This document shows positions 1 to 64,000 of a stretch of DNA of 64,000 bases, piece after piece. Position 1 is the stretch's first letter, and each line of letters begins with the position of its first letter. The notes below the pieces were generated by a model. It had not been told where the DNA came from and did no database searches. It worked only from the letters and a program-made list of their open reading frames with translations. The stretch is taken from positions 1-64,000 of the forward strand of contig JAUIHP010000019.1 in the NCBI GenBank assembly GCA_030431975.1. The letters are read 5' to 3'. Origin of the DNA: a bacterium (GTDB lineage Bacteria; Eisenbacteria; RBG-16-71-46; CAIMUX01). The translations under genes and the position numbers were made by a program.

Positions 1-181
1 CGGAGGTACGAAGTTCGGGTCACGATCCGGAGAGTGGTGAGATTTCGTCATGTGCTCGAAAGCTGCGCGAACCGTGCCCGACGACCCCGGTTTTTCGCTC
101 CATAACCTAACTTCCCCGTGAGAGGATTCGGCAATCGCCCGGCGCGCGACGCCGTGCCCAGGGCAGAAGGAGTGACCCGAC

Positions 182-658
182 GTGTCCATCACAAAGCCAT
201 CTCTACAACCGAAGTACGACTACTTCCGCATGGTCATGGGAATGACCCGGCACATGGTCGAGCAGTTTCCCGAGGACAAGTTCGACTACAAGCCGGTGCC
301 CGAGGTGCGGTCGGTTTCCGAATTGCTCTCGCACATGTACGCGTTCCTGGTCGAAGCGGCCGTGACCGTGCAGAAGGGCGTCCACACGAATGAAGAGGAG
401 CCGAAGCTAGGAGGCAAAGCGGAGGTACTCGCCTACATGGATCGTCAAGTGGAACGGTTCTATCAGATCTGGGGCGACCTGACCGAGGAGAACCTGAACT
501 CCACGATCGAGGCCTACGGCACGTCGTTCCCGGCTCATGGTTTTCTCAATTTCGCCTACGACGAGCACTGGCACCACCGGGGGCAGTTGGCGGTCTATCT
601 TCGTATGTGCGGAGTCGAGCCGCTGATGATCTACGACTACGGAAGGCTTCACGGCTAA
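182..658 (+). CDS. DinB-like metal-dependent four-helix protein
   Basis: 158 residues, the usual size for the DinB/YfiT-like superfamily of four-helix-bundle proteins that bind a divalent metal with three histidines. The visible ligands are H51 in an LLSHMYAF helix and the HWHHRGQ motif at 129-135, which is the family hallmark near the C terminus. Families of this fold include thiol (bacillithiol/mycothiol) S-transferases and stress-induced proteins; the exact substrate cannot be read from sequence. The start is GTG at 182, chosen because AGAAGGAG lies about nine bases upstream. The gene stands alone and converges on the CBS protein at 774-1187, with a hairpin in between. Confidence 0.85.
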   Translation: MSITKPSLQPKYDYFRMVMGMTRHMVEQFPEDKFDYKPVPEVRSVSELLSHMYAFLVEAAVTVQKGVHTNEEEPKLGGKAEVLAYMDRQVERFYQIWGDLTEENLNSTIEAYGTSFPAHGFLNFAYDEHWHHRGQLAVYLRMCGVEPLMIYDYGRLHG

Positions 659-724
659 AGGTCAATCGACGCTAGCCCGGGACGTTGGCGAAGGCCCACG
701 GAATGAGGCGTGAAGAAACAGGTG

Positions 725-750
725 GGCGCGCCAATCTGCTCGGGCGCGCC
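725..750. terminator. Hairpin between convergent genes
   Basis: GGCGCGCC occurs at 725-732 and again at 743-750, giving an 8-bp perfect stem with a 10-nt loop between the 3' ends of the DinB-like and CBS genes. The minus-strand side is followed by a T-rich stretch (TGTTTCTTC); the plus side has only scattered T. It probably acts as a shared, perhaps bidirectional, terminator. Confidence 0.35.
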
Positions 751-773
751 TCCTTGTTGGGCTTTCGGGCCGG

Positions 774-1187
774 TCAACCTTCCTGAGGTGATGCGAAGGC
801 CCTGAGGACGTCAAAGGCGGAGATGATCCCGACGAGGCGACCATCCCCGTCCACAACAGGGATGGCTCCGAAACGATGTTCGACGAAGAGGTCGAGCGCC
901 TTGCTCAAAGGATCGTCGGGGTTGACGACCATGACAGGGCGGGTCATGGCGCCTTCAACCTTTGCCTGATTGTCGAGCAGGTAGTAGTGAGCGATGTTCT
1001 CCTCGTCATCCACCCAGTTGGGGCGGCGCAGATCGCGGTCGCTGATGATTCCAGCCAGCTTTTCCTGATCGTCGAGGACGGGCATGTGGCGGACGCCGCG
1101 CTCACGCATGCGGTAGAAAGTCTGGCGAAGGCCGTCGCGCAGGTTTGCGGTGATCACTGTATCCGTCATGTAGTCGCTGACGTTCAT
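774..1187 (-). CDS. CBS-domain pair protein
   Basis: 137 residues forming two CBS motifs (about 1-55 and 76-134), the fold that binds adenosine nucleotides and senses energy state or SAM. CBS1 starts with the typical V(S/R)DYMT and ends in GIISDRDLRR; CBS2 has MTRPVMVV and GIISAFDVLRAFA. Stand-alone pairs of this kind act as small regulatory subunits, but the partner is unknown here. The open frame extends upstream to 1607, but that part only shadows the next gene. The start at 1187 is supported by AAAGGAG ten bases upstream. Confidence 0.88.
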   Translation of the reverse strand: MNVSDYMTDTVITANLRDGLRQTFYRMRERGVRHMPVLDDQEKLAGIISDRDLRRPNWVDDEENIAHYYLLDNQAKVEGAMTRPVMVVNPDDPLSKALDLFVEHRFGAIPVVDGDGRLVGIISAFDVLRAFASPQEG

Positions 1188-1315
1188 CCGGGCAACGCTC
1201 CTTTGGTGAGGACCGACCAAGTCGTCAACGTTGATAGTATGTCCCTCGATTCGAAGAGGTGAATACGTGGCTTCGCTTACTTCTCCGCAGGCTGCGGAAC
1301 CAGGCCGGCGTGCCG

Positions 1316-1936
1316 TTACTCGAACTTCGTCTTGACGCGCCCCCAGGAGGTTTCGAAGGTGGGCACCGGGTTGTCGACCAACGTGACGTTGTCGACGTAA
1401 CTCTCGATACCGGGTCCGGAGATTCCCTGGACATCCATCTGGACGAAGAGTCCTTCGACGTCCGCAATCACATCCTCGAAAGAAGCGGCTCCGGACTCCA
1501 GGATCCAGCTCGAGGCTTCGAACTCGTAGAACTTCGTGTTCCAGACGTCGAGCGGCCCCAGGGTCTGATCCGTTCGGAACGTGGTGCCGTCGTTGCCGCG
1601 GATCCACACCGAGGTCGATAGGCGCGTCACGCTCCCCATGTCGACGATGAATTCATCCCAGGAGATCCCGAGGAAGCCCGACAGGTCGCCTTCGTAAGAA
1701 GCCGGTGCGCGGGCCAGGAGAGGACCTCCCCCTTCCTCGGAGTCGGTAGCCTGCATGGACTCACCGGGATTGCCGGGCGCCCCTGCGAAGAGGTCGCCTC
1801 CGAAGAAAGGTTCGGGCGTCCAGCCCTGTAGGGTTCCGTCGTCGAAGTCGGACACGACATCCGCGTGAACGGGGCTGAAGGGCAAGAGAGCCGCGAGACC
1901 GGTCAAGCCGGCCGCAAGCCAGAAGCGAGCATTCAT
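1316..1936 (-). CDS. Secreted protein with jelly-roll-like beta domain
   Basis: 206 residues with a Sec signal peptide (hydrophobic 5-22, likely cleavage after VHA at 25). The mature part begins VVSDFDDGTLQGW, a typical opening of laminin-B/concanavalin-like sandwich domains found in surface proteins of environmental bacteria, and continues as alternating beta strands rich in Trp, Gly and Asp. It ends in a short conserved-looking tail, ETSWGRVKTKFE. No enzymatic motif is visible. The start is set by GGGAGG six bases upstream of ATG 1936. It is probably exported to the periplasm or cell surface; function unknown. Confidence 0.7.
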   Translation of the reverse strand: MNARFWLAAGLTGLAALLPFSPVHADVVSDFDDGTLQGWTPEPFFGGDLFAGAPGNPGESMQATDSEEGGGPLLARAPASYEGDLSGFLGISWDEFIVDMGSVTRLSTSVWIRGNDGTTFRTDQTLGPLDVWNTKFYEFEASSWILESGAASFEDVIADVEGLFVQMDVQGISGPGIESYVDNVTLVDNPVPTFETSWGRVKTKFE

Positions 1937-2123
1937 CGATAGCCTCCCGATGCAGTTTTTTCATCGTGGGTGTTTCTGAGAGGGAGGGGGTAAGCGTACT
2001 ACGTGGGTGCAAGACTACCTAACGGAGTCTGGCGGACTCTCCGCGGTGTTCCTGGTCTTGTAGGCCGGCGGCTCCCCGTCGATGGTAAGAAGCTTTCCGG
2101 AGAACAATGAGGTTGGGGCCTCG

Positions 2124-3101
2124 TTACTGTCGAAGCCCGGTCTGCCGAAACTCCAGGACGTGCCGGATGACACGGTCTGCCTGCAGCTCTTTGTCCGCGA
2201 CAACGACAGCGACGAGACGGTGTTCCGGAAGAACGGCCCAAATCACGTTGCCCTTCGTGGCGGTGACGCCGGCCTGATCCGGGACCGAGCCGTGGATGTA
2301 CCAGTCGAAACCCACAGCCCAGCCTCCGCCGAGTTCCTTTCTTGTACGGAACGCTTCACGGGGCCACCAGGCGGGGAGTACGCGATGGGACTGCCATACG
2401 CCCTCGTCGAGGTAGACCTGCCCAACTTTGGCCATGTCGCGGGCCGTCATTCGAAGACCGCGCGGCGCAACGGCGCCCGACCAACTGTAGTTGTGAATTC
2501 CCAGGGGCTGAAAGAGGACGCGTTGCGCGTAGTTCGTCAGGGCTTCACGCGTGTTGGTTTCGAGAACGACCTCGAGGTTTCGAATTCTCTGATCGTGGCC
2601 GTGACCGGAGACCGGCGCTATGTGGTCGGTCGAGAGGACGTGACCGTGCAGGAACGCCGCTCCGGCAACTGTGGAAACCAGTGGGAGAAGAGCGTCCTCG
2701 AGTTCGAGCGGAGTGTTGCGATGAACCTGGATGTTCGGACTTTGCGTTCGCGGCGCATAGTGTTCGAAGACAACCTGTCCGTCCCGGACCACGAGAAATG
2801 CGACGACCGGACCGAGATCGCCGGCGGCCAGGCCCGCGGAGAGGTCAGGTGAAGTTTCATATTGGGGGCGCCCCCACCCGTCTCCGATTTCGACTCGCGG
2901 GGTGTTGGCAAGAGTGGGGGACGGCGCGAGTGCGGCTGCGAGGGCGAGTGCGGCCGCAAGCGCCTGGCCGGCCGCGAGGGCGAGTCCGGCCGCAAGCGTC
3001 TGGCCGGCCGCGAGGGCGAGTCCGGCCGCAAGCGTCTGGCCGGCCGGCGGAACGACGCCGACAAGTCCCGCTGCCGTGAGCGTTCGGGCGCGTGTCCGCA
3101 C
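2124..3101 (-). CDS. Degenerate class-C beta-lactamase-like serine hydrolase
   Basis: About 325 residues. The C-terminal half reads like the serine-hydrolase/PBP4* family (VFEHYAP, LFQPLGI, TARDMAKVGQVYLDEGVW). The segment that should carry the catalytic SxxK reads NTPLELEDALLPLVSTVAG instead, the middle region with YxN is largely missing, and the C-terminal HxG/KTG-like triad motif is not recognisable. It is therefore probably catalytically dead or strongly diverged. The N terminus is a long Ala/Gly/Leu hydrophobic stretch encoded by a 36-nt tandem repeat. I place the start at GTG 3101, just after the upstream OmpA stop, since the frame upstream overlaps that gene. The start is uncertain (weak AGAGG 13 nt away). 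Confidence 0.55.
   Translation of the reverse strand: MRTRARTLTAAGLVGVVPPAGQTLAAGLALAAGQTLAAGLALAAGQALAAALALAAALAPSPTLANTPRVEIGDGWGRPQYETSPDLSAGLAAGDLGPVVAFLVVRDGQVVFEHYAPRTQSPNIQVHRNTPLELEDALLPLVSTVAGAAFLHGHVLSTDHIAPVSGHGHDQRIRNLEVVLETNTREALTNYAQRVLFQPLGIHNYSWSGAVAPRGLRMTARDMAKVGQVYLDEGVWQSHRVLPAWWPREAFRTRKELGGGWAVGFDWYIHGSVPDQAGVTATKGNVIWAVLPEHRLVAVVVADKELQADRVIRHVLEFRQTGLRQ
2938..3045. repeat. 36-nt tandem repeat, three copies, in a coding sequence
   Basis: Three head-to-tail 36-nt units at 2938-2973, 2974-3009 and 3010-3045; units 2 and 3 are identical and unit 1 differs at two positions. Each unit encodes 12 residues of the Ala/Gly/Leu-rich N terminus of the minus-strand serine-hydrolase-like protein. 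Copy change would keep the reading frame. Confidence 0.95.
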
Positions 3102-3117
3102 CCGAACGAGCGGGCCT

Positions 3118-3723
3118 CTACTCACTGACCAGCCAGATCTCCACCTTACGATCGAGGCGCTGTCCGATGGTCTCGCTCGGCGGCGCCTGAGCCTGACTGG
3201 AACCGTAGGTCGACGCCAGAATGCGACTCTTGGCCACGCCACGGTCGGTGAGAAATCGACGTGCGGTCTGGGCCCGGTTCATCCCCAGATTCTCGGCATT
3301 GACCTGCTCCGCATTGGAATCGCAGTGACCGACAACAAGGACCGTGACGTCCGGACGCGCTTTCAAGGTCTCGACCAATTCACCAAGTGCGCCCCGCGCT
3401 TCGGGCCCGAGGTTGGCCGAACCCTTTTCGCAGATGTAGCTCTTGAGCAGATAGTTTGGACGGGTCTGCGGCGCTGGGTTTGGCATCGTTTGATAGGTCC
3501 AACGAATCTGCTCGTTCGGATCGATAAGAAACGTTCCGCCGGTCCCGTGCATGGAACCTGGATCCATGGCCCGCCCGGACCCGGGGTCCGTCGACGGCGT
3601 CGAGGATGATCCGGACTTCGAACAACCGGCCAAACTTGCCGCGGCCGCAATGCCGACCACCAGGAAAACCATCAGAGCCAACCGGGGAGAAGTCCATTCC
3701 CGCCGATGCTGCCTGCCTGCCAT
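3118..3723 (-). CDS. OmpA/Pal-family peptidoglycan-associated lipoprotein
   Basis: 201 residues. The signal sequence ends in a lipobox, SLAGC, with lipidated C34, followed by a Ser/Gly/Thr linker. The C-terminal OmpA-like domain (about 85-200) has the KARPDVTVLVVGHCDSNA and NRAQTARRFLTDRGV motifs and an RKVEIWL end, matching the fold that grips diaminopimelate in peptidoglycan. It should tether the outer membrane to the wall. No tol or bam genes lie nearby. The start ATG at 3723 has AAGGAGG seven bases upstream. The stop is directly followed by the serine-hydrolase-like gene, so the two are probably co-transcribed. Confidence 0.88.
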   Translation of the reverse strand: MAGRQHRREWTSPRLALMVFLVVGIAAAASLAGCSKSGSSSTPSTDPGSGRAMDPGSMHGTGGTFLIDPNEQIRWTYQTMPNPAPQTRPNYLLKSYICEKGSANLGPEARGALGELVETLKARPDVTVLVVGHCDSNAEQVNAENLGMNRAQTARRFLTDRGVAKSRILASTYGSSQAQAPPSETIGQRLDRKVEIWLVSE

Positions 3724-3870
3724 ACTCCTGCCTCCTTCCGTGAACCGTAGCGTCCGAGCGCCATTCTACGGCTAGAGATCGGCCGAATGGGACAGGATCT
3801 TGGGTCTTGGGGCGGGTTCAGCGTAGACTCCCGTTTTTCGACCCAAGAACCCGAAATCCCGGAGACTCCC

Positions 3871-5547
<1,677 letters not shown>

Positions 5548-5581
5548 CACAGAAGCCCTCTCGGTTTCTGGAGGTAGACAG

Positions 5582-6979
5582 ATGCTTCCATCGATTCATC
5601 TCGACGGCAGGGAGATCCAGCCCGAGCGGATCTCCCTTGAGGGACGTCCCAACGAACTCCTTCCCGGCGATCTCCTTCGTATCGGGCACAGGTGGTGGGT
5701 CCCGTACAACGGCGAGACGCGTCTCGAACTCGAGTCTGACCCCGGCGAGCTCATCCTTTACCTCCGGGTGGGCGCGTCGAGGACCCCGATCGCGGTCAGA
5801 ATTGGGTGTAGTTACGACGACGACAGTCTCGCCGTCCGCAATCCCCTCCGAGAACTCGACGGGTCCGCCCGGCAGGGGTTGCGGTGTGTCCGCCTCGAAG
5901 CATGGAACTCGGAGATCGAGTCCGAGCTTCAGCAATTGGGTGCGACCAACCTCTGTATTGTGACCACGGATTGGAACCGCGAAGAGTCAGACAACCATCT
6001 CCCAAGGCTTCCGGACGAACTTTCCTACCTTGTCCACGACGGCAGCGCGACGGGAGGGCTGGTGAACTTTGCCAGTGTCGAGCAGTTGCGGCACCTGCGG
6101 GCACTTCATCTCACTTCTATCAGCTTTGTTCGTTGCCGGCCGACCTTCGACCTGGGCTGGCTCGAGAAGCACGATGATCTTCAGGTCCTTTCTCTCACGA
6201 ACTTCTCTGTAGAGAGCCTCTCATCTCTAGCCGCGATTCGGCTGCGGTCTCTCGCGCTGGACCAACTCTCGAAGGAGAACTTGCCATTCGTGGGTGAGCT
6301 GCCGAGTCTTGCGACACTCCGCCTTCGGGACTTGGAAGCTGACGATCTGTCAAACCTGGTGTCCTGTCGCGACCTCGTTGAGCTGGACATTGCACACAGC
6401 CACGTCACTGACCTGTCTTCCGTCTCTCTGTTTCCGAATCTAAGGATCGTTAACGCCGACTTCAGCCAAACGTGCACTCTGCCTTCGGAAGAACTGCCGG
6501 CCCTGCAGGAGTTGTGGCTCCGTAGTACCCCTGTTCCGACGGAGGTCGTCGATACGTTCGAGCAGCGCAATCCGCATTGCAAAGTCATCTTCGGATGGAC
6601 ACGCTTGCTTCGGAGATTCACTCGCGGCTCCCAGCGCATGATCATCCGGAACGGATACCCGGGCATGGACAACGCGCAGGTCCTCTTTTCTACCGACGAT
6701 CCGTCGGAGATCGAAGAGTTCGTCGCGACCATTGATATTGACGAGAGCAGAAGCGGCGATCACTGCCAGTGTCTGGGGTCGCCAACCATCGAGTTCTGGA
6801 ACGAGGGAGGCGAGCAGACCTGCCTAACGGTGCACCATGGCGCCACTCTCCGCTGGCGGTATTGGGGCGGTGATGGCGCGCTCAGACGCGCGAGTGAGGT
6901 ACGATCGTCGCGGTGGCTTCGTGACCGCGGCGTGAACGAACCGTGGGAAGAATTGATGGAACGGGAGGCACGCCGGTAA
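5582..6979 (+). CDS. Leucine-rich-repeat protein with Cys/His C-terminal domain
   Basis: 465 residues with no signal peptide, so probably cytoplasmic. The middle (about 155-345) contains 6-7 degenerate leucine-rich repeats (LRALHLTSISF, LQVLSLTNFSV, LATLRLRDLEA, LVELDIAHSHV). The C-terminal domain (about 360-465) has an HCQCLGSPTIEFW motif followed by HHGATLRWRYWGGDG. I have seen this kind of tail in uncharacterised bacterial proteins, some near polymorphic-toxin or immunity-type genes, but cannot assign a function. The start at 5582 has GGAGG seven bases upstream and follows FTCD by 34 nt. The open frame before it is a shadow of FTCD. Confidence 0.7.
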   Translation: MLPSIHLDGREIQPERISLEGRPNELLPGDLLRIGHRWWVPYNGETRLELESDPGELILYLRVGASRTPIAVRIGCSYDDDSLAVRNPLRELDGSARQGLRCVRLEAWNSEIESELQQLGATNLCIVTTDWNREESDNHLPRLPDELSYLVHDGSATGGLVNFASVEQLRHLRALHLTSISFVRCRPTFDLGWLEKHDDLQVLSLTNFSVESLSSLAAIRLRSLALDQLSKENLPFVGELPSLATLRLRDLEADDLSNLVSCRDLVELDIAHSHVTDLSSVSLFPNLRIVNADFSQTCTLPSEELPALQELWLRSTPVPTEVVDTFEQRNPHCKVIFGWTRLLRRFTRGSQRMIIRNGYPGMDNAQVLFSTDDPSEIEEFVATIDIDESRSGDHCQCLGSPTIEFWNEGGEQTCLTVHHGATLRWRYWGGDGALRRASEVRSSRWLRDRGVNEPWEELMEREARR

Positions 6980-7123
6980 GCCGAGGAGCGACTGCCCCCC
7001 GCGCGCTTGTCGATCTAGCCGGACACCCTTGCCCAAGCCCTCAAATCAAAGTCCCTTGGTTCCGGACCAAGGACGTGGACCAGCCGTTTCAGTGTTCCCC
7101 AGGAGTCGCCGGAGCAAACGCTA

Positions 7124-8368
7124 ATGACCTATCCAGTCGACCTCATCATTGTCGGCGGTGGCCCCGCCGGAATCGAGGCGGCCCTCGCGGCCAGCCACAA
7201 AGGATTCCGCTTTATCCTTGTGGAGGCGGGAGAAATCGGTGCTTCTATTCGGCGCTGGGGGCACGTTCGCATGTTTTCCCCGTGGGAGCACAACACCTCG
7301 CCGCTGGGACGGAAGACCTTGGCGGTCCACGGTCACCCCGTGCCGGATCTCGCCGCCGTCCCGACCGGGGCTGAATACCTCGAACACTACCTGCACCCCA
7401 TCGCGCAGAGCCCAGAGCTCGCTCCCTCGATTCGCACCGGAACACGAGTCATTGCGGTGGGACGCGCTGGAATCGGGAAGTCGGACCTGATCGGCGATCC
7501 GCGCCGAGCTGATCATCCTTTTCAGGTTACTCTCGCCCGGGCTGGCTCTTCGGATCCGGTCAGCGTAGTCGAAGCACCTATTCTAATCGACGCATCCGGT
7601 GTCTACGATCAGCCTTCCCCATTCACCGAGGTCGCGGTTGCGCAGGAATGTGAAGCGTCCGTCGATCACTACATTCCTGATGTCGCGAGCCAGCGGGGTC
7701 GTTACGCCGGAAAGCATACGGTGATTGTCGGCGGCGGCTTTTCCGCAGCAACCGCGTTGCGCGACCTGCTCCCGATCGCGGCCGAGGTCGCTGGCACGAG
7801 GATCTCCTGGATTCTCCGAAACGCGGACAGGAAGCCGCTCACTGCCGTGCGGGATGACGTCCTGCCGGAACGTGCTCGGCTTGTCGAGGAGATCAACCGT
7901 ATTGCGACATCAGCTGATGTGCCCGGCCTGACCATCCTGCGCGGAACACGCATACGGTCGCTCGTCCAACTTCCGATCGAGGGAGGCTCGACGGACGGCT
8001 CGGGGTTTGAACTCAGCCTCGCTGGAGATCACGCAGGAACCCTGACCGCGGATCATGTTCTCGCTCTGACGGGCTACCGTCCGGATACGGCGTTGCTGGC
8101 AGAGTGCCAGGTTCACCTCTGCTATGCGAGCGATGGACTGATGAAGCTTTCCGCGGCGCTGCTGGGCGCCATGGGAGACGATTCGGCCGCGGACTGCATG
8201 GCGGTCCCGGCTGCGGGCATCGAAACTCTCAGGAGCCCGGAGCCCAATCTGTTCGTCATCGGGAACAAGTCCTACGGGCGGTTCTCGCACTACCTGCTGC
8301 GATCGGGGATCGAGCAGGTGGAGACGGTTTTCGACGCGTTGCCTGCACCCGTTCGAACGGCAAAGTAG
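7124..8368 (+). CDS. FAD-dependent NAD(P)-binding oxidoreductase
   Basis: 414 residues. Two Rossmann motifs are visible: FAD-binding VDLIIVGGGPAGIEAAL at the N terminus and NAD(P)-type HTVIVGGGFSAATAL near 200. ALTGYRPDTALL at about 305 is the ATG-like motif of the flavin monooxygenase/pyridine-nucleotide oxidoreductase superfamily. The WGHVRMFSPW segment near 45-55 is typical of FMO-like flavoproteins. No CxxxxC redox disulfide is present, so it is not a thioredoxin-reductase type. The substrate is unknown. GGAG sits nine bases upstream of the ATG. The gene stands alone. Confidence 0.82.
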   Translation: MTYPVDLIIVGGGPAGIEAALAASHKGFRFILVEAGEIGASIRRWGHVRMFSPWEHNTSPLGRKTLAVHGHPVPDLAAVPTGAEYLEHYLHPIAQSPELAPSIRTGTRVIAVGRAGIGKSDLIGDPRRADHPFQVTLARAGSSDPVSVVEAPILIDASGVYDQPSPFTEVAVAQECEASVDHYIPDVASQRGRYAGKHTVIVGGGFSAATALRDLLPIAAEVAGTRISWILRNADRKPLTAVRDDVLPERARLVEEINRIATSADVPGLTILRGTRIRSLVQLPIEGGSTDGSGFELSLAGDHAGTLTADHVLALTGYRPDTALLAECQVHLCYASDGLMKLSAALLGAMGDDSAADCMAVPAAGIETLRSPEPNLFVIGNKSYGRFSHYLLRSGIEQVETVFDALPAPVRTAK

Positions 8369-8579
8369 CGCCCGCAGGGCCCGCGGCTCGCTCCAGATAC
8401 AGCCCGTGTCGAAGACTCCGACGATCCACCGACGATATATAGACGGTCCGCAAGCCGCCATGACGCACGCAAGTTGTTGCCGGAGATCGTGGTGCATTTC
8501 TTCTGTCAGTTCGGGAACGACAGTTGCAGAGCCTTGATCGGGACCTGAACTGTTGGGAGTCAACGACGGGAGAACTAAG

Positions 8580-9368
8580 TTGAACAAGAACATCGTGAAT
8601 ATGGTGATCGTTGGAACGCTATTGACAGTAGCCACAGCTGCTTGTCAAAGAGACCTGGACAAGGAGCAGGCGATCTCGCCCTCAAGCGAGGTGGTGAATG
8701 AACTCGGGTACAGCAACGCCCTTGTCACCAGTGTTGAACAGTTGGGAGGCGGTCTCGACAACGGCCACGGCAGGGTTGACTTCTTGATGGATGGCAAGCA
8801 GCGCCACATCTCTCTTTCGACCCAACGCTCAGACGAAGGACACATCGCCGTAGAGGCAGCTGTCGTTGACGAGAACAACTCCTTGGTGTGGGAGCAAAGG
8901 ATGGAGTTCGATGGGAATGGTGAGCTGACCTCGATCGTAGAGTCCGACGGTCTCGAGCGTCTCAGCATCACAGTGAGTCGCTCGGAGGGATCTACGACCG
9001 AGTCGTACGTTTGGGAAGGCGCCGATAGCGGAGTCCGGAAGGGCACATTCAAGTACAGCGACAGTCAAAGCTTCGACGAAGCCCAAACACGATGGCAGCA
9101 GTGGGCTCCCTCGGTTTCGAGTCTCAACCACAACCCGGAAGGCGCGTTCTTGAATCGACTGCTTTCGGGCCAGGTTGAGATAGCAAGTCCGAGCGGAGGC
9201 CGCTCCACCGGGATGGCCGTTCCAACCATCGAAGAAATCTGCATGGTGGCGGCAGGCTGCACGTTGTTGAAGTGCCCCTACGGGGGCAGCCTCAACCCAG
9301 TCTGCGTGGGTTGTGCCTGGGTCGTTGTCAGTTGCGTAGTGTGTCAACTCATAGGAGCCTGCTCATGA
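8580..9368 (+). CDS. Lipoprotein with cysteine-rich hydrophobic C-terminal tail
   Basis: 262 residues from TTG 8580, chosen because GGGAG lies seven bases upstream and the product then starts with a compact signal peptide ending in VATAAC (likely lipobox, Cys 22). TTG 8553 in the same frame is the alternative. The body is polar and beta-rich with no known domain. The last 45 residues hold eight cysteines in a Gly/Val/Ala-rich context (CMVAAGC, LKCPYGG, VCVGCAW, SCVVCQLIGACS), quite unlike the body. The layout, a hydrophilic region followed by a Cys-rich hydrophobic tail, recalls secreted peptide or halocin-C8-like precursors, but this is only an analogy. The stop overlaps the next start (ATGA). 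Confidence 0.6.
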   Translation: MNKNIVNMVIVGTLLTVATAACQRDLDKEQAISPSSEVVNELGYSNALVTSVEQLGGGLDNGHGRVDFLMDGKQRHISLSTQRSDEGHIAVEAAVVDENNSLVWEQRMEFDGNGELTSIVESDGLERLSITVSRSEGSTTESYVWEGADSGVRKGTFKYSDSQSFDEAQTRWQQWAPSVSSLNHNPEGAFLNRLLSGQVEIASPSGGRSTGMAVPTIEEICMVAAGCTLLKCPYGGSLNPVCVGCAWVVVSCVVCQLIGACS

Positions 9369-9601
9369 TTCTGGAAAACAGCCTGTTCTTGGGTATTCAA
9401 CTTCTGGTCCTGCTCGCCGGCTTGGCGGCGATGTACGCCGCCCGTCGTCGACGTATTCCGACGGCCAGCCGATTTTCGATGCGGCCCGTTTGGAAGGACG
9501 GCGATGCGTACCAGCCGGGCGGGCACCGCTTCGCCATGCTTGGAACCGGCTTGGTGATGTTGGTCGCGCTCGTTCAGGTGGTCTCGCGACTGCTGATCTA
9601 G
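9365..9601 (+). CDS. Small two-helix membrane protein coupled to Cys-rich lipoprotein
   Basis: 78 residues with predicted membrane helices at about 4-21 and 57-76, joined by a basic loop (AARRRRIPTASRF). The ATG overlaps the preceding stop codon by four bases, and AGGAG sits seven bases upstream, so translation is coupled to the Cys-rich lipoprotein. A strong terminator follows 22 nt after the stop, closing a two-gene unit. No family is recognised. The pairing suggests a role in membrane insertion, export or protection connected with the lipoprotein. Confidence 0.6.
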   Translation: MILENSLFLGIQLLVLLAGLAAMYAARRRRIPTASRFSMRPVWKDGDAYQPGGHRFAMLGTGLVMLVALVQVVSRLLI

Positions 9602-9623
9602 AGCGAATGGTCCGTAGACAAGG

Positions 9624-9663
9624 AAAACCCTCCCTGGCAAGTGCTCAGCGCAGGGAGGGTTTT
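9624..9663. terminator. Strong bidirectional rho-independent terminator
   Basis: AAAACCCTCCCTG at 9624-9636 pairs perfectly with CAGGGAGGGTTTT at 9651-9663 around a 14-nt loop. Both strands end in a T run, so it serves the plus-strand pair ending at 9601 and the minus-strand small gene ending at 9701. Confidence 0.9.
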
Positions 9664-9700
9664 CTGTGGAGAGGGGGGCTCTCCGGGGCTCGGGGCCTAT

Positions 9701-9970
9701 TCATCGGAGGTCCGAGAAGTGGGCGCCGATGACGACCTCCCAGAGCGCGCTCAGGATGGAGGTCGCGTTGTTCGAGGGAACGAAGTCCTCCGCATCGACA
9801 TCCGTCTGTGCTTCCCCTTGTGCTCTCTTCCCACCGCCGAGATCGGCCGCTTCTTCGGTGCTCCAACCGCCGCCGTCGTTGTCCGAATCCTGCTCGTACT
9901 CCAGGGGAGCCGCCAGGGAACTCGTTGCCAGAACCACAGCCAGTCCGAGAGCCATCGTCAGCTTCTTCAT
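9701..9970 (-). CDS. Small secreted acidic protein
   Basis: 89 residues. MKKLTMALGLAVVLATSSLAA is a clean Sec signal peptide with likely cleavage after LAA at 21. The mature part is short and acidic (EQDSDNDGGG, DVDAEDFVPS), ends in a more hydrophobic helix (SILSALWEVVIGAHF), and has no cysteine. AAGGAG seven bases upstream of ATG 9970 fixes the start within a longer open frame. No homologue is recognised. It may be a small periplasmic or surface protein. Confidence 0.6.
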   Translation of the reverse strand: MKKLTMALGLAVVLATSSLAAPLEYEQDSDNDGGGWSTEEAADLGGGKRAQGEAQTDVDAEDFVPSNNATSILSALWEVVIGAHFSDLR

Positions 9971-10028
9971 TTTCTTTCTCCTTCCGCGGGCTCCGGCCCA
10001 CGTCCCATCTTGCGGTTTCTGTCTCCGG

Positions 10029-10046
10029 CTTGATCCTTTGATCAGC
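10029..10046. promoter_or_regulatory. Dyad TTGATC-N4-GATCAG upstream of the small secreted gene
   Basis: An inverted repeat centred near 10038 lies about 60-75 nt upstream of the minus-strand start at 9970. It resembles a CRP/FNR-type half-site pair, but the spacing is not canonical. The rest of the 290-nt gap (9971-10262) shows nothing recognisable. Confidence 0.2.
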
Positions 10047-10262
10047 GCCTTCACTTGTAAGAACGCGTGATGGTCGAAGAGCGGACGGATTTGTTTCAGA
10101 AGGAGGCAGCCCGGTGAGTGGTGGTAGTACCTGAGTGGCTCTTCTCGCCCTCCGCTTCGTTGCTTCTCCTCCGAACACCGCCTTGGGTATTCGTCGTCGT
10201 CGCGCCTTGCGGAGAACGAGAGTCCCTCACTCAATCACCACCGCTTCCCCGGTTACGGTCCG

Positions 10263-11291
10263 CTAGTAGCTGTGGTCGGTAAGGTCGACCTTGCCCCGGA
10301 AGGTCCAGTAGATGACGGCGGAATAGATGAGGACGAACGGCATGCCGATGGCCGCAATGGTCAACATGATGCCGAGAGTCTTGGGACTGGACGCCGCATT
10401 GAAGATCGTCACGGAGTGGGATGGATCGTTCGAGGCTGTGACGAGATTGGGAAAGCTCGCCGCCCCGAAGAGCCCGACCAGACAAACGATGAGGACGCAG
10501 CTCGAGGCGAATGCCTGCCCGGCTCGTTGTTGGTACAGCGCCCGCGGAATGTTGGCGACTGCAAGGATGGCCAGGAGAGCGAAAGCTGCCGCCCAGGGAA
10601 AGTGTTGGAAGTTGGCCGTCGATCTGGGCACGAATGCCACGGTCGCCACGGTCGTGATCATGAAGAAGACGAGGAAGAGTCCCCAGCTTCTCCACATCCA
10701 GTCCCGCACTCGCTTCTGCAGTTCGTCCTCGGTCTTGAGATACAGATAGAGGCCGCCGTGCATGGCGAACAGGGAAAGCGTCATCAACCCGACGAGGATC
10801 GGGTAGGGGCCGAGTTGGTCGAGAACCGTGCCGTGGAAGTCGCCGAACTCATCGAGTGCGATTCCCAGCATCGCGTTTCCCGTGGCGACGCCGAAGAGAA
10901 ACGTGGCCAGGGCGGATCCGGCGAAGAAGCTCCAGTCCCAGAACTGTCGCCAGCCATCGGTTTTGACTTTGGAGCGGAACTCCAAGGAAACAGCGCGTGA
11001 GATCAGGGCCAGTAGCAAAAGCATGAACGCGGTGTAGAAACCTGAGAACACGGTCGCGTAGGCATGGGGGAACGCTGCAAAGAGTGCGCCTCCAAAAGTG
11101 ACGAGCCAGACTTCATTGCCGTCCCAAAGCGGTCCGATCGAGTTCATGGAGAGCCGACGTTCGCGATCGGTGCGAGCAACGAAGGGATGAAGGATACCGA
11201 CCCCCAGGTCGAAACCGTCGAGGACGGCGTAGCCCGCCAGCAGAACCCCGAGCAGAAGGAACCAGGTGATGCAAAGGGCCTCGTAGGACAT
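10263..11291 (-). CDS. cydB: Cytochrome bd-type quinol oxidase subunit II
   Basis: 342 residues, mostly transmembrane helices, the usual size for CydB. Family signatures include the N-terminal GYAVLDGFDLGVGIL, GPLWDGNEVWLVTFGGALFAAFP at about 53-75, and the C-terminal NAASSPKTLGIML and IYWTFRGKV. Together with CydA it reduces O2 to water using quinol, with high oxygen affinity and without proton pumping. The ATG overlaps the CydA stop by one base (TGATG), giving coupled translation. No cydX or cydDC is seen in the window. Confidence 0.95.
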   Translation of the reverse strand: MSYEALCITWFLLLGVLLAGYAVLDGFDLGVGILHPFVARTDRERRLSMNSIGPLWDGNEVWLVTFGGALFAAFPHAYATVFSGFYTAFMLLLLALISRAVSLEFRSKVKTDGWRQFWDWSFFAGSALATFLFGVATGNAMLGIALDEFGDFHGTVLDQLGPYPILVGLMTLSLFAMHGGLYLYLKTEDELQKRVRDWMWRSWGLFLVFFMITTVATVAFVPRSTANFQHFPWAAAFALLAILAVANIPRALYQQRAGQAFASSCVLIVCLVGLFGAASFPNLVTASNDPSHSVTIFNAASSPKTLGIMLTIAAIGMPFVLIYSAVIYWTFRGKVDLTDHSY

Positions 11292-12847
11292 CAGGAGGAA
11301 CCTCGTTCCTTGTCTCGCGTCAGCCGACGGCGTTTGGCCGCTTCCTTTCGGATGACCTCGAGGAGACGGCTCGGTTTCCAGCCTCCGGATGGTGCGCTGC
11401 CGGGCACCAACGCTTCTGCACCGATGACGGGCGGACCGTGTTGAATCTTACTGTTGAGGACGAAGACCCACACCGCTCCCAGGCCGATGTAGATGATGCC
11501 GAAGCCGATGATCGAGCCCAGGACCTGCCCCGCCCGCACCGTCGGGCTGACTCCGTGGACGGTGCGAAGCGCGACTGTTTCGTCATAGACGACCACTCCA
11601 CCCGGGCCGACGACGACGTCGCTTCCATCCGCCTTCCATTCCACCGGAGGATGAACGATCCAGGGCTGTCGTCCCGCCTCTGCTGCGACCCAACCGATCT
11701 CGTTTGCGATGAGCGGAAGGATGACGGCGAAGACGAAGATCCAAAGGAGCCATCGTTGCCGGTAGAGAGTCCCTCGCCAGCGAAGAAAAGAGGCTAGGAG
11801 AGTGAGTGCGATGAAGAACATCCCGAGGGCGATCATGATGTGATAGCTGGCGAAAGAGATCGCGACGTTGGGCCGGTCCTCGGGCCGAAAGCGATCGAGA
11901 CCGACGACCGGCTCGTTCGGATCCTGGTGCAGCAGCATGCTGAGCCCACCAGGCACGGCGATGTTGAACCGGATGGATTCCGACTCGTCGTCCGGCCAGC
12001 CCAACAGGGACATGTCGGCCGGTCCAGTCTCGTAGTGTCCTTCGAAGGCTGCCATCTTGGCCGGTTGATGGTGGTAGACCATCTCGGCCTGAAAGTGTCC
12101 GGAGACGAGTGCAGAGAGAGAAGCGACCGTAGCCAGGACCAACGCGCCGTCAAATGACCGGCGGGCGAACTCTTCATGGCGCCGCTTCAGCAGGTACCAC
12201 GCGGAGATCGACATGACGAAGAAGGCGCCCATGATGAAGGCGCCGATCCACACGTGGACGAGGCGATGAACCGTCGAAGGATTGAAGACCATCGCCCAAA
12301 AGTCGACGATCTCGGCCCTCAGAAGAGGCACTCCGTTCTGAAAGACGGGTTCCCCATCCCGGATTACCGGAACGACGTGGTGACCGGCCGGAGTTTGCTG
12401 CCAACTGTTGGCAATGACGATCCAAACAGACGAAAAGATCGAACCGAGCGCGACCATGAGCGTGGCAAAGAAGTGCAGGCGGGGTCCCACCCGGTCCCAA
12501 CCGAAAACGAGTAGCGCCAGGAAGCCGGACTCGAGGAAGAACGCAAAGATTCCTTCGGCCGCCAGAGCCGAACCGAAGACGTCACCCACGAACCGGGAAT
12601 ACGTCGCCCAGTTCGTCCCGAACTGAAACTCCATGACGATTCCGGTGGCGACACCGATGGCGAAGTTGAGAGCGAAGACCTTCGTCCAGAAGCGAGCCGC
12701 GATCTCGTAGATGGGTTTCCGCGTCTTGAGAAACGCGCCTTCCAACCAAACGAGAACGACACCCATGCCGATGGTCAGCGGCGGAAAGATGTAGTGAAAG
12801 GCGATGGTGAGGGCGAACTGAAGTCTCGAAAGGACGACCGGGTCCAC
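11291..12847 (-). CDS. cydA: Cytochrome bd-type quinol oxidase subunit I
   Basis: 518 residues. Heme-ligand H18 is in [14 protein letters not shown], the conserved acidic stretch is [12 protein letters not shown], the second heme histidine lies in [14 protein letters not shown], and [17 protein letters not shown] marks the end of the quinol loop. The enzyme works in the cytoplasmic membrane as the microaerobic terminal oxidase. The start is GTG at 12847 with GGGGAGG four bases upstream. That SD can pair with CCCC just before it (CCCCGCAGAGGGG), so ribosome access might be regulated. It is first gene of the cydAB operon. Confidence 0.95.
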
Positions 12848-12930
12848 GCAACCTCCCCTCTGCGGGGTTTTGCCAAGACAACGTCAACCTTTGAACTCTA
12901 GGGATCCGGATGCCACACATCAAGAACTGG

Positions 12931-12946
12931 AACGTTGAAGAACGTT
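12931..12946. promoter_or_regulatory. Repeated AACGTT palindromes upstream of cydA
   Basis: AACGTT at 12931-12936 and 12941-12946 (ten bases apart, each self-complementary) lie about 85-100 nt upstream of the cydA start, in the short gap behind the Ig-like gene. It could be an operator; no regulator is assigned. Confidence 0.25.
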
Positions 12947-12974
12947 AATGGCCGACATTCGCAGAGACGGATGG

Positions 12975-13430
12975 TCAGAAGAGCGTAACCAGTACGGTGT
13001 CCCGGACGGTCTTGACCTGCGCGACGATGGCGGCGACACCGACGTTTCGACCTGGGACGAAGACGACGCGAGCCAGCCCATCCATGGTCATGGCCTCTGC
13101 ATCGATCTTTCCGTTGCTGGCGGCGAAGGAGACCACCGTGGAGTCGGAGATCGGTTCCCCGTGTTCGAGGACCGTCGCCCAGATCGTCGCCGTGTCCAAC
13201 GTGTCCGCAGCTTCCAGGAGCAGCGGGACGGCGTCGAGCTGGATCGCGATCGCTTCCGATGTCGATGGCTCTGAGGATGTCTTGCAGCCGGTGGGGTAGA
13301 GTAAGACGCTGGCGAGGAACAGCAGGGCGAGGCCCCAGTAGTTCCGCCATACGACGAATCGCTCCGACAGTCTCGGTCTTGCGATCCCTCTCTCGTTTGA
13401 TCTCCTACCCGATGTCTCACTCGGTCTCAT
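12975..13430 (-). CDS. Membrane-anchored or lipoprotein-like Ig-fold (Big-1/invasin type) protein
   Basis: 151 residues. A hydrophobic segment (about 30-46) ends in PTGC, a poor lipobox, so the chain may be lipidated at C49 or anchored by the helix. The remainder is one bacterial Ig-like domain of the invasin/intimin Big-1 type: DTLDTATIWATVLEHGEPI, STVVSFAASNGKI and a terminal RDTVLVTLF strand. ATG 13430 overlaps the stop of the upstream barrel gene (ATGA), so the two are translationally coupled and probably act together at the cell envelope. Function unknown. Confidence 0.65.
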   Translation of the reverse strand: MRPSETSGRRSNERGIARPRLSERFVVWRNYWGLALLFLASVLLYPTGCKTSSEPSTSEAIAIQLDAVPLLLEAADTLDTATIWATVLEHGEPISDSTVVSFAASNGKIDAEAMTMDGLARVVFVPGRNVGVAAIVAQVKTVRDTVLVTLF

Positions 13431-14803
13431 TTTGATTCCCTGCGTCCAATGACGTCGGTGTTCGAATCCAGAATGACTTCGGCAAGCTTGCGCGCGGCCT
13501 TGCGTCGAAGGTCGTTGCGTACCTCGTCCGGTACGACTTCGTTCTCGATGTCGGAGTTCATCGGAGCGAGCTGAGCACCCAGCCCGCGCGACGCCGATGC
13601 TTGAAACACTTCGTCCCGCCCGACGGGAACGCCATCCTCATCGAGCAGGCGGACGCGGGCGTGGACTTCCGCCTCGGCGCGCGGTGCTCGCAGAATCATG
13701 GGGAGACTGATGCCACCGACGCGCCCGTCCTCGGCCTGGATGATTTCGATGTTCATGGTGTACCCGCGCTTGCTGACGCCATCGGTCCCGACGTAGACGG
13801 GGACACCGTGGGCCTGCTGCTTGCCCGTCGTTCGAAACTCATCCGTCAACAGGGGCGCCCATCCGAGCGGATCGGGAATTCCCGTCGAGACCGATGTGAT
13901 GTTCAGATGAACCGGCGGGTACTTGGGGGGCGGGAGATAGCGTTTGTCCGCGTGAGGATCGTGGACACGCCCGAAGCTGAGACCAAAACGCCACTCGGCC
14001 TGGCTGCTCGCGCTCTCCAGGAGCCTGCGCTTGACGCCGGTCTCCAGTGAAAGACCCCAGAAGAGTGAGCGGTGGAATTTCATGAAGACGTCGGACTCGA
14101 AATCTTCCGTCACCATGTTCCAGCGGGTGAAGTATTCGCCGGCCATGTCGATGCCGAGCGGAATGAAGCGATGCAGGTTCAACGCGGCCCCTGCTGTCAG
14201 GTACATCGGGTTGTCGCCCCCGGTCGCGATTACTCCAGGATTGAGATGAATGCCGAGCTTGTCCGTGTGAAAACTGAAGAGAGCCTGCAGTGCGAAGTCA
14301 TTGTGACTACTCGTAAACGATTCCAGTCCCGGGCGCTCGAGTTCATACCCGGTCGGAATGCTGATCGATGGACGGAGGCCGACGGCGTAGGCGCTCGACT
14401 TGGGTCGCCAGTGCCACTTCAGGAAGAGGTTGGAGTCCCCCAGCCCGTCCTTGAACAGTTCTCCGTTCTTCTGCTGCAAGTGCCGCCCGGAGGCTCCGAA
14501 CGTCAGGCTGCGTGTGAGTCCGTACTTGAAGAGGAAGTGATGGTGCAGAATCTCACCGCGGGCAATGCCACTTTCGAGCGACCGCGAGACGTCCAATTCG
14601 ACCCGGCCGGGCATCAGTCCGCTGGCGGACGAAACGTTGAGAACGTCTCCATCCTCCCAGTTCAGCCAGGTGATCTGAGAAACGGCGGGAGGCGCAGCCG
14701 TACCGAGCAGAAGCGCCATCATCCAGAAGATCAGAGTGCGACGGAGCGGAGCGCGACCTCTCTCCCAGTTCCTCGCACAAGTGTGTTGTAGACCTCGAGG
14801 CAT
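13427..14803 (-). CDS. Outer-membrane beta-barrel-like protein with soluble C-terminal domain
   Basis: 458 residues. The signal peptide has an unusually long basic N region followed by a hydrophobic run at about 24-38. The first ~290 residues alternate aromatic and polar residues in the manner of a transmembrane barrel of the MetA-pathway/transporter-like kind (LFKYGLTRSLTFGASGRH, LGDSNLFLKWHW, AYAVGLRPSISIPTGYE). From about 300 a Pro-rich linker leads into a soluble domain (VYVGTDGVSKRGYTMNIEI) ending in a charged helix. GGAGG five bases upstream supports the start. It is coupled to the Ig-like gene downstream. Confidence 0.65.
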   Translation of the reverse strand: MPRGLQHTCARNWERGRAPLRRTLIFWMMALLLGTAAPPAVSQITWLNWEDGDVLNVSSASGLMPGRVELDVSRSLESGIARGEILHHHFLFKYGLTRSLTFGASGRHLQQKNGELFKDGLGDSNLFLKWHWRPKSSAYAVGLRPSISIPTGYELERPGLESFTSSHNDFALQALFSFHTDKLGIHLNPGVIATGGDNPMYLTAGAALNLHRFIPLGIDMAGEYFTRWNMVTEDFESDVFMKFHRSLFWGLSLETGVKRRLLESASSQAEWRFGLSFGRVHDPHADKRYLPPPKYPPVHLNITSVSTGIPDPLGWAPLLTDEFRTTGKQQAHGVPVYVGTDGVSKRGYTMNIEIIQAEDGRVGGISLPMILRAPRAEAEVHARVRLLDEDGVPVGRDEVFQASASRGLGAQLAPMNSDIENEVVPDEVRNDLRRKAARKLAEVILDSNTDVIGRRESK

Positions 14804-15070
14804 CGGTTCCTCCCGCCATAGCCAAGACTCCGTTCCGTAAGGTCAACAGTCGTGCCATGAGGGGAGAGCGACAGAAGTGACGGCGAAACATGCGGTTGGC
14901 GGACGTGGAGGGGAGGGCGACTGCAGGACGGTAGGAAGTTTCTGCCGCCGTACTCCTACGACTAGGAAAGGTGTTCCCTGCATGCGGACAGACCGGAAGC
15001 ATCCGAAGTCGGCACAGCACACGAAGAGCCGGGGCGCGATGTCGTGAATCGTTCGGGCCAGGCTTTGTGC

Positions 15071-17998
15071 CTACCGCACGACAACGATCGTCTGAGTCCG
15101 CTCCGTCCAACCGCCTTCATCCCCGATTCGTGCCCGAAGGAAGTACTTCCCTTGCGGCACCAGCCCCGCATCCGCCCCCTCCAACGCCCAGCGCGCGACG
15201 TAGACCCCGATCGGAGCCTCATGCCGATGGCGCCACTGAATCCGCCCCGCGGCGTCGAAGATCTCGAGTTCGATCGACGCCGGACGCTCCAGGTTGAAGT
15301 GGATATCCACGGGCGAGTCGGTCGGGTTGTTCGAGATGTAGAACTTCGGCGTCGACAACTCCGTGGCCACATCCGTCACACCCGGTGCACATGGGTTGGG
15401 TTGACACGAGCTTCCGTCACCGAGGTACTCGCCGCGACAGGATTCGGAACGAGTCAGCCGGCACTCACCGTCCTCGAGACAACAGGCCCCGACGGGTGGA
15501 CAGGGGAAGGGATCGCAGGTCGTCCCATCTCCTTTGAAGAGTTCGGCACACAGAATGCCGTCGATGATGACGCACCGCCCGTCCGAGGTGCAGCAAGCTC
15601 CGGGTGGAGGGCAGACATTGGGTTCGCAGCTTGTTTCCGCGCCAAGGAATCTTCCCGGGCAGTCCAGCTCTCCGGTGATCTGGCACTGTCCCAACGGCAG
15701 GCAGCAGGCGCCGACACTGAACGGACAGGGGATCTCCGGGTCGCACACCGAGCTGTCGCCTTGGTAGGCGCCGTCGCATTCGGATCGTCTCGTGAGCACG
15801 CAGACCTGACCTTGCAGGCAGCAGGCACCGAAGGGATCCGCGAGGTCGCCAACGATCAGGCGAAGATAGGAGGGAGTCGTTTCCAGGAACTCGTGCCGTT
15901 CCTTGACGACGGTCCAGGCGAAGAACATGACGTCGGAATTGCGACCGTCCGGCAGCACGGTACCGTCCCCGTAGCTTTGGCCGCCGTCGTAGTCGCTCTT
16001 CATGAAGAAGGCGAACTCCAATCCGCCGAAGAAGTCGCCGTTGGGATCCCAACGTTGGTTGGCGGGTTGCCAAGAGTCGTCCTCGACGAAGTTGATGTTG
16101 ATGCGGCGGGGTTGGCTCGGATCCGAGACATCCCAGGCCGATCCGGGGAAGGTACCGATTCCACCCAGTGCGTAGTCGAGGTCGCGCCGGTAGGTCTGGC
16201 AGTACGACCACTCCGACTCTTCGTCGGTGAATCGGATCTCGATGTCCGAGACCTCGGACCTCTCCAACTCGGAACCGAAGAACGATTCGTAGCCGAGGCC
16301 GATTCCACCGTCGAACGCGCTCAGTGCGTACGGATACCCCCGCAGCCACCTGGGTTCGGGTTCCCATTCCCAGACGGTTCCGCTGCAGGACGTGGGTTGG
16401 CACTCGGTGCCGACTCCTTGAAAGACTCCGTCGCATTGATCGAGGAACGTCAGGGTGCAGTCGTCACCGGTGCAACAAGCTCCGACCAAGGGGTCCTCGC
16501 AGACCAGCGGTGTGCACGGCCACTCGTCGCCCTGATAGCTTCCATCGCACTCGTCTTCCCGGGTCAATGTGCATGTTCCATCTGTGCTGCAGCAGGCTCC
16601 GGAGACGTAGCAGGGATCTGGGTCGCAGGTTCGACCTACAAAGAAAACTCCTTCGCAGTCCGTTTCAGGTAGGACCAGACAGGTTCCGTCGGGGGCGCAA
16701 CAGGCGCCGTCCTGTCCCCCGACGATGGCTCGGAAGAGGCGAACCGAGTCTCCAGCTTGGCGTCGGAGCGCAGTGATGCTGTCGAGGCGATCCGCGCCTT
16801 GTGCCGCGACCACGGCGTAGGCGACGGTTTGCGTGTCGCCGGGAGCCATCGTAAACGGCCCGGAGTTGACCATGAAACGGCGATCGCCCGGCTCGGTGTC
16901 GATCCAGCCCGTCCCCGTGACAGGATCTCCGGTGACGGCGAAGCGGGTCGGCTCTCCGGTCGTTGGGTCGATGATGGGAGAACCGTCCGCCTCCAGCCCT
17001 TGCATGTAGTTGTAGCTCTCCAACGGTGTGTGCGGGTCGAATCCGTTGCTGTACCGAATGAATGCGGAGAGCGGCAGATTGCGGTGATCCGGGACGATGC
17101 GGCCGCTGACGTAGGCCTCTTCACCGGGAGCCGGAACGATGGGGCCTTGCAGCAATTGCACGCCGGCCGCGGGAGGGAACTCTTCGTAAAGGTCGTCGAA
17201 GTCATCTCCGTTGTAGACGTAACCCAACTCCAGGTCGAGGTCGCAACCGACAAGGTCGTCGTCCGACTGTCCCAAATCGGGGTCGCACCAGGCGGTCAGG
17301 AAGACCGAGTCGAGAACGGCTTCACCTTTGTGGATGACCTTCCATTCGAGAAAGACGACGTTCTGAAGTCCGGGTTCGGATCGCACGAAGGTCGTTTGCT
17401 GGACTTCCACTCCAAGCGGCACGGAGGCGCCGGCGTCGTTGGTGTGCCAGCTCGGATCTGCATCGTGAAACACAGCCCAGCAGGTCTGGTCGCCAAGGTG
17501 TCGTGGTTGGCCGAACTCATCGACGGGGGCTCCGTCTTCCACCGGCCAGTCCCGGTAGTCCGGGTTGGAGGTCGGAGTGTCTCCCGGCTCGATCTGGTAG
17601 GTTCTCCACTGCTGATTTTGTGCCCAGTTCTCATCCCAACTGCCATCGGCCTCGATTCGTCCACCGGCGAACTCAGACGAGTACTCGGCAACCGTGACAC
17701 GAGGCAGCTCCTCTCCTTCGGGCTTCCCACCGATGAAGATCCCCGCGGCGAAGAGAGCTCTGTTGTTCGTGCCGCGAGGAAAGACGAAACCGCCGTTCCC
17801 TGCCTCCACGTCGTAGGCAAACGACCCACGATTGGTCAGGACCATCTCCAGCGAGTCCGTCTCGACCCACGTGGAATTGTCAATGTCCTGGGTTCGGATC
17901 GGAAGATCGGCCGAAGGAGCGCCGTTGGAAGAAGAGGCGCCGAAGACAACGGCGACGATGCTGACGACGCAGCACAGCAGGGAAGGGGACGCCGACAT
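15071..17998 (-). CDS. Giant secreted protein with seven Cys-rich GACC repeats and FlgD-Ig-like C terminus
   Basis: 975 residues with a signal peptide (about 1-27). An N-terminal beta-rich region (30-425) resembles surface proteins with choice-of-anchor character. Then come seven repeats of about 33-35 residues with the pattern GACC-x(3-5)-C-x(7)-C-x-G-x(3-8)-C-x-P-x-C: three at about 428-535 and four at about 722-870, flanking a second beta domain. Each has six cysteines, probably three disulfides. The last 90 residues form a FlgD-Ig/T9SS-sorting-like sandwich (IELEIFDAAGRIQWRHRH, VPQGKYFLRARI). AAGGAG five bases upstream supports the start. It is probably displayed at the cell surface; ligand unknown. 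Confidence 0.75.
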   Translation of the reverse strand: MSASPSLLCCVVSIVAVVFGASSSNGAPSADLPIRTQDIDNSTWVETDSLEMVLTNRGSFAYDVEAGNGGFVFPRGTNNRALFAAGIFIGGKPEGEELPRVTVAEYSSEFAGGRIEADGSWDENWAQNQQWRTYQIEPGDTPTSNPDYRDWPVEDGAPVDEFGQPRHLGDQTCWAVFHDADPSWHTNDAGASVPLGVEVQQTTFVRSEPGLQNVVFLEWKVIHKGEAVLDSVFLTAWCDPDLGQSDDDLVGCDLDLELGYVYNGDDFDDLYEEFPPAAGVQLLQGPIVPAPGEEAYVSGRIVPDHRNLPLSAFIRYSNGFDPHTPLESYNYMQGLEADGSPIIDPTTGEPTRFAVTGDPVTGTGWIDTEPGDRRFMVNSGPFTMAPGDTQTVAYAVVAAQGADRLDSITALRRQAGDSVRLFRAIVGGQDGACCAPDGTCLVLPETDCEGVFFVGRTCDPDPCYVSGACCSTDGTCTLTREDECDGSYQGDEWPCTPLVCEDPLVGACCTGDDCTLTFLDQCDGVFQGVGTECQPTSCSGTVWEWEPEPRWLRGYPYALSAFDGGIGLGYESFFGSELERSEVSDIEIRFTDEESEWSYCQTYRRDLDYALGGIGTFPGSAWDVSDPSQPRRININFVEDDSWQPANQRWDPNGDFFGGLEFAFFMKSDYDGGQSYGDGTVLPDGRNSDVMFFAWTVVKERHEFLETTPSYLRLIVGDLADPFGACCLQGQVCVLTRRSECDGAYQGDSSVCDPEIPCPFSVGACCLPLGQCQITGELDCPGRFLGAETSCEPNVCPPPGACCTSDGRCVIIDGILCAELFKGDGTTCDPFPCPPVGACCLEDGECRLTRSESCRGEYLGDGSSCQPNPCAPGVTDVATELSTPKFYISNNPTDSPVDIHFNLERPASIELEIFDAAGRIQWRHRHEAPIGVYVARWALEGADAGLVPQGKYFLRARIGDEGGWTERTQTIVVVR

Positions 17999-18241
17999 GG
18001 AAGCTCCTTGATCAGAAGCGGGGCAGCGTTGACTAACCTCGACCCGTCAATCCTTCACGGCTGAAACCGCCTTCGGCTCGCGCCATAGCGTGCCCTCGGA
18101 TCGAGGTTAATGGATCAGCCGACAGGCTTCTCCTCGAACCGTCGCCCCAAACGACAAGGATTATACATGCTCGCACACCTCCCGAAAAAGCTTCGGGTCT
18201 TCCCTTACCCCAGCCCGTTGTCCATAGGACTGAACTCTGGA

Positions 18242-19255
18242 TCAGCTGCGTGAAGCGGCTCGGATCAGCGCTTTGATGTTCTCGTCCGGAGTGTCCCAGG
18301 GAACTTCCGGCCCCTGATTGGAGAGAATGAACCCCGGCCCGGCTTCGTTGATCAGACGGCGGGCTTCGAACTCGACCCGCTCCGGCTCCCAACGCATGAG
18401 CTTCAGGTTGTTGACCGATCCCATGATCGCGCCTTTCCTGCCCAGAATCCGGCGGGCCTCTCCAAGCGGATCCTCTTCACCCAACAACCACAATGCGGGT
18501 CCGAGATCGCTGGCTGCGTCCAACATGGGCATGGCTCGCCCGACGAACTCAAAGCCGACGGGAGCGCCGATCTCTTCGATGAAGCGGCGGAGTACCGGAT
18601 GGGAGCAGCTACGGAACAGCTCCGGGTCGATGATCGAGGCCGAAGACGTTCCCTCAGCGAGCACGATGGCATCACACCCCGCGGCGATCTGTGCACGTCC
18701 CCACGACAGCGTGTACTCGAGCATCTTTTCCATCAGGGGATCGAACCACTGTTTGCGTTCGGATTCGGGCATCAGAAGCAGATCGAGAAACTTGCTCGTT
18801 CCCATGAGCATGGTCGGCAGTGAGAACGGTCCGATGAGTGCACCGACGATGAGACGGTCTCCTTTGACCTCTCGAGCCAGCTGTTCGGCGGAGCGTAGCG
18901 TGGCTTTGAGGTAGGGATGCGAGGTCGGATCGGGAACGACCAGATTCGGAATGTCCTCTTTGCTCGAAATGACCATCCCATTCACGGACGGCGGTCCGTC
19001 TGGATGGAAGTCAAGTCCGGCCCCCCAGGGCAGAACGTCCTGCACGATGTGGGGGAAGGCGTAGACGGCGTCGTGACCGAACGTCTCGATCAGGCCGAGT
19101 TGTCCCGAGGCGATCCGGTCGGGTGTTTCGAAGTAGGAAAGGAGATCGGTGCCCAGTGCCTTGGCTCCCTGCATGAGCATGACAGGCATGACGGGAGGAC
19201 GATCGGTTTCGCCGAGCCCGAGTGTGGTCAGAATGCGTTCCACGGCTGTCGTCAT
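18242..19255 (-). CDS. UroD/MtaA-fold corrinoid methyltransferase-like protein lacking zinc ligands
   Basis: 337 residues of the uroporphyrinogen-decarboxylase superfamily, on the MtaA/CmuA methylcobamide branch rather than HemE (the HemE RQAGR motif is absent). Family marks are the DRPPVMPVM start, CDAIVLAEGTSSASIIDPELF, and a terminal TPDENIKALIRA. The HxC motif that binds catalytic zinc in MtaA-type enzymes is replaced by EFV (in GFEFVGRAMPML, about 232-243), and the later cysteine position reads SNQGPEVPWDTP. It therefore either works without zinc or is a sensor or pseudoenzyme. It starts inside the stop of the chemoreceptor-cobalamin gene (ATGA), strongly implying a shared task involving a methyl-corrinoid. 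Confidence 0.8.
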   Translation of the reverse strand: MTTAVERILTTLGLGETDRPPVMPVMLMQGAKALGTDLLSYFETPDRIASGQLGLIETFGHDAVYAFPHIVQDVLPWGAGLDFHPDGPPSVNGMVISSKEDIPNLVVPDPTSHPYLKATLRSAEQLAREVKGDRLIVGALIGPFSLPTMLMGTSKFLDLLLMPESERKQWFDPLMEKMLEYTLSWGRAQIAAGCDAIVLAEGTSSASIIDPELFRSCSHPVLRRFIEEIGAPVGFEFVGRAMPMLDAASDLGPALWLLGEEDPLGEARRILGRKGAIMGSVNNLKLMRWEPERVEFEARRLINEAGPGFILSNQGPEVPWDTPDENIKALIRAASRS

Positions 19256-20760
19256 CGTGCGTTCACCTCCGCGTAGATGGAATCGACGAGGCGAATGGCG
19301 CCGCCGGGATCGGCAGCCACGCCGTCAGCTCCGAAACGGTGCCGCAAGTGGGGGTCGACGACGAAGGGCGCGCCTCCAACGATCACTTTGATGTCATCTC
19401 GGCCCCGCTTCTGCAACTCGGTCTTGAGCTCGGGGATGTGCTTGGCCGTGTGGAGCAGCAATGAAGAAACCCCGATGACTTTGGCGCCTTCTTTGATCGC
19501 CGTCTCCGCGAGAACTTCGTTTCGGACGCTGAGGCCGAGGTCGACCGTCCGGTAACCGGCAGCGTTCAGAGAAATGCTGATGATCCGACGACCCAGGTCG
19601 TGGAAGTCCTGCCACGCGTTTCCGAGTACGACACAGGGACGGTCGTCGTCCGAGGTGTGCCCGATGGATTCCTGCAGTCGACAGACAGCCTGCTCGAGGA
19701 TTCGGGCATTGCGGAAGTGCGCGATGGCAGGGGCGTCATTGGCCTGCCCTTGCATGACGGTAGCGGCCACCGTGCCGAGCCGATGGAGAAGCTCTTCGGC
19801 CGAGACTCCTGCAGCCAGTGCGGACTCGAGGGTCTTGGTCGCCAGAGGCGGATTGTCGTCCTGTAGCGCGCGGGACATCTGTGTTGTGAATGACTCCAGC
19901 GTCTGGGCGGCCGGTGGGTGCAGAGTATCCGCGTCTTTCCACTGCGTGTCGGCTTCGTCGCAGGTCAAGGAAATGTGCTGTAGCAGTGTGTCCGCAGCTT
20001 CGTGGACGTGTCCGGCGAACATCCCGGCCTGCTCGATGCTTTCCTGAAGTCCGACCTGTCCGTAGGCGATGGTCTCCACCTTGTGAGCCGCCTGGATGAC
20101 GTCGGCCGCTTCCGACGCCATGGCTTTCGACGCCGTGCTCAGTATCTCGAGGTTGCTCCGGGCGCTGGTCAGTCCGGTCCGGCTCGCCTCGAACCGTTCA
20201 CTGGTCCGGGTCAACGCCGAGGTGATGCCGTCCATGTTGCCGATGATTCCGTCGACGAGTTCGGTCGTACTGCGGGCAAGATCGCGGACCTCGCCGGCCA
20301 CAACCGCAAAACCCGCTCCCTGCTGCCCCGCTCGTGCAGCTTCGATTCGGGCATTCAAGGCCAACAGAGTGATTTGTTCTGCGACCCAGGCGACTTCCTT
20401 TGTCGAGCCTTGGATGCGGGTTTGGTACTCAGTGAGCCGGGTCAGTTCCTGATCGAACGCATCCACGTTCTTTGCAAATTCGTCGAGGGCGGAAACCGTT
20501 TCCTCGACGGCTCGCATCGTCGATTCCACCTGGGATCCGACGCTTTCGGCGACGTGGCTGAGTTCTTCGATGACGCCGGCAAAGCCGCCCTGAGCGGCGA
20601 CCTCGTTGGCCCGGCCCAGGATGTCCAGCAGGGCGCGGGTCGAACTTACGGCGTCGGAAGCGAGGGAGACCTGCTTGTGCAACTGTCGCGCCATGCGCGC
20701 GACGGCTGCCGCCGCGAGGTCAGAGTCATCGTTCGACACGAGAGCGAGTTCACTCGACAT
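19252..20760 (-). CDS. Soluble chemoreceptor signalling domain fused to cobalamin-binding module
   Basis: 502 residues, no signal peptide and no membrane helix. Residues about 30-265 form a methyl-accepting chemotaxis coiled-coil hairpin with the conserved tip NARIEAARAGQQGAGFAVVA then GEVRDLA (about 130-165). About 285-370 is a helical cap like the B12-binding-2 domain (ALQDDNPPLATKTLESALAAG). About 373-500 is a Rossmann cobalamin domain with the base-off D-x-H-x-x-G motif D385-F-H387-D-L-G390, and IKVIVGGAPF further on. The inference is that corrinoid state, perhaps its methylation, signals to the chemotaxis machinery. ATG 20760 has AGAGG eight bases upstream; the longer open frame is not supported. 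No cheA or cheW is present in the window. Confidence 0.87.
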   Translation of the reverse strand: MSSELALVSNDDSDLAAAAVARMARQLHKQVSLASDAVSSTRALLDILGRANEVAAQGGFAGVIEELSHVAESVGSQVESTMRAVEETVSALDEFAKNVDAFDQELTRLTEYQTRIQGSTKEVAWVAEQITLLALNARIEAARAGQQGAGFAVVAGEVRDLARSTTELVDGIIGNMDGITSALTRTSERFEASRTGLTSARSNLEILSTASKAMASEAADVIQAAHKVETIAYGQVGLQESIEQAGMFAGHVHEAADTLLQHISLTCDEADTQWKDADTLHPPAAQTLESFTTQMSRALQDDNPPLATKTLESALAAGVSAEELLHRLGTVAATVMQGQANDAPAIAHFRNARILEQAVCRLQESIGHTSDDDRPCVVLGNAWQDFHDLGRRIISISLNAAGYRTVDLGLSVRNEVLAETAIKEGAKVIGVSSLLLHTAKHIPELKTELQKRGRDDIKVIVGGAPFVVDPHLRHRFGADGVAADPGGAIRLVDSIYAEVNAR

Positions 20761-20925
20761 TTTTACGGCCTCTCGACAGAGTGAAGGGAATCGCAATCTC
20801 CTCCCTTGTCGTCCGGGGGAGGTCGTTTGTTGAACGGAGATTGAGGGTTTCCCCGCAGGAGTTGAGGGCTGCCCGCCTGAACGTCGCCGTAGCAGATCCG
20901 CCTGCAAAACTAGGCAAACGAAGAA

Positions 20926-20954
20926 AGGCGCGGCATCCAGTGGACGCCGCGCCT
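20926..20954 (-). terminator. Rho-independent terminator of the large propeller protein gene
   Basis: A perfect 9-bp stem (AGGCGCGGC / GCCGCGCCT) lies 28 nt beyond the stop at 20982, followed on the minus strand by TTTCTTCGTTTG. It separates this gene from the chemoreceptor-cobalamin operon downstream. Confidence 0.8.
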
Positions 20955-20981
20955 GCAGACTCTCGAGCTGATTCGGTTGGA

Positions 20982-23900
20982 CTACCGGGCGATGACCAGC
21001 TTCCGAGTCAGATCCTGTCCAGCCACGCTCAGCTTGGTGTAGTAGACACCGGCCGGGAGCGAAGCTGCGTTGTCATTACGACCGTCGAACGAGACGACAT
21101 GGAAGCCGGCCTCACGGACACCCTGTGCCAGGGTCCGGACGAGACGACCCGCCGTGTCGTAGACGCTGAGGTTGACCTCACCATCCGTCGGCAGCGCGTA
21201 GACGATCTGGCTCTGCGCCGAGACCGGGTTCGGATACGGAGCGTAGAGCTGGAAGCTCGTGCTCATGTTGTCGAGCGGGCCCGTCTTGGCCGAACCGCGA
21301 GAGAGAATCTCGTTGAGGCTCGAGCGCAGGTCATAGGCCAGGTCGATTTCTTCGGTCGCAGCCGTCTTCATCCGGAAGGTCAGGTGCGCGAGCGCGCCGC
21401 TACCATCGACACCCGGCTGGGCCGAGTCGAGACGGTTCGCGGAAAGCTCCACCCAGCCCTCACCACTGCGGTCCAGGAACAGGAATCCCTGAGCCGAGCT
21501 GAAGAGGTTGCCCGGTCGTGCGTCGATCAATTCGATCTGGTCGACGTCGAAGCCGAAGTTGAGCAGGGCGCCGTTCAGGTCCTCGAGGTTCTCCGCAAGG
21601 ATGTCGACCTCGAAGGTCGCACCCGGCTTGGCCTCGTCGACGTGGCTTTCCACGTAGGCGTAGGCTGCGCCGGCGACTTCCGGTCCGAGGCTCGGACGGC
21701 TGTTGACGATGAACGGAACGGAGAGGTTCTCCCCACCATCCTCGACCGCCGGTGCTGCGCCGCCACTGCCGGTATAGCCGTTGGCTGCAGCCCAGGAGAA
21801 CATGGTCGTGAAGGTGACGATGTCTTCCACGTTCCAGGCGTTGTCGGGGTCCGAGACGACGTCCGGTGCGGTACCGCTGATCGGACCGATGTCGGCGATC
21901 GGGTCTCGCATGTTGCTGGCGCCGTTCCAACCCAGGGCAAAGATCATCTGGTCATCGAAGTTGATGAAACCATCCGGATCCGGGGTCATGGCCGGGACCG
22001 TCCCGCCTGCGCCCGCATTCGACGCGATGTCGGCGAGGTAGGCGATCTTGACCGTCATGTCCGTGTAGACGAGGTCACCGGACTCTTCACCGTTGATGTC
22101 CGAGAGGCCGCTGCCGGAGTTGTTGACCGCGAGGACCGACGAGTTGAACCGGTTGGTTTCGTCGATCGCGTTGGCCTTGGCCCGAACGGTAACGCTTGCC
22201 ACCGTGTGCGGACCGTTTGCGGTCAATCCACTCGGAGCGTCCAGAGCGGACGAAACGATGAGGAAGGTACCGTTCACGTTGTCGAACGTCTGCTCGAACG
22301 TGATGTTCGTCGCGCCGATCCCATCCCAAGCCGTGCCCCGGGTGATGTCGACGATCTCCAGAACGGAAGCATCGAAGGTTCCTTCGAATCCGACGGAGAT
22401 GACGCTGTCCGGGTAGAGGACGTTGAGGTCGACGACCCGCTCGAGGCTGTTCTGCAGGTAGAGAACGTTGTCTCCATCGATCCTGTCAGCCACGGCCATG
22501 GTCGGCAGCAGCGTCGAGTCGATGCAGAGCAGTTCGGTCGAGAGCGTCGCATCATTGGCAACCAGGTTGCCGGCACTGTTGTGCATCCGGGCGTACAGAT
22601 AATACGTTCCGTCTGCCGGAGTGCCGTCCGGCGAGCTGGCAAAGGTCCAGACCGCGGAGGTTGCCGTCGAGGAGATGCTTTCAGCCGTGAAGCAGAGCAT
22701 GGCCGTGTCGGAGTCGAAGGTCGACGCCGTGTCGTAGTAGAAGTCGATGTAGCCACCTTCCGGCACGTTCGTCGACGTCCAGGAGAACGTGTAGGAACCC
22801 GTCGGCGGGAAGCACTCGGGCAGGGCCGAGAAATCCATGGTAATCGTCGGCGTCGGGGACTCTTCGTACTTGGTAACGATGTTGCGGTGAGCATCGACCG
22901 TGTACCAGTCGAGGTCGTTCCCGTTGGCCAGGGCGGTCAGACCGGAAAGGTCGGAGTACTGGCCGAAACTCGAGCCGTTCGAACCCAGGGAAGAGTCGAA
23001 GGTCGGTGCCGTCGTACCGTTGACATCGCTGGCCTCGGTGTCATCGTAGATGACGACACGATCGCCGCCGTTGTCGACGACGCCCACCCAGACGTCCACC
23101 GGAGTGTTGCCGTCTGCAGCGACGAAGATGTCCGTCGGACCGCTGAGAACGTCCGTAGCCGAGCTGGCCACGCCCCACTCCGTGATGAACTCCATCCGGG
23201 CAGCGATACCGAGTGCGGCGTCGGCCGGGTGGAAGCGGAGCTTCTGGATGCGGCTGTTGCCGGTGTCGGAGACGTAGACATCGTACGCAGCGACCGTCGA
23301 GTTGTAGCGCGCAGCCACTCCCTTCGGTCCGCTGAAACGACCCTCACCCGTACCGCTCGTGCCGTAACGGAGAACGTCCGGAGTCGTGTCGTAGGTGTAC
23401 TCGAAGTCCGTGGAGGCGGGCGGCAGGGCGCCATGAATGCCGTCGCCGAAACGGATCATACCGTTGGTCCAGTCGACCTCGTAGACGTTGTCGCTCGGGC
23501 CGGCCGTCGAGATGTCATCGACGACGGTCCAAACGTCCGGCGTTCCGTCCGGATCGAAGGTGATGCTCGCGAGCGTACCTTCGGCGATCGGGAAAGCCGT
23601 TGTCCAGTAGGTCAGGTCCTCGGTGATCGTGGCCGGCGTCGTCTCGGAGTAATCCGTAGTTCCGGATCCACCGATGGCAGCACCCGGCTGGGCGTCGACG
23701 GTGCGTGTGTCACTGGCGAGCCAGCCACCCGTCATCGAAGCGACGTCCGGAGCACTCAGAACCTTGATCCGGTCATTACCGGTGTCAGCGACGAAGACAT
23801 AACGCCCGATCGTGGCCTGCGTGGTCGCGATGGTGTTCGACGCACCGACGGCCGCATTCAGAGGAAGCGACAGTCCCGGGATGCCGAGGAACGGATCCGA

Positions 23901-25004
23901 GAGGCTCGCGAACGCTGCGGTGTCCAAAAGGACGCGCCCGGTCGTGGCATCGGTGATCGAGACGTCCGTACCCGCCACGGTGACCGTGTAGGTGTGACCG
24001 GTGACCTGGCTGTCGTCGACGACGACGGCCGTGGCCTGATCAAACGGACCAGTGTCGTCTGCCGGTGTGACCGTGGCCCGGACCGATGCGCCGGAGCGCG
24101 CGACCGCCACGTCCCAGGGCGTGGAGAGCGCGTCTTCATACGTCTCACCGGCGGTGGCCGTACCTGCAACCGCGACGGTGTAGTAGAAGAGCTGATCCGT
24201 AGCGTCCGCGGCGTCCACGACGAAGAGATCGTCGGAAGTCGCCGTCTGCTCGTTCTGGATGACGGCCAGACCGCGCAGCTGCTCGAACGACGTCGGGCCA
24301 CCCGTAGCCTCGGTGATCTCGGTCAGGACCGGAGCAGCGCCGTTGCCCGTTCCGTAGTCGATGTCACCGACACCGAAAGCGTCCGTGGCGCCGGTCTGAT
24401 TGTCACTGGCCGCGTAGCGGATCGTGAATTCAGACGTCGCAGACAGCGAGTTCGCCGGAAGAGTGATCTCCGGCGCGTTCGTGGCGTCGTCGTAGTCGAC
24501 GGAAAAGACCTGATCTGCGGCGGTGAGGCCCGTCAGATCCGACTGGTAGGTCCAGGCGGTACCATCGACGCTGAGCGTGATGGAGCCCGGGACGATCCAG
24601 TTCGTCGCCGTCGCTGCCCACTCCGCCAGATAGACTTGATCGTTGTCCCACTGGCTGGCCGCAGTGACCGGCTCGGTCCAGGTGAACGCCGTCTCATCCG
24701 TGCTGACGTAGTAGCCGTTGGCCTCGAAGGCCTGAATCCGGTTGTTTCCGGAGTCGACGACATAGACGACATCGCGCTGTCCGGTCGCGTGCTCACGGGC
24801 CGCAATCGCGGTGGGACCGACAAATGGAAAGTCGATCGCCGGATTGTTGACCAGCTGCGGCGTGTCCGGATTGTTGACAACAGTAAACGTGGGGCCGTTC
24901 CATTCCAGGATCGGATCGTACTGGACGGCACCCCGCGTCACGGTGGCGACGGCTAGGAGCAGGATGACCAGCGTCCCCTTCATGACTTTGGTTCGCGTAA
25001 ACAT
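20982..25004 (-). CDS. Giant secreted NHL-propeller protein with cohesin-like, dockerin-like and FlgD-Ig modules
   Basis: 1340 residues. The signal peptide ends near TRGA at 24. Residues about 25-640 hold NHL/beta-propeller-type repeats (VYVVDSGNNRIQAFEANGYY, VFVADTGNDRIKVLS, VYVSDTGNSRIQKLRF), some separated by inserted beta domains. About 835-985 is a cohesin-like sandwich. About 988-1075 has two Asp-rich calcium-loop segments like dockerin/EF-hand (DPDGFINFDDQMIFALGW and DNAWNVEDIVTFTTMF). About 1105-1210 is a second cohesin-like domain. The last 90 residues are a FlgD-Ig-like sorting sandwich (SVYDTAGRLVRTLAQG, LPAGVYYTKLSVAG). AAAGGAGG seven bases before ATG 25004 fixes the start. It is probably surface-displayed. 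Confidence 0.82.
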   Translation of the reverse strand: MFTRTKVMKGTLVILLLAVATVTRGAVQYDPILEWNGPTFTVVNNPDTPQLVNNPAIDFPFVGPTAIAAREHATGQRDVVYVVDSGNNRIQAFEANGYYVSTDETAFTWTEPVTAASQWDNDQVYLAEWAATATNWIVPGSITLSVDGTAWTYQSDLTGLTAADQVFSVDYDDATNAPEITLPANSLSATSEFTIRYAASDNQTGATDAFGVGDIDYGTGNGAAPVLTEITEATGGPTSFEQLRGLAVIQNEQTATSDDLFVVDAADATDQLFYYTVAVAGTATAGETYEDALSTPWDVAVARSGASVRATVTPADDTGPFDQATAVVVDDSQVTGHTYTVTVAGTDVSITDATTGRVLLDTAAFASLSDPFLGIPGLSLPLNAAVGASNTIATTQATIGRYVFVADTGNDRIKVLSAPDVASMTGGWLASDTRTVDAQPGAAIGGSGTTDYSETTPATITEDLTYWTTAFPIAEGTLASITFDPDGTPDVWTVVDDISTAGPSDNVYEVDWTNGMIRFGDGIHGALPPASTDFEYTYDTTPDVLRYGTSGTGEGRFSGPKGVAARYNSTVAAYDVYVSDTGNSRIQKLRFHPADAALGIAARMEFITEWGVASSATDVLSGPTDIFVAADGNTPVDVWVGVVDNGGDRVVIYDDTEASDVNGTTAPTFDSSLGSNGSSFGQYSDLSGLTALANGNDLDWYTVDAHRNIVTKYEESPTPTITMDFSALPECFPPTGSYTFSWTSTNVPEGGYIDFYYDTASTFDSDTAMLCFTAESISSTATSAVWTFASSPDGTPADGTYYLYARMHNSAGNLVANDATLSTELLCIDSTLLPTMAVADRIDGDNVLYLQNSLERVVDLNVLYPDSVISVGFEGTFDASVLEIVDITRGTAWDGIGATNITFEQTFDNVNGTFLIVSSALDAPSGLTANGPHTVASVTVRAKANAIDETNRFNSSVLAVNNSGSGLSDINGEESGDLVYTDMTVKIAYLADIASNAGAGGTVPAMTPDPDGFINFDDQMIFALGWNGASNMRDPIADIGPISGTAPDVVSDPDNAWNVEDIVTFTTMFSWAAANGYTGSGGAAPAVEDGGENLSVPFIVNSRPSLGPEVAGAAYAYVESHVDEAKPGATFEVDILAENLEDLNGALLNFGFDVDQIELIDARPGNLFSSAQGFLFLDRSGEGWVELSANRLDSAQPGVDGSGALAHLTFRMKTAATEEIDLAYDLRSSLNEILSRGSAKTGPLDNMSTSFQLYAPYPNPVSAQSQIVYALPTDGEVNLSVYDTAGRLVRTLAQGVREAGFHVVSFDGRNDNAASLPAGVYYTKLSVAGQDLTRKLVIAR

Positions 25005-25153
25005 CGAGGTTCCTCCTTTGAACACTTCTCGGTGCGAATCGAAACAGGGCGGTTCGGTCTCAGGTGCAGATCCCGGGCCGTCACGTTCCCGAAGGTTTGG
25101 GGTGATGCGCAGGGACTTCCGTGTCGTTTTCTGGTCCATGTCCGGTCCTCCAG

Positions 25154-26311
25154 TTAGAAAATATCTAACGTCGCGTTCCGGACACTGACCGGCATCGGTT
25201 GCCGGTTGTGGTCCAGAAGACGGGTTCTGTTGTTCGGGTCTTCGTAGTCGTAGGTCTCGCCATCTCCGCCTGTGCCCAGGCTGAAGAGGACTTTCCCTTC
25301 GCTCAAAGACCCGATCGCTTTGGCACGGACAATGGCGACGGTTCCCGAGGAACCGGATTGCGCACCGACCGGTGTGCCGTTGACGTCGTCGAAATTGATG
25401 AACCAGCTGGCTTCTGCGGTAATCGGGTCCAGGTCCTGATCGGGAATCCCGAAGAAGTGTCCGCCGCGGCTGAAGAACTGACCCGGAATGATCTGTCGAA
25501 CCTGGAGCGCGTCGTCCGGGTAGATGACGGTCACCGAAATGCCGGCCAGGTTGACCGAGTTCTCGATGCGAATCTCGAACTCGATGTCCTCGCCGATCGA
25601 GTACTGCATGTTGGACGGGTGGATGTAGAGCGACGGCTCCGCCATCGTGTCAAAGGGATCACCCGACTTCGTGCTCGAAAGGTCGGCCAGGTTCGTGGCG
25701 TCGATTGCGAACTCGTACGTCGTGCTCGGATACAGGCCGCTGACCGTGACCGCGTGACTGCGCTTGAAGTCATCCGCCGGGGTCGAACGGGTTTCGAACG
25801 TCGATCCTGTCGTTCCGGTGCTTCGAACCAAGCCGACGGTCCGATCGTCCGTTTCCCAGGCGATGGTTGCGCCGACCATGGTGATTCCGGTGACACGCAC
25901 GTTGCGAATGACCGGCGGCGTATCGTCGTTGCGATCCGGCGAGAGATCGGTGCGGAACGACTCCGTGTCCGTGGAGGCGTTGTTGCCGAAGCCGTCCGTG
26001 GCCAGGATTTGGTAGAAGTACTCCGTGTTCTCCGACAGCGACCGAAGCTGGACGGTATGACGGGTACCGAGCGGAGACCCCTTCGTGAACGCAAGGAGAG
26101 AGCTCTCCGCGCCATAAAAGAGCGTGGACGCGGTCTGCAGCGTCGTTTTCCAGGACAACGTCGCCGTCGTATCCGTCAGCGACGTGATCTCGATGTCTTC
26201 GATCCGGAGTTCGTCATCCGTCTTCGTGGACGGATCTCCGGAGCCACTGATTCCGCAACCCCATCCCAGGATCGCGAGAATCCCAATCGCAGCGGCAATC
26301 CATGCCTTCAT
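25154..26311 (-). CDS. FnIII-cohesin lipoprotein-like surface protein
   Basis: 385 residues. The hydrophobic signal ends in LGWGC, an atypical lipobox, so probably lipidated. Two fibronectin type III-like domains follow (about 45-135 and 140-235, with TTATLSWKT and VGATIAWETDD strands and LSENTEYFYQI / LYPSTTYEFAI). Next is a C-terminal cohesin-like domain (about 238-385: YSIGEDIEFEIRIENSVNLAGISVTVIY... pattern). GAGG seven bases upstream of ATG 26311 fixes the start. It lies upstream of the giant propeller/cohesin protein on the same strand with a 149-nt gap, so the two may assemble on the outer surface. Confidence 0.78.
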   Translation of the reverse strand: MKAWIAAAIGILAILGWGCGISGSGDPSTKTDDELRIEDIEITSLTDTTATLSWKTTLQTASTLFYGAESSLLAFTKGSPLGTRHTVQLRSLSENTEYFYQILATDGFGNNASTDTESFRTDLSPDRNDDTPPVIRNVRVTGITMVGATIAWETDDRTVGLVRSTGTTGSTFETRSTPADDFKRSHAVTVSGLYPSTTYEFAIDATNLADLSSTKSGDPFDTMAEPSLYIHPSNMQYSIGEDIEFEIRIENSVNLAGISVTVIYPDDALQVRQIIPGQFFSRGGHFFGIPDQDLDPITAEASWFINFDDVNGTPVGAQSGSSGTVAIVRAKAIGSLSEGKVLFSLGTGGDGETYDYEDPNNRTRLLDHNRQPMPVSVRNATLDIF

Positions 26312-26663
26312 GTTCTTTCCTCGGTCCGTGTGGGCTTCCCGCTCTCCCTGAGCGTGGACCCGCACGGTTGCCCAACTCTTTGGCGATCCGCTCCCGCTGC
26401 CTGACGGGAATCCCTCAACCGAAGACGTACGGTGAGGGAGGGCGGTCGCCACCCGTCACGGTTGGATTCGACGCGGCAGAATCACTGCTTTAGCAAAAAG
26501 CCCGATCGTGGCCATTCGCCTTGCAAAGGGCACTTGGCGTCGACATCGGTGTATGATCGTCGGGTTCACCCGTTGCAGATGAGGGACAGCCGCCATGCAA
26601 ATCGTTATCGGCCGGTCCCCTTCGCTGCATGACGCAAGACCAGACCGCACGGAGGAATGCAAG
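26312..26663. other. Divergent intergenic region upstream of nadA
   Basis: This 350-nt gap separates the divergent cohesin lipoprotein and nadA. It holds an imperfect hairpin at 26411-26439 (TCCCTCAACCG / CGGTGAGGGA with one bulged base) and a -10-like TATGAT at 26552-26557 pointing towards nadA, without a convincing -35. ATG 26595, in frame with nadA, lies in its right part and is an alternative start. Confidence 0.5.
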
Positions 26664-27662
26664 ATGGGCATTGGAGGCGGAAAGCTCTCGGAGACAGCAA
26701 CTTCGGGGGTCATGTCGCTTTCCGGTATCGACCCCGAGCTGGATTTGTTCGCGGAGATCGACCGGATGAGGCGGTCGATGAACGCGGTCATTCTTGCCCA
26801 CTTCTACCAGGAGGGCGAGATCCAGGACATCGCGGACTTCGTTGGTGACAGTCTGGCCCTGGCCCAGTCCGCCGCCGAGACCGATGCCGACGTCATCGTT
26901 TTCGCGGGCGTTCATTTCATGGCCGAAACCGCGAAGATCCTGAACCCGGACAAGCCGGTCCTCGTGCCCGACATGGACGCGGGTTGCTCCCTGGCTGATG
27001 GTTGCCCGGGCCCGGCCTTCAAGAAGTGGCTCGAGAACTACCCCGACCATTTCGTCATCAGCTACATCAACTGCTCGGCGGAGGTGAAGGCCCTCTCCGA
27101 TCTCATCTGCACATCATCGAACGCTGCCAAGATGGTGGCGTCGGTTCCGCCGGATCAGAAGATCGTCTTCGCTCCGGATCGTCATCTGGGTCGGTGGCTT
27201 GTCGAGACCATCGGTCGGGACATGGTTCTGTGGCCGGGAACCTGTCAGGTCCATGAAATCTTCTCCGAGAAGAAGATCGTTCAGCTGAAGGTTCGTCATC
27301 CGGAAGCCAAAGTCATCGCTCATCCGGAGTGTGAGCGTTCCGTGCTCGCGATCGCAGACCACGTCGGATCCACGTCGAGCCTGCTGAACTTCGTGCAGGA
27401 GGATGAGGGGCAGGAGTTCATTGTCGCGACGGAGCCTGGAATCATCCACCAAATGGAGCGGAAGGCGCCCGGAAAGACGTTCATTCCCGCTCCGGCGCGT
27501 GGAGCTTGTGAGGCCTGCAACGAATGCCCTCACATGAAGTTGAATACGTTGGAAAAGCTCTACTTGTGTCTCAAGAACAAGAGACCGGAGCTTCATGTCG
27601 CCGAAGAACTGCTGGACCGGGCACGGCTTCCGATCGAGAGGATGCTGGAACTCAGTCGATAG
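26664..27662 (+). CDS. nadA: Quinolinate synthase A
   Basis: 332 residues. It condenses iminoaspartate (from NadB) with dihydroxyacetone phosphate to quinolinate in de novo NAD synthesis, using a [4Fe-4S] cluster. Expected cluster cysteines are C108 ([12 protein letters not shown]), C194 (WPGTCQVHE) and one in CEACNEC (C282, C285, C288). Other family marks are [21 protein letters not shown] at the N terminus and [13 protein letters not shown] 26664 has GGAGGA eight bases upstream; ATG 26595 in the same frame also has a weaker site (GAGGGA) and would add 23 residues. nadB and nadC are not adjacent. Confidence 0.94.
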
Positions 27663-27749
27663 AGTCAGCGTTACCTTTCGGGCAAAGAAGACATCCTACA
27701 AGTGACGATAAAAGAGGCCACGCAAAGGATCTGAAGGAAAGGGAGAGCA

Positions 27750-28076
27750 ATGGCAGCGGTCAAAGATATCAACGAGTCACAATTCGACACCGAGGTCCTG
27801 AAGTCCGAAACGCCGACCGTTGTCGACTTTTGGGCTCCCTGGTGCGGACCCTGTCGGATGGTCGGTCCCATCATCGAAGAACTCGCCGTCGAGATGGAAG
27901 GCGTTCAGTTCGTGAAGGTGAATGTGGACGACAATCAGGAGCTGGCCTCCAAGTACGGCGTCCAGGGCATCCCGACGATCCTCTTCGTCAAGGGCGGCGA
28001 GGTCGTGGACGGCCAGGTCGGAGCGATGCCGAAGGAAGTCCTTCGGGAGAAGGTCACCGGGGCCTTCCAGGACTGA
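27750..28076 (+). CDS. trxA: Thioredoxin
   Basis: 108 residues, full length. The active site is W31-C32-G-P-C35, at the same positions as in E. coli thioredoxin 1, followed by the conserved cis-Pro segment GIPTILFVKGG. It is a general cytoplasmic protein-disulfide reductant fed by thioredoxin reductase. GGGAG precedes the ATG by about five bases. It lies 87 nt after nadA on the same strand and ends in a strong terminator, so it may be read with nadA or from its own promoter. Confidence 0.97.
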   Translation: MAAVKDINESQFDTEVLKSETPTVVDFWAPWCGPCRMVGPIIEELAVEMEGVQFVKVNVDDNQELASKYGVQGIPTILFVKGGEVVDGQVGAMPKEVLREKVTGAFQD

Positions 28077-28109
28077 AGTCCGGCCGAGACAGGTCCAAAA
28101 TCAGACGCG

Positions 28110-28135
28110 ACGGCGGCCTCAGGGTCGCCGTTTTT
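28110..28135 (+). terminator. Rho-independent terminator after trxA
   Basis: ACGGCGGCC at 28110-28118 pairs with GGTCGCCGT at 28123-28131 (one G-T pair) around a TCAG loop and runs into TTTTT at 28131-28135, 34 nt after the trxA stop. Confidence 0.85.
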
Positions 28136-28329
28136 GGTTTCGGTCAGGGCCGGGTGATCGATGGCCGCGAGAGTTCCGGTGTTCAGACCACGAGTTTTCC
28201 ATCTCCTCTCCGACCCCCTGCGGGTTGTCCGTCAGACACATCCAGGCCATACGGGGCTAAATGGACGGGACGAATCGGCCGATTCTCTGCATTGGGTAAG
28301 GACATCTCGTCCCAAGGTAGGGAGACATC

Positions 28330-29814
28330 ATGAGTCGAGATCAAGACGAAGCGCTCGAGCCGTCGGTTGGGCAGCCGAAGCGCCTGGGAGACATCCTCGT
28401 CGAAGAGGGGATCCTCGTCCGGAGTGAAGTGGACAAGCTGGTCCAGCTTCAGGCGAGTCAATCCATCGAGGAGCGCCAGCCCATCGGGAAGCTGGCCGTC
28501 GAGTTGGGTTTTCTCAGTGAGCGCCGGCTTCGCGACCTGCTCGATCTTCACGGAAAGCGGATGACGTTGGGTGAGCTCCTCATCTCGCGGAATCTGGCGA
28601 CCGAAGGACAGATCGAGACGGCTCTGGAAGTCCAAAGTGAAAACGGAGGACTCCTTGGCGAGATCCTGGTCAGCGAAGGGATCATCGACGAGATCACCCT
28701 GACCGAGGTCCTGGCCGAGCAAAGCGACATTCCCTACGTCCCTCTGCACCAGGACGAGTCGTGGAAGGAGGGATTCACCTCCCTCATCAACGAGATCTAC
28801 GCCCTCAAGCACGGAATCGCACCGGTGTCGCACATCGGACGCGTGTTGACTCTGGCTATCTGGCATCCGGCGGCGATCGCCCTGCAGCAGGAGATCGAGC
28901 AGTCGACCGGACTTCGTGTCCGCTTCATTCTCGATACCCGCCGCGCCGTCTTCGAGCGAATCCAGAACCTCTATGACCTGACCGACGGAGAGATCGATTC
29001 CGCCATCGAAGGTCAGAAGGACGGTCCCAACGTCGACACGAGCGGCGATGGGACGACCCGCTACGCCGACATGGGGCTGGGCGAGGACGAGTCCTCGAAC
29101 CTGGTCGATATCATGGACGCGGGGCAGGGAGTGTTCCTCGTCTGCGGTGTGACCCAGGATCAGGTGGAGGAGGTCTACCTCCGTCTACTCCGTTTCGGGA
29201 AGGCGTCCGGTGGCGGGCTCGATTCCTCGAGAGAGATCGGAAGCCTGACCGGACTGGGCGAGATCAAGGATGCCCGAAGCGCCGAAGCCGCTTTCCGCGA
29301 GGTTCGCAACGGCGAGCTTCGCCTGGCCATCATCAATGCGGCCAACACGACGATGGCGTTCAGCCGGCTGCTCGCACTCGGAGTTCATCCGGAGCGTCTG
29401 GCCAGCGAGTTCCTGGGCGCCCTCGCGGTGTGTGCGGTCCGCCGCAACTGTGAGAGTTGCGCCGGTTCCTACCAGCCGCACAAGCTGGTGCTCGCCGAGT
29501 GGTTCGGGACGAGAGCGGCCCCGGCCAAGGCGCGCTGGCGTCGCGGTCATGGCTGCGATGCCTGTCAGGGGACGGGCTTCTCTGCCGAGCGCACCATTTC
29601 CGAGTTCTGGACTCCTTCGTCCAGCGAAAAAGATTGGATGAGAACGGAAGGACCGACGAGTTCGGTGCGGCAGTTCCGGGAGTCGTTCCTTCACCGGGTG
29701 TCCGGTGTCGGGTACAAGGCCCTCCAGATGGCCATCTCCGGCGAGACGACGCTGGAGGAGGTTCTCAAGGTGTTGCCGCCGCACGAGGTCCGCACCGTCC
29801 GGCAGGCCGCGTAG
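28330..29814 (+). CDS. GspE/PilB-like pseudo-ATPase with MshEN repeats and zinc finger
   Basis: 494 residues. Residues about 18-73 and 79-137 are repeated type II secretion/type IV pilus ATPase N-terminal modules (LGDILVEEGIL, LGELLISRNLA, LLGEILVSEGI), which in relatives bind c-di-GMP. The rest aligns with a GspE core, but the Walker A position reads GVFLVCGVTQDQVEEVYLRL (about 266-285) instead of a GPTGSGKTTTLY type. The Asp/His boxes are also altered: GEIKDARSAEAAF remains, while the STLHT segment reads AIINAANTT. The four-cysteine zinc finger is kept (CESC about 374, CDAC about 411). It should not hydrolyse ATP; a regulatory or adaptor role is inferred. No other secretion genes are near. 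GGGAG supports the start. Confidence 0.8.
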   Translation: MSRDQDEALEPSVGQPKRLGDILVEEGILVRSEVDKLVQLQASQSIEERQPIGKLAVELGFLSERRLRDLLDLHGKRMTLGELLISRNLATEGQIETALEVQSENGGLLGEILVSEGIIDEITLTEVLAEQSDIPYVPLHQDESWKEGFTSLINEIYALKHGIAPVSHIGRVLTLAIWHPAAIALQQEIEQSTGLRVRFILDTRRAVFERIQNLYDLTDGEIDSAIEGQKDGPNVDTSGDGTTRYADMGLGEDESSNLVDIMDAGQGVFLVCGVTQDQVEEVYLRLLRFGKASGGGLDSSREIGSLTGLGEIKDARSAEAAFREVRNGELRLAIINAANTTMAFSRLLALGVHPERLASEFLGALAVCAVRRNCESCAGSYQPHKLVLAEWFGTRAAPAKARWRRGHGCDACQGTGFSAERTISEFWTPSSSEKDWMRTEGPTSSVRQFRESFLHRVSGVGYKALQMAISGETTLEEVLKVLPPHEVRTVRQAA

Positions 29815-29903
29815 GCCGTATCGGGAAGTACGATCGGTCGAGAAGCTGCTTTGCGACGTGAAGAGCTGCCCCGACCCAGGCCGCATCTACGGCGAGGATG
29901 CGC

Positions 29904-29909
29904 TATCCT
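29904..29909 (+). promoter_or_regulatory. -10-like box TATCCT six bases before ATG 29916
   Basis: TATCCT at 29904-29909 is followed by CCGCCC and then ATG, and there is no SD. It would place the transcript start at or next to the start codon (leaderless). Confidence 0.4.
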
Positions 29910-29915
29910 CCGCCC

Positions 29916-30767
29916 ATGCTTCGTTTCTGTGCACTGGCCAGCGGAAGTTCCGGGAACGCGACGTGGGTCGCCAGCGAGACGACGTCGATCCTGATCGACG
30001 CGGGGACGCCGGCAAGGACCATCGTCGACCGGATGGCTTCGCTCGGCGCAGACGCGGAAAAACTCGACGGCATTCTCATCACGCATGCGCACGCCGATCA
30101 CTATCGTGCCGCGGGAACGTTGACGGCCCGGCTCGGTGTTCCGATCTATGTCGACCCCACGGTCGATCGGGCGCTCAAACGTCGTCGGGGACGAAGCTCG
30201 TGGAGAAGAGTCGTCGAGCCTCGGCCCCTGCCTGAGCGGATTGGTGATCTGGAGATCCATACGCTGGACACCTCCCACGCCCATCCGACGACCGATGGCC
30301 GCACCGTCGGCTTTCGGGTCAGTCACGGGAAGAGGTCGGTGACGGCTCTCACCGATCTGGGCTCCTTCGACCTCACGCACATCGCGGCTTTGAAGAAGTC
30401 GGACGCCGTCCTCCTGGAAGCCAACTATGAAGAGTCCTGGCTAAGGCGGAAGCTGAGCGACCTTCGTTTTGCGCGCCAGTGGGACTACCTGATGCATTCG
30501 GCGGGCGACCGGGGCCACCTTTCCAACGACCAGTGTGCCGACCTACTCATTGCCGGGCTTCGGGACTCGCAGGTGCCGGTGCTTCTCGCTCATCTCAGCG
30601 AAAACCATGATCGGAAAGAGCTCGACAACAACGACTATGAAACCGCATCGACCACAGTGCGCCGTCGTTTCGAGGAGTCCGGAATGACGCCGCCGCCTCT
30701 TCATCGAACCTACCGGTCAGGGAGTCGAAGCGCAGGCCAGGCCAGCGTCGTTCTCGAGATCGGCTAG
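29916..30767 (+). CDS. Metallo-beta-lactamase-fold hydrolase, WalJ/YycJ type
   Basis: 283 residues. The N terminus MLRFCALASGSSGNA is the hallmark of YycJ/WalJ-like proteins. The metal motif is ITHAHADHYRA, followed by DTSHAHPTTDGRTVGFR and TDLGSFD, and the C-terminal HLSENHD supplies the last ligand. Relatives are dinuclear-metal nucleases or phosphodiesterases linked to cell-wall signalling or DNA repair. I choose ATG 29916, the family's normal start, over 29898. Neither has a usable SD; 29916 has a TATCCT box six bases upstream. A basic insert (KRRRGRSSWRR) near 90 is unusual. Confidence 0.87.
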   Translation: MLRFCALASGSSGNATWVASETTSILIDAGTPARTIVDRMASLGADAEKLDGILITHAHADHYRAAGTLTARLGVPIYVDPTVDRALKRRRGRSSWRRVVEPRPLPERIGDLEIHTLDTSHAHPTTDGRTVGFRVSHGKRSVTALTDLGSFDLTHIAALKKSDAVLLEANYEESWLRRKLSDLRFARQWDYLMHSAGDRGHLSNDQCADLLIAGLRDSQVPVLLAHLSENHDRKELDNNDYETASTTVRRRFEESGMTPPPLHRTYRSGSRSAGQASVVLEIG

Positions 30768-30846
30768 TCCACTGACATTAGTCCGCTACCATTCCGCGCG
30801 GGACCGGCGACGATTCGTGAAGCGCATCGCGAGCGGGGTCTGTGAC

Positions 30847-31449
30847 TCACATTCCTCGTGAGATCTTGTCGAGGAAGATCGAGATGGCGCGGGGTTCCAG
30901 CACCCAGGTCAGAATGAGCCCCGTGACGGCGCCTCCCAGATGAGCATCGTGTCCGATGTTTCCCCACGAGCCGCGCATTCCGAAGATCGACACCAGGACG
31001 AAGAGAACGGCCATGATCGCTGCCGGAATTCCGATTGGAATGAACATGAGATAGATCGGTGACAGCGGCTCGAGCAATGCGAACCCGAAGAGGATGCCGC
31101 TGATCGCTCCAGAGGCGCCGATGGCCCGGTACTTCTGTTGGTTGCGGCGGCGGGCGAAGGTCAGGAGGCTGCCGCCCAGCATCGAACCCAGATAGATGAT
31201 GGCAAACCCGACCGGTCCGAAGCGGCTTTCGATGTAGGGGCCGAAGAAGAACAAGGTGACCATGTTGAACAGCAGATGGCCGAGGCTGCCGTGAAGGAAG
31301 CCGGAGGTGATCGTTTGATACCACAGACCCTCCCGGGCGATGCTCCAGGGATGAAGGGCAAAGCGATCGAAGATCTCGCGAGAGCTGAACGCAGCCAGGC
31401 TGGTCAGGACCGTGATCAAGATCGTGGCTAAGGTCAGTGATTCCGTCAC
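30847..31449 (-). CDS. Rhomboid family intramembrane serine protease
   Basis: 200 residues with six predicted membrane helices. Catalytic serine S113 lies in GASGAISG and the catalytic histidine H170 in GHDAHLGG; the helix-2 motif H53-GSLG-H58-LLF-N62 stabilises the oxyanion. It should cleave membrane-anchored proteins within the cytoplasmic membrane. The start is GTG 31449: no SD, but TAATCT lies seven bases upstream and the chain then opens with a short N tail before helix 1. The longer open frame upstream is a shadow of the divergent nitroreductase gene. Confidence 0.88.
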   Translation of the reverse strand: MTESLTLATILITVLTSLAAFSSREIFDRFALHPWSIAREGLWYQTITSGFLHGSLGHLLFNMVTLFFFGPYIESRFGPVGFAIIYLGSMLGGSLLTFARRRNQQKYRAIGASGAISGILFGFALLEPLSPIYLMFIPIGIPAAIMAVLFVLVSIFGMRGSWGNIGHDAHLGGAVTGLILTWVLEPRAISIFLDKISRGM

Positions 31450-31456
31450 GGAGGGC

Positions 31457-31462
31457 AGATTA
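31457..31462 (-). promoter_or_regulatory. -10-like box TAATCT seven bases before the rhomboid GTG
   Basis: On the minus strand TAATCT (31462-31457) is followed by seven bases and the GTG start at 31449. No SD is present, so the transcript is probably leaderless. Confidence 0.35.
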
Positions 31463-31593
31463 GCCTCGATTCGCCGTTCTTCGCGACCTTGAATGTCGAG
31501 CTCCGATCCGAGTCCAAGCCCGATCTGAAGCCCGAACGTGACGGTTGTCTCCTTTGATCGAGATTCCCCATTCTTCCGAAGCGCGATCGGGGA

Positions 31594-31599
31594 TAGAGT
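31594..31599 (+). promoter_or_regulatory. -10-like box TAGAGT six bases before ATG 31606
   Basis: TAGAGT at 31594-31599, with TTCTTC 17 bases upstream as a weak -35. CAGCCT and then ATG follow. This fits a leaderless transcript for the nitroreductase-Rieske pair. Confidence 0.4.
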
Positions 31600-31605
31600 C
31601 AGCCT

Positions 31606-32298
31606 ATGAGCGCAGCCGACCACCCCTTCCGTCCTCTGGAGTTCGAGGAGCGAACTCTCGAGGAGATGAGGCAGAGGGCGCAGAGCTTCTACGCAGAACT
31701 GGATCGTCGGCGTTCCGTGCGTTTCTTTCGCGACGACCCTGTCCCCCGGGACCTCATCGAGACGGCCATTCGGACGGCCTCCACCGCTCCCTCCGGTGCA
31801 CATCAGCAACCGTGGACCTTCGTCGCGGTGAGTGATCCAGCGACGAAGCTCAAAATCCGGGAGGCGGCGGAGGAAGAGGAGCGGATCTCCTACGAAGAGG
31901 GGCGGATGTCTGAGGAGTGGCTGCAGGCCTTGGCTCCTTTGGGAACCGACTGGCACAAACCCTATCTCGAGACCGTCCCCTGGATCGTCGTTCTGTTCGA
32001 GCAGGCGTACGGGCACTTTGCGGACGGTTCGCGTAAGAAGCATTACTACTCGAAGGAGAGTGTAGGAATCGCGGCCGGTTTCTTCATCGCGGCCCTTCAT
32101 CAGATGGGGCTCTGTACGTTGACGCATACCCCGAGTCCAATGAAGTTTCTCAGCGAGATCCTGGGACGCCCAGAAAATGAGCGGCCATCGATCCTCTTTC
32201 CGATTGGGTATCCGGCGCGGGACGCTGTCGTACCGGACATTCGGAGGAAGGACTTGGAGGACGTGTCGGTTTGGGATCCAGGAAAGCCGGAGGGTTGA
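31606..32298 (+). CDS. Iodotyrosine-deiodinase-like nitroreductase flavoprotein
   Basis: 230 residues of the nitroreductase superfamily, resembling animal iodotyrosine deiodinase more than ordinary NfsB. FMN-binding RRRSVR at 34-39, TAPSGAHQQPWTFV at 60-73, the substrate-lid acidic run EEEERISY with E92 and Y96, and WHK with K118 correspond to the Glu-Tyr-Lys triad that grips the amino-acid zwitterion in the deiodinase. HYYSKESVGIA and GYPARDAVVPD also match. It may reductively dehalogenate halotyrosines or related phenols with FMN; the substrate is inferred. It sits nine bases before the Rieske gene, so the two form an operon. Confidence 0.87.
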   Translation: MSAADHPFRPLEFEERTLEEMRQRAQSFYAELDRRRSVRFFRDDPVPRDLIETAIRTASTAPSGAHQQPWTFVAVSDPATKLKIREAAEEEERISYEEGRMSEEWLQALAPLGTDWHKPYLETVPWIVVLFEQAYGHFADGSRKKHYYSKESVGIAAGFFIAALHQMGLCTLTHTPSPMKFLSEILGRPENERPSILFPIGYPARDAVVPDIRRKDLEDVSVWDPGKPEG

Positions 32299-32307
32299 GG
32301 AGAACCG

Positions 32308-33663
32308 ATGGGTAAGAAGCGCGACGAATCCTCCTCGCTACCGGATCTCTCTTCGCATCTGGATTCCTCCTGCGGACCGGACCTCGCTTCGGAACCGGAT
32401 TCCTCCTGCGAGCCGGATCTCGCTTCGAATCGGGATTCCTCCGGCGAACCGGACCTTGCCTCACATCCGGTGCTCTCACGGATGGCGGGGGAGCATCGCC
32501 GTCTCTCGCAGGGACCGCCTTACCTGGCGCGCAGTATCGACTGGCCGACTTTCAGGCGCGCGGAACTTCCCGACTGCAGCGACGAAGATCTCCGTGTCGA
32601 GGCCCTCGCCCGTGACGAAACGATTCCCTCCAGTTGGTATGTCCGTCCGGAGTTTCACGAGGCGGACGAGGCGAGCATCCTGGCCGCGTCCTGGCAGTTC
32701 GCGGGAGCCGTCCAGGACTTGGCGAACCCCGGGGAGTTCGTTCGAGTTCGAGTCGCCGGCCAACCGGTGATCATCGTTCGCGGGAACGACGGAGAGATCC
32801 ACGCCTTCTACGACGTCTGCCGTCACCGTGGGGGACCCCTGTCCGTCAAGCCCGGATCGCGATGCATGCTGCAGTGTCGCTACCACGGTTGGACCTACCG
32901 TATGGACGGTCAGCTCCGCGGGGTGCCGGACTTCGACTACGTCGAGCTCTTCGACAAGAAGGACTTCTCGTTGATTCCTGTCGAGGTGGGAACCTGGCAG
33001 GGTCTTGTCTTCGTGCGGTTGCGCGACGGAGAACCGACGCTGGGTGAATGGTTGGCGGGAATCGCGGAGCGGATCGCTCCATGGACTCTGACAGCGAAGA
33101 AACGGGCTCACAAAGAGTCCTATGAGATCGCGTGCAATTGGAAGGTCTACGTCGACAACTATCTGGAGGGATATCACCTTCCTCTGGTTCATCCGGAACT
33201 GTCCAAACTCCTCGATTACCGTCGCTACGTCACCGAGGTGGGGGAGTGGAGTTCTCTGCAGCACAGTCCATTTTCCGGGGAAGACCATCCCTACGCCGAC
33301 CCGAACGCTCCGGATGAAGAGGGGCGGGCTTTCTACTACTTCGTCTTCCCCAACTTCATGCTCAACATTCTGCCCGGGCGGTTGCAGACCAACCGCGTCG
33401 TACCGCTGGGACCGGACCGGTGTCGCGTCGAATTCGAGTACTTCTATGATGATCTTGATTCGGCCGCATCTGCCGGCAGGGTGAAGGATGACGTTCGGTC
33501 GAGCGACGACGTACAGCAGGAAGACATCGAAATCTGTGAGGATGTGCAGCAGCGTTTGGCGTCACACGTCTATGACCGCGGCCGCTTCTCCGTGAAGCGG
33601 GAGTCCGGTGTTCACCATTTCCACTCCAGGTTGCGACGCTCCTACGCAAAGCTTCCGGAGTGA
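32308..33663 (+). CDS. Rieske non-heme iron oxygenase, alpha subunit
   Basis: 451 residues. The Rieske [2Fe-2S] domain (about 125-235) has C-R-H-R-G and C-R-Y-H-G-W motifs. The catalytic domain carries mononuclear iron ligands in DNYLEGYHLPLVHPEL. The layout is that of choline/carnitine-monooxygenase or aromatic-ring hydroxylating alpha subunits; the substrate is unknown and no reductase gene is adjacent. The first ~50 residues are an unusual Asp/Ser/Pro-rich stretch made of a 12-residue repeat (PDLASxxDSSCx), encoded by 36-nt DNA repeats. GAGGAG five bases upstream of ATG 32308 supports this start; ATG 32482 past the repeats has no SD. It is co-transcribed with the deiodinase-like gene. Confidence 0.87.
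   Translation: MGKKRDESSSLPDLSSHLDSSCGPDLASEPDSSCEPDLASNRDSSGEPDLASHPVLSRMAGEHRRLSQGPPYLARSIDWPTFRRAELPDCSDEDLRVEALARDETIPSSWYVRPEFHEADEASILAASWQFAGAVQDLANPGEFVRVRVAGQPVIIVRGNDGEIHAFYDVCRHRGGPLSVKPGSRCMLQCRYHGWTYRMDGQLRGVPDFDYVELFDKKDFSLIPVEVGTWQGLVFVRLRDGEPTLGEWLAGIAERIAPWTLTAKKRAHKESYEIACNWKVYVDNYLEGYHLPLVHPELSKLLDYRRYVTEVGEWSSLQHSPFSGEDHPYADPNAPDEEGRAFYYFVFPNFMLNILPGRLQTNRVVPLGPDRCRVEFEYFYDDLDSAASAGRVKDDVRSSDDVQQEDIEICEDVQQRLASHVYDRGRFSVKRESGVHHFHSRLRRSYAKLPE
32341..32470. repeat. 36-nt tandem repeat in the Rieske gene 5' end
   Basis: Units at 32341-32376, 32377-32412 and 32413-32448 plus a partial fourth unit. They are about 80 percent alike by eye and in frame, each encoding PDL(A/S)S-x-x-DSS-x-x. 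The unit length is the same as in the repeat at 2938-3045 but the sequence is unrelated. Confidence 0.9.
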
Positions 33664-33756
33664 GACGCGCCCCGCAAAGTGCCCGCAGTCGACGCGTTCG
33701 GGGAACGTAGCGATTTGTGCCCGAGTTCGACGCACGAAATGAATGGAGAGAAACGC

Positions 33757-35832
33757 ATGGACCGTACTGAGGGATCCACGAACGACCCGGCGAACCGTCC
33801 CGCCAATCGACTGGCCAAAGAAGCGTCCCTCTATTTGAGGCAGCACGCTCACAACCCGGTCGACTGGTATCCGTGGGGACCGGAGGCTTGGGAAAAGGCG
33901 CGGACCGAGGACCGGCCGATCTTTCTTTCCGTGGGCTACTCGGCCTGTCACTGGTGCCATGTCATGGAGCGCGAGTCCTTCGAGAACGAGTCCATCGCGG
34001 CCTTTCTCAATGAGCACTTCGTCTCGATCAAAGTCGACCGCGAAGAACGGCCGGATGTGGACGAGATCTACATGGCTGCTGTTCAGATGATCTCGCAGCA
34101 GGGTGGATGGCCGATGTCCGTCTTCCTGACGCCGGACCTGCGTCCTTTCTTTGGCGGTACCTACTTTCCACCTCAGGATGTGCAGGGAAGGCCGGGTTTT
34201 CTGCGTCTGCTGAACGGGATCGTCGATGCGTACACGAACCGCCGCGCGGAGATCGACCAGGGTGCAGGGCAGGTTGCCGAGGGACTGGCTACGATGACCG
34301 GCCTACCTGCAGCCGAGGGTGAGCGGAGCCTGCGTCCCTGGGAGGACGCGGTAACCCAACTTCACGAGAACTTCGATGAGGTCAACGGTGGATTCGGCGG
34401 GGCGCCGAAGTTTCCACCGTCGTTTTCGATTCAGGTTCTCCTCCGCGAGAACGTCCGCCGTCCCAACGAGCGTGTTCTGGAGATCGTGCATCGCACCCTG
34501 GAAGGGATGGCGGAGGGTGGTCTCTATGATCAGCTCGGTGGAGGTTTTCATCGCTACTCCGTCGATGAGAAATGGCTGGCGCCGCACTTCGAAAAGATGC
34601 TCTACGACCAGGGGCTTCTTCTGCTGGCTTATGCCGAGGCCTACCAGGCGACGCAAAGACCGCTCTACGCGCAGGTGCTTCGTGAGACCGGAGAGTATCT
34701 GTTGCGGGACATGACTTCGCCCGAAGGTGCTTTCTACTCGGCGGAAGACGCCGACAGTGAAGGCGAAGAAGGCCGATTCTATGTCTGGGACTTGCAGCAG
34801 GTACGCGACCTGCTTCCTGCAGAAGCCGCGGATCTGTTTACCCACGCCTATGATGTCGACGAGGTCGGCAACTGGGAAGGGAAGACCATCCTGCGCCGCG
34901 TCGCCTCGACCGCGGACCTGGCGCGACGCTTCTCTCTTTCGGAACCGGACGTGGAGAAGGCGTTGGACGCGAGCCGGAAGATCCTTTTCAAAGAACGGGA
35001 ATCCCGGGTGCGTCCAGCGCGGGATGAAAAGGTGTTGGTCGCCTGGAATGGACTCGCCATTCGAGGCTTGGCCCGCGCGGGTTACGTTCTGAACGAGCCC
35101 CGGTTCGTCGAAGCGGCCGCGCGCGCGGCGCAGTTCATTGCCAACTCCATGATCGTGGACGGAAGACTGCAAAGAGTCTTTGCGGACGGGAAGGCCGCCT
35201 TCCCGGCCTACCTCGAGGACGCGGCCTCCTACCTGGCGGCGCTGGTCGAACTCTACGAAGTGACCTTCGAGAAGAAGTGGTTGGACCTTGCGACGGAGCA
35301 GGCGGATGCGATGTCCAATCACTTTGCCGATCCCGCCGGCGGGTTCTTCCATACGGCGGACGATCATGACGGCCTGGTCGTTAGGGTCAAGGTGGGGCAG
35401 GACGGAAGCACACCAAGCGGTAACTCCTCTGCGGCCGAGGCGCTACTTCGTCTGGGACGGCTGACCGGTCGTGAGGATTTCCTCCAGGCGGCGCGGGGTG
35501 CGATGGCCAGCTATCAGTCCTACCTTGAGAAGGTCCCGGCCGGACTTCAGCAGATGCTGATCGCATTGGATCTCGATTGGGACCCGCCGCTCGACGTCGT
35601 TCTGGCGGGCGCTCCAGAGGCGGAAGGGTTCGACGAACTCCGCGGAGTTCTCCGTTCGAGCTTTCTTCCGCAGGCCGTCTTCGCTCAGACAAACGATGGA
35701 GCGGGGGACGAGCCGAATTGGTTGCAGGGAAAGAGGCCGGTCGACGGGAAAGCGGCGCTCTATGTTTGTCGGGATCACGCATGTCAGGCACCAACAACGG
35801 AACCGGAGGAGGCCCGAGCCCAGCTGCAGTAG
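33757..35832 (+). CDS. DUF255 thioredoxin-fold / six-hairpin glycosidase-like protein (YyaL, SSP411 family)
   Basis: 691 residues, standard for the family. Residues about 10-170 are a thioredoxin-like domain with C64-H-W-C67 in [17 protein letters not shown] and the family phrase [14 protein letters not shown]. About 200-650 form an alpha/alpha toroid like glycosidases ([48 protein letters not shown]). The human homologue is spermatogenesis-associated protein 20; the biochemical role is not established. ATG 33757 is preceded by GGAGA seven bases away; the in-frame ATG at 33679 has no such site. It follows the Rieske gene by 93 nt. Confidence 0.92.
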
Positions 35833-35852
35833 CCAGCGTGATCCGGGATCGC

Positions 35853-35882
35853 TGGACAGCATGACCCGCGTTTCCGCATACT
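35853..35882 (+). promoter_or_regulatory. Promoter TGGACA-18-CATACT before the TonB receptor
   Basis: TGGACA at 35853-35858 (five of six match the -35 consensus), an 18-bp spacer, and CATACT at 35877-35882. The -10 ends immediately before ATG 35883 and six bases before ATG 35889, which suggests a leaderless message starting at 35889. Confidence 0.45.
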
Positions 35883-37937
35883 ATGTCGATGCACCATCGT
35901 TTCCTCTGCTTCGCTGCGCTCGCTTTGCTATCGCTACAAACCGTTCCCTTGGATACGACATGGGCTCAGGAGGACGGCACCGTCGCGCCCGGCGACTCGC
36001 TGAAAACCTACTCTTTTGGTGAAGTGCTGGTGGCCGCTCCCTCACTCGAGGTCATCGCGGCGCCCGGGGAAACAGAGATTCCGGCCCAGGTCCTCGATGA
36101 CCAGGACGTCGAAAGCGCCGAGGACCTGGCGCCTCTTCTCCCTGCCGCCCGCATCTCCACCAACTCGCGTGGTGAAGCCAATCTGACGTTGCGGGGCGCT
36201 TCCGAGCGTCAGGTCGCGATCTTCCAGGACGGAGTTCGCCTCAACCTGCCCTGGGACGAGCGAATCGATCTCTCTCTGGTTCCGATGGAAGCTGCGGGCA
36301 CCATTCGGGTCAGTCGCGGACTGACCAGCGTTCTCGACGGACCCAATACGATGGGGGGCGTGGCCCACATTCTCAGCCGCCGTCTCGACGATACGGGTTC
36401 CCGGACCCGGGTTCTTCTCGAAGCTGGGGAGGTCTCGCGGCTGCGCGGAGGACTCGTGCACACGCGGCGCACCAAGGATTGGTCCTGGCTGGGAGCCGTC
36501 GAGCGTCGTCAGCAGGACGGCTTTCTCCTTCCAGCAGATCTCGAAGATCTCGACAATCAGGGATCCGGACGCAATCGGACGAATGCGGATGTAGAGCAGA
36601 GTTCGGTCTTCCTGCGGGTCGCCCGGCATCTTCAACGGGACGGATCGATCGCGGTCAGCTTTCACGGAATGGACTCGCGCAAAGGAGTGCCACCGGAGAC
36701 TCATGTTGGTGACGACGCACGATTTTGGCGGGTTCCGAAGTGGAGGCGTGGAATCGCCAGCCTTCAAGCCGACTTCGTTCCGGACGAAGAGAGGCTTTGG
36801 CGGTTCGCCGGAAGTCTCTCACTCGATGTGTTCGAGCAGGATATTCGCGACTACACCGACGCGACCTATACCGAAGTTCAAGGCGGTGACGAAGCCAGCC
36901 TGTCTCGCGGAGAAGACGTCGGTGGAGAGATGCGGCTCCGTTTGACGCGGACCAATGATCGACGCCGAACGCGCAATCTCAGTTGGGCGGGGTCCGTTCG
37001 CTGGACCGAACACGTCGAGGAAGAGGCCGGCGTTCGCGACGAGTTCTCGCAGGTTCTCTGGGGAGCTGCCATGGAATGGGATGGACGGACCCGCGGCCCC
37101 TGGTCCCTTCGAGCCGGGTTCGGTCTCGACGGTTCTTCGACACCCAAGACGGGAGGTCGACCTGAACAGTCCGCGGATGTCGCTCCCAAGGCCACTCTTC
37201 GGTTGTCCCGCGATGTCGGCGAGGAGGCGCAGCTTCACGCGGTCTTCGGCCGCAGTTCGCGCTTCCCTTCCCTTCGAGAGCGCTACTCTGACGCGGGCTC
37301 TGTGTTTCTCGAAAACCCGGACCTGGACCCCGAAACGCAAAGCACTTTGGAGTTGGGCGGCGGATTCGCCCACGAAACTGCCTCTTTCTCGGCCGGAGTC
37401 TTCGGCAGCATTCTCGAAGACGGCATCATACGTGTGCGGGTAACGACCCCCGACGGAGAGTCTTTTCGACGCCGTGTCAACGAGGATGAGATCCGAAGTC
37501 TCGGCCTGGAGATGTCCGGACAGTGGAACGTAACACCCACGGTCGCGCTCGACGGTCATTTCACGGCGGTTCGGGTTCGCGCCAAGGCCGAGGATGGAGA
37601 GTTCACCGCTCGGGTCGAACGCAAATCTTCCTGGAGTTCCGCTCTGGTCGCGCGCATTCAGCTCCCTAAGACCCGTGGGCTCGAACTGCAGACGGAGGGC
37701 ATCTTCCAAGGACCGTTCTACAGCCTCGATGACAACACCGGAGACCTCGCCGAGATCGACGCCACGCTTTCCGCGAACGTTCGACTGGCTTATCGGTGGA
37801 CGCCGTCGAGTCGCACCCCGTTGGGCGGAACGGTTTTCGTGCGCGTCGACAATGTCGCCGACACGGAGATCCTTTCGCAGCTCGGTCTTCCCCGAGCCGG
37901 CCGCCAGGTTCGGGCGGGAGTTCGCCTCGAGAAGTGA
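35883..37937 (+). CDS. TonB-dependent outer-membrane receptor
   Basis: 684 residues. Signal peptide (about 1-28, ending TWAQ), a TonB-box-like stretch around YSFGEVLVAAP, then a plug domain (about 60-165: AEDLAPLLPAARISTNSRGE, LRGASERQVAIFQDGVRL, IRVSRGLTSVLDGPNTMGGV) and a 22-strand-type barrel. The ending is AGVRLEK, not the usual terminal Phe. Such receptors import siderophores, vitamin B12 or glycans using TonB energy; the ligand is unknown. ATG 35883 and 35889 are both possible; neither has an SD, and the promoter spacing favours 35889. Confidence 0.9.
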   Translation: MSMHHRFLCFAALALLSLQTVPLDTTWAQEDGTVAPGDSLKTYSFGEVLVAAPSLEVIAAPGETEIPAQVLDDQDVESAEDLAPLLPAARISTNSRGEANLTLRGASERQVAIFQDGVRLNLPWDERIDLSLVPMEAAGTIRVSRGLTSVLDGPNTMGGVAHILSRRLDDTGSRTRVLLEAGEVSRLRGGLVHTRRTKDWSWLGAVERRQQDGFLLPADLEDLDNQGSGRNRTNADVEQSSVFLRVARHLQRDGSIAVSFHGMDSRKGVPPETHVGDDARFWRVPKWRRGIASLQADFVPDEERLWRFAGSLSLDVFEQDIRDYTDATYTEVQGGDEASLSRGEDVGGEMRLRLTRTNDRRRTRNLSWAGSVRWTEHVEEEAGVRDEFSQVLWGAAMEWDGRTRGPWSLRAGFGLDGSSTPKTGGRPEQSADVAPKATLRLSRDVGEEAQLHAVFGRSSRFPSLRERYSDAGSVFLENPDLDPETQSTLELGGGFAHETASFSAGVFGSILEDGIIRVRVTTPDGESFRRRVNEDEIRSLGLEMSGQWNVTPTVALDGHFTAVRVRAKAEDGEFTARVERKSSWSSALVARIQLPKTRGLELQTEGIFQGPFYSLDDNTGDLAEIDATLSANVRLAYRWTPSSRTPLGGTVFVRVDNVADTEILSQLGLPRAGRQVRAGVRLEK

Positions 37938-38042
37938 TCGAACCTTGCGCGGAGCCGGTCCTGTCAACATACTCTCTGATCTTGTGTCCCACTCGTGCCG
38001 AGGTCTCCCGACCTCGTTTCCGCATTCAGAGAGGTAGATGGA

Positions 38043-40097
38043 ATGAAAGCTCCCGTCGCTGCCAAGAAGCGCACCCAGTTCGATGAACACGGGCAGACTC
38101 GCGTCGATGACTATTACTGGCTGAAAGACCGGGAAGATCCGGAAGTCATCGCCTACCTGAACGCAGAGAACGACTACACCGAGACCACGCTCTCCCATAT
38201 CGCGGGCTTCCGCGAGGACCTGTATCAGGAGATCGTCTCGCGATTGGACCCGACGGACGAGAGCGTTCCCTACCGACAGGACGACTACTTCTACTACAAC
38301 CGCTACGAAGACGGAGCCGAGTACGCCCTCTTTTGCCGCAAACACAAATCATTGGAGGCAGAAGAAGAGATCGTTCTCAACGAGCCGGAACTGGCGAAAG
38401 GGCACTCCTTCTTTGCGGTCGGCGGCGCGGCCATGAGCACCAGTCACCGGATGATCGCCTACGCCGTGGACACGGTCGGCCGACGGATCTGCAACATCCG
38501 AATCCGCGACCTGGAGTCGAAGACAGAGTTGGACGAGACCCTGCCATCCGCGTCCGGATCGATGGCCTGGTCCAAAGACGATCGTTACCTCTTTTATACC
38601 CGGCAGCACGAAGAGACTCTCCGTAGCCACCAGATCTGGCGACACGAGCTGGGTACCGATCCCTCGCAGGACGTTCTCATCTATGAAGAGGAAGACACGA
38701 CGTTCGCCATCGGCGTCTGGCGTTCCAAGTCCAAGGAGTTCATCTTCATCGAGAGTGCGCACAAGGTGCAGAGCGAGTTCCGATTCGTTCGGTCCGACGA
38801 TCCGTTGGGCGAGTTTCAGGTCTTTCTGCCCCGTCGGAAGGGACACGAGTACACGGTCGAGCACCACCGGGACTTTTTCTACATCCACAGCAACGACGCT
38901 GCCCAGAACTTCCGGATGTTCCGTTGCCCGGTCAGCGATACGAGTCGTTCGACTTGGGAAGAGATCGTTCCCCATCGCGAAGATGTGCTTCTCGAGGACA
39001 TGGAGATCTTCAATGACTTCCTCGTGCTTGGAGAGCGAAAAGGCGGGCTCATTCGTCTACGGGTCCGGGAGTGGGAGAGCGGAGACGAGCACTACGTTGC
39101 CTTTGACGAGCCGGCCTACACCGCGCATCTCTACGCCAATCGAAGCTTCGATACCAAGATCCTGCGGTTCTATTACACCTCGCTGACAACCCCCGGGTCC
39201 GTGTACGACTACGACATGAAGACGAGGGAGCGGGAGCTGCTGAAGCGGGATCGTGTCCTGGGCGGCGAGTTCAAGGTCGAGAACTATGTGACGGAACGGC
39301 TCCATGCCAAAGCCGGTGACGGAGTCCACGTTCCGATCAGTCTCGTCTACCACAAGGACACGAGGGTCGATGACGGTTCGGCTCCGCTGCTGCTCTACGG
39401 CTACGGCTCTTACGGATCGACCATGGACGCCAGTTTTAGTTCGGCCAGGCTCAGTCTCATCGACCGTGGTTTCGTCTTCGCCATTGCCCACATTCGGGGT
39501 AGCGAAGCGCTGGGCCGCGCCTGGTACGAGAACGGCAAGATGATGAAGAAGAAGAATACCTTTACCGACTTCATCGACTGCGGGGAACACCTCATCGCAA
39601 AGAAGATGACATCCCGTGACCGGATCTTTGCCTACGGCGGAAGCGCCGGCGGTCTGCTCATGGGCGCCGTCATGAACATGCGTCCCGATCTCTTTCATGG
39701 GGTTGTTGCCGCGGTTCCGTTCGTCGATGTCGTGACCACGATGCTCGACGAATCCATTCCGCTGACGACGATGGAGTACGACGAGTGGGGCAACCCAAAC
39801 GAGCCGGAAGCCTACGCCTACATTCGGAGTTACTCGCCGTATGACAATGTGCGGGAGCTGAACTATCCGCACCTGCTCGTCACGACCGGGCTTCACGATT
39901 CGCAGGTACAGTACTGGGAGCCGGCCAAATGGGTCGCGAAGTTGCGTGACCTCAAGGTCGGGCACAATCGGCTCCTGTTACACACGAATATGGACGCCGG
40001 GCATGGTGGAGCCTCTGGGCGGTTTGAGCAGTTCAAGGAAGTCGCTCTGAGGTTTGCCTTCCTGCTGGACCTTGCCGGGAAGGTGGATCCGGCCTAG
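38043..40097 (+). CDS. ptrB: Oligopeptidase B (prolyl oligopeptidase family, S9A)
   Basis: 684 residues, the typical oligopeptidase B length. The N-terminal half is a seven-bladed propeller that filters substrates (VDDYYWLKDREDPEVIAYL start). The C-terminal alpha/beta hydrolase has catalytic S534 in GGSAGGLLMG and H654 in DAGHGG, with the Asp in LHDSQVQYWEPAK. The enzyme cleaves short peptides after basic residues. It lacks a signal peptide, so it should be cytoplasmic. AGAGAGG eight bases upstream supports ATG 38043 over the upstream in-frame 37995. The glycosyltransferase at 40101 begins three bases after its stop. Confidence 0.93.
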   Translation: MKAPVAAKKRTQFDEHGQTRVDDYYWLKDREDPEVIAYLNAENDYTETTLSHIAGFREDLYQEIVSRLDPTDESVPYRQDDYFYYNRYEDGAEYALFCRKHKSLEAEEEIVLNEPELAKGHSFFAVGGAAMSTSHRMIAYAVDTVGRRICNIRIRDLESKTELDETLPSASGSMAWSKDDRYLFYTRQHEETLRSHQIWRHELGTDPSQDVLIYEEEDTTFAIGVWRSKSKEFIFIESAHKVQSEFRFVRSDDPLGEFQVFLPRRKGHEYTVEHHRDFFYIHSNDAAQNFRMFRCPVSDTSRSTWEEIVPHREDVLLEDMEIFNDFLVLGERKGGLIRLRVREWESGDEHYVAFDEPAYTAHLYANRSFDTKILRFYYTSLTTPGSVYDYDMKTRERELLKRDRVLGGEFKVENYVTERLHAKAGDGVHVPISLVYHKDTRVDDGSAPLLLYGYGSYGSTMDASFSSARLSLIDRGFVFAIAHIRGSEALGRAWYENGKMMKKKNTFTDFIDCGEHLIAKKMTSRDRIFAYGGSAGGLLMGAVMNMRPDLFHGVVAAVPFVDVVTTMLDESIPLTTMEYDEWGNPNEPEAYAYIRSYSPYDNVRELNYPHLLVTTGLHDSQVQYWEPAKWVAKLRDLKVGHNRLLLHTNMDAGHGGASGRFEQFKEVALRFAFLLDLAGKVDPA

Positions 40098-40100
40098 AGC

Positions 40101-41327
40101 ATGGGGCAGCGAGCTCTGCTCATTGTCGAGAACGAGTCGGTCCCTCATGATCGTCGCGTCTATCTCGAGGCCCGGACCCTCCACGAAGCCGGATGGCAGG
40201 TTTGCGTGATTTGTCCACGCAAACGACCTGGAGTGCCGTGGCGGGAAGACCTCGACGGCATCGAAGTCCGGCGGTTTCCTCTGTGGGAAGCCCAGTCGGG
40301 GTCGGTCAGCTACCTCTTCGAGTACAGCCTGGCACTTGTCTTCATCGCGTTCCAGGCGGCGTGGCTCCGCCTGCGGGGACGGATCGACGTTGTCCATCTC
40401 GCAAACCCACCGGATGTACTGTTCCCAGTGGCAAAGCCGCTACGATGGTTCGGGGCTGCCGTCATCTTCGATCACCACGATTTGTCTCCGGAGCTTTGGA
40501 TGGGCAAAGGTGGAAAGGAAGGCGGCGTCCTGCATCGTTTGCTTCTGGCTGCGGAACGCCACTCTATGGATTGTGCGGACGTCGTGATTTCGACGAACGA
40601 GTCGTACAAAGAGGTCGCCATTGGCCGAGGGGGAATGGACATTGATGACGTGTTCATCGTCCGAAACGGCCCCGCCGCCGGTTTTGTGCCTGTTGACCCG
40701 GCCGACGCGCCTGCGCCGACGCACCCTCATCTCATCGGCTACATCGGGACGATGGGTTCTCAGGACGGTGTCGATCATCTCATTCGTGCCCTGGGACACA
40801 TCGTCAACGAACGAGGGCGACGCGACGTTGGGGCGATACTAGTCGGAGGCGGCTCGGAGGTGCCGACACTGACAGCGCTCGCGGGGGAACTCGGACTGTC
40901 CGATCACGTCAAGTTCGCGGGAGTCGTTCCTCACGCGGACATACCGCGGCTCCTGGCTCGCGCTCGAGTTTGCGTCTCTCCAGATCCGGCGTCTCCGTTC
41001 AATCATCGTTCGACCATGATCAAGACGATGGAGTACCTGGCTCTGGAAAAGCCGGTCGTCGCCTACGACCTGACGGAGACTCGGGTCACCGCCGGGGACT
41101 GCGGGCTTTACGCGGAGCCCGACAATTGGGAAGAATTGGGAGACTTGGTTCTGGAGCTTCTGGATGATCCGGATCGCGCATCCACGCTGGGGCGAGCCGG
41201 ACGAGAGAGAATGGCTCGCGACTTCGGGTGGGATCGGAGCGCCGCTGTACTTCTGGCCGCGTACGAACGGGCGCTGGCGGTGCGATCGGGGTCAACGCCG
41301 TCGACCGTGAAGCAGACTATCCCCTAG
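40101..41327 (+). CDS. Family 4-type glycosyltransferase
   Basis: 408 residues with the GT-B fold. The N-terminal acceptor domain (IDVVHLANPPDVLFP, FDHHDLSPEL) is followed by a donor domain with IGYIGTMGSQDGVDHLIRAL, AILVGGGSE and the nucleotide-sugar motif SPDPASPFNHRSTMIKTMEY, where the terminal E is the usual E-x7-E type residue. The N-terminal hydrophobic segment (LALVFIAFQAAWL) may touch the membrane. It probably adds one sugar in the exopolysaccharide pathway encoded next door. There is no evident SD; it starts three bases after ptrB and may be read with it. Its last 11 bases overlap the convergent glycosyltransferase gene. Confidence 0.88.
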   Translation: MGQRALLIVENESVPHDRRVYLEARTLHEAGWQVCVICPRKRPGVPWREDLDGIEVRRFPLWEAQSGSVSYLFEYSLALVFIAFQAAWLRLRGRIDVVHLANPPDVLFPVAKPLRWFGAAVIFDHHDLSPELWMGKGGKEGGVLHRLLLAAERHSMDCADVVISTNESYKEVAIGRGGMDIDDVFIVRNGPAAGFVPVDPADAPAPTHPHLIGYIGTMGSQDGVDHLIRALGHIVNERGRRDVGAILVGGGSEVPTLTALAGELGLSDHVKFAGVVPHADIPRLLARARVCVSPDPASPFNHRSTMIKTMEYLALEKPVVAYDLTETRVTAGDCGLYAEPDNWEELGDLVLELLDDPDRASTLGRAGRERMARDFGWDRSAAVLLAAYERALAVRSGSTPSTVKQTIP

Positions 41328-42444
41328 CGGCATGACTGAGGAACAGGCGCCGGTAAGAGTCGGAAACGGCCGACAAGTCGAAACTCTGCTCGATCCGGCG
41401 CCGACAGCCGGCTCGCATCCCGGCTCGAAGTTTCGGATCTGCCAACAAATCAGTCATCGAGTCTACCCAGGCTTCGGCATCGTCCGGATCCAGCAACCGT
41501 CCGGTCGACGGATCAACGATCTCCCGAAGGGCCGGAAGGTCGGAAGCGAGAGGGATGACTCCTGCTGCCATGGCCTCGAGGACCGCATTGGGGAGGCCTT
41601 CTGCGCGACTCGGATGGATGATGAAGTCGGCCTGTGAGATGACCTTGACGGGATCGGCCACATGACCGTGAAAGGTGACTCTTTCTCTCAGCTTCTCCTC
41701 GACTCCCGCTCGTAGGGTTTGGGCGAAGTGCCGGCGGTGCTCGGTACGACCGTCGCCTCCGACGAAGTGCAGGTGAAGACGGGGACACCGTTCGACCACC
41801 CTCCGGAACACTTCGAGGGCGAAGTCGGGTCTTTTGCGCTCCTGAATGGCGCCGACCCAGACTACGGAGGCTTCAGAGCCGATCCCGTCCCCCAGTCGCT
41901 CCTTCTCCACGAAATCCCATCGTCGGGTGTCGACGCCGTTGGGAACGTGGACCGGCAGGTCCGGTGGAAGTCCCGCACTGTGGCACAGCTCGACCAGACG
42001 ACGTGAAGGGCAGGCCAGAGCCTGTGCACTTGAGAGAAGAGAAAGCCGGGCTCGACCGAACGACCTGTTTCGAAGGGTGACCGGATCGTCTTCCCCTTCC
42101 AGAGTCAGCTTGAGCACAGCGGGCATTCCCCTGAGTCGAGACGCGGCCAAAGCCGCCCATCCCGCTGGGCCCGCCCCCTGAATCCAAACCAAATCGAACC
42201 GGGACCGCAGTAGTCGAAGACCGACAGCGCTTCCAAAAACACGCCCGTAGGCAGGTTTGCGGGTCGACCCCAGTCGAACCACGCGCGCCGAACCGAAACG
42301 GGACTCTCGTTCCAGTTCCGGCGAACCGAGAGTCCATACGGTGAACTCGAAATCGTTTTCGAGTCTCTCGATAATCGCGGCCGCCTGCTGCCCTGCGCCC
42401 GAGTAGCGCGGGGGAAAGTGGGGACTGACGAGAAGGATCTTCAA
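41317..42444 (-). CDS. Family 4 glycosyltransferase
   Basis: 375 residues, GT-B fold. The N terminus MKILLVSPHFPPRYSGAGQQ is the classic GT4 start. The donor site has VWVGAIQERKRPDFALEVF, HFVGGDGR and FIIHPSRAEGLPNAVLEAMA with the E-x7-E pair. A retaining mechanism is expected; donor and acceptor are unknown. It is the fourth gene of the minus-strand polysaccharide unit (Wzz, flippase, GT, GT). Its ATG overlaps the stop of the preceding glycosyltransferase (ATGA), so translation is coupled. Confidence 0.9.
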   Translation of the reverse strand: MKILLVSPHFPPRYSGAGQQAAAIIERLENDFEFTVWTLGSPELERESRFGSARVVRLGSTRKPAYGRVFGSAVGLRLLRSRFDLVWIQGAGPAGWAALAASRLRGMPAVLKLTLEGEDDPVTLRNRSFGRARLSLLSSAQALACPSRRLVELCHSAGLPPDLPVHVPNGVDTRRWDFVEKERLGDGIGSEASVVWVGAIQERKRPDFALEVFRRVVERCPRLHLHFVGGDGRTEHRRHFAQTLRAGVEEKLRERVTFHGHVADPVKVISQADFIIHPSRAEGLPNAVLEAMAAGVIPLASDLPALREIVDPSTGRLLDPDDAEAWVDSMTDLLADPKLRAGMRAGCRRRIEQSFDLSAVSDSYRRLFLSHAARG

Positions 42445-43655
42445 AGGTCGGCTACCAGACGGCTTCGTACATCCTGCCAGTTGAATCGCTCCCGTACCCG
42501 AGCCTTCGCCTGGATTCCTAGCTTCTCACGGAGATGTTCGTCTTGCATCAGTGTCTCAAGCGCCTCGGTTGCCGCGGCGAGGTCGCCCGGCGGAACGAGG
42601 CGGCCGGACTCCCCGTCGGCAATGGCTTCCGGGATTCCGCCGTGCCAAGTCGCCAGGGACGGTTTGCTTCGCGCGGCGGCTTCGAGAAATGTCAGCCCCA
42701 GTCCTTCGACGGTTCCATCCACTTCTCGGCTGAGCTGAACGTAAAGATCGCAGCAGTCGTAGACAGTAGGTAACTCACTTCCCGGAGCGGACCCACCGAA
42801 GGTTACGGAATCACTGAGCCCGAGAGATTGAACAATTCGTTCCAATGCCCCTCTTTCCGGACCCAACCCGACGATGACGTAGTGCCAATCCGAACGAAGT
42901 TGGACCGGTAGTCGGGACCAACACTGCAGTACGTGGTCGATTCCCTTTCGGTCAACCAGACGAGCGACCGTAAGCAGGACTCTTCGGCCTGGCGCTACCT
43001 TCCACCGAGTCCGGAGCTCCTCGACGGAAGCGGTGGTGTCGGGCGTTTGATGGAAGCGGCGCGCGACACCGATGCCCGCCACCTTTGCGCGGTTGTACCA
43101 CCTGGACTCTCCCATGCTGTTGAGGAGTTCACGCGTCCACTCGCTGTTGGTATACAGGTACGGTACCGAATCGAGAACCCGTCTTCCGAAAAGACGTGCC
43201 TTCCTGCCCTTCTGTAGGTGATAGATCTCCGAACCGTGAAGGATGGGAAGAACGGATTGAACGCGACGGGCCCCTCCCCGACGTAGCTGGGCCAGACTGA
43301 AGAGCATGGTTCCGTGCAGGTCCAACAGCAGAAGGGCATCCGGGGCGAATCGGTCTATCTCTCGATTCAGTTCACCCGCCAAAGACCACATTTGGGAGAG
43401 AGGCCCCGTGCCACGTCCACTGGTGAATCGTCGAACTTCGAACGGATCGGGCTCCGGATGTTCCGTGCGGCCGGTCGGGTGGTCGGTTTCGTCGACGGTT
43501 CCTTTCCAGCCCGGTCGTGCCTCGATGGAGTAGTCGGGCGCGAGTACGACGACCTCGTCTCCGGCCAGAGCAAAGCTCGCCGCCAACTCTTCCGCGTAGG
43601 TCCCGATTCCGCCGACCCAAGGGCGGAACTCGTAGCTGAGCAGGAGGACCTTCAT
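42441..43655 (-). CDS. Family 4 glycosyltransferase
   Basis: 404 residues, GT-B fold. MKVLLLSYEFRPWVGGIGTYAEELA is the family N terminus. The donor domain has LTVARLVDRKGIDHVLQCW, VIVGLGPERG and CDLYVQLSREVDGTVEGLGL then FLEAAARSKPSL, the E-x7-E donor-binding motif. AAGAGG seven bases upstream supports the start, three bases after the flippase stop. It is part of the minus-strand exopolysaccharide operon and overlaps the next glycosyltransferase by four bases. Confidence 0.9.
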   Translation of the reverse strand: MKVLLLSYEFRPWVGGIGTYAEELAASFALAGDEVVVLAPDYSIEARPGWKGTVDETDHPTGRTEHPEPDPFEVRRFTSGRGTGPLSQMWSLAGELNREIDRFAPDALLLLDLHGTMLFSLAQLRRGGARRVQSVLPILHGSEIYHLQKGRKARLFGRRVLDSVPYLYTNSEWTRELLNSMGESRWYNRAKVAGIGVARRFHQTPDTTASVEELRTRWKVAPGRRVLLTVARLVDRKGIDHVLQCWSRLPVQLRSDWHYVIVGLGPERGALERIVQSLGLSDSVTFGGSAPGSELPTVYDCCDLYVQLSREVDGTVEGLGLTFLEAAARSKPSLATWHGGIPEAIADGESGRLVPPGDLAAATEALETLMQDEHLREKLGIQAKARVRERFNWQDVRSRLVADL

Positions 43656-43658
43656 CCA

Positions 43659-45089
43659 TCAGCCTCTTGCCAGCGATTGTAGTTGGCGGCGTTCCGCCGG
43701 ATTGAACCCGCCGGCAAACCAGAGTGTGGCGCCGTATGCGAAGGTCGCGGCGATGGCCGCCGTCCAGGGGTTGATGCGCTGGAGAATCATCACGAGTCCC
43801 ACGAGCACCACAAGTGAGGGAAGAAGGCCGACCATGTACTTGAGGGCGGCCGAGCCGAACTCACGGCGAAGTCCGCTTGCGAGCAGAAAGAACGTTGCCT
43901 GGCTGGCGCAAGTTGCGGCCGCGGCTCCGAGGGCACCGTGCTTCGGTATCAAAAGGAGATTGAGACCGAGGTTGACCAGCAGTGAGCAGACGGCGATGGC
44001 GTTCGCCGCTGCGAGGCGCCCTTCCGCCCGGAGAAGAACCAGGAAGGGACGACTGACGCTGATCAGAACCAGGGAGCCCATGAGTATGAACCAAACGGGG
44101 GCGGCGCCAGCGTAAGGCTGACCATAGACGACACGAACCGCCTCATCCTGAAGTGCCCAGGAGATCGCGACCAGGGGAGCCGTCAGGGCGACGAGATACT
44201 TGAAGACCCGGCCCACAGCAGTGCGCGTCTCCCGAACGTCCTTGAGTCTCTTCAAGAAGTTGGGGAACAGCGTCTGCTCGGCGAGGTTTGGGATGACTTT
44301 GAACACTTCCATCAGTCGGTACGCCGCCGCATAGATGCCCAATGTTTCCGGCCCGGCCAGAGCCTCGACGAGGATGTCGTCAGAACGGCTGTGCAGAAGT
44401 CCGAGCCACCGAAGGCCACTAAACTCGACTCCACTTCGAAGGAGGGCTCGGGTCGCGAGGGACGGGTTCGGAGACTCGGAAGCGGTTGGCGATTCCATCT
44501 CCCCAAGAAGACGGTTGGCCACAACCCGCGCGAAGGCGGCGGTACAAAGCGAACCGGCGGTCAACGCCAGCAGAATACCGGGAAGGCCGTAGTCGAAGAG
44601 CCAAAGGCCCGCGAGGGCAAGTACGGCTCCAGCACGTTCGAGGACCGAGTACGTCGCACGAGGGCGAAAGTCCTCGTGAGCGGCAGGTACCGCCAGCCAA
44701 GTCTGACCGACCGACCGAAGCAAGGCCAGGCCGGTCGCCAGCGGAACCAACAGTTCGAGTTCTCCTCCGTAGACTCGCCCGATGCCGAAACCGAGGATCA
44801 AAGCAAAGACGGACGCTGCCATCTGGATGCCGAACATGCGACGGAGGAGGGGGCGGGGCGAGGTTCCGTTGTGAAGTACTTCCCGGACGTAGACTTCCTG
44901 AAAGGAAAATCCGATCAGGAGGCGAAACACCTCGACGTAGACCAGGGTCAGTGAGAGAACGCCGAAGTTTTCGAGACCGAGCAACCGGGCGATGCCGGCC
45001 ACGTAGACGAAGCCCAGAGCACGTGCCCCAGCCTCCGAAGCCAGCAACCACTTCAGATTCCTTCCGAGTCGGCGGGCTCCGCTTTCCAT
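43659..45089 (-). CDS. Wzx-type polysaccharide flippase (MOP superfamily)
   Basis: 476 residues with 12-14 hydrophobic helices, the layout of lipid-linked oligosaccharide flippases. The N terminus has the typical short cytosolic lead and first helix (ARALGFVYVAGIARLLGLEN). A conserved stretch near LVALTAPLVAISWALQDEAVRVVYGQPY matches family helix 8. It should move undecaprenyl-linked repeat units across the inner membrane. It lies between the Wzz-like gene (6-nt gap) and the glycosyltransferase at 43655 (3-nt gap). Confidence 0.9.
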   Translation of the reverse strand: MESGARRLGRNLKWLLASEAGARALGFVYVAGIARLLGLENFGVLSLTLVYVEVFRLLIGFSFQEVYVREVLHNGTSPRPLLRRMFGIQMAASVFALILGFGIGRVYGGELELLVPLATGLALLRSVGQTWLAVPAAHEDFRPRATYSVLERAGAVLALAGLWLFDYGLPGILLALTAGSLCTAAFARVVANRLLGEMESPTASESPNPSLATRALLRSGVEFSGLRWLGLLHSRSDDILVEALAGPETLGIYAAAYRLMEVFKVIPNLAEQTLFPNFLKRLKDVRETRTAVGRVFKYLVALTAPLVAISWALQDEAVRVVYGQPYAGAAPVWFILMGSLVLISVSRPFLVLLRAEGRLAAANAIAVCSLLVNLGLNLLLIPKHGALGAAAATCASQATFFLLASGLRREFGSAALKYMVGLLPSLVVLVGLVMILQRINPWTAAIAATFAYGATLWFAGGFNPAERRQLQSLARG

Positions 45090-45095
45090 TGGGGA

Positions 45096-46331
45096 TCAGC
45101 CGACGTCCTGGGTAGCACCCGACGCTCCGATTTTGAGTGGAAGCGTGGATTCCGATTTCCGGCGTAGGAGTTCGACTGCGGCCGAGAGCACGATCCCTGC
45201 GGTGAACGCAAGAATGACGATGATCTTCCGCTTGGGGCTTTCCTTGCCCAGCGGAGGAATCGCCTCATCCAGGACTTCGACACTGGGAGTGTCTCGGGCC
45301 TCCTCCAGTCGGGCCTGGTAGTACTGCGTTGTGAGTAGTCCGTTGACGGTGTGCTGAAGCTCGACCTCCCGGGTGCGGCGGAGGAGTTCCATGGCCACGT
45401 CGGGGAGGCTCGATCCCCCGGCCAGACTGCTGAAGCCCTCGTTGCCGCTGACCACGCCTTCGCCACGAAGCAGTTCGTTGTACCGCCGCTCGAGTGCTTC
45501 CAGCTCGGTTTGCACACGCTGGTACTCGAAACTGCCCTGAGTCCGGCTGCGCCCGATGACGTCGAGTTCGATTTCCTTGGCGACGATCTCACCTTGAAGC
45601 GTGCCCAGCATCTGTACCGTTACCTGGGCCTGGCCATCGATCGACAACGTTGCGTGTCGCTTCTGGAACGCGACGAGGCTGTCCGAGGCGGCTTCCAGCT
45701 GCTGCTTGTTTCGCTCGAGCTGGGCTTCGAGATACAGGCGCGAATTGCGAGCACTCGAGGCCCGGCGTTCCTGCAGGATCTGGTTCAGTTGGCGAACCAT
45801 GGCATTGGCGATCTCCGACGAGAGAAGTCGCGCACTTTCGCGGGCCTCCGCGTCGAGAAAAGGCATCCAGGGGCTGGCAACGTCAACTTCCACGGCAAGG
45901 AGGCCGCTTTTCTTTTGGGCGACTCGGACCTGGCCCTGAAGGGCTGACATGGCCTCACGTTTCGCCAGTTCCGGATCACTCTCCTCTATCCCGTAGCGTT
46001 CGATCAGATTCAGATCCTCGACCACCGCCGACCGAACGGTCCGGCTCTCGAGTACCTCTCGGAACAGGTCGACGGAGGTAGCCGGTGTACTGAGGAGCCC
46101 GCCGGGGATGGCGGCGCCGGCTGCCGCTGCCAGCGAACTTGCCAGGCTGTTTCCTTCCTGTTGAGTGGAAAGAAACGAGGCTCGAGACCGGTAGACGTTC
46201 GGGACGACCAGGCTGACCAGCGCCGCGCAGACAGCCCCGATGACGGCGAAGGCGAAGATGCGGCGGCGACCATCCCAAAGGATGGAGAGAGCTCGACCGA
46301 GTTCGCCTGCGAGGGAGAAGGATTCTTGCAT
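45096..46331 (-). CDS. Wzz/GumC-type polysaccharide co-polymerase
   Basis: 411 residues. A helix at about 24-44 and a second at about 370-388 flank a large periplasmic domain with a long coiled coil (about 185-290: LYLEAQLERNKQQLEAASDS...). The Pro-rich motif PPLGKESPKRK lies just before the last helix, as in Wzz and GumC. No tyrosine-kinase domain is fused. It sets chain length and links polymerase to the outer-membrane exporter. It is first gene of the minus-strand unit; a consensus sigma-70 promoter is directly upstream, leaving a leader of only about six bases. Confidence 0.9.
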   Translation of the reverse strand: MQESFSLAGELGRALSILWDGRRRIFAFAVIGAVCAALVSLVVPNVYRSRASFLSTQQEGNSLASSLAAAAGAAIPGGLLSTPATSVDLFREVLESRTVRSAVVEDLNLIERYGIEESDPELAKREAMSALQGQVRVAQKKSGLLAVEVDVASPWMPFLDAEARESARLLSSEIANAMVRQLNQILQERRASSARNSRLYLEAQLERNKQQLEAASDSLVAFQKRHATLSIDGQAQVTVQMLGTLQGEIVAKEIELDVIGRSRTQGSFEYQRVQTELEALERRYNELLRGEGVVSGNEGFSSLAGGSSLPDVAMELLRRTREVELQHTVNGLLTTQYYQARLEEARDTPSVEVLDEAIPPLGKESPKRKIIVILAFTAGIVLSAAVELLRRKSESTLPLKIGASGATQDVG

Positions 46332-46344
46332 AGAGATTCGCAGG

Positions 46345-46374
46345 ACTATAGATACGTGGCTTTTGCGGTGTCAA
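46345..46374 (-). promoter_or_regulatory. Consensus promoter TTGACA-18-TATAGT for the Wzz operon
   Basis: On the minus strand TTGACA (46374-46369), an 18-bp spacer and TATAGT (46350-46345). The predicted start is near 46338, only about six to seven bases before ATG 46331. Confidence 0.75.
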
Positions 46375-46420
46375 GTGACGCGGCCACAGCCAAAACCTAT
46401 GGCGCTTTGTGGGTTACCTG

Positions 46421-46426
46421 TATACT
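46421..46426 (+). promoter_or_regulatory. -10 box TATACT six bases before ATG 46433
   Basis: TATACT at 46421-46426 is followed by AGCGGG and ATG. There is no good -35 and no SD. It would start the divergent polymerase-ligase operon at its own initiation codon. Confidence 0.5.
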
Positions 46427-46432
46427 AGCGGG

Positions 46433-47824
46433 ATGGGTTTCGATCGTAGCCTGCAGGGCCGAGGGCGTTTGGCGGCTGCTGCCTCGCTTGGAGTCATCGC
46501 GGGCCTGCTCGGGCCGAACTTTGTTCTCCTCATCGGCGGTGTTGTTCTCTGCATCCTCGTGATCCAAGCCCCGCCACTTGGACTGGGCCTTCTCGTCGCC
46601 TCCAGAAGTAGCCTCGACAAGTTCATGGACGTGTCTGTCCTGATGGGCCTGAACCCCGCGTCCCTACTCGGAGTCAGCGTCATCCTCCTTGCGGGTGTGG
46701 TCCTGACGCTCAAAGCTCGAGCCGGAGCGCGGATCCAGTGGGGCGGACGGATCACCGCCGCGTGGACCGTCTGGCTCGTGGCGTCGGGCTTCGCCGTTCT
46801 GGTCGGCGCCTTGAACTACGGTGGAGTCGCCATCGGGCTCGGGATCAAGGAATGGGTCCGCCTCGCCAGCGTCCTCGCACTCTACCTGCTTGTGGTCAAT
46901 CTCGTTCCACTGGGAAGGGGCCGGCTCATCGCCTGGTGCATCCTGCTCGGGGCCGTCGCTCCCATGGTGGTCGGGATCTACCAACTTGTGACCGGCGATG
47001 TCAGCCACAATGTCTACGGCGTCCGGCGCATCATCGGGACCTTCGGCCATCCAAACCCGTTTGGCGTCTACCTGACGACAATCACGGTTTTTTGCGTTGG
47101 GTTCTTCCAGGACTTGGATTGGGCTCGAGGTCGTCGGGGCGCCGTCATGCTCTGCGCGGTGGCTGCCGCTACGCTTCTCATCTTTACCTACAGCCGGTCG
47201 TCGCTCGGTGTGTTTCTGGGAAGCCTGATGTGGTGGTCCGTTCTGGGATCCACCCGGCGGAAAGTGGGGGCTCTCGTAGCGATCCTGGTACTGGCCGTCG
47301 CTCTCTTCCCTTTTCTTGCCTGGCGTTTTCAGGATCTTTGGGTCCAGCCTGATCTCGGTGCGGTCCGGGACCAGAATTCGTTGACCTGGCGGCTTCTCAA
47401 CTATCGCCGGCTTTGGGGTGAGTTTCTCCAGAGTCCCATCGTGGGGCACGGGCTACGGGCCACGGAGTGGGTCAATCCCACGCAGACCACGACTTCGGAG
47501 GGATTTCGGGCCGGGTTCGGGTCGCACAATGAGGTCATCCGAGTTCTCGTCGAGCAGGGGTTGATCGGCTTGTCCGCCTGGATCTATGTCGTCGTGCAGT
47601 TCATGCGTGTGATCCGTCGTTGGACCTTTCAACAGGTGCGCGCAGCTGAGGGTGGACATGCGGGACTCGGCACCGCAATCTTCGTTCTGTTCGGCACGCT
47701 AAGCCTGCTCAGCGCGCTTGGGATGGCATTCTTGAACTATACGGTAGTCCTCTACGTGTTTTTCGCCACCATTGGAGTGCTCTACGGCGGAAGGAGCCTG
47801 TCCAGAATGGAAGTCCGGACATGA
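46433..47824 (+). CDS. O-antigen polymerase/ligase-like membrane protein (Wzy/WaaL)
   Basis: 463 residues with about 11-12 hydrophobic helices. The large periplasmic loop near 315-370 carries NSLTWRLLNYRRLWGEFLQ, GHGLRATEW and the HNEVIRVLVEQGLIGL motif that marks the O-antigen ligase/polymerase family (Wzy_C). RRIIGTFGHPNPFGVYL near 205 is another family mark. With Wzx and Wzz nearby it is most likely the Wzy polymerase of the exopolysaccharide. ATG 46433 is chosen over GTG 46409 because of the -10 box spacing. The stop overlaps the next ATG (ATGA). Confidence 0.87.
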   Translation: MGFDRSLQGRGRLAAAASLGVIAGLLGPNFVLLIGGVVLCILVIQAPPLGLGLLVASRSSLDKFMDVSVLMGLNPASLLGVSVILLAGVVLTLKARAGARIQWGGRITAAWTVWLVASGFAVLVGALNYGGVAIGLGIKEWVRLASVLALYLLVVNLVPLGRGRLIAWCILLGAVAPMVVGIYQLVTGDVSHNVYGVRRIIGTFGHPNPFGVYLTTITVFCVGFFQDLDWARGRRGAVMLCAVAAATLLIFTYSRSSLGVFLGSLMWWSVLGSTRRKVGALVAILVLAVALFPFLAWRFQDLWVQPDLGAVRDQNSLTWRLLNYRRLWGEFLQSPIVGHGLRATEWVNPTQTTTSEGFRAGFGSHNEVIRVLVEQGLIGLSAWIYVVVQFMRVIRRWTFQQVRAAEGGHAGLGTAIFVLFGTLSLLSALGMAFLNYTVVLYVFFATIGVLYGGRSLSRMEVRT

Positions 47825-49455
47825 GAACGTTGGTAGCTTTCATCACGATGTCGTTGCTGTTCGGCGGCATCCTGTGCGCAAACGCGCAGACGGCGGAAGC
47901 GCAGACGCGTGCCGTGCAATCGGCTCCGGTGGCCGTAAGCTCTTCAGATGGAGTGGTGATCCCACCGCCCGGCGGCGCGGATGGCACGATTCAGTTCTCA
48001 ACCGGTTCCAGCCCGGGAGTCGACGCGCTCGAAGGCGCCGTTGATGCCGGATACCGGCTCGGGCCCGGGGACCGTCTTGGCATCTATCTTTGGGGTGAGC
48101 CTCCAATCACTTTCGACTCTCGAGTTACGTTGGACGGGAAGGTCATCATTCCTCAGGTGGGAGAGGTCGATGTCCTCGGGCGGACGCTTTCCGAGGCCCG
48201 GACGGACATCGCCCGAACGATGGCCAGTAGGTTTCGAAACCAGAAGATCAGCGTCAGTTTGCTCCAGCTGCGCCGGTTCCAGGTTCACGTGACCGGCCAG
48301 GTTCAGACCCCCGGAGCCGTTCTGACCTCGTCTGCCGACAGGGTCCTTGACGCCATCGCGCTGGTAGGCGGCGCGCTGGAAGACGCTTCCCTCCGAAACA
48401 TCGAGATTCGACGGTCGGATGGCGCCGTCATTCCAGCCGATGTTTTTCGTTACTTGAAGACGGGTGAAATCAGCGGCAATCCGACCCTTCGGGATGGGGA
48501 TGTCGTGCACGTACCGTTTCGCGGGCCAGAAGTGTTTCTCTACGGTGCCGTCAAGTCGGACGGGCCGTATGAGGTCCTTCCCAGCGACACGCTCGCTGAT
48601 CTCGTACGGATCGCTGGGGGAACGACCGATCGAGCCGCACCGGATTCCGTAGAGGTCACTCGATTCATTGGTGGGGACGAGACGACCCGGCTCTACGTAA
48701 ACCTCGATAGGGCCGGGGATTCCTTCCAACTTCAACCGGACGATCAGATTCTCTTTCCAAGTCGACTGAACTGGCATCGGCGGCATGTCGTAGACCTCCG
48801 TGGCGAGGTTCACTCTCCGGGGACCTTCGCCATTGTCGATGGAGAGACGCGGATCTCCGAAGTCATTGAGCGTGCCGGAGGGTTCACGGACCTTGCCTTC
48901 CTGGAGGAAGCCTCGGTCATCCGTCGGCGGGCCATTCGCCTCGATGACAAGGAGTACGAACGTCTTCGACTGATGAGTGCGTCGGAGATGACTGACGACG
49001 AGTATGAGTACTTCAAGATGAAGTCGCGCGAAGAGAAGGGCCTCATGGTCGTGGACTTCGTCAAGCTTCGGACCTCCGGGGATCCGGTGCACGATATTCT
49101 CCTGCGATCCGGTGACCTGATCGAAATTCCGCCACAGAAAGACTTCGTGTCTGTTCTCGGTGAGGTGGCGACTCCGGGGAACATCGTCCACGAGTCCGGT
49201 GTGAGCGCAGACGACTACATCCAAATGGCCGGAGGCTACGCGGACAACGCGGATCGGGGGAAGGTACGAGTGATTCGGGTTGCCACCGGTGAATGGGTCG
49301 ATCGCAAAGACGCCGGAGAGATTCGCGCCGGAGATACGATCTGGGTTCCGGAGAAGGCCGAACGCAACTACTGGAACATCTTCAAGGAGTCTCTGGCCGT
49401 TGTGACCCAAATCCTCACGGTCTACCTCATTGTTGATCGCGCGACCCAGAACTAG
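47821..49455 (+). CDS. SLBB-domain polysaccharide export protein (Wza/GumB type)
   Basis: 544 residues. Signal peptide (about 1-22, LCANA). The Poly_export domain begins at YRLGPGDRLGIYLWGEPPI and includes RVTLDGKVIIPQVGEVDVLGRT. Three to four SLBB domains follow, each opening with a V(x)GxVxxPGxF-like strand (VHVTGQVQTPGAVL, VDLRGEVHSPGTFAI, VSVLGEVATPGNIV). A hydrophobic C-terminal helix (ESLAVVTQILTVYLIVDRA) could form the outer-membrane alpha-barrel, as in Wza. No lipobox is seen. It is coupled to the polymerase gene by a 4-base overlap and should form the outer-membrane exit channel. Confidence 0.92.
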   Translation: MRTLVAFITMSLLFGGILCANAQTAEAQTRAVQSAPVAVSSSDGVVIPPPGGADGTIQFSTGSSPGVDALEGAVDAGYRLGPGDRLGIYLWGEPPITFDSRVTLDGKVIIPQVGEVDVLGRTLSEARTDIARTMASRFRNQKISVSLLQLRRFQVHVTGQVQTPGAVLTSSADRVLDAIALVGGALEDASLRNIEIRRSDGAVIPADVFRYLKTGEISGNPTLRDGDVVHVPFRGPEVFLYGAVKSDGPYEVLPSDTLADLVRIAGGTTDRAAPDSVEVTRFIGGDETTRLYVNLDRAGDSFQLQPDDQILFPSRLNWHRRHVVDLRGEVHSPGTFAIVDGETRISEVIERAGGFTDLAFLEEASVIRRRAIRLDDKEYERLRLMSASEMTDDEYEYFKMKSREEKGLMVVDFVKLRTSGDPVHDILLRSGDLIEIPPQKDFVSVLGEVATPGNIVHESGVSADDYIQMAGGYADNADRGKVRVIRVATGEWVDRKDAGEIRAGDTIWVPEKAERNYWNIFKESLAVVTQILTVYLIVDRATQN

Positions 49456-49520
49456 TGGCTGTAGATTGCCGGCGATGGGTTCCTGAGCTTGTCTGCGGAT
49501 AGAGATCTGGGATCCGAACG

Positions 49521-50573
49521 ATGAGCCTCGACCGGATCTTCGTACTCCATGCGACAAACGTCTACCCGGACGGGAGCAACCCCGGGCGGGGAACGTTCAT
49601 CCGGTCTCAGATCGAGTCACTTGCGTCCGTAGCTGTGGATGTTGCGGTGGAAGTCGCACAGGTCCACCGGAGCAAGGTGGAGTATCTCCGGCTCGTCCGC
49701 CGAATTCGCAGACTCATTCTCCGTGACCACCGTCCAAAGTTGATCCATGCCCACTACGGCTATACCGGTTGGTGTGCTGCCGCGGCTTTGCGCAGTGTTC
49801 CCGCATCGTGTCGGGTTCCTCTTGTCGTGTCGTTTCTTGGGAGCGACCTTCAGTTCCATCCGGCGGAGGTTCCGTGGATGCGTTCATGGGTCCGGCGCGC
49901 GGAAGTGTCGATCAATCGTGGCAGAGCACATGCTTTCGATCGGGTGATCGTGAAGTCCCGGTCGATGCTTGATGTCCTGCCGGATCCGGCTCATGCCCAC
50001 GTAGTTCCAAACGGTGTAGATCTGGACCTGTTCCGTCCCATTGATCGCAAGGAGGCGCGAGATCGGGTCGGTCTAAGAGATACCCCTGACCTGCAACGTC
50101 CGTTCGATGTTCTGTTCGCCGGCCGCCCTGAAGCTCCTGTGAAGAATTTTGATCTGGCCTCCAGAGTCGTCGACTCACTGGGTGGCCGTGTCCGCCTTCA
50201 TGTCGTAACCGGTCGGCCGCAGGAAGAAGTTGTCAACTGGATGAGTGCGGCCGACGTGTTCCTTTTGACATCCCGATCCGAGGGGTCCCCAAATGTGGTA
50301 AAGGAGGCACTGGCCTGCAACCTGCCGGTCGTCTCGACTGATGTCGGAGATGTTGCCGAGCTCTTGGCCCGTAGCGATGGCGGAACCGTGGTGACGGGCC
50401 GGACGAATGACACGCTTGTCGCTGGGCTGGCAGCGGGTGTCGTCAAATGGGGGGAAGCGGGTCGGACGAGCGCGCGAGACAGAATCGGAGACCTGTCCCT
50501 GCAAGCGGTGGCATCGAAACTACGGAACATCTACGACGATGTTCTCGCAGGACGTGCTTCCGGAAGAACATGA
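49521..50573 (+). CDS. Family 4 glycosyltransferase
   Basis: 350 residues, GT-B fold. The N-terminal domain has PDGSNPGRGTFIRSQIESLA and LIHAHYGYTGW then VVSFLGSDL. The donor site includes HVVPNGVDLDLFRP, VLFAGRPEAPVKNFDLASRV and LTSRSEGSPNVVKEALACN with E-x7-E. It is last gene of the plus-strand polysaccharide unit, 65 nt after the exporter; a weak GGGA precedes the ATG. It ends 31 bases before the convergent copper-ATPase gene with no clear terminator. Confidence 0.9.
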   Translation: MSLDRIFVLHATNVYPDGSNPGRGTFIRSQIESLASVAVDVAVEVAQVHRSKVEYLRLVRRIRRLILRDHRPKLIHAHYGYTGWCAAAALRSVPASCRVPLVVSFLGSDLQFHPAEVPWMRSWVRRAEVSINRGRAHAFDRVIVKSRSMLDVLPDPAHAHVVPNGVDLDLFRPIDRKEARDRVGLRDTPDLQRPFDVLFAGRPEAPVKNFDLASRVVDSLGGRVRLHVVTGRPQEEVVNWMSAADVFLLTSRSEGSPNVVKEALACNLPVVSTDVGDVAELLARSDGGTVVTGRTNDTLVAGLAAGVVKWGEAGRTSARDRIGDLSLQAVASKLRNIYDDVLAGRASGRT

Positions 50574-50604
50574 TTCTGAGTCGGAAGGGCAAGTCGGCTC
50601 TTGT

Positions 50605-53220
50605 CTATTCTTCGACTTGAGCTCCAGGCAACACCGACCGTTTCAACCGCAACGAGTTCCCCAACACCAGAACTGAACTCATCGACATCGCCGCCGCCGC
50701 AAACGCCGGTTGCAACAGCAGCCCGAACTGCGGATAGAGCACGCCCGCTGCGATCGGAATCCCGATGACGTTGAAGGCGAAAGCCCAAAACAAATTCTGA
50801 CGAATGGTCTGCAACGTCGCCTGGCTCAGTCGCACTGCGGTGGCGACAGCGCGCGGATCACTGCGCATCAACGTGACGTCTGATGACTCGATGGCGATGT
50901 CGGTTCCGGAACCCACGGAGATGCCGACGTCAGCTTGGGCCAAGGCGGGCGCGTCGTTGATTCCGTCGCCGACCATGGCGACCCGGCGCCCTTGGGACTG
51001 AAGCTCAGCGATGAACTCCGACTTTCCTTCCGGCGAAAGCGCGGATCCCCAGCGGTCGATTCCGAGATGGCCGGCCACGGCAGCGGCGGTCTCTTCCCGG
51101 TCGCCGGTCAAAAGAACGACCTCGGTGCCCATGGATTGCAACGCCTGAACTGCCGCCGTGCTTTCCTCGCGAATCGGATCCGAGACGCCGAAACGACCGA
51201 CCAACTGAGATCCTTCCGAAACGAAGATGTAGGTGGAGGCCGCCGACATTCCGGAGGCGAGTTCCGAGCAGTCGATCCCCAGACTCTCGATGAACTTCTG
51301 GCTTCCGACGGCCACCTCATCCGATTGATTGGCCCCGGCCGTTCCGTCCGCCCGACCGGATCCGTTCTTTCCGTCCGTCCCAACCGCCCGATTCGATCCA
51401 TCCGATCCATCCGATCCATCCGATCCGTCCGTCCCATCCGCCCCATTCGTCCCGTTCGCCAAGACCTTCCCGCGCACGCCCTGCCCCGGAACCGTCCGAA
51501 CATCGGTCGCGGTCGGGATATCGAGCCCGTTCTTCTCCGCGGCATCAACCAGGCAGCGCGCCAACGGATGCGAACTCTCCCGCTCAATGGCCGCCGCCAA
51601 GCCGAGGGCCTCGAGAAGTCCTCTCCCGGATCCCGCTTTCAAGTCCGTCAGTTCGGGGCGTCCTTCCGTCACCGTTCCGGTCTTGTCGAGTGCGACGACA
51701 TCAATGCCGGCGAGGGACTCGAGGGCCGCTCCGTTCTTGATGAGTACGCCATGTTCCGCGCCGCGTCCCGAGCCGACGATGATCGCGGTGGGCGTCGCAA
51801 GGCCGAGCGCGCACGGGCACGCGATGATGAGGACGGAGATGAAGGTGACTAGAGCGAAAACCACGGACGGCGCCGGTCCCAGCCACCACCAGAGGAGGAA
51901 CGTAAGGACGGCGACTCCCACGACGGTGGGGACGAAGACCGCGGCGATGCGATCCGCCAACCGTTGCACGGGAGCCTTGGAACTCTGCGCTTCCGTGACC
52001 GTGCGTACGATCCGAGCCAACACGGTCTCCTGTCCGATCTCGGTAACCCGCGCTCGCAGCGTTCCCGATTGGTTGATCGTCCCCCCGACGACGCGGGAGC
52101 CGGGAGCCTTGGCCACAGGAAATGGCTCACCGGTCAACATCGACTCGTCGACGTGGGATTCGCCACCCAGCACGACGGCATCGACGGGCACTCGATCGCC
52201 GGCAAGCACGACGATGACGTCCCCCAAGGCAACTTCGTCGATGGGAATGGTGCGCACGGACGGAGCGTTCCCGCGCTGCCTGGTCACATTGTCGTCGTTC
52301 TGTTCCGGACCGGAGACTTCGATGTTCGCCGTTTCCGGACGAAGCTCCATCAACCGCCGAATCGCGGCTCCCGTCTTTCCTCGCGCACGTGCTTCGAGAA
52401 CGCGACCGAGAAGAATCAACGCGATGATCGCGGTGGCGCCATCGAAGAACAGCGGAGGGTGCCCGCCGTGGCCGCCCTTCATTGCTTCCGGGAATCGGCT
52501 TCCAAAAAATGCAGCGACCGTGCTGTAGGCGAAAGCGGCGGTCGTCCCGATGGAGATCAGGCTGTTCATGTCGGGCGTGCCGCGCCGCAGCGCTGCCACG
52601 AAACCCTTGTGAAACGGCCACCCGCTCCAGAAGTAGACCGGAGCGGACAGGATCCAAAGGAGCCTGGGCGTGTCCAGTCCGAGAAAAGATCCGTCGAGAC
52701 TGCTCGAGAGTGGACCGAATCCGAAGTGGCTTCCGATGTGGACGAGGACGCCAAGAACCGCAGCGACGATCAGTCGACGCCTTCGGTCCAAATAGAGTTC
52801 GTCGCGAGCCGAGTCTTCTGCCTCGGACCGCGCCGCGTCCGAGGATTCTCCGGCAGAGGTCCGGACCTGAAAGCCGGCGCTACGGACGGCGTCGTCCAGG
52901 CGCTGGGTGGTAGCCGCGCCCGGATCGAAGTGGACCGTGGCGCGTTCCGTCGCCAGGTTGACCGCCGCCGTTAGGACTCCGGGAACGGCCAGCAGCGACT
53001 TTTCGACCTTTGAGACGCAGGCGGCACAATGCATGCCGCCGATCCCAATTTCGGCGCGCTCGGGCGAATCTGCCGTGGTGACTGTGGTGTTGGTTTGGGC
53101 TCCGCCGGACACGGCTATCTCGGTCCGAGCCGCCTCCGTTTCGATGGGTGCGTTCCCGGCCCCCGCCCTGGTACCGGCCTTCCACGCATTGATCCGCTCG
53201 TCTTTCGCTCGATTTTCCAA
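50605..53220 (-). CDS. copA: Copper-translocating P1B-type ATPase
   Basis: 871 residues. An N-terminal HMA metal-binding domain ([13 protein letters not shown], about 60-125) is followed by eight membrane helices with the ion-site motif [11 protein letters not shown], phosphorylation site [13 protein letters not shown] and [23 protein letters not shown] and MSMSSVLVL in the last helices fit the Cu(+) subgroup. It exports cytoplasmic copper. The nucleotide-binding domain carries an unusual insert of about 45 residues rich in Gly, Asp, Ser and Asn, encoded partly by 9-nt repeats. The only upstream start available is TTG 53220 with a weak AGG site, so the exact N terminus is uncertain. Confidence 0.93.
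51395..51430. repeat. 9-nt tandem repeat inside the copper ATPase gene
   Basis: Four head-to-tail units of GATCCATCC (the fourth has one change) at 51395-51403, 51404-51412, 51413-51421 and 51422-51430. On the minus strand they encode repeated Gly-Ser-Asp in the nucleotide-binding domain insert. Length change stays in frame. Confidence 0.95.
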
Positions 53221-53344
53221 GGACTTACCTGGTTCCTATCTCTTCGCCAGAATACGTCCGGACCGCTCCGGTATCTCGTGTCGACCGCCTTCTGGAAAAG
53301 GATGCTAGCAGGCAGACCCAGAAAGAGCGGTCGTTTTTCAGTTC

Positions 53345-53388
53345 CTGGCCGATACTAAAGTGATATCATCCAGATATCGAATGGCCAG
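53345..53388. promoter_or_regulatory. Nested dyad upstream of the SPFH-RHH unit
   Basis: CTGGCCGATA (53345-53354) and TATCGAATGGCCAG (53375-53388) form an imperfect outer inverted repeat. Inside are two GATATC palindromes at 53362-53367 and 53373-53378, 11 bases apart, one helical turn. It lies 32-75 nt upstream of the SPFH start. It could be an operator, possibly for the ribbon-helix-helix protein of the same unit. Confidence 0.35.
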
Positions 53389-53419
53389 TCAGGCCCTCAG
53401 GATTCATCGGAGGTGTGTG

Positions 53420-54286
53420 ATGAGTAAAGAGAAGGTAGTGGGATTCAGTTCCGGTTGGCCGATGCTGGGTCTGGTCGTGATCCTGTTTCTCGGTTCGATC
53501 TTCCTCATCGTGTCGTCGGCGCGCGCCGACTCGCCTCCCGGCGGGATCCTGGGGGTGGTTGTTCTTCTCGTTTCCTTGTTGTTGCTTGCGGGGCTCTTCG
53601 TCGTTCAGCCGAACCAGGCCAAGGTTCTGACGCTGTTCGGGAAGTACGTCGGGACCGCGAAAGCGAATGGTTTCTTCTATGCGAACCCGTTTGCCAAGAA
53701 GATCGACGTCTCGCTGCGGGCGCGAACGCTCAACGGCGAGAAGCTCAAGGTCAACGATCTGGCCGGTAACCCGATCGAGATTGCTGCAGTCGTGGTATGG
53801 CGAGTGCACGACACCGCAGAGGCGGTCTTCGACGTCGACGACTATCCGTACTACGTTGAAACGCAGAGTGAGACCGCCGTCCGCAAGTTGGCCAGTGCGT
53901 TCCCCTACGACGGTCCGGAAGACCGGATCACATTGCGTCATGCCGCGGACGAGGTGAACCACCAGCTCCAAACCGAACTGCAAGAGCGACTCGAAATGGC
54001 CGGAGTCGAGGTCATCGAGGCACGGCTTAGCCATCTGGCCTACGCCCCTGAGATCGCGGGTGCGATGCTGCAGCGTCAGCAGGCGCAGGCCGTCGTCGAC
54101 GCGCGGCAGACCATCGTCGAAGGCGCAGTCGGAATGGTCGAACACGCACTCGAGGAGATCGAAGCCAAGGACGTGATCGATCTCGACAACGAGCGGAAGG
54201 CCGCGATGATCAGCAACCTTCTGGTCGTTCTGTGTTCCGACCACTCGCCGCATCCGGTCATCAACACGGGATCGCTTTACAGCTGA
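53420..54286 (+). CDS. SPFH/band-7 (prohibitin-like) membrane protein
   Basis: 288 residues. Two closely spaced N-terminal hydrophobic segments (about 13-33 and 42-62) anchor the chain. The SPFH domain then runs from [20 protein letters not shown] to the end of the alpha-helical part ([34 protein letters not shown]). Proteins of this family form ring-like membrane scaffolds. GGAGG six bases upstream supports ATG 53420 rather than the in-frame ATG 53360. A small ribbon-helix-helix gene follows after five bases, a pairing I recognise from other bacteria. Confidence 0.92.
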
Positions 54287-54291
54287 TCCTG

Positions 54292-54525
54292 ATGCCGAAA
54301 AGAAAGTCCTTTCCACTCCGGATTGATCCGGACCTCTACGACGACCTGCGCCGCTGGGCGGATGCCGAGCTGCGCAGCGTCAACGGTCAGATCGAGTATC
54401 TTCTTCGAGAAGCGGTCCACCGACATCTCGGGAAGGCTGGTCGACCCAAGCCGAATGGCGGGCCAGGCGGGCCAAGCGGGTCGGAGAACAACGATCCGAC
54501 CGATAAAGGTGGTCGATCCGAGTGA
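54292..54525 (+). CDS. Arc/CopG-like ribbon-helix-helix protein
   Basis: 77 residues. [26 protein letters not shown] gives the N-terminal beta strand and first helix of a ribbon-helix-helix DNA-binding fold, followed by [15 protein letters not shown], the Arc-type second helix. The tail ([16 protein letters not shown]) is disordered. It has no clear SD and starts five bases after the SPFH stop, so it is probably translated by coupling. It could act as autorepressor of the unit; direct evidence is lacking. Confidence 0.85.
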
Positions 54526-54540
54526 GCCGCCGGAGCCGGG

Positions 54541-54670
54541 CGAGACGGACGAGATGGACGACGGACGAGACGAGACGAGACGAGACGGGACGGACGAGGC
54601 GGGACGGGACGAGACGGGACGGGACGGGACGAGACGAGACGGACGGGGACGGGGACGGGGACGGAACGGA
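54541..54670. repeat. Pentanucleotide (RRGAC) and hexanucleotide microsatellite
   Basis: Five perfect RRGAC pentamers at 54567-54591, eight more at 54601-54640, then three GGGGAC hexamers at 54645-54662. The tract lies between the RHH gene and the membrane glycosyltransferase, or inside the latter if GTG 54522 is its start. Pentamer gain or loss would shift the frame. Confidence 0.95.
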
Positions 54671-54689
54671 ATCGGGAGGGGCGGAGCGG

Positions 54690-56636
54690 GTGCCATCGAT
54701 CGACGGTCGGTTGAAACTGGCGATTCTCTTTCTGGTGCCTGCGCTCGTTCGCGCTGTCGTGCACCTGGAACTCTCGGGCGATCCGTACTACGACACCCTC
54801 TTTGTCGACGCGCGGATCTACGACGCCGTGGCCCGGGCACTCCTCGCTTCGCAAGAGATGAAGGCCCCCCACTGGCAGCCTCCCTTCTTCCCGCAGTTTC
54901 TTTCCGTCGTCTACGGTGCGCTCGGTACAGAGCCCGATCGCTTTCGCTGGGTGCAGATCCTTCTGGGCTCGAGTTCCTGCGTCCTCCTCTTCGTTCTGGC
55001 GAAACGTCTCGTCACCGAAAGCGCCGCGTGGGTTGCCTGGGGAATCCTTGCGCTGTCCGGCCCGGCGGTCTTCTTTGATCTGCAGCTTCTACCCGCAAGT
55101 CTCGCCACGTTCCTTTGTCTCGGTGCTTGGGTTCTCACTTTGGATGAACGCTTGCCGTGGTTCATTCGGGCACCGGGATCCGGGCTGCTGGCGGGTCTGG
55201 CTTCGATCACGGTTGGGAACATGCTGCTTCTCGTGGTGGCCCTCTGCCTTTGGTTCCTTTGGGGAGACTCCGGCCGTGGGCGGCCCATACCAAGAGGAAC
55301 CGCGGCGATGCGAAGCGCTGTTTGTCTGGCCACGGCGTTGATTCCGATTCTTGTCGTCGCTTGGCAGAACTATCAGGTCAGCCGTGAGTTCATTCCCATC
55401 TCCTACAATGGTGGGATCAACTTCTGGATCGGGAACAACCCGGATTACGACGCGACGACCGCGATCCGGCCAGGACGAGCCTGGCAGGCTCTGGTTCAGG
55501 AGCCTGCGATCCACGGAGCCACGGGGTTCCGGGAACAATCGGACTACTTCTTCGAAAAGTCACGTCAGTGGATTACGGACGAACCCGGGAAGGCCGTCTC
55601 GCTGTGGCTCCGGAAGGCGGGACTGCTTCTAAGGGGAGATGAGATTCCGCGGAATCAGGAACTCTATCCGTACCGCGAGTCCTCATACCTTTTGTCCGTC
55701 CTTTTGTGGTCGAAAGGACTCGCCTTTCCAACGGGGCTTCTCATTCCGCTCGCGGTCGCGGGCTGGATCGGGTTCTTCTGGGGTGGCCAACGCGAGCCCG
55801 GTCAACGCCAACACGGCCAGCAAGAGTCCGGTCAACACGTGTCGAGCCGGAGTCATCCCGGCCGAACTCGCTCCGGTACCGAGGATCCCGGTCGGGACCG
55901 GAGAGCCTGGCTGTTGCTCAAGGTGTTTGTCCTGCTTTACGGCCTCTCGATCATTCTCTTCTTCGTCACCTCCCGCTATCGAGCGCCACTGTTGCCCTAT
56001 CTCGCACTCTTCGCCGGGGCGGGGTTGACCTTGTTTCCGCTGTGGTGGAAGCAACGCCGCGCACCCGCGTTGGCAGCTGCGACAGTGTTCCTCGTCGTGC
56101 TCGCCGTCTCGAACCTGCCGGCTCTCGCGATGCCGGGGCGACACTCCAGCGACACGGTCTATGACCTGGGCCTGGCCTATCAATCTCAGGGCCGAGTGGC
56201 CGACGCTCAGGCTCAGTACGAAGAGGCGCTTCGGATCGATCCCGGAAACACCGAGGCGCACAACAACCTTGGGGGCCTTCTGGCATCGCAGGGACGCTTC
56301 GAGGAGGCGGCAAAGCACGTCCGAGCCGTGGTCGAGCGCTACCCGAAGGACCCGCGGGCTCGCCACAATCTGGCCCGGATCGAGCTACAGCGTGGCGATC
56401 CTTACGAAGCTGGAAAGTGGCTGGAGCAGCTGCGCCGGGAGAAGCCCGGGGATCCGAACGTCGACGAGAGCTGGCGCCGGGCCGACGCGGTGGCAACTGA
56501 ACTCGATCGGGAGCAGCTGGAGGCGATCGGCGCGGACTGGATCCGACAACTTCGGGCCCGCCTGGCGGACGATCCGGAGAACATGTTTCTGCGACGGCGC
56601 CTGGCCAGGATGGAAAGTGAAATCGATCCCGAATAG
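54690..56636 (+). CDS. Membrane glycosyltransferase-like protein (GT-C/PMT type) with TPR tail
   Basis: 648 residues from GTG 54690. About 11 hydrophobic helices fill the first 450 residues. Early acidic motifs (LSGDPYYDTLFVDARIYD) sit where GT-C enzymes of the ArnT/PMT family carry catalytic Asp residues, and APHWQPPFFPQFLSVVYG follows. Residues about 505-590 are two to three TPR motifs (YDLGLAYQSQGRVADAQAQY, AHNNLGGLLASQGRFEEAA). It probably transfers a lipid-linked sugar in the periplasm. GTG 54690 has GGAGGGG eight bases upstream and sits right before helix 1. In-frame GTG 54522 overlaps the RHH stop (GTGA) and would add 56 residues translated from the microsatellite. Confidence 0.8.
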   Translation: MPSIDGRLKLAILFLVPALVRAVVHLELSGDPYYDTLFVDARIYDAVARALLASQEMKAPHWQPPFFPQFLSVVYGALGTEPDRFRWVQILLGSSSCVLLFVLAKRLVTESAAWVAWGILALSGPAVFFDLQLLPASLATFLCLGAWVLTLDERLPWFIRAPGSGLLAGLASITVGNMLLLVVALCLWFLWGDSGRGRPIPRGTAAMRSAVCLATALIPILVVAWQNYQVSREFIPISYNGGINFWIGNNPDYDATTAIRPGRAWQALVQEPAIHGATGFREQSDYFFEKSRQWITDEPGKAVSLWLRKAGLLLRGDEIPRNQELYPYRESSYLLSVLLWSKGLAFPTGLLIPLAVAGWIGFFWGGQREPGQRQHGQQESGQHVSSRSHPGRTRSGTEDPGRDRRAWLLLKVFVLLYGLSIILFFVTSRYRAPLLPYLALFAGAGLTLFPLWWKQRRAPALAAATVFLVVLAVSNLPALAMPGRHSSDTVYDLGLAYQSQGRVADAQAQYEEALRIDPGNTEAHNNLGGLLASQGRFEEAAKHVRAVVERYPKDPRARHNLARIELQRGDPYEAGKWLEQLRREKPGDPNVDESWRRADAVATELDREQLEAIGADWIRQLRARLADDPENMFLRRRLARMESEIDPE

Positions 56637-56733
56637 TGCGAGAGTCCCTGGGTAGTGAAGGCGAGCGCCGCGGTGTCAGACTCGTTTCGCGGCAACGGGA
56701 AACGAAAAGATGGATGGCTCAGGAGTGTCACGA

Positions 56734-57669
56734 ATGAACGAAGCCCTGAAGTTGGAAGGCGTCAGCAAGTCGTATGCGGAGGTGAAAGCCGTCCAGCACC
56801 TCGATCTGGTCGTGAACCAGGGCGCGGTCTACGGCCTCCTTGGTCCGAACGGCGCGGGCAAGACGACGGCCATTCGCATGATCATGGACATCATCAAGCC
56901 GGACACCGGACAAATCACTCTCCTTGGTGAAACGGATCCTGAAGTCCGTCGCAATCGGATCGGCTACCTGCCGGAAGAACGTGGGATCTACCGAAAGATG
57001 AAGGTCAAGGAACTCCTCGTCTATCTGGCGCAACTTCGCGACGTCAGTGCGGGCGAGGCGTCGCAGCGTGCTGACCGCTGGCTCGAGCGCTTCTCGCTGA
57101 CGCAACGGGCCAACGACAAGGTCGAAGCTCTCTCCAAGGGAAACGCGCAGAAGGTGCAGTTCATCGGAACCGTGCTGCACGAGCCGGAGGCGGTCATCCT
57201 CGACGAGCCTTTTTCCGGGTTCGATCCGGTCAACGTTGATCTGGTCAAGAACATCCTCCTCGAGCTTCGCGACGGAGGAATGACCATCATCTTCTCAACG
57301 CATCAGATGGAGACGGTCGAAAAACTCTGCGACTCCATTTGTCTGATGCACAACGGGGCCAAGGTCCTGGAAGGGCCATTGGCCAAGGTCAAAGCCGAGC
57401 GCGGCAGCGGATCGATACAGATCGAGTACGACGGTCGGGCCACCTTCCATCAAGACTCATCGCTGGTGCGTCGATTCGACGACTCCGGCCGGTTCCTGGA
57501 AGTCGTTCCGACAGAGGGCGTGAGTCCGCAACAGATTCTTTCGCGCGCGCAGAGCGAGATCGAGATCCGCCGTTTTCAAGTGATGGAGCCGTCTCTGCAG
57601 CAGATTTTTCTGGAGACGGTCGGGGTCGTGGGTGAGGAGCGGGCGCGTCTGTCCGCGGAAGTGCAGTAA
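56734..57669 (+). CDS. ABC transporter ATP-binding protein, NatA type
   Basis: 311 residues. Walker A is GPNGAGKTT, the signature is LSKGNAQKVQF (as in NatA/DrrA-like exporters), Walker B is AVILDEPFSGFDPVN and the H-loop is FSTHQME. The C-terminal extension of about 80 residues is usual for this subgroup. It energises the permease that starts 12 bases downstream; the pair resembles Na+ or drug exporters of the NatAB/ABC-2 class. AGGAG eight bases upstream supports ATG 56734 rather than 56710. Confidence 0.93.
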   Translation: MNEALKLEGVSKSYAEVKAVQHLDLVVNQGAVYGLLGPNGAGKTTAIRMIMDIIKPDTGQITLLGETDPEVRRNRIGYLPEERGIYRKMKVKELLVYLAQLRDVSAGEASQRADRWLERFSLTQRANDKVEALSKGNAQKVQFIGTVLHEPEAVILDEPFSGFDPVNVDLVKNILLELRDGGMTIIFSTHQMETVEKLCDSICLMHNGAKVLEGPLAKVKAERGSGSIQIEYDGRATFHQDSSLVRRFDDSGRFLEVVPTEGVSPQQILSRAQSEIEIRRFQVMEPSLQQIFLETVGVVGEERARLSAEVQ

Positions 57670-57681
57670 GGAGACTCGGTC

Positions 57682-59016
57682 ATGGGCAAGATGCTGATCG
57701 TCGCCAAGCAGGAGTATCTGAATCGCGTCCGCAACCGCGGCTTCGTCATCGGGATGATTCTCTTCCCGATTCTTATTGCCGCGCTCATGTTCCTTCCCGC
57801 GCTTCTCATGAACGTCGACGTGGAGCAGGCGGCGACCTACCAGGTCATCGATCAAACCGGTCAGCTCTTTGATGATCTGGTCGAGGCTCTACCGGACACG
57901 AACGAAGTGGGGGAGCGGCTCTACGACCTGGAAGACTACCTGGCTTCGTCGGGAGCGGCCCACGGCGATAGTGGAAGCCGTACGAACGGGTCGGGGGCCG
58001 GCACCGTCGACATCGATGCGATCGTTGCCGAGTTGACTCCTGCGGTCGAGGAAGGCGAGATCGGCGGCTTCTTCGTCATTCCCGAGGACTACATCGACGG
58101 GGGAAGCGCCGCGTCGTTCTACGCGCGAAACGTCTCGGACGACATGCGCAATCGCCGCTTCCGGCGCATCCTCGATCAGGCGGCGCGGCAGGTCCGTATC
58201 TCCCGCTCCGACCTTTCGACGGAGCAGATTGCGGAGCTCATGGTTCCGACACAGTTTTCCACGTTCCGGGTTCGCAGTGGGGAGGCCGAAGAGGACGAAG
58301 GGCAGACCTTCATTCTTGCCTACGTGTTCTCGATGATCTTCTACATGATGCTGATCTACAACGGCATCGCCGCCATGCGCGCCGTCCTCGAAGAGAAGAC
58401 CGCGCGAACGGCGGAACTCATGATCTCCTCCGTTCGTCCGACGCATCTTCTCGGCGGAAAGCTCATCGCGATCGTCGGGGCCGCGCTGACGCAGCTTGCC
58501 GTCTGGTTCATCTCCGGGATTCTGCTCGTGCAGCAGGGCAAGTCCCTGCCCGGACAGATCTCCGACATCACGCAGCTGATCGAGGCGGTTTCCGTTCCGC
58601 CGATGGTCTTCGTTATCTTCTTCGTGTTCTTTGTTCTCGGATTCCTCTTCTACAGCGGACTCTTCGTTTCGGTGGGGGCGATGGTCAACAGCGAGACGGA
58701 AGCGCAGAATCTGCAGACTCCCGTCATGATGCCGATCATCGCGGCCTTCCTCATGATGTTCCTGGCCATTCGCAGCCCGGACGGAATGGTGACGACGATC
58801 CTGTCGATGATTCCGCTCTTCTCACCGATCTTGATGACGGTGCGTGCCTGCGTGGTCATGCCGCCGATGTGGCAGGTCGCGTTGTCGGCGGCGATCCTCT
58901 TCGTCGGAGTGATGGGATCGATTTGGATCTCCGCTCGCGTCTTCCGTGTTGGCTTGCTGATGCACGGCAAGAAACCGAGCCTGCCCGAACTCATGCGGTG
59001 GATTCGCTACGCCTAG
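57682..59016 (+). CDS. ABC-2 type permease, NatB-like
   Basis: 444 residues. One helix at about 22-43 (FVIGMILFPILIAALMFLPALL) is followed by a periplasmic domain of some 190 residues, then five to six helices (about 210-430), the typical ABC-2/NatB architecture. Family motif EEKTARTAELMISSVRPTHLLGGKL is present. It forms the membrane channel for the NatA-like ATPase just upstream, with an SD GGAG in the 12-base gap. The substrate is unknown; sodium or small molecules are likely. Confidence 0.92.
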   Translation: MGKMLIVAKQEYLNRVRNRGFVIGMILFPILIAALMFLPALLMNVDVEQAATYQVIDQTGQLFDDLVEALPDTNEVGERLYDLEDYLASSGAAHGDSGSRTNGSGAGTVDIDAIVAELTPAVEEGEIGGFFVIPEDYIDGGSAASFYARNVSDDMRNRRFRRILDQAARQVRISRSDLSTEQIAELMVPTQFSTFRVRSGEAEEDEGQTFILAYVFSMIFYMMLIYNGIAAMRAVLEEKTARTAELMISSVRPTHLLGGKLIAIVGAALTQLAVWFISGILLVQQGKSLPGQISDITQLIEAVSVPPMVFVIFFVFFVLGFLFYSGLFVSVGAMVNSETEAQNLQTPVMMPIIAAFLMMFLAIRSPDGMVTTILSMIPLFSPILMTVRACVVMPPMWQVALSAAILFVGVMGSIWISARVFRVGLLMHGKKPSLPELMRWIRYA

Positions 59017-59077
59017 CCGAAGTCGGCCAACGTCGCCCGAGCCTTCCGTGATCGAACGGAGCGGTTCGGGCTACGTC

Positions 59078-59173
59078 TTAGAGCTTCGTTCGGGAAGAGG
59101 TCCGTACCCCCGAGCTTCACTCGGGGAGATGTCCCTGCCTTAGAGCTTCGCACGGATGGACGAGGAGAGGTCC
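59078..59173. repeat. 31-nt imperfect tandem repeat at the 3' end of the HIT gene
   Basis: GAGCTTC starts at 59081, 59112 and 59143, exactly 31 bases apart, each followed by similar sequence (TCGGG...AGAGGTCC). The last copy is the coding end of the minus-strand HIT gene; the two others lie beyond its stop. It looks like duplication of the gene's final codons. Confidence 0.8.
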
Positions 59174-59556
59174 GCGCCTTCATTCCCGTCCAAAGTTCCG
59201 ATGACGTTCCACCCGACTCCCAGCCCGGTCCCGTCGTCGTAGCGGGGAATGATGTGGAAGTGCACGTGCAGAACTTCCTGGTGAGCCAGGCGGCCGTTGT
59301 TCTGAAGCACGTTGAACGCCTTCGCACCCGTCGCCGCGAGAACGGCGCGAGAGATCCGCGGTAGAACTCGCCCGATCGCCGCCGAAGCTTCGTCGGAAAG
59401 ATCATCCAGCGTCTCCGCTGGTTCGACCGGAATGACCAGCGTGTGTCCGCGGCTCAGCGGATTGATGTCGAGAAACGAAAGGACGTGCTCGTCACGGTAA
59501 ATCTCGTGACACGGAATGTCACCGTCCAGGATCTTCTGAAAGATGGTATCAGCCAT
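59140..59556 (-). CDS. HIT-family nucleotide hydrolase
   Basis: 138 residues. The catalytic triad motif is HVHFHIIPRY (H-x-H-x-H), preceded by HTLVIPVEPAETLDDLSDE and NVLQNNGRLAHQEVLH. It should be a cytoplasmic HINT/Fhit-like enzyme removing adenylyl groups from phosphoramidates or dinucleotides. The C terminus stops soon after LGVGWNVIG with a short tail (DLSSSIRAKL) that lies in the 31-nt repeat. It converges on the ABC permease and follows the membrane TPR gene on the other side with only a 33-nt gap (59557-59589). Confidence 0.93.
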   Translation of the reverse strand: MADTIFQKILDGDIPCHEIYRDEHVLSFLDINPLSRGHTLVIPVEPAETLDDLSDEASAAIGRVLPRISRAVLAATGAKAFNVLQNNGRLAHQEVLHVHFHIIPRYDDGTGLGVGWNVIGTLDGNEGADLSSSIRAKL

Positions 59557-59589
59557 GGCGAAAGCCTAACGTGGACGATTCACCAATGT

Positions 59590-61443
59590 CTACTCCGGTG
59601 CCGAAAGGGCGCGGAGCCGCTGTTGCGCAACCTGGTTGTCGGGGTCGAGCCGAAGCACTTTTGAGAATGCCTCCTTCGCCTCGTCCAAGTTGCCCTGCCG
59701 GAGCTGCGCCAATCCGAGATTGAGCCACAGCTGAACCGAGCGGGGGAACTGCGTCAGAGCTTCGCGAGCCAGTTCGCTCGCCTCGTCGTACCTGCCTTCT
59801 GATCCCAGCAGAGCCGTGAGGCTGATCCACCCGCGTTCGTTCTTCGGATCGAGCTCCAGCAAAAGGCGCATGGAGCGCTCTGCATCTTTCGGGGCGCCCT
59901 GCTGCGCCGAGAGCGTTCCGTGTTCAAAGAGAAGGCGCGGATACGTCTCGTCGTGAAGGTCATAGGGAAAGAACGGTTTTCCTTCTTCGACGGCTTCGAT
60001 CGTCTCGGCATAGAGGAAACGTGCTTCGGCGTCGCGTCCCATTCGGCGGTAGCTCAGACCGAGATTGACTGCGATCGGAACCGCACGAGGCTCGCGTCGC
60101 ATCGTCTCTTCGTAAAGGATGTCCTCGTAGGCCCAGACCGCAGCACGTCTTTGCGTCAGCCCCAGGAAGAGAACGAGGACGGCAATGCCGACCATCGATA
60201 CGGATCGGGACCCGCGACCTCGTGCCGTCGGAAACCTCTCGCGAATCCTCGATGCGGCCAAGGCAACCAGCACGGCGACACCGATCATCGGGACGTAGAC
60301 GTAGCGTTCCGCCAGAAGCGTCGTTCCCGGCGGAAGGAAGAGCACGGCCGGAACTCCGAGAAGCAGGAGCCAGGAAACTGGAATCACGGCAGCGGGAAGG
60401 CGGCCGCGTCCCGAACCTTTCCGGCCCGGGCGACCACCGGTTGTCTCTGCCGTCGAGAACGGCTCTGTGCTCACCCTTCCTTTCGTTGGGGGCGACGGTT
60501 TCGGTCCGGCGGCGAATGCGGCAAAGGCGAGGCCCCCCAACGTGATGGTTCCAATCAAGGTCCAACCCAGTTGCGCGCCGCGGTCGATCACGTGACAAAG
60601 GTTGAGCGGCCATGGCGACAGAGCGAGGCGGACATAGATCCCGAACAGGGCAGAGGTTCGTTCCAAGCCAGACACGGAGCCGGACGCGGCGACTGTGTCT
60701 TGAGAGGCCTCGACGGGAGCGGTGTTGGCAGCAAGGGAGCCGTCGCTGGCTCCTGCAGAAACGGACATCGCGATTTCATGAAGCGGGACCCCGAGCGCGT
60801 GGTTCCGCAACGCATGCCAGCCGCCTCCGACGACAATGAAGAGCACCACAAAGAAAATGACTCGGCGTCGGGCCTCCCACGAGTGTGTGAAGGACGTAAG
60901 AAGCGCGACGGGCAGAAAGAGAATCCCGGTCTCCTTGCAGAAGGGAGCCAGCCCGAGAAGAACGAATCCCGCACCGAGTCGCACGGGATTTCCCGGATTG
61001 GCCAGGCACCACAATCCCCAAACTCCGAGCGTGGCCGTCCAAAGGTCTCCCATTCCCGCGATCCACGAGACCGCCTCGGATAGCGCGGGATGGACAGCGA
61101 ACAAACCCGCCAAGGCGAAAGCCGCAAAGCGCTGGGCGCCGAGACTACGGGCCCACCGCTGGACGCCCAGGACCACCGTCATGTGGAGAAGGATGCTCAG
61201 AAAGTGGAGCGACCGGTCGTCGGGAACGGTCTTCAGGGTCAGAATCGTCAGGGGACGGTAGAAGATCTCGAAGGGGAAGAACGGCTGCTGAAAGGCCTCC
61301 CTCCAGTGGACCTGGCCGCTGAGTACGGGATTCTCCGCGAAGAGAAGGTGGTCGTCCCATACCCGCCCGGCATCCAGAACCGGGTAGTAGGCAATCCAGG
61401 CCAGAGCTGCCAAGAAGATGCGGGGGAACCAATTGGACCACAT
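59590..61443 (-). CDS. Membrane TPR protein, TMTC-like putative glycosyltransferase
   Basis: 617 residues. About 11 hydrophobic helices (residues 8-440) include the early motif DAGRVWDDHLLFAENP, where GT-C enzymes such as TMTC proteins hold acidic catalytic residues, and RPLTILTL. The last ~140 residues are TPR motifs (GLSYRRMGRDAEARFLYAE, LNLGLAQLRQGNLDEAKEAF). O-mannosyltransferase-like activity is inferred from architecture only. The ATG 61443 is chosen because the first helix follows; only a weak AGG lies upstream. It resembles the GT-C/TPR gene at 54690, giving two such proteins within 7 kb. Confidence 0.75.
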   Translation of the reverse strand: MWSNWFPRIFLAALAWIAYYPVLDAGRVWDDHLLFAENPVLSGQVHWREAFQQPFFPFEIFYRPLTILTLKTVPDDRSLHFLSILLHMTVVLGVQRWARSLGAQRFAAFALAGLFAVHPALSEAVSWIAGMGDLWTATLGVWGLWCLANPGNPVRLGAGFVLLGLAPFCKETGILFLPVALLTSFTHSWEARRRVIFFVVLFIVVGGGWHALRNHALGVPLHEIAMSVSAGASDGSLAANTAPVEASQDTVAASGSVSGLERTSALFGIYVRLALSPWPLNLCHVIDRGAQLGWTLIGTITLGGLAFAAFAAGPKPSPPTKGRVSTEPFSTAETTGGRPGRKGSGRGRLPAAVIPVSWLLLLGVPAVLFLPPGTTLLAERYVYVPMIGVAVLVALAASRIRERFPTARGRGSRSVSMVGIAVLVLFLGLTQRRAAVWAYEDILYEETMRREPRAVPIAVNLGLSYRRMGRDAEARFLYAETIEAVEEGKPFFPYDLHDETYPRLLFEHGTLSAQQGAPKDAERSMRLLLELDPKNERGWISLTALLGSEGRYDEASELAREALTQFPRSVQLWLNLGLAQLRQGNLDEAKEAFSKVLRLDPDNQVAQQRLRALSAPE

Positions 61444-61587
61444 GACGGGAAACCTACCGCGTTGCCCCCGGCAGAGCCAGAGGGCCCGTTGCCATGATCC
61501 GGGTCCTGGCCTACCGTAGTCGGCCGGAAACCCATCCTGCTGGGACTCCGTACAAGAAGGGGAACGGCGGTCCGCGGCAGGGAACGG

Positions 61588-63396
61588 ATGATCGAGCCAC
61601 GGACGGACCGCCCAGACGGGAATCACGCTTTGAACCGAGTGCAATCAAACAGAATCGTCCTGACCCTTGGACTGCTAACCGGCATCGGCGGAGTTCTGCT
61701 CTGCGCAGCCTCCGATGCAGACGCCCGGGGTCCGCGTCTCGCCGAGATCGATGACATCCGCCGGGAGGGAGTGCGGCGCTCCGTTTTCGTCCTCGACCGC
61801 GGGGCGACTGTCGAGATCGAGGCCGAAGGCGCCGGTGACAAGCACGGAGAGGCCTTTGTCGCCCATGCCTGGATTCTCGACCTCGATTCGAGGCAACCGG
61901 TTTGGACGCAGCGCGAAGCTCCCGGTCACATCGACCGGCGTTCGCAGAACTGGATCACCTCCGACGAGCTTCGTCTTCCGGCCGGAACCTACGGCCTCTA
62001 CTACGCAACGCATCCCGAAAACATCGACTTTGACAAGTCGCTCAAGATTCTCGGCATCGAGATCGGAAAGATCCGCGGGAATATCGGCATGCAGCGGGAC
62101 TGGGATGATTTGGGCGATCCGGAAACCTGGGGTGCTGTCGTCTATGCGGCCGATTCGGACTTCCGTGTTCCGACCCTTCCCTCGGACGAGTTCGAGCCGT
62201 ACCCCGGCGCCGAAGTTCGCATTCTCGGAATGCGGGACGGAGAGATCGAAGAGGTCGCCTTTGAACTGGATCGTGAACTGGACATGGAAGTCTGGGCGAC
62301 CGGCGAATGGATCCGGCGCGGACGTTACTTCGCCGACCACGTGTGGATGGTCGATCGTTCGGACTGGAGCCGCGTGTGGGCGCTCGATCCGGACAACATG
62401 CATCACGCAGGCGGGGCCGACAAGAACCAGGCTTTTTCCGGGACGATCCGAATCCCGGCCGGAACGTACATGGTCACCGTCGCCACGGACGACTCTCACG
62501 CCACCGGCTCATGGAATGCAGCGCCTCCTTGGGACCCGGACAGCTGGGGACTCGCGATGAGGGTCAAGGACCCGTCCGACCGCTCTGCCTTTCATATCAT
62601 TTCTGAAACGGCGCGACCGGAACCTGTCATCGGGTTGACCCAGGTTGGCGACGACGAGTTCGTTACCAGTCCCTTCCACCTGACCCGCGAAGCTCGCATC
62701 CTCGTGCGTGCGACCGGCGAGCAGGTCAGTCAGGAACGCGAGTTCGTCGACTTCGGTTGGATCGAAAGCGTCGGCGACTTCGAGGAAGTCTGGTCGATGT
62801 CCGGAGACTTTTCCTATCCGGCCGGAGGTGCGCGAAAGAACCGCCTGATCGAAGAGGTCATCACGCTTCCTGCAGGCAACTACTCCCTTTGCTATTTCAC
62901 AGACGACTCGCACAGCTACGATGACTGGAACACGGACGCACCGTTCGATCCCGACTTCTGGGGCATCTCCATCGCCGACGTCGAGAACAGCGCGTCACCG
63001 GCCATCGTTCCGGGACATACCGACGACCGCCGGGCCATCGTCAGCATCACTCCCGTCGAGAGCGACGAGCACATCGTCCGCCGCTTCGAGGTCACGGATC
63101 CGTTGCAGGTGAAGATCCTCGCCGTCGGTGAAGGCACGCGGGGAGAGATGCACGATTTCGGTTGGCTGGAACGCTCCAGCGACGGCCGCGTCGTTTGGGA
63201 GATGGAGTACGAGTTCACCCGGGAAGCGGGCGGCGCCCGAAAGAACCGGGAAGTCCGGGAGACCCTGTCACTGGAGCCCGGTCGCTACGAACTGCACTAC
63301 CAGACGGACGGATCCCACGCCTTTGGCGACTGGAACGCGTCGCCGCCGCGGCGCCCTCACTTGTGGGGGATTACGTTGGCGGAGATCCCGAAGTAG
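61588..63396 (+). CDS. Secreted protein of four related beta modules
   Basis: 602 residues. A long N-terminal lead precedes a hydrophobic signal (about 24-40, LGLLTGIGGVLLCAA). The mature chain contains four copies of a module of about 80-100 residues: VW-x(8-12)-AGGA-x-KN-x(8-12)-LPAG-x-Y-x(6)-TDDSH-x(3)-DWN-x-x-PP-x-DP-x-x-WG-I. The first copy is degenerate; copies 2-4 are close to one another. I know no name for this module. GGGA five bases before ATG 61588 supports the start; TTG 61630 is another possibility. It lies divergently from the TMTC-like gene and is probably periplasmic or on the cell surface. Confidence 0.72.
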   Translation: MIEPRTDRPDGNHALNRVQSNRIVLTLGLLTGIGGVLLCAASDADARGPRLAEIDDIRREGVRRSVFVLDRGATVEIEAEGAGDKHGEAFVAHAWILDLDSRQPVWTQREAPGHIDRRSQNWITSDELRLPAGTYGLYYATHPENIDFDKSLKILGIEIGKIRGNIGMQRDWDDLGDPETWGAVVYAADSDFRVPTLPSDEFEPYPGAEVRILGMRDGEIEEVAFELDRELDMEVWATGEWIRRGRYFADHVWMVDRSDWSRVWALDPDNMHHAGGADKNQAFSGTIRIPAGTYMVTVATDDSHATGSWNAAPPWDPDSWGLAMRVKDPSDRSAFHIISETARPEPVIGLTQVGDDEFVTSPFHLTREARILVRATGEQVSQEREFVDFGWIESVGDFEEVWSMSGDFSYPAGGARKNRLIEEVITLPAGNYSLCYFTDDSHSYDDWNTDAPFDPDFWGISIADVENSASPAIVPGHTDDRRAIVSITPVESDEHIVRRFEVTDPLQVKILAVGEGTRGEMHDFGWLERSSDGRVVWEMEYEFTREAGGARKNREVRETLSLEPGRYELHYQTDGSHAFGDWNASPPRRPHLWGITLAEIPK

Positions 63397-63427
63397 GGGA
63401 CGGTCCAGCTCTCAAGAGGATGCCAGG

Positions 63428-64000
63428 ATGCTGTGCTTCTTCGTCTCCGACCTTCACGGTCATGTTGACCGCTACGAGAAGCTGTTTGCTGCTGTTCTTG
63501 AGCAACGGCCCACTGCGGTGTTTCTCGGAGGAGATCTCCTGCCCAATCCTTGGGTTGCCGCCAACGTTGTCGAGCCTCGCCATCGGGACTTTGTCCACGG
63601 CTTTCTCGGGACCGAGTTCGCCCAGCTCCGCAGTGTTCTAGGGGCGGAGGCCCCGCGGGTCTTTCTGATTCTAGGGAACGACGATGGTCGCTTCCAAGAG
63701 CCGTCATTTCTTTCGCTGGCGGCTGCCGGCTGTTGGGAGTATGTGCATGATCGTCGCGTCGCCTTCTTCGATTGGACCGTCTACGGATACTCCTGTGTTC
63801 CGCCAAGTCCCTTCCAGCTGAAGGATTGGGAGCGCTACGATGTCTCCCGATTCATCGATCCTGGGTGCGTAAGTCCGGAGGAAGGGATGCGCTCGGTCCC
63901 GGTTTCGCCGGAGGTGGCGCGGTACGCCACCATTGCCAAGGACTTGGACTCGCTGGTAGGGGAAGACGACATGACGCGGGCTATCTTCCTCTTTCACGCT
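63428..64000 (+). CDS. Calcineurin-like metallophosphoesterase (3' end cut by window)
   Basis: 191 residues are visible, running off the right edge without a stop. Motifs of the metallophosphoesterase fold occur in order: FFVSDLHGH (D-x-H), VFLGGDLLP (G-G-D), LILGNDD (G-N-D) and a late FLFHA where the family has a histidine. It should be a dimetal phosphodiesterase or phosphatase; the substrate is unknown. AAGAGG eight bases before ATG 63428 supports the start. It follows the four-module secreted protein by 31 bases, so the two may be co-transcribed. Confidence 0.85.
   Translation, partial: MLCFFVSDLHGHVDRYEKLFAAVLEQRPTAVFLGGDLLPNPWVAANVVEPRHRDFVHGFLGTEFAQLRSVLGAEAPRVFLILGNDDGRFQEPSFLSLAAAGCWEYVHDRRVAFFDWTVYGYSCVPPSPFQLKDWERYDVSRFIDPGCVSPEEGMRSVPVSPEVARYATIAKDLDSLVGEDDMTRAIFLFHA

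Follow-up and report, generated by a model that had tools for sequence, protein, structure and literature searches.

A soluble chemoreceptor carrying a methyltransferase-type cobalamin-binding domain in an Eisenbacteria genome, and its apparent kinship with a corrinoid-UroD cassette found next to signaling genes in many phyla

A 64,000-bp stretch of an Eisenbacteria genome (contig JAUIHP010000019.1, positions 1 to 64,000; hereafter the window) encodes a protein, P0002, in which an MCP signaling hairpin is joined to a cobalamin-binding module of the kind known from methyltransferase corrinoid proteins, and, overlapping its gene, a UroD-fold protein, P0001. We regard P0002 as a soluble chemoreceptor with a new input, and the wider corrinoid-UroD module, of which the pair appears to be a member, as the more novel possibility. 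The domain architecture of P0002 is well supported; what goes beyond this architecture and the gene order, including the type of signal (methyl/C1, redox or corrinoid supply), we infer. We put at about even the chance that P0002 is a soluble chemoreceptor taking its input from a methyltransferase-type corrinoid domain, with P0001 as the UroD-fold partner that sets or reads the state of the corrinoid, and the most likely signal would be the methylation or redox state of the corrinoid, i.e. the availability of a methyl (C1) donor.

The P0002 gene begins with an ATG at position 20760 and ends with a stop codon at 19252-19254, and its codon-position-3 GC profile is steady along the entire length (0.71-0.78), giving no sign of two genes joined by a frameshift. 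Since the frame is unbroken and, in the AF2 model, the domain boundary lies within a linker, we rejected a frameshift or assembly join as the origin of the gene; the two modules, as initially proposed from the sequence, are parts of a single continuous chain in which both Pfam domains exceed their cut-offs (Table 1).

Table 1. Position of the fusion gene, its partner gene and their parts in the window
Feature	Position	Strand	Evidence
MCP-B12 fusion gene P0002	19252..20760	(-)	single ORF, 502 aa; PF00015 and PF02310 both above cut-off
MCP hairpin, residues 61-233	20062..20580	(-)	AF2 helices 61-143 and 150-233, moderate confidence; PF00015 at 97-245
MCP signaling tip NARIEAARAGQQGAGFAVVA, residues 136-155	20296..20355	(-)	sequence; AF2 hairpin turn at 144-149
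Helical cap, residues 288-366, four helices	19663..19899	(-)	AF2; NCBIfam alignment from residue 293-297; alignment A8
Rossmann cobalamin-binding domain, residues 375-502	19255..19638	(-)	PF02310; AF2 pLDDT mostly >90; Foldseek
D385-F-H387-D-L-G390 motif	19591..19608	(-)	sequence; lower axial ligand of the cobalt expected to be H387
UroD-fold partner gene P0001, 337 aa	18242..19255	(-)	PF01208 E=3.9e-50; AF2 pLDDT 95
ATGA overlap of 4 bp, fusion stop / UroD gene start	19252..19255	(-)	sequence
GGAGG ribosome-binding site of UroD gene, within the final stretch of the fusion ORF	19266..19270	(-)	junction sequence

With its MCPsignal domain (71.2 bits against a cut-off of 34.6, E=1.2e-19), the conserved tip that the sequence-only reading had picked out, and the hairpin seen in the AF2 model, P0002 is an MCP, and its description as a soluble chemoreceptor is supported. 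The model also contains extra helices at residues 13-55 and 238-279. Its hairpin is less certain, with most blocks at pLDDT 59-74, since the AF2 input was an alignment of cassette B12 proteins into which MCPs could not be fitted; two MAFFT alignments in which MCPs and B12 proteins were mixed (A6 and A7) were discarded, as the MCP tips in them were misplaced. Sequence relatives in the PDB are MCPs for the N-terminal half of the protein and corrinoid proteins for its C-terminal half.

The B12-binding domain (PF02310) matches residues 377-483 with 73.7 bits against a cut-off of 32.1 (E=1.5e-20), and the best Foldseek matches for its fold are MttC, a Desulfitobacterium corrinoid protein, MtmC, MetH and CarH-type domains. 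The D-x-H-x-x-G motif of methyltransferase-type corrinoid proteins is in place, and P0002 is predicted to bind a corrinoid. H387 and G390 are invariant across 35 aligned proteins, all ten invariant columns of this alignment are kept in P0002, and the motif, with E allowed for D, is retained in each of 83 relatives. The cap is a different matter: the cap model B12-binding_2 (PF02607) gave no Pfam match in P0002 even at E<=10, and NCBIfam corrinoid models, while aligning across the cap, score far under their cut-offs. H348 of the cap does align with the conserved cap histidine of the main cassette clade (AQHF type). Thus, of the complete base-off module that had been claimed, the Rossmann half stands as intact, with its fold and histidine ligand preserved, while the cap is divergent and is seen by AF2 and weak NCBIfam alignment. 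P0002 shares with the MtaC/MtbC/MttC/MtgC proteins (TIGR02370) a predicted helical cap followed by a Rossmann domain with the same motif, as judged from NCBIfam-model alignment and fold matches, but differs from them in its scores, far below the family cut-offs, in its divergent cap, in its position behind an MCP hairpin and in its grouping with a separate cassette clade.

The coupling of the fusion to a UroD-like protein was also confirmed (Table 1), and P0001 is supported as a UroD-fold protein paired with a corrinoid protein. The best structural match of its model in the PDB is the methylcobalamin:CoM methyltransferase MtaA (4ay7, TM 0.90), and P0001 resembles MtaA/MtbA/CmuA-type methyltransferases both in fold and in the pairing with a corrinoid protein. 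Unlike in these enzymes, the three zinc-ligand positions (HxC...C) are occupied in P0001 by E, V and P, and it scores far under the corresponding NCBIfam cut-offs. An identity as an MtaA-type zinc methyltransferase is therefore not supported, and thiol-type methyl transfer by P0001 is unlikely because all three ligand positions are lost. None of the 82 cassette UroDs compared has the distal zinc cysteine at the aligned position, and in the tree P0001 lies at the base of these UroDs with moderate support (88 and 91). Large genes at 15071-17998 and 20982-25139 of the window, on the same (-) strand, flank the fusion/UroD pair on both sides, and appear from their sequence to encode secreted surface proteins whose C-terminal ends are of the sorting type.

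We searched for the same gene order elsewhere. In the phylum, the nearest relative of the B12 domain is a corrinoid protein of 222 aa that stands alone; behind its gene come those for a UroD relative, a DUF1638-like protein and a GAF-PAS histidine kinase. A search with the UroD partner revealed the corrinoid-UroD arrangement in other phyla as well. A scan of one genome per species, covering 84,980 species, matched 258 relatives, the best 80 of which were analyzed as loci; some come from related organisms and are not independent. In 79 of these 80 loci, distributed over many phyla, a stand-alone corrinoid gene is located directly 5′ of a cassette-type UroD gene, and in the 80th the contig ends after the corrinoid gene. 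Of these loci, 67 have at least 2.4 kb of downstream sequence, and in 61 of the 67 a histidine kinase or GGDEF gene lies within 2.5 kb downstream on the same strand (59 histidine kinase, 3 GGDEF). In control intervals around the same best 80 of 258 loci, such genes were found in 7 of 45 cases at 5-7.8 kb downstream and in 3 of 47 at 6.7-9.5 kb upstream. Within this set, DUF1638 is found downstream in 51/67 loci, a RACo/RamA-like activase upstream in 22/47, and one of three GAF-domain types on the downstream genes in 59/68; domains in representative loci were confirmed by Pfam. The six loci lacking a histidine kinase or GGDEF call comprise one with an HD-GYP protein, one with a HisKA_2 kinase, two in which the gene, read by eye, resembles a GAF-PAS sensor reaching the contig end, one with an apparent frameshift in DUF1638, and one from Helarchaeota (L123:10354-11421) in which the corrinoid-UroD pair has no adjoining signaling gene.

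The gene order in the window, where a cassette-type UroD comes immediately after a corrinoid domain, places P0002 and P0001 in this cassette. In the tree, the B12 domain of P0002 groups with the 84-row cassette clade as opposed to five canonical corrinoid proteins; it sits on a very long branch, however, so that its exact place is unsure. The signaling output of the window's cassette is the fused MCP, as opposed to the separate kinase or GGDEF genes of the other loci, and no kinase gene follows the corrinoid-UroD pair of the window. Conversely, no MCP was found as a cassette member among the best 80 of the 258 loci; the survey proposed in the sequence-only reading recovered the pair beside signaling genes in dozens of genomes, though without the MCP fusion. 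We think it possible, at slightly less than even chances, that a corrinoid protein and a zinc-less UroD make up a detachable corrinoid-state sensor, which in many phyla is connected to histidine kinases, diguanylate cyclases and HD-GYP proteins, and in this Eisenbacteria lineage to a chemoreceptor, with steering by C1/methyl or redox chemistry at the cobalt.

Further MCP-B12 fusions were found neither in 47 genomes of the phylum, nor in 385 sampled genomes, the best 80 of 258 loci, or plasmids. It should be noted that the degenerate pattern used in the 84,980-species scan is blind to P0002-like VGGAPFVVD, and that an exact-peptide scan yielded no relatives of P0002; the rarity of the fusion, known from one genome, is therefore likely but not proven. 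In the open-access literature we found no description of an MCP with a B12 domain, or of a corrinoid-UroD sensor or cassette, in line with the initial impression that no receptor of this build had been characterized. The closest likeness among chemoreceptors is to the CZB type, in which a soluble MCP hairpin also carries its sensing domain at the C-terminus, but the input is a zinc-binding rather than a corrinoid domain; one such protein (L181:6022-7200) is encoded in the window's own genome.

This genome does possess an array to which P0002 could report, as a search for cheA and cheW revealed CheA (with CheW domains), CheW, CheB and CheR clustered together with two MCPs, and Pfam confirmed the CheA, CheB and CheR domains; it also encodes an MCP with a Tll0287-like domain. 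In the simplest model for the cassette, the UroD-fold protein would handle a ligand or methyl donor that sets the state of the corrinoid, and the output protein would read that state. In the window, P0001 may dock on the corrinoid domain of P0002 in the way MtaA/MtbA-type enzymes dock on their corrinoid proteins, and could bind a C1/methyl compound or the upper face of the corrinoid, thereby setting or reading whether the cobalt is methylated, reduced or oxidized. The reader would be the MCP hairpin covalently joined to the corrinoid domain: a change in the packing of cap and Rossmann domain would be passed through residues 234-287 to the hairpin, and alter CheA activity.

The proposed link of such a receptor to corrinoid/C1 chemistry gains strong comparative support from the dozens of genomes in which the corrinoid-UroD pair adjoins signaling proteins, with corrinoid methylation as a candidate signal beside redox state and corrinoid supply. 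In P. inhibens, genetic evidence connects RamA-like and DUF1638 proteins with the reactivation of B12 (PMC5764234), so that the cassette corrinoid probably cycles between Co(I) and methyl states in many hosts, and the frequency of DUF1638 and RACo-like genes in the best 80 of 258 loci ties the module to such cycling. The split methionine synthase of Phaeobacter (PMC5764234) employs the same families as many cassette loci, namely a corrinoid protein, RamA-like and DUF1638 proteins, but is an enzyme without signaling proteins, and the window's genome has neither accessory family: RACo_C_ter and DUF1638 were not detected in this assembly, which is about 97% complete, so that a miss is possible. 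Their absence weakens the methyl-turnover reading for this particular host, where repeated Co(I) cycling is unsupported, and makes a slow single-turnover signal, or a redox/occupancy signal, also plausible. The long B12-domain branch, the divergent cap and the restriction of the fusion to a single genome likewise speak against the preferred reading.

The same absence, together with the lost zinc ligands of P0001 and the intact B12-binding residues of P0002, is compatible with a sensor of corrinoid supply or redox, in which cobamide occupancy or the Co(II)/Co(III) state, and hence oxygen or redox conditions, would be the signal, and P0001 would serve as a non-catalytic loader or holder. Other B12-domain proteins of the genome, including long ORFs reading as MetH-like and mutase-like, need a supply of corrinoid. 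We nevertheless consider such a sensor unlikely, as the family keeps the methyltransferase fold and often the reactivation proteins, for which simple occupancy sensing has no need.

The MtaA fold of P0001 and the reactivation proteins in many cassette loci would also fit a purely metabolic role, with the corrinoid-UroD pair as a C1 enzyme whose expression is controlled by the adjoining kinases, in the way MecA acts in the mec cassette, and with the MCP localizing the enzyme or reporting its substrate. One catabolic cassette is known to include a sensor kinase: in the mec cassette of anaerobic dichloromethane degraders (PMC9768040), corrinoid proteins and reactivation proteins are clustered with an MtaA/CmuA-type methyltransferase and a sensor histidine kinase. 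This cassette is the nearest precedent in the open-access literature for a kinase beside corrinoid methyltransferase genes. However, it is catabolic, with both MTI and MTII and its own PocR-domain kinase, whereas the window's pair is minimal and has its corrinoid domain built into the receptor. In the loci read in detail, a single corrinoid protein stands beside a single zinc-less UroD, and no second methyltransferase was recognized. This makeup, along with the regular proximity of a signaling gene (61/67, best 80 of 258), renders the metabolic alternative improbable.

Light, the other signal initially suggested, fared worse. If adenosylcobalamin were bound and its photolysis drove the receptor as in CarH, P0002 would join the CarH/LitR and photocobilin photoreceptors, with which it shares a B12-binding fold in a sensory role, and whose light-responsive CBDs occur in fusion with several other output domains (PMC11796333). 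The published light signature consists of GxxW, EH and GxxH, plus a fourth element, GxxxP (PMC11796333). The aligned residues of P0002 are Q/A, H/F and Q/H, so that, of the three elements scored, GxxW and EH are missing, as is the G of GxxH, and its nearest relatives pair with a methyltransferase fold, not with a photoreceptor output; P0002 further departs from the photoreceptors in its UroD-fold partner and MCP output. With the scored elements missing, we hold photoreception to be very improbable. Finally, a decayed fusion of a divergent B12 domain and a pseudo-enzyme with no present function might account for the very long branch, the cap under Pfam detection and the missing metal-ligand residues of P0001, but has the slimmest prospects, as both ORFs are intact with coding composition, all ten invariant columns are kept, and AF2 models both the B12 domain and UroD with confidence.

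If the preferred reading, a chemoreceptor informed by corrinoid state, is right, cobalamin chemistry beyond adenosylcobalamin photolysis would serve as a chemotaxis input, and far more widely, in methylotrophs, Geobacteraceae, Rhodocyclaceae, Magnetococcales, Chloroflexota, Bacteroidota and others, the same input would act on kinases and c-di-GMP enzymes. Many genes annotated merely as corrinoid protein, UroD-family protein or DUF1638 would thereby acquire a function, and the sensing of methylated compounds or corrinoid status by bacteria would become testable.

The cassette itself occurs in several forms. In the series L100-L179 (e.g. L107:8325-14244 and L131:8283-14638), it appears as a unit of RACo/RamA-like activase, corrinoid protein, zinc-less UroD, DUF1638 and GAF-domain histidine kinase, which is present in Methylococcales, Azonexaceae, Magnetococcales, Geobacteraceae, Spirochaetes and others, and has apparently been undescribed so far. 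In one family from the phylum of genome G106, DUF1638, GAF and GGDEF are combined in one protein behind the corrinoid-UroD pair (L071:8746-10998, L094:5977-8250 and L095:9643-11718), making c-di-GMP synthesis the likely output there. In a Thermotogales locus (L110:2316-4079), the place of the kinase is taken by an HD-GYP-type protein whose N-terminal GAF is of the same type, and a member of the Hyphomicrobiales (L150:9749-16625) has two tandem corrinoid-UroD cassettes from different clades. A sister group (L074, L093 and L099) combines a corrinoid protein and a UroD that keeps the distal cysteine with a RACo-like activase and either GAF/PAS kinases or a GGDEF protein.
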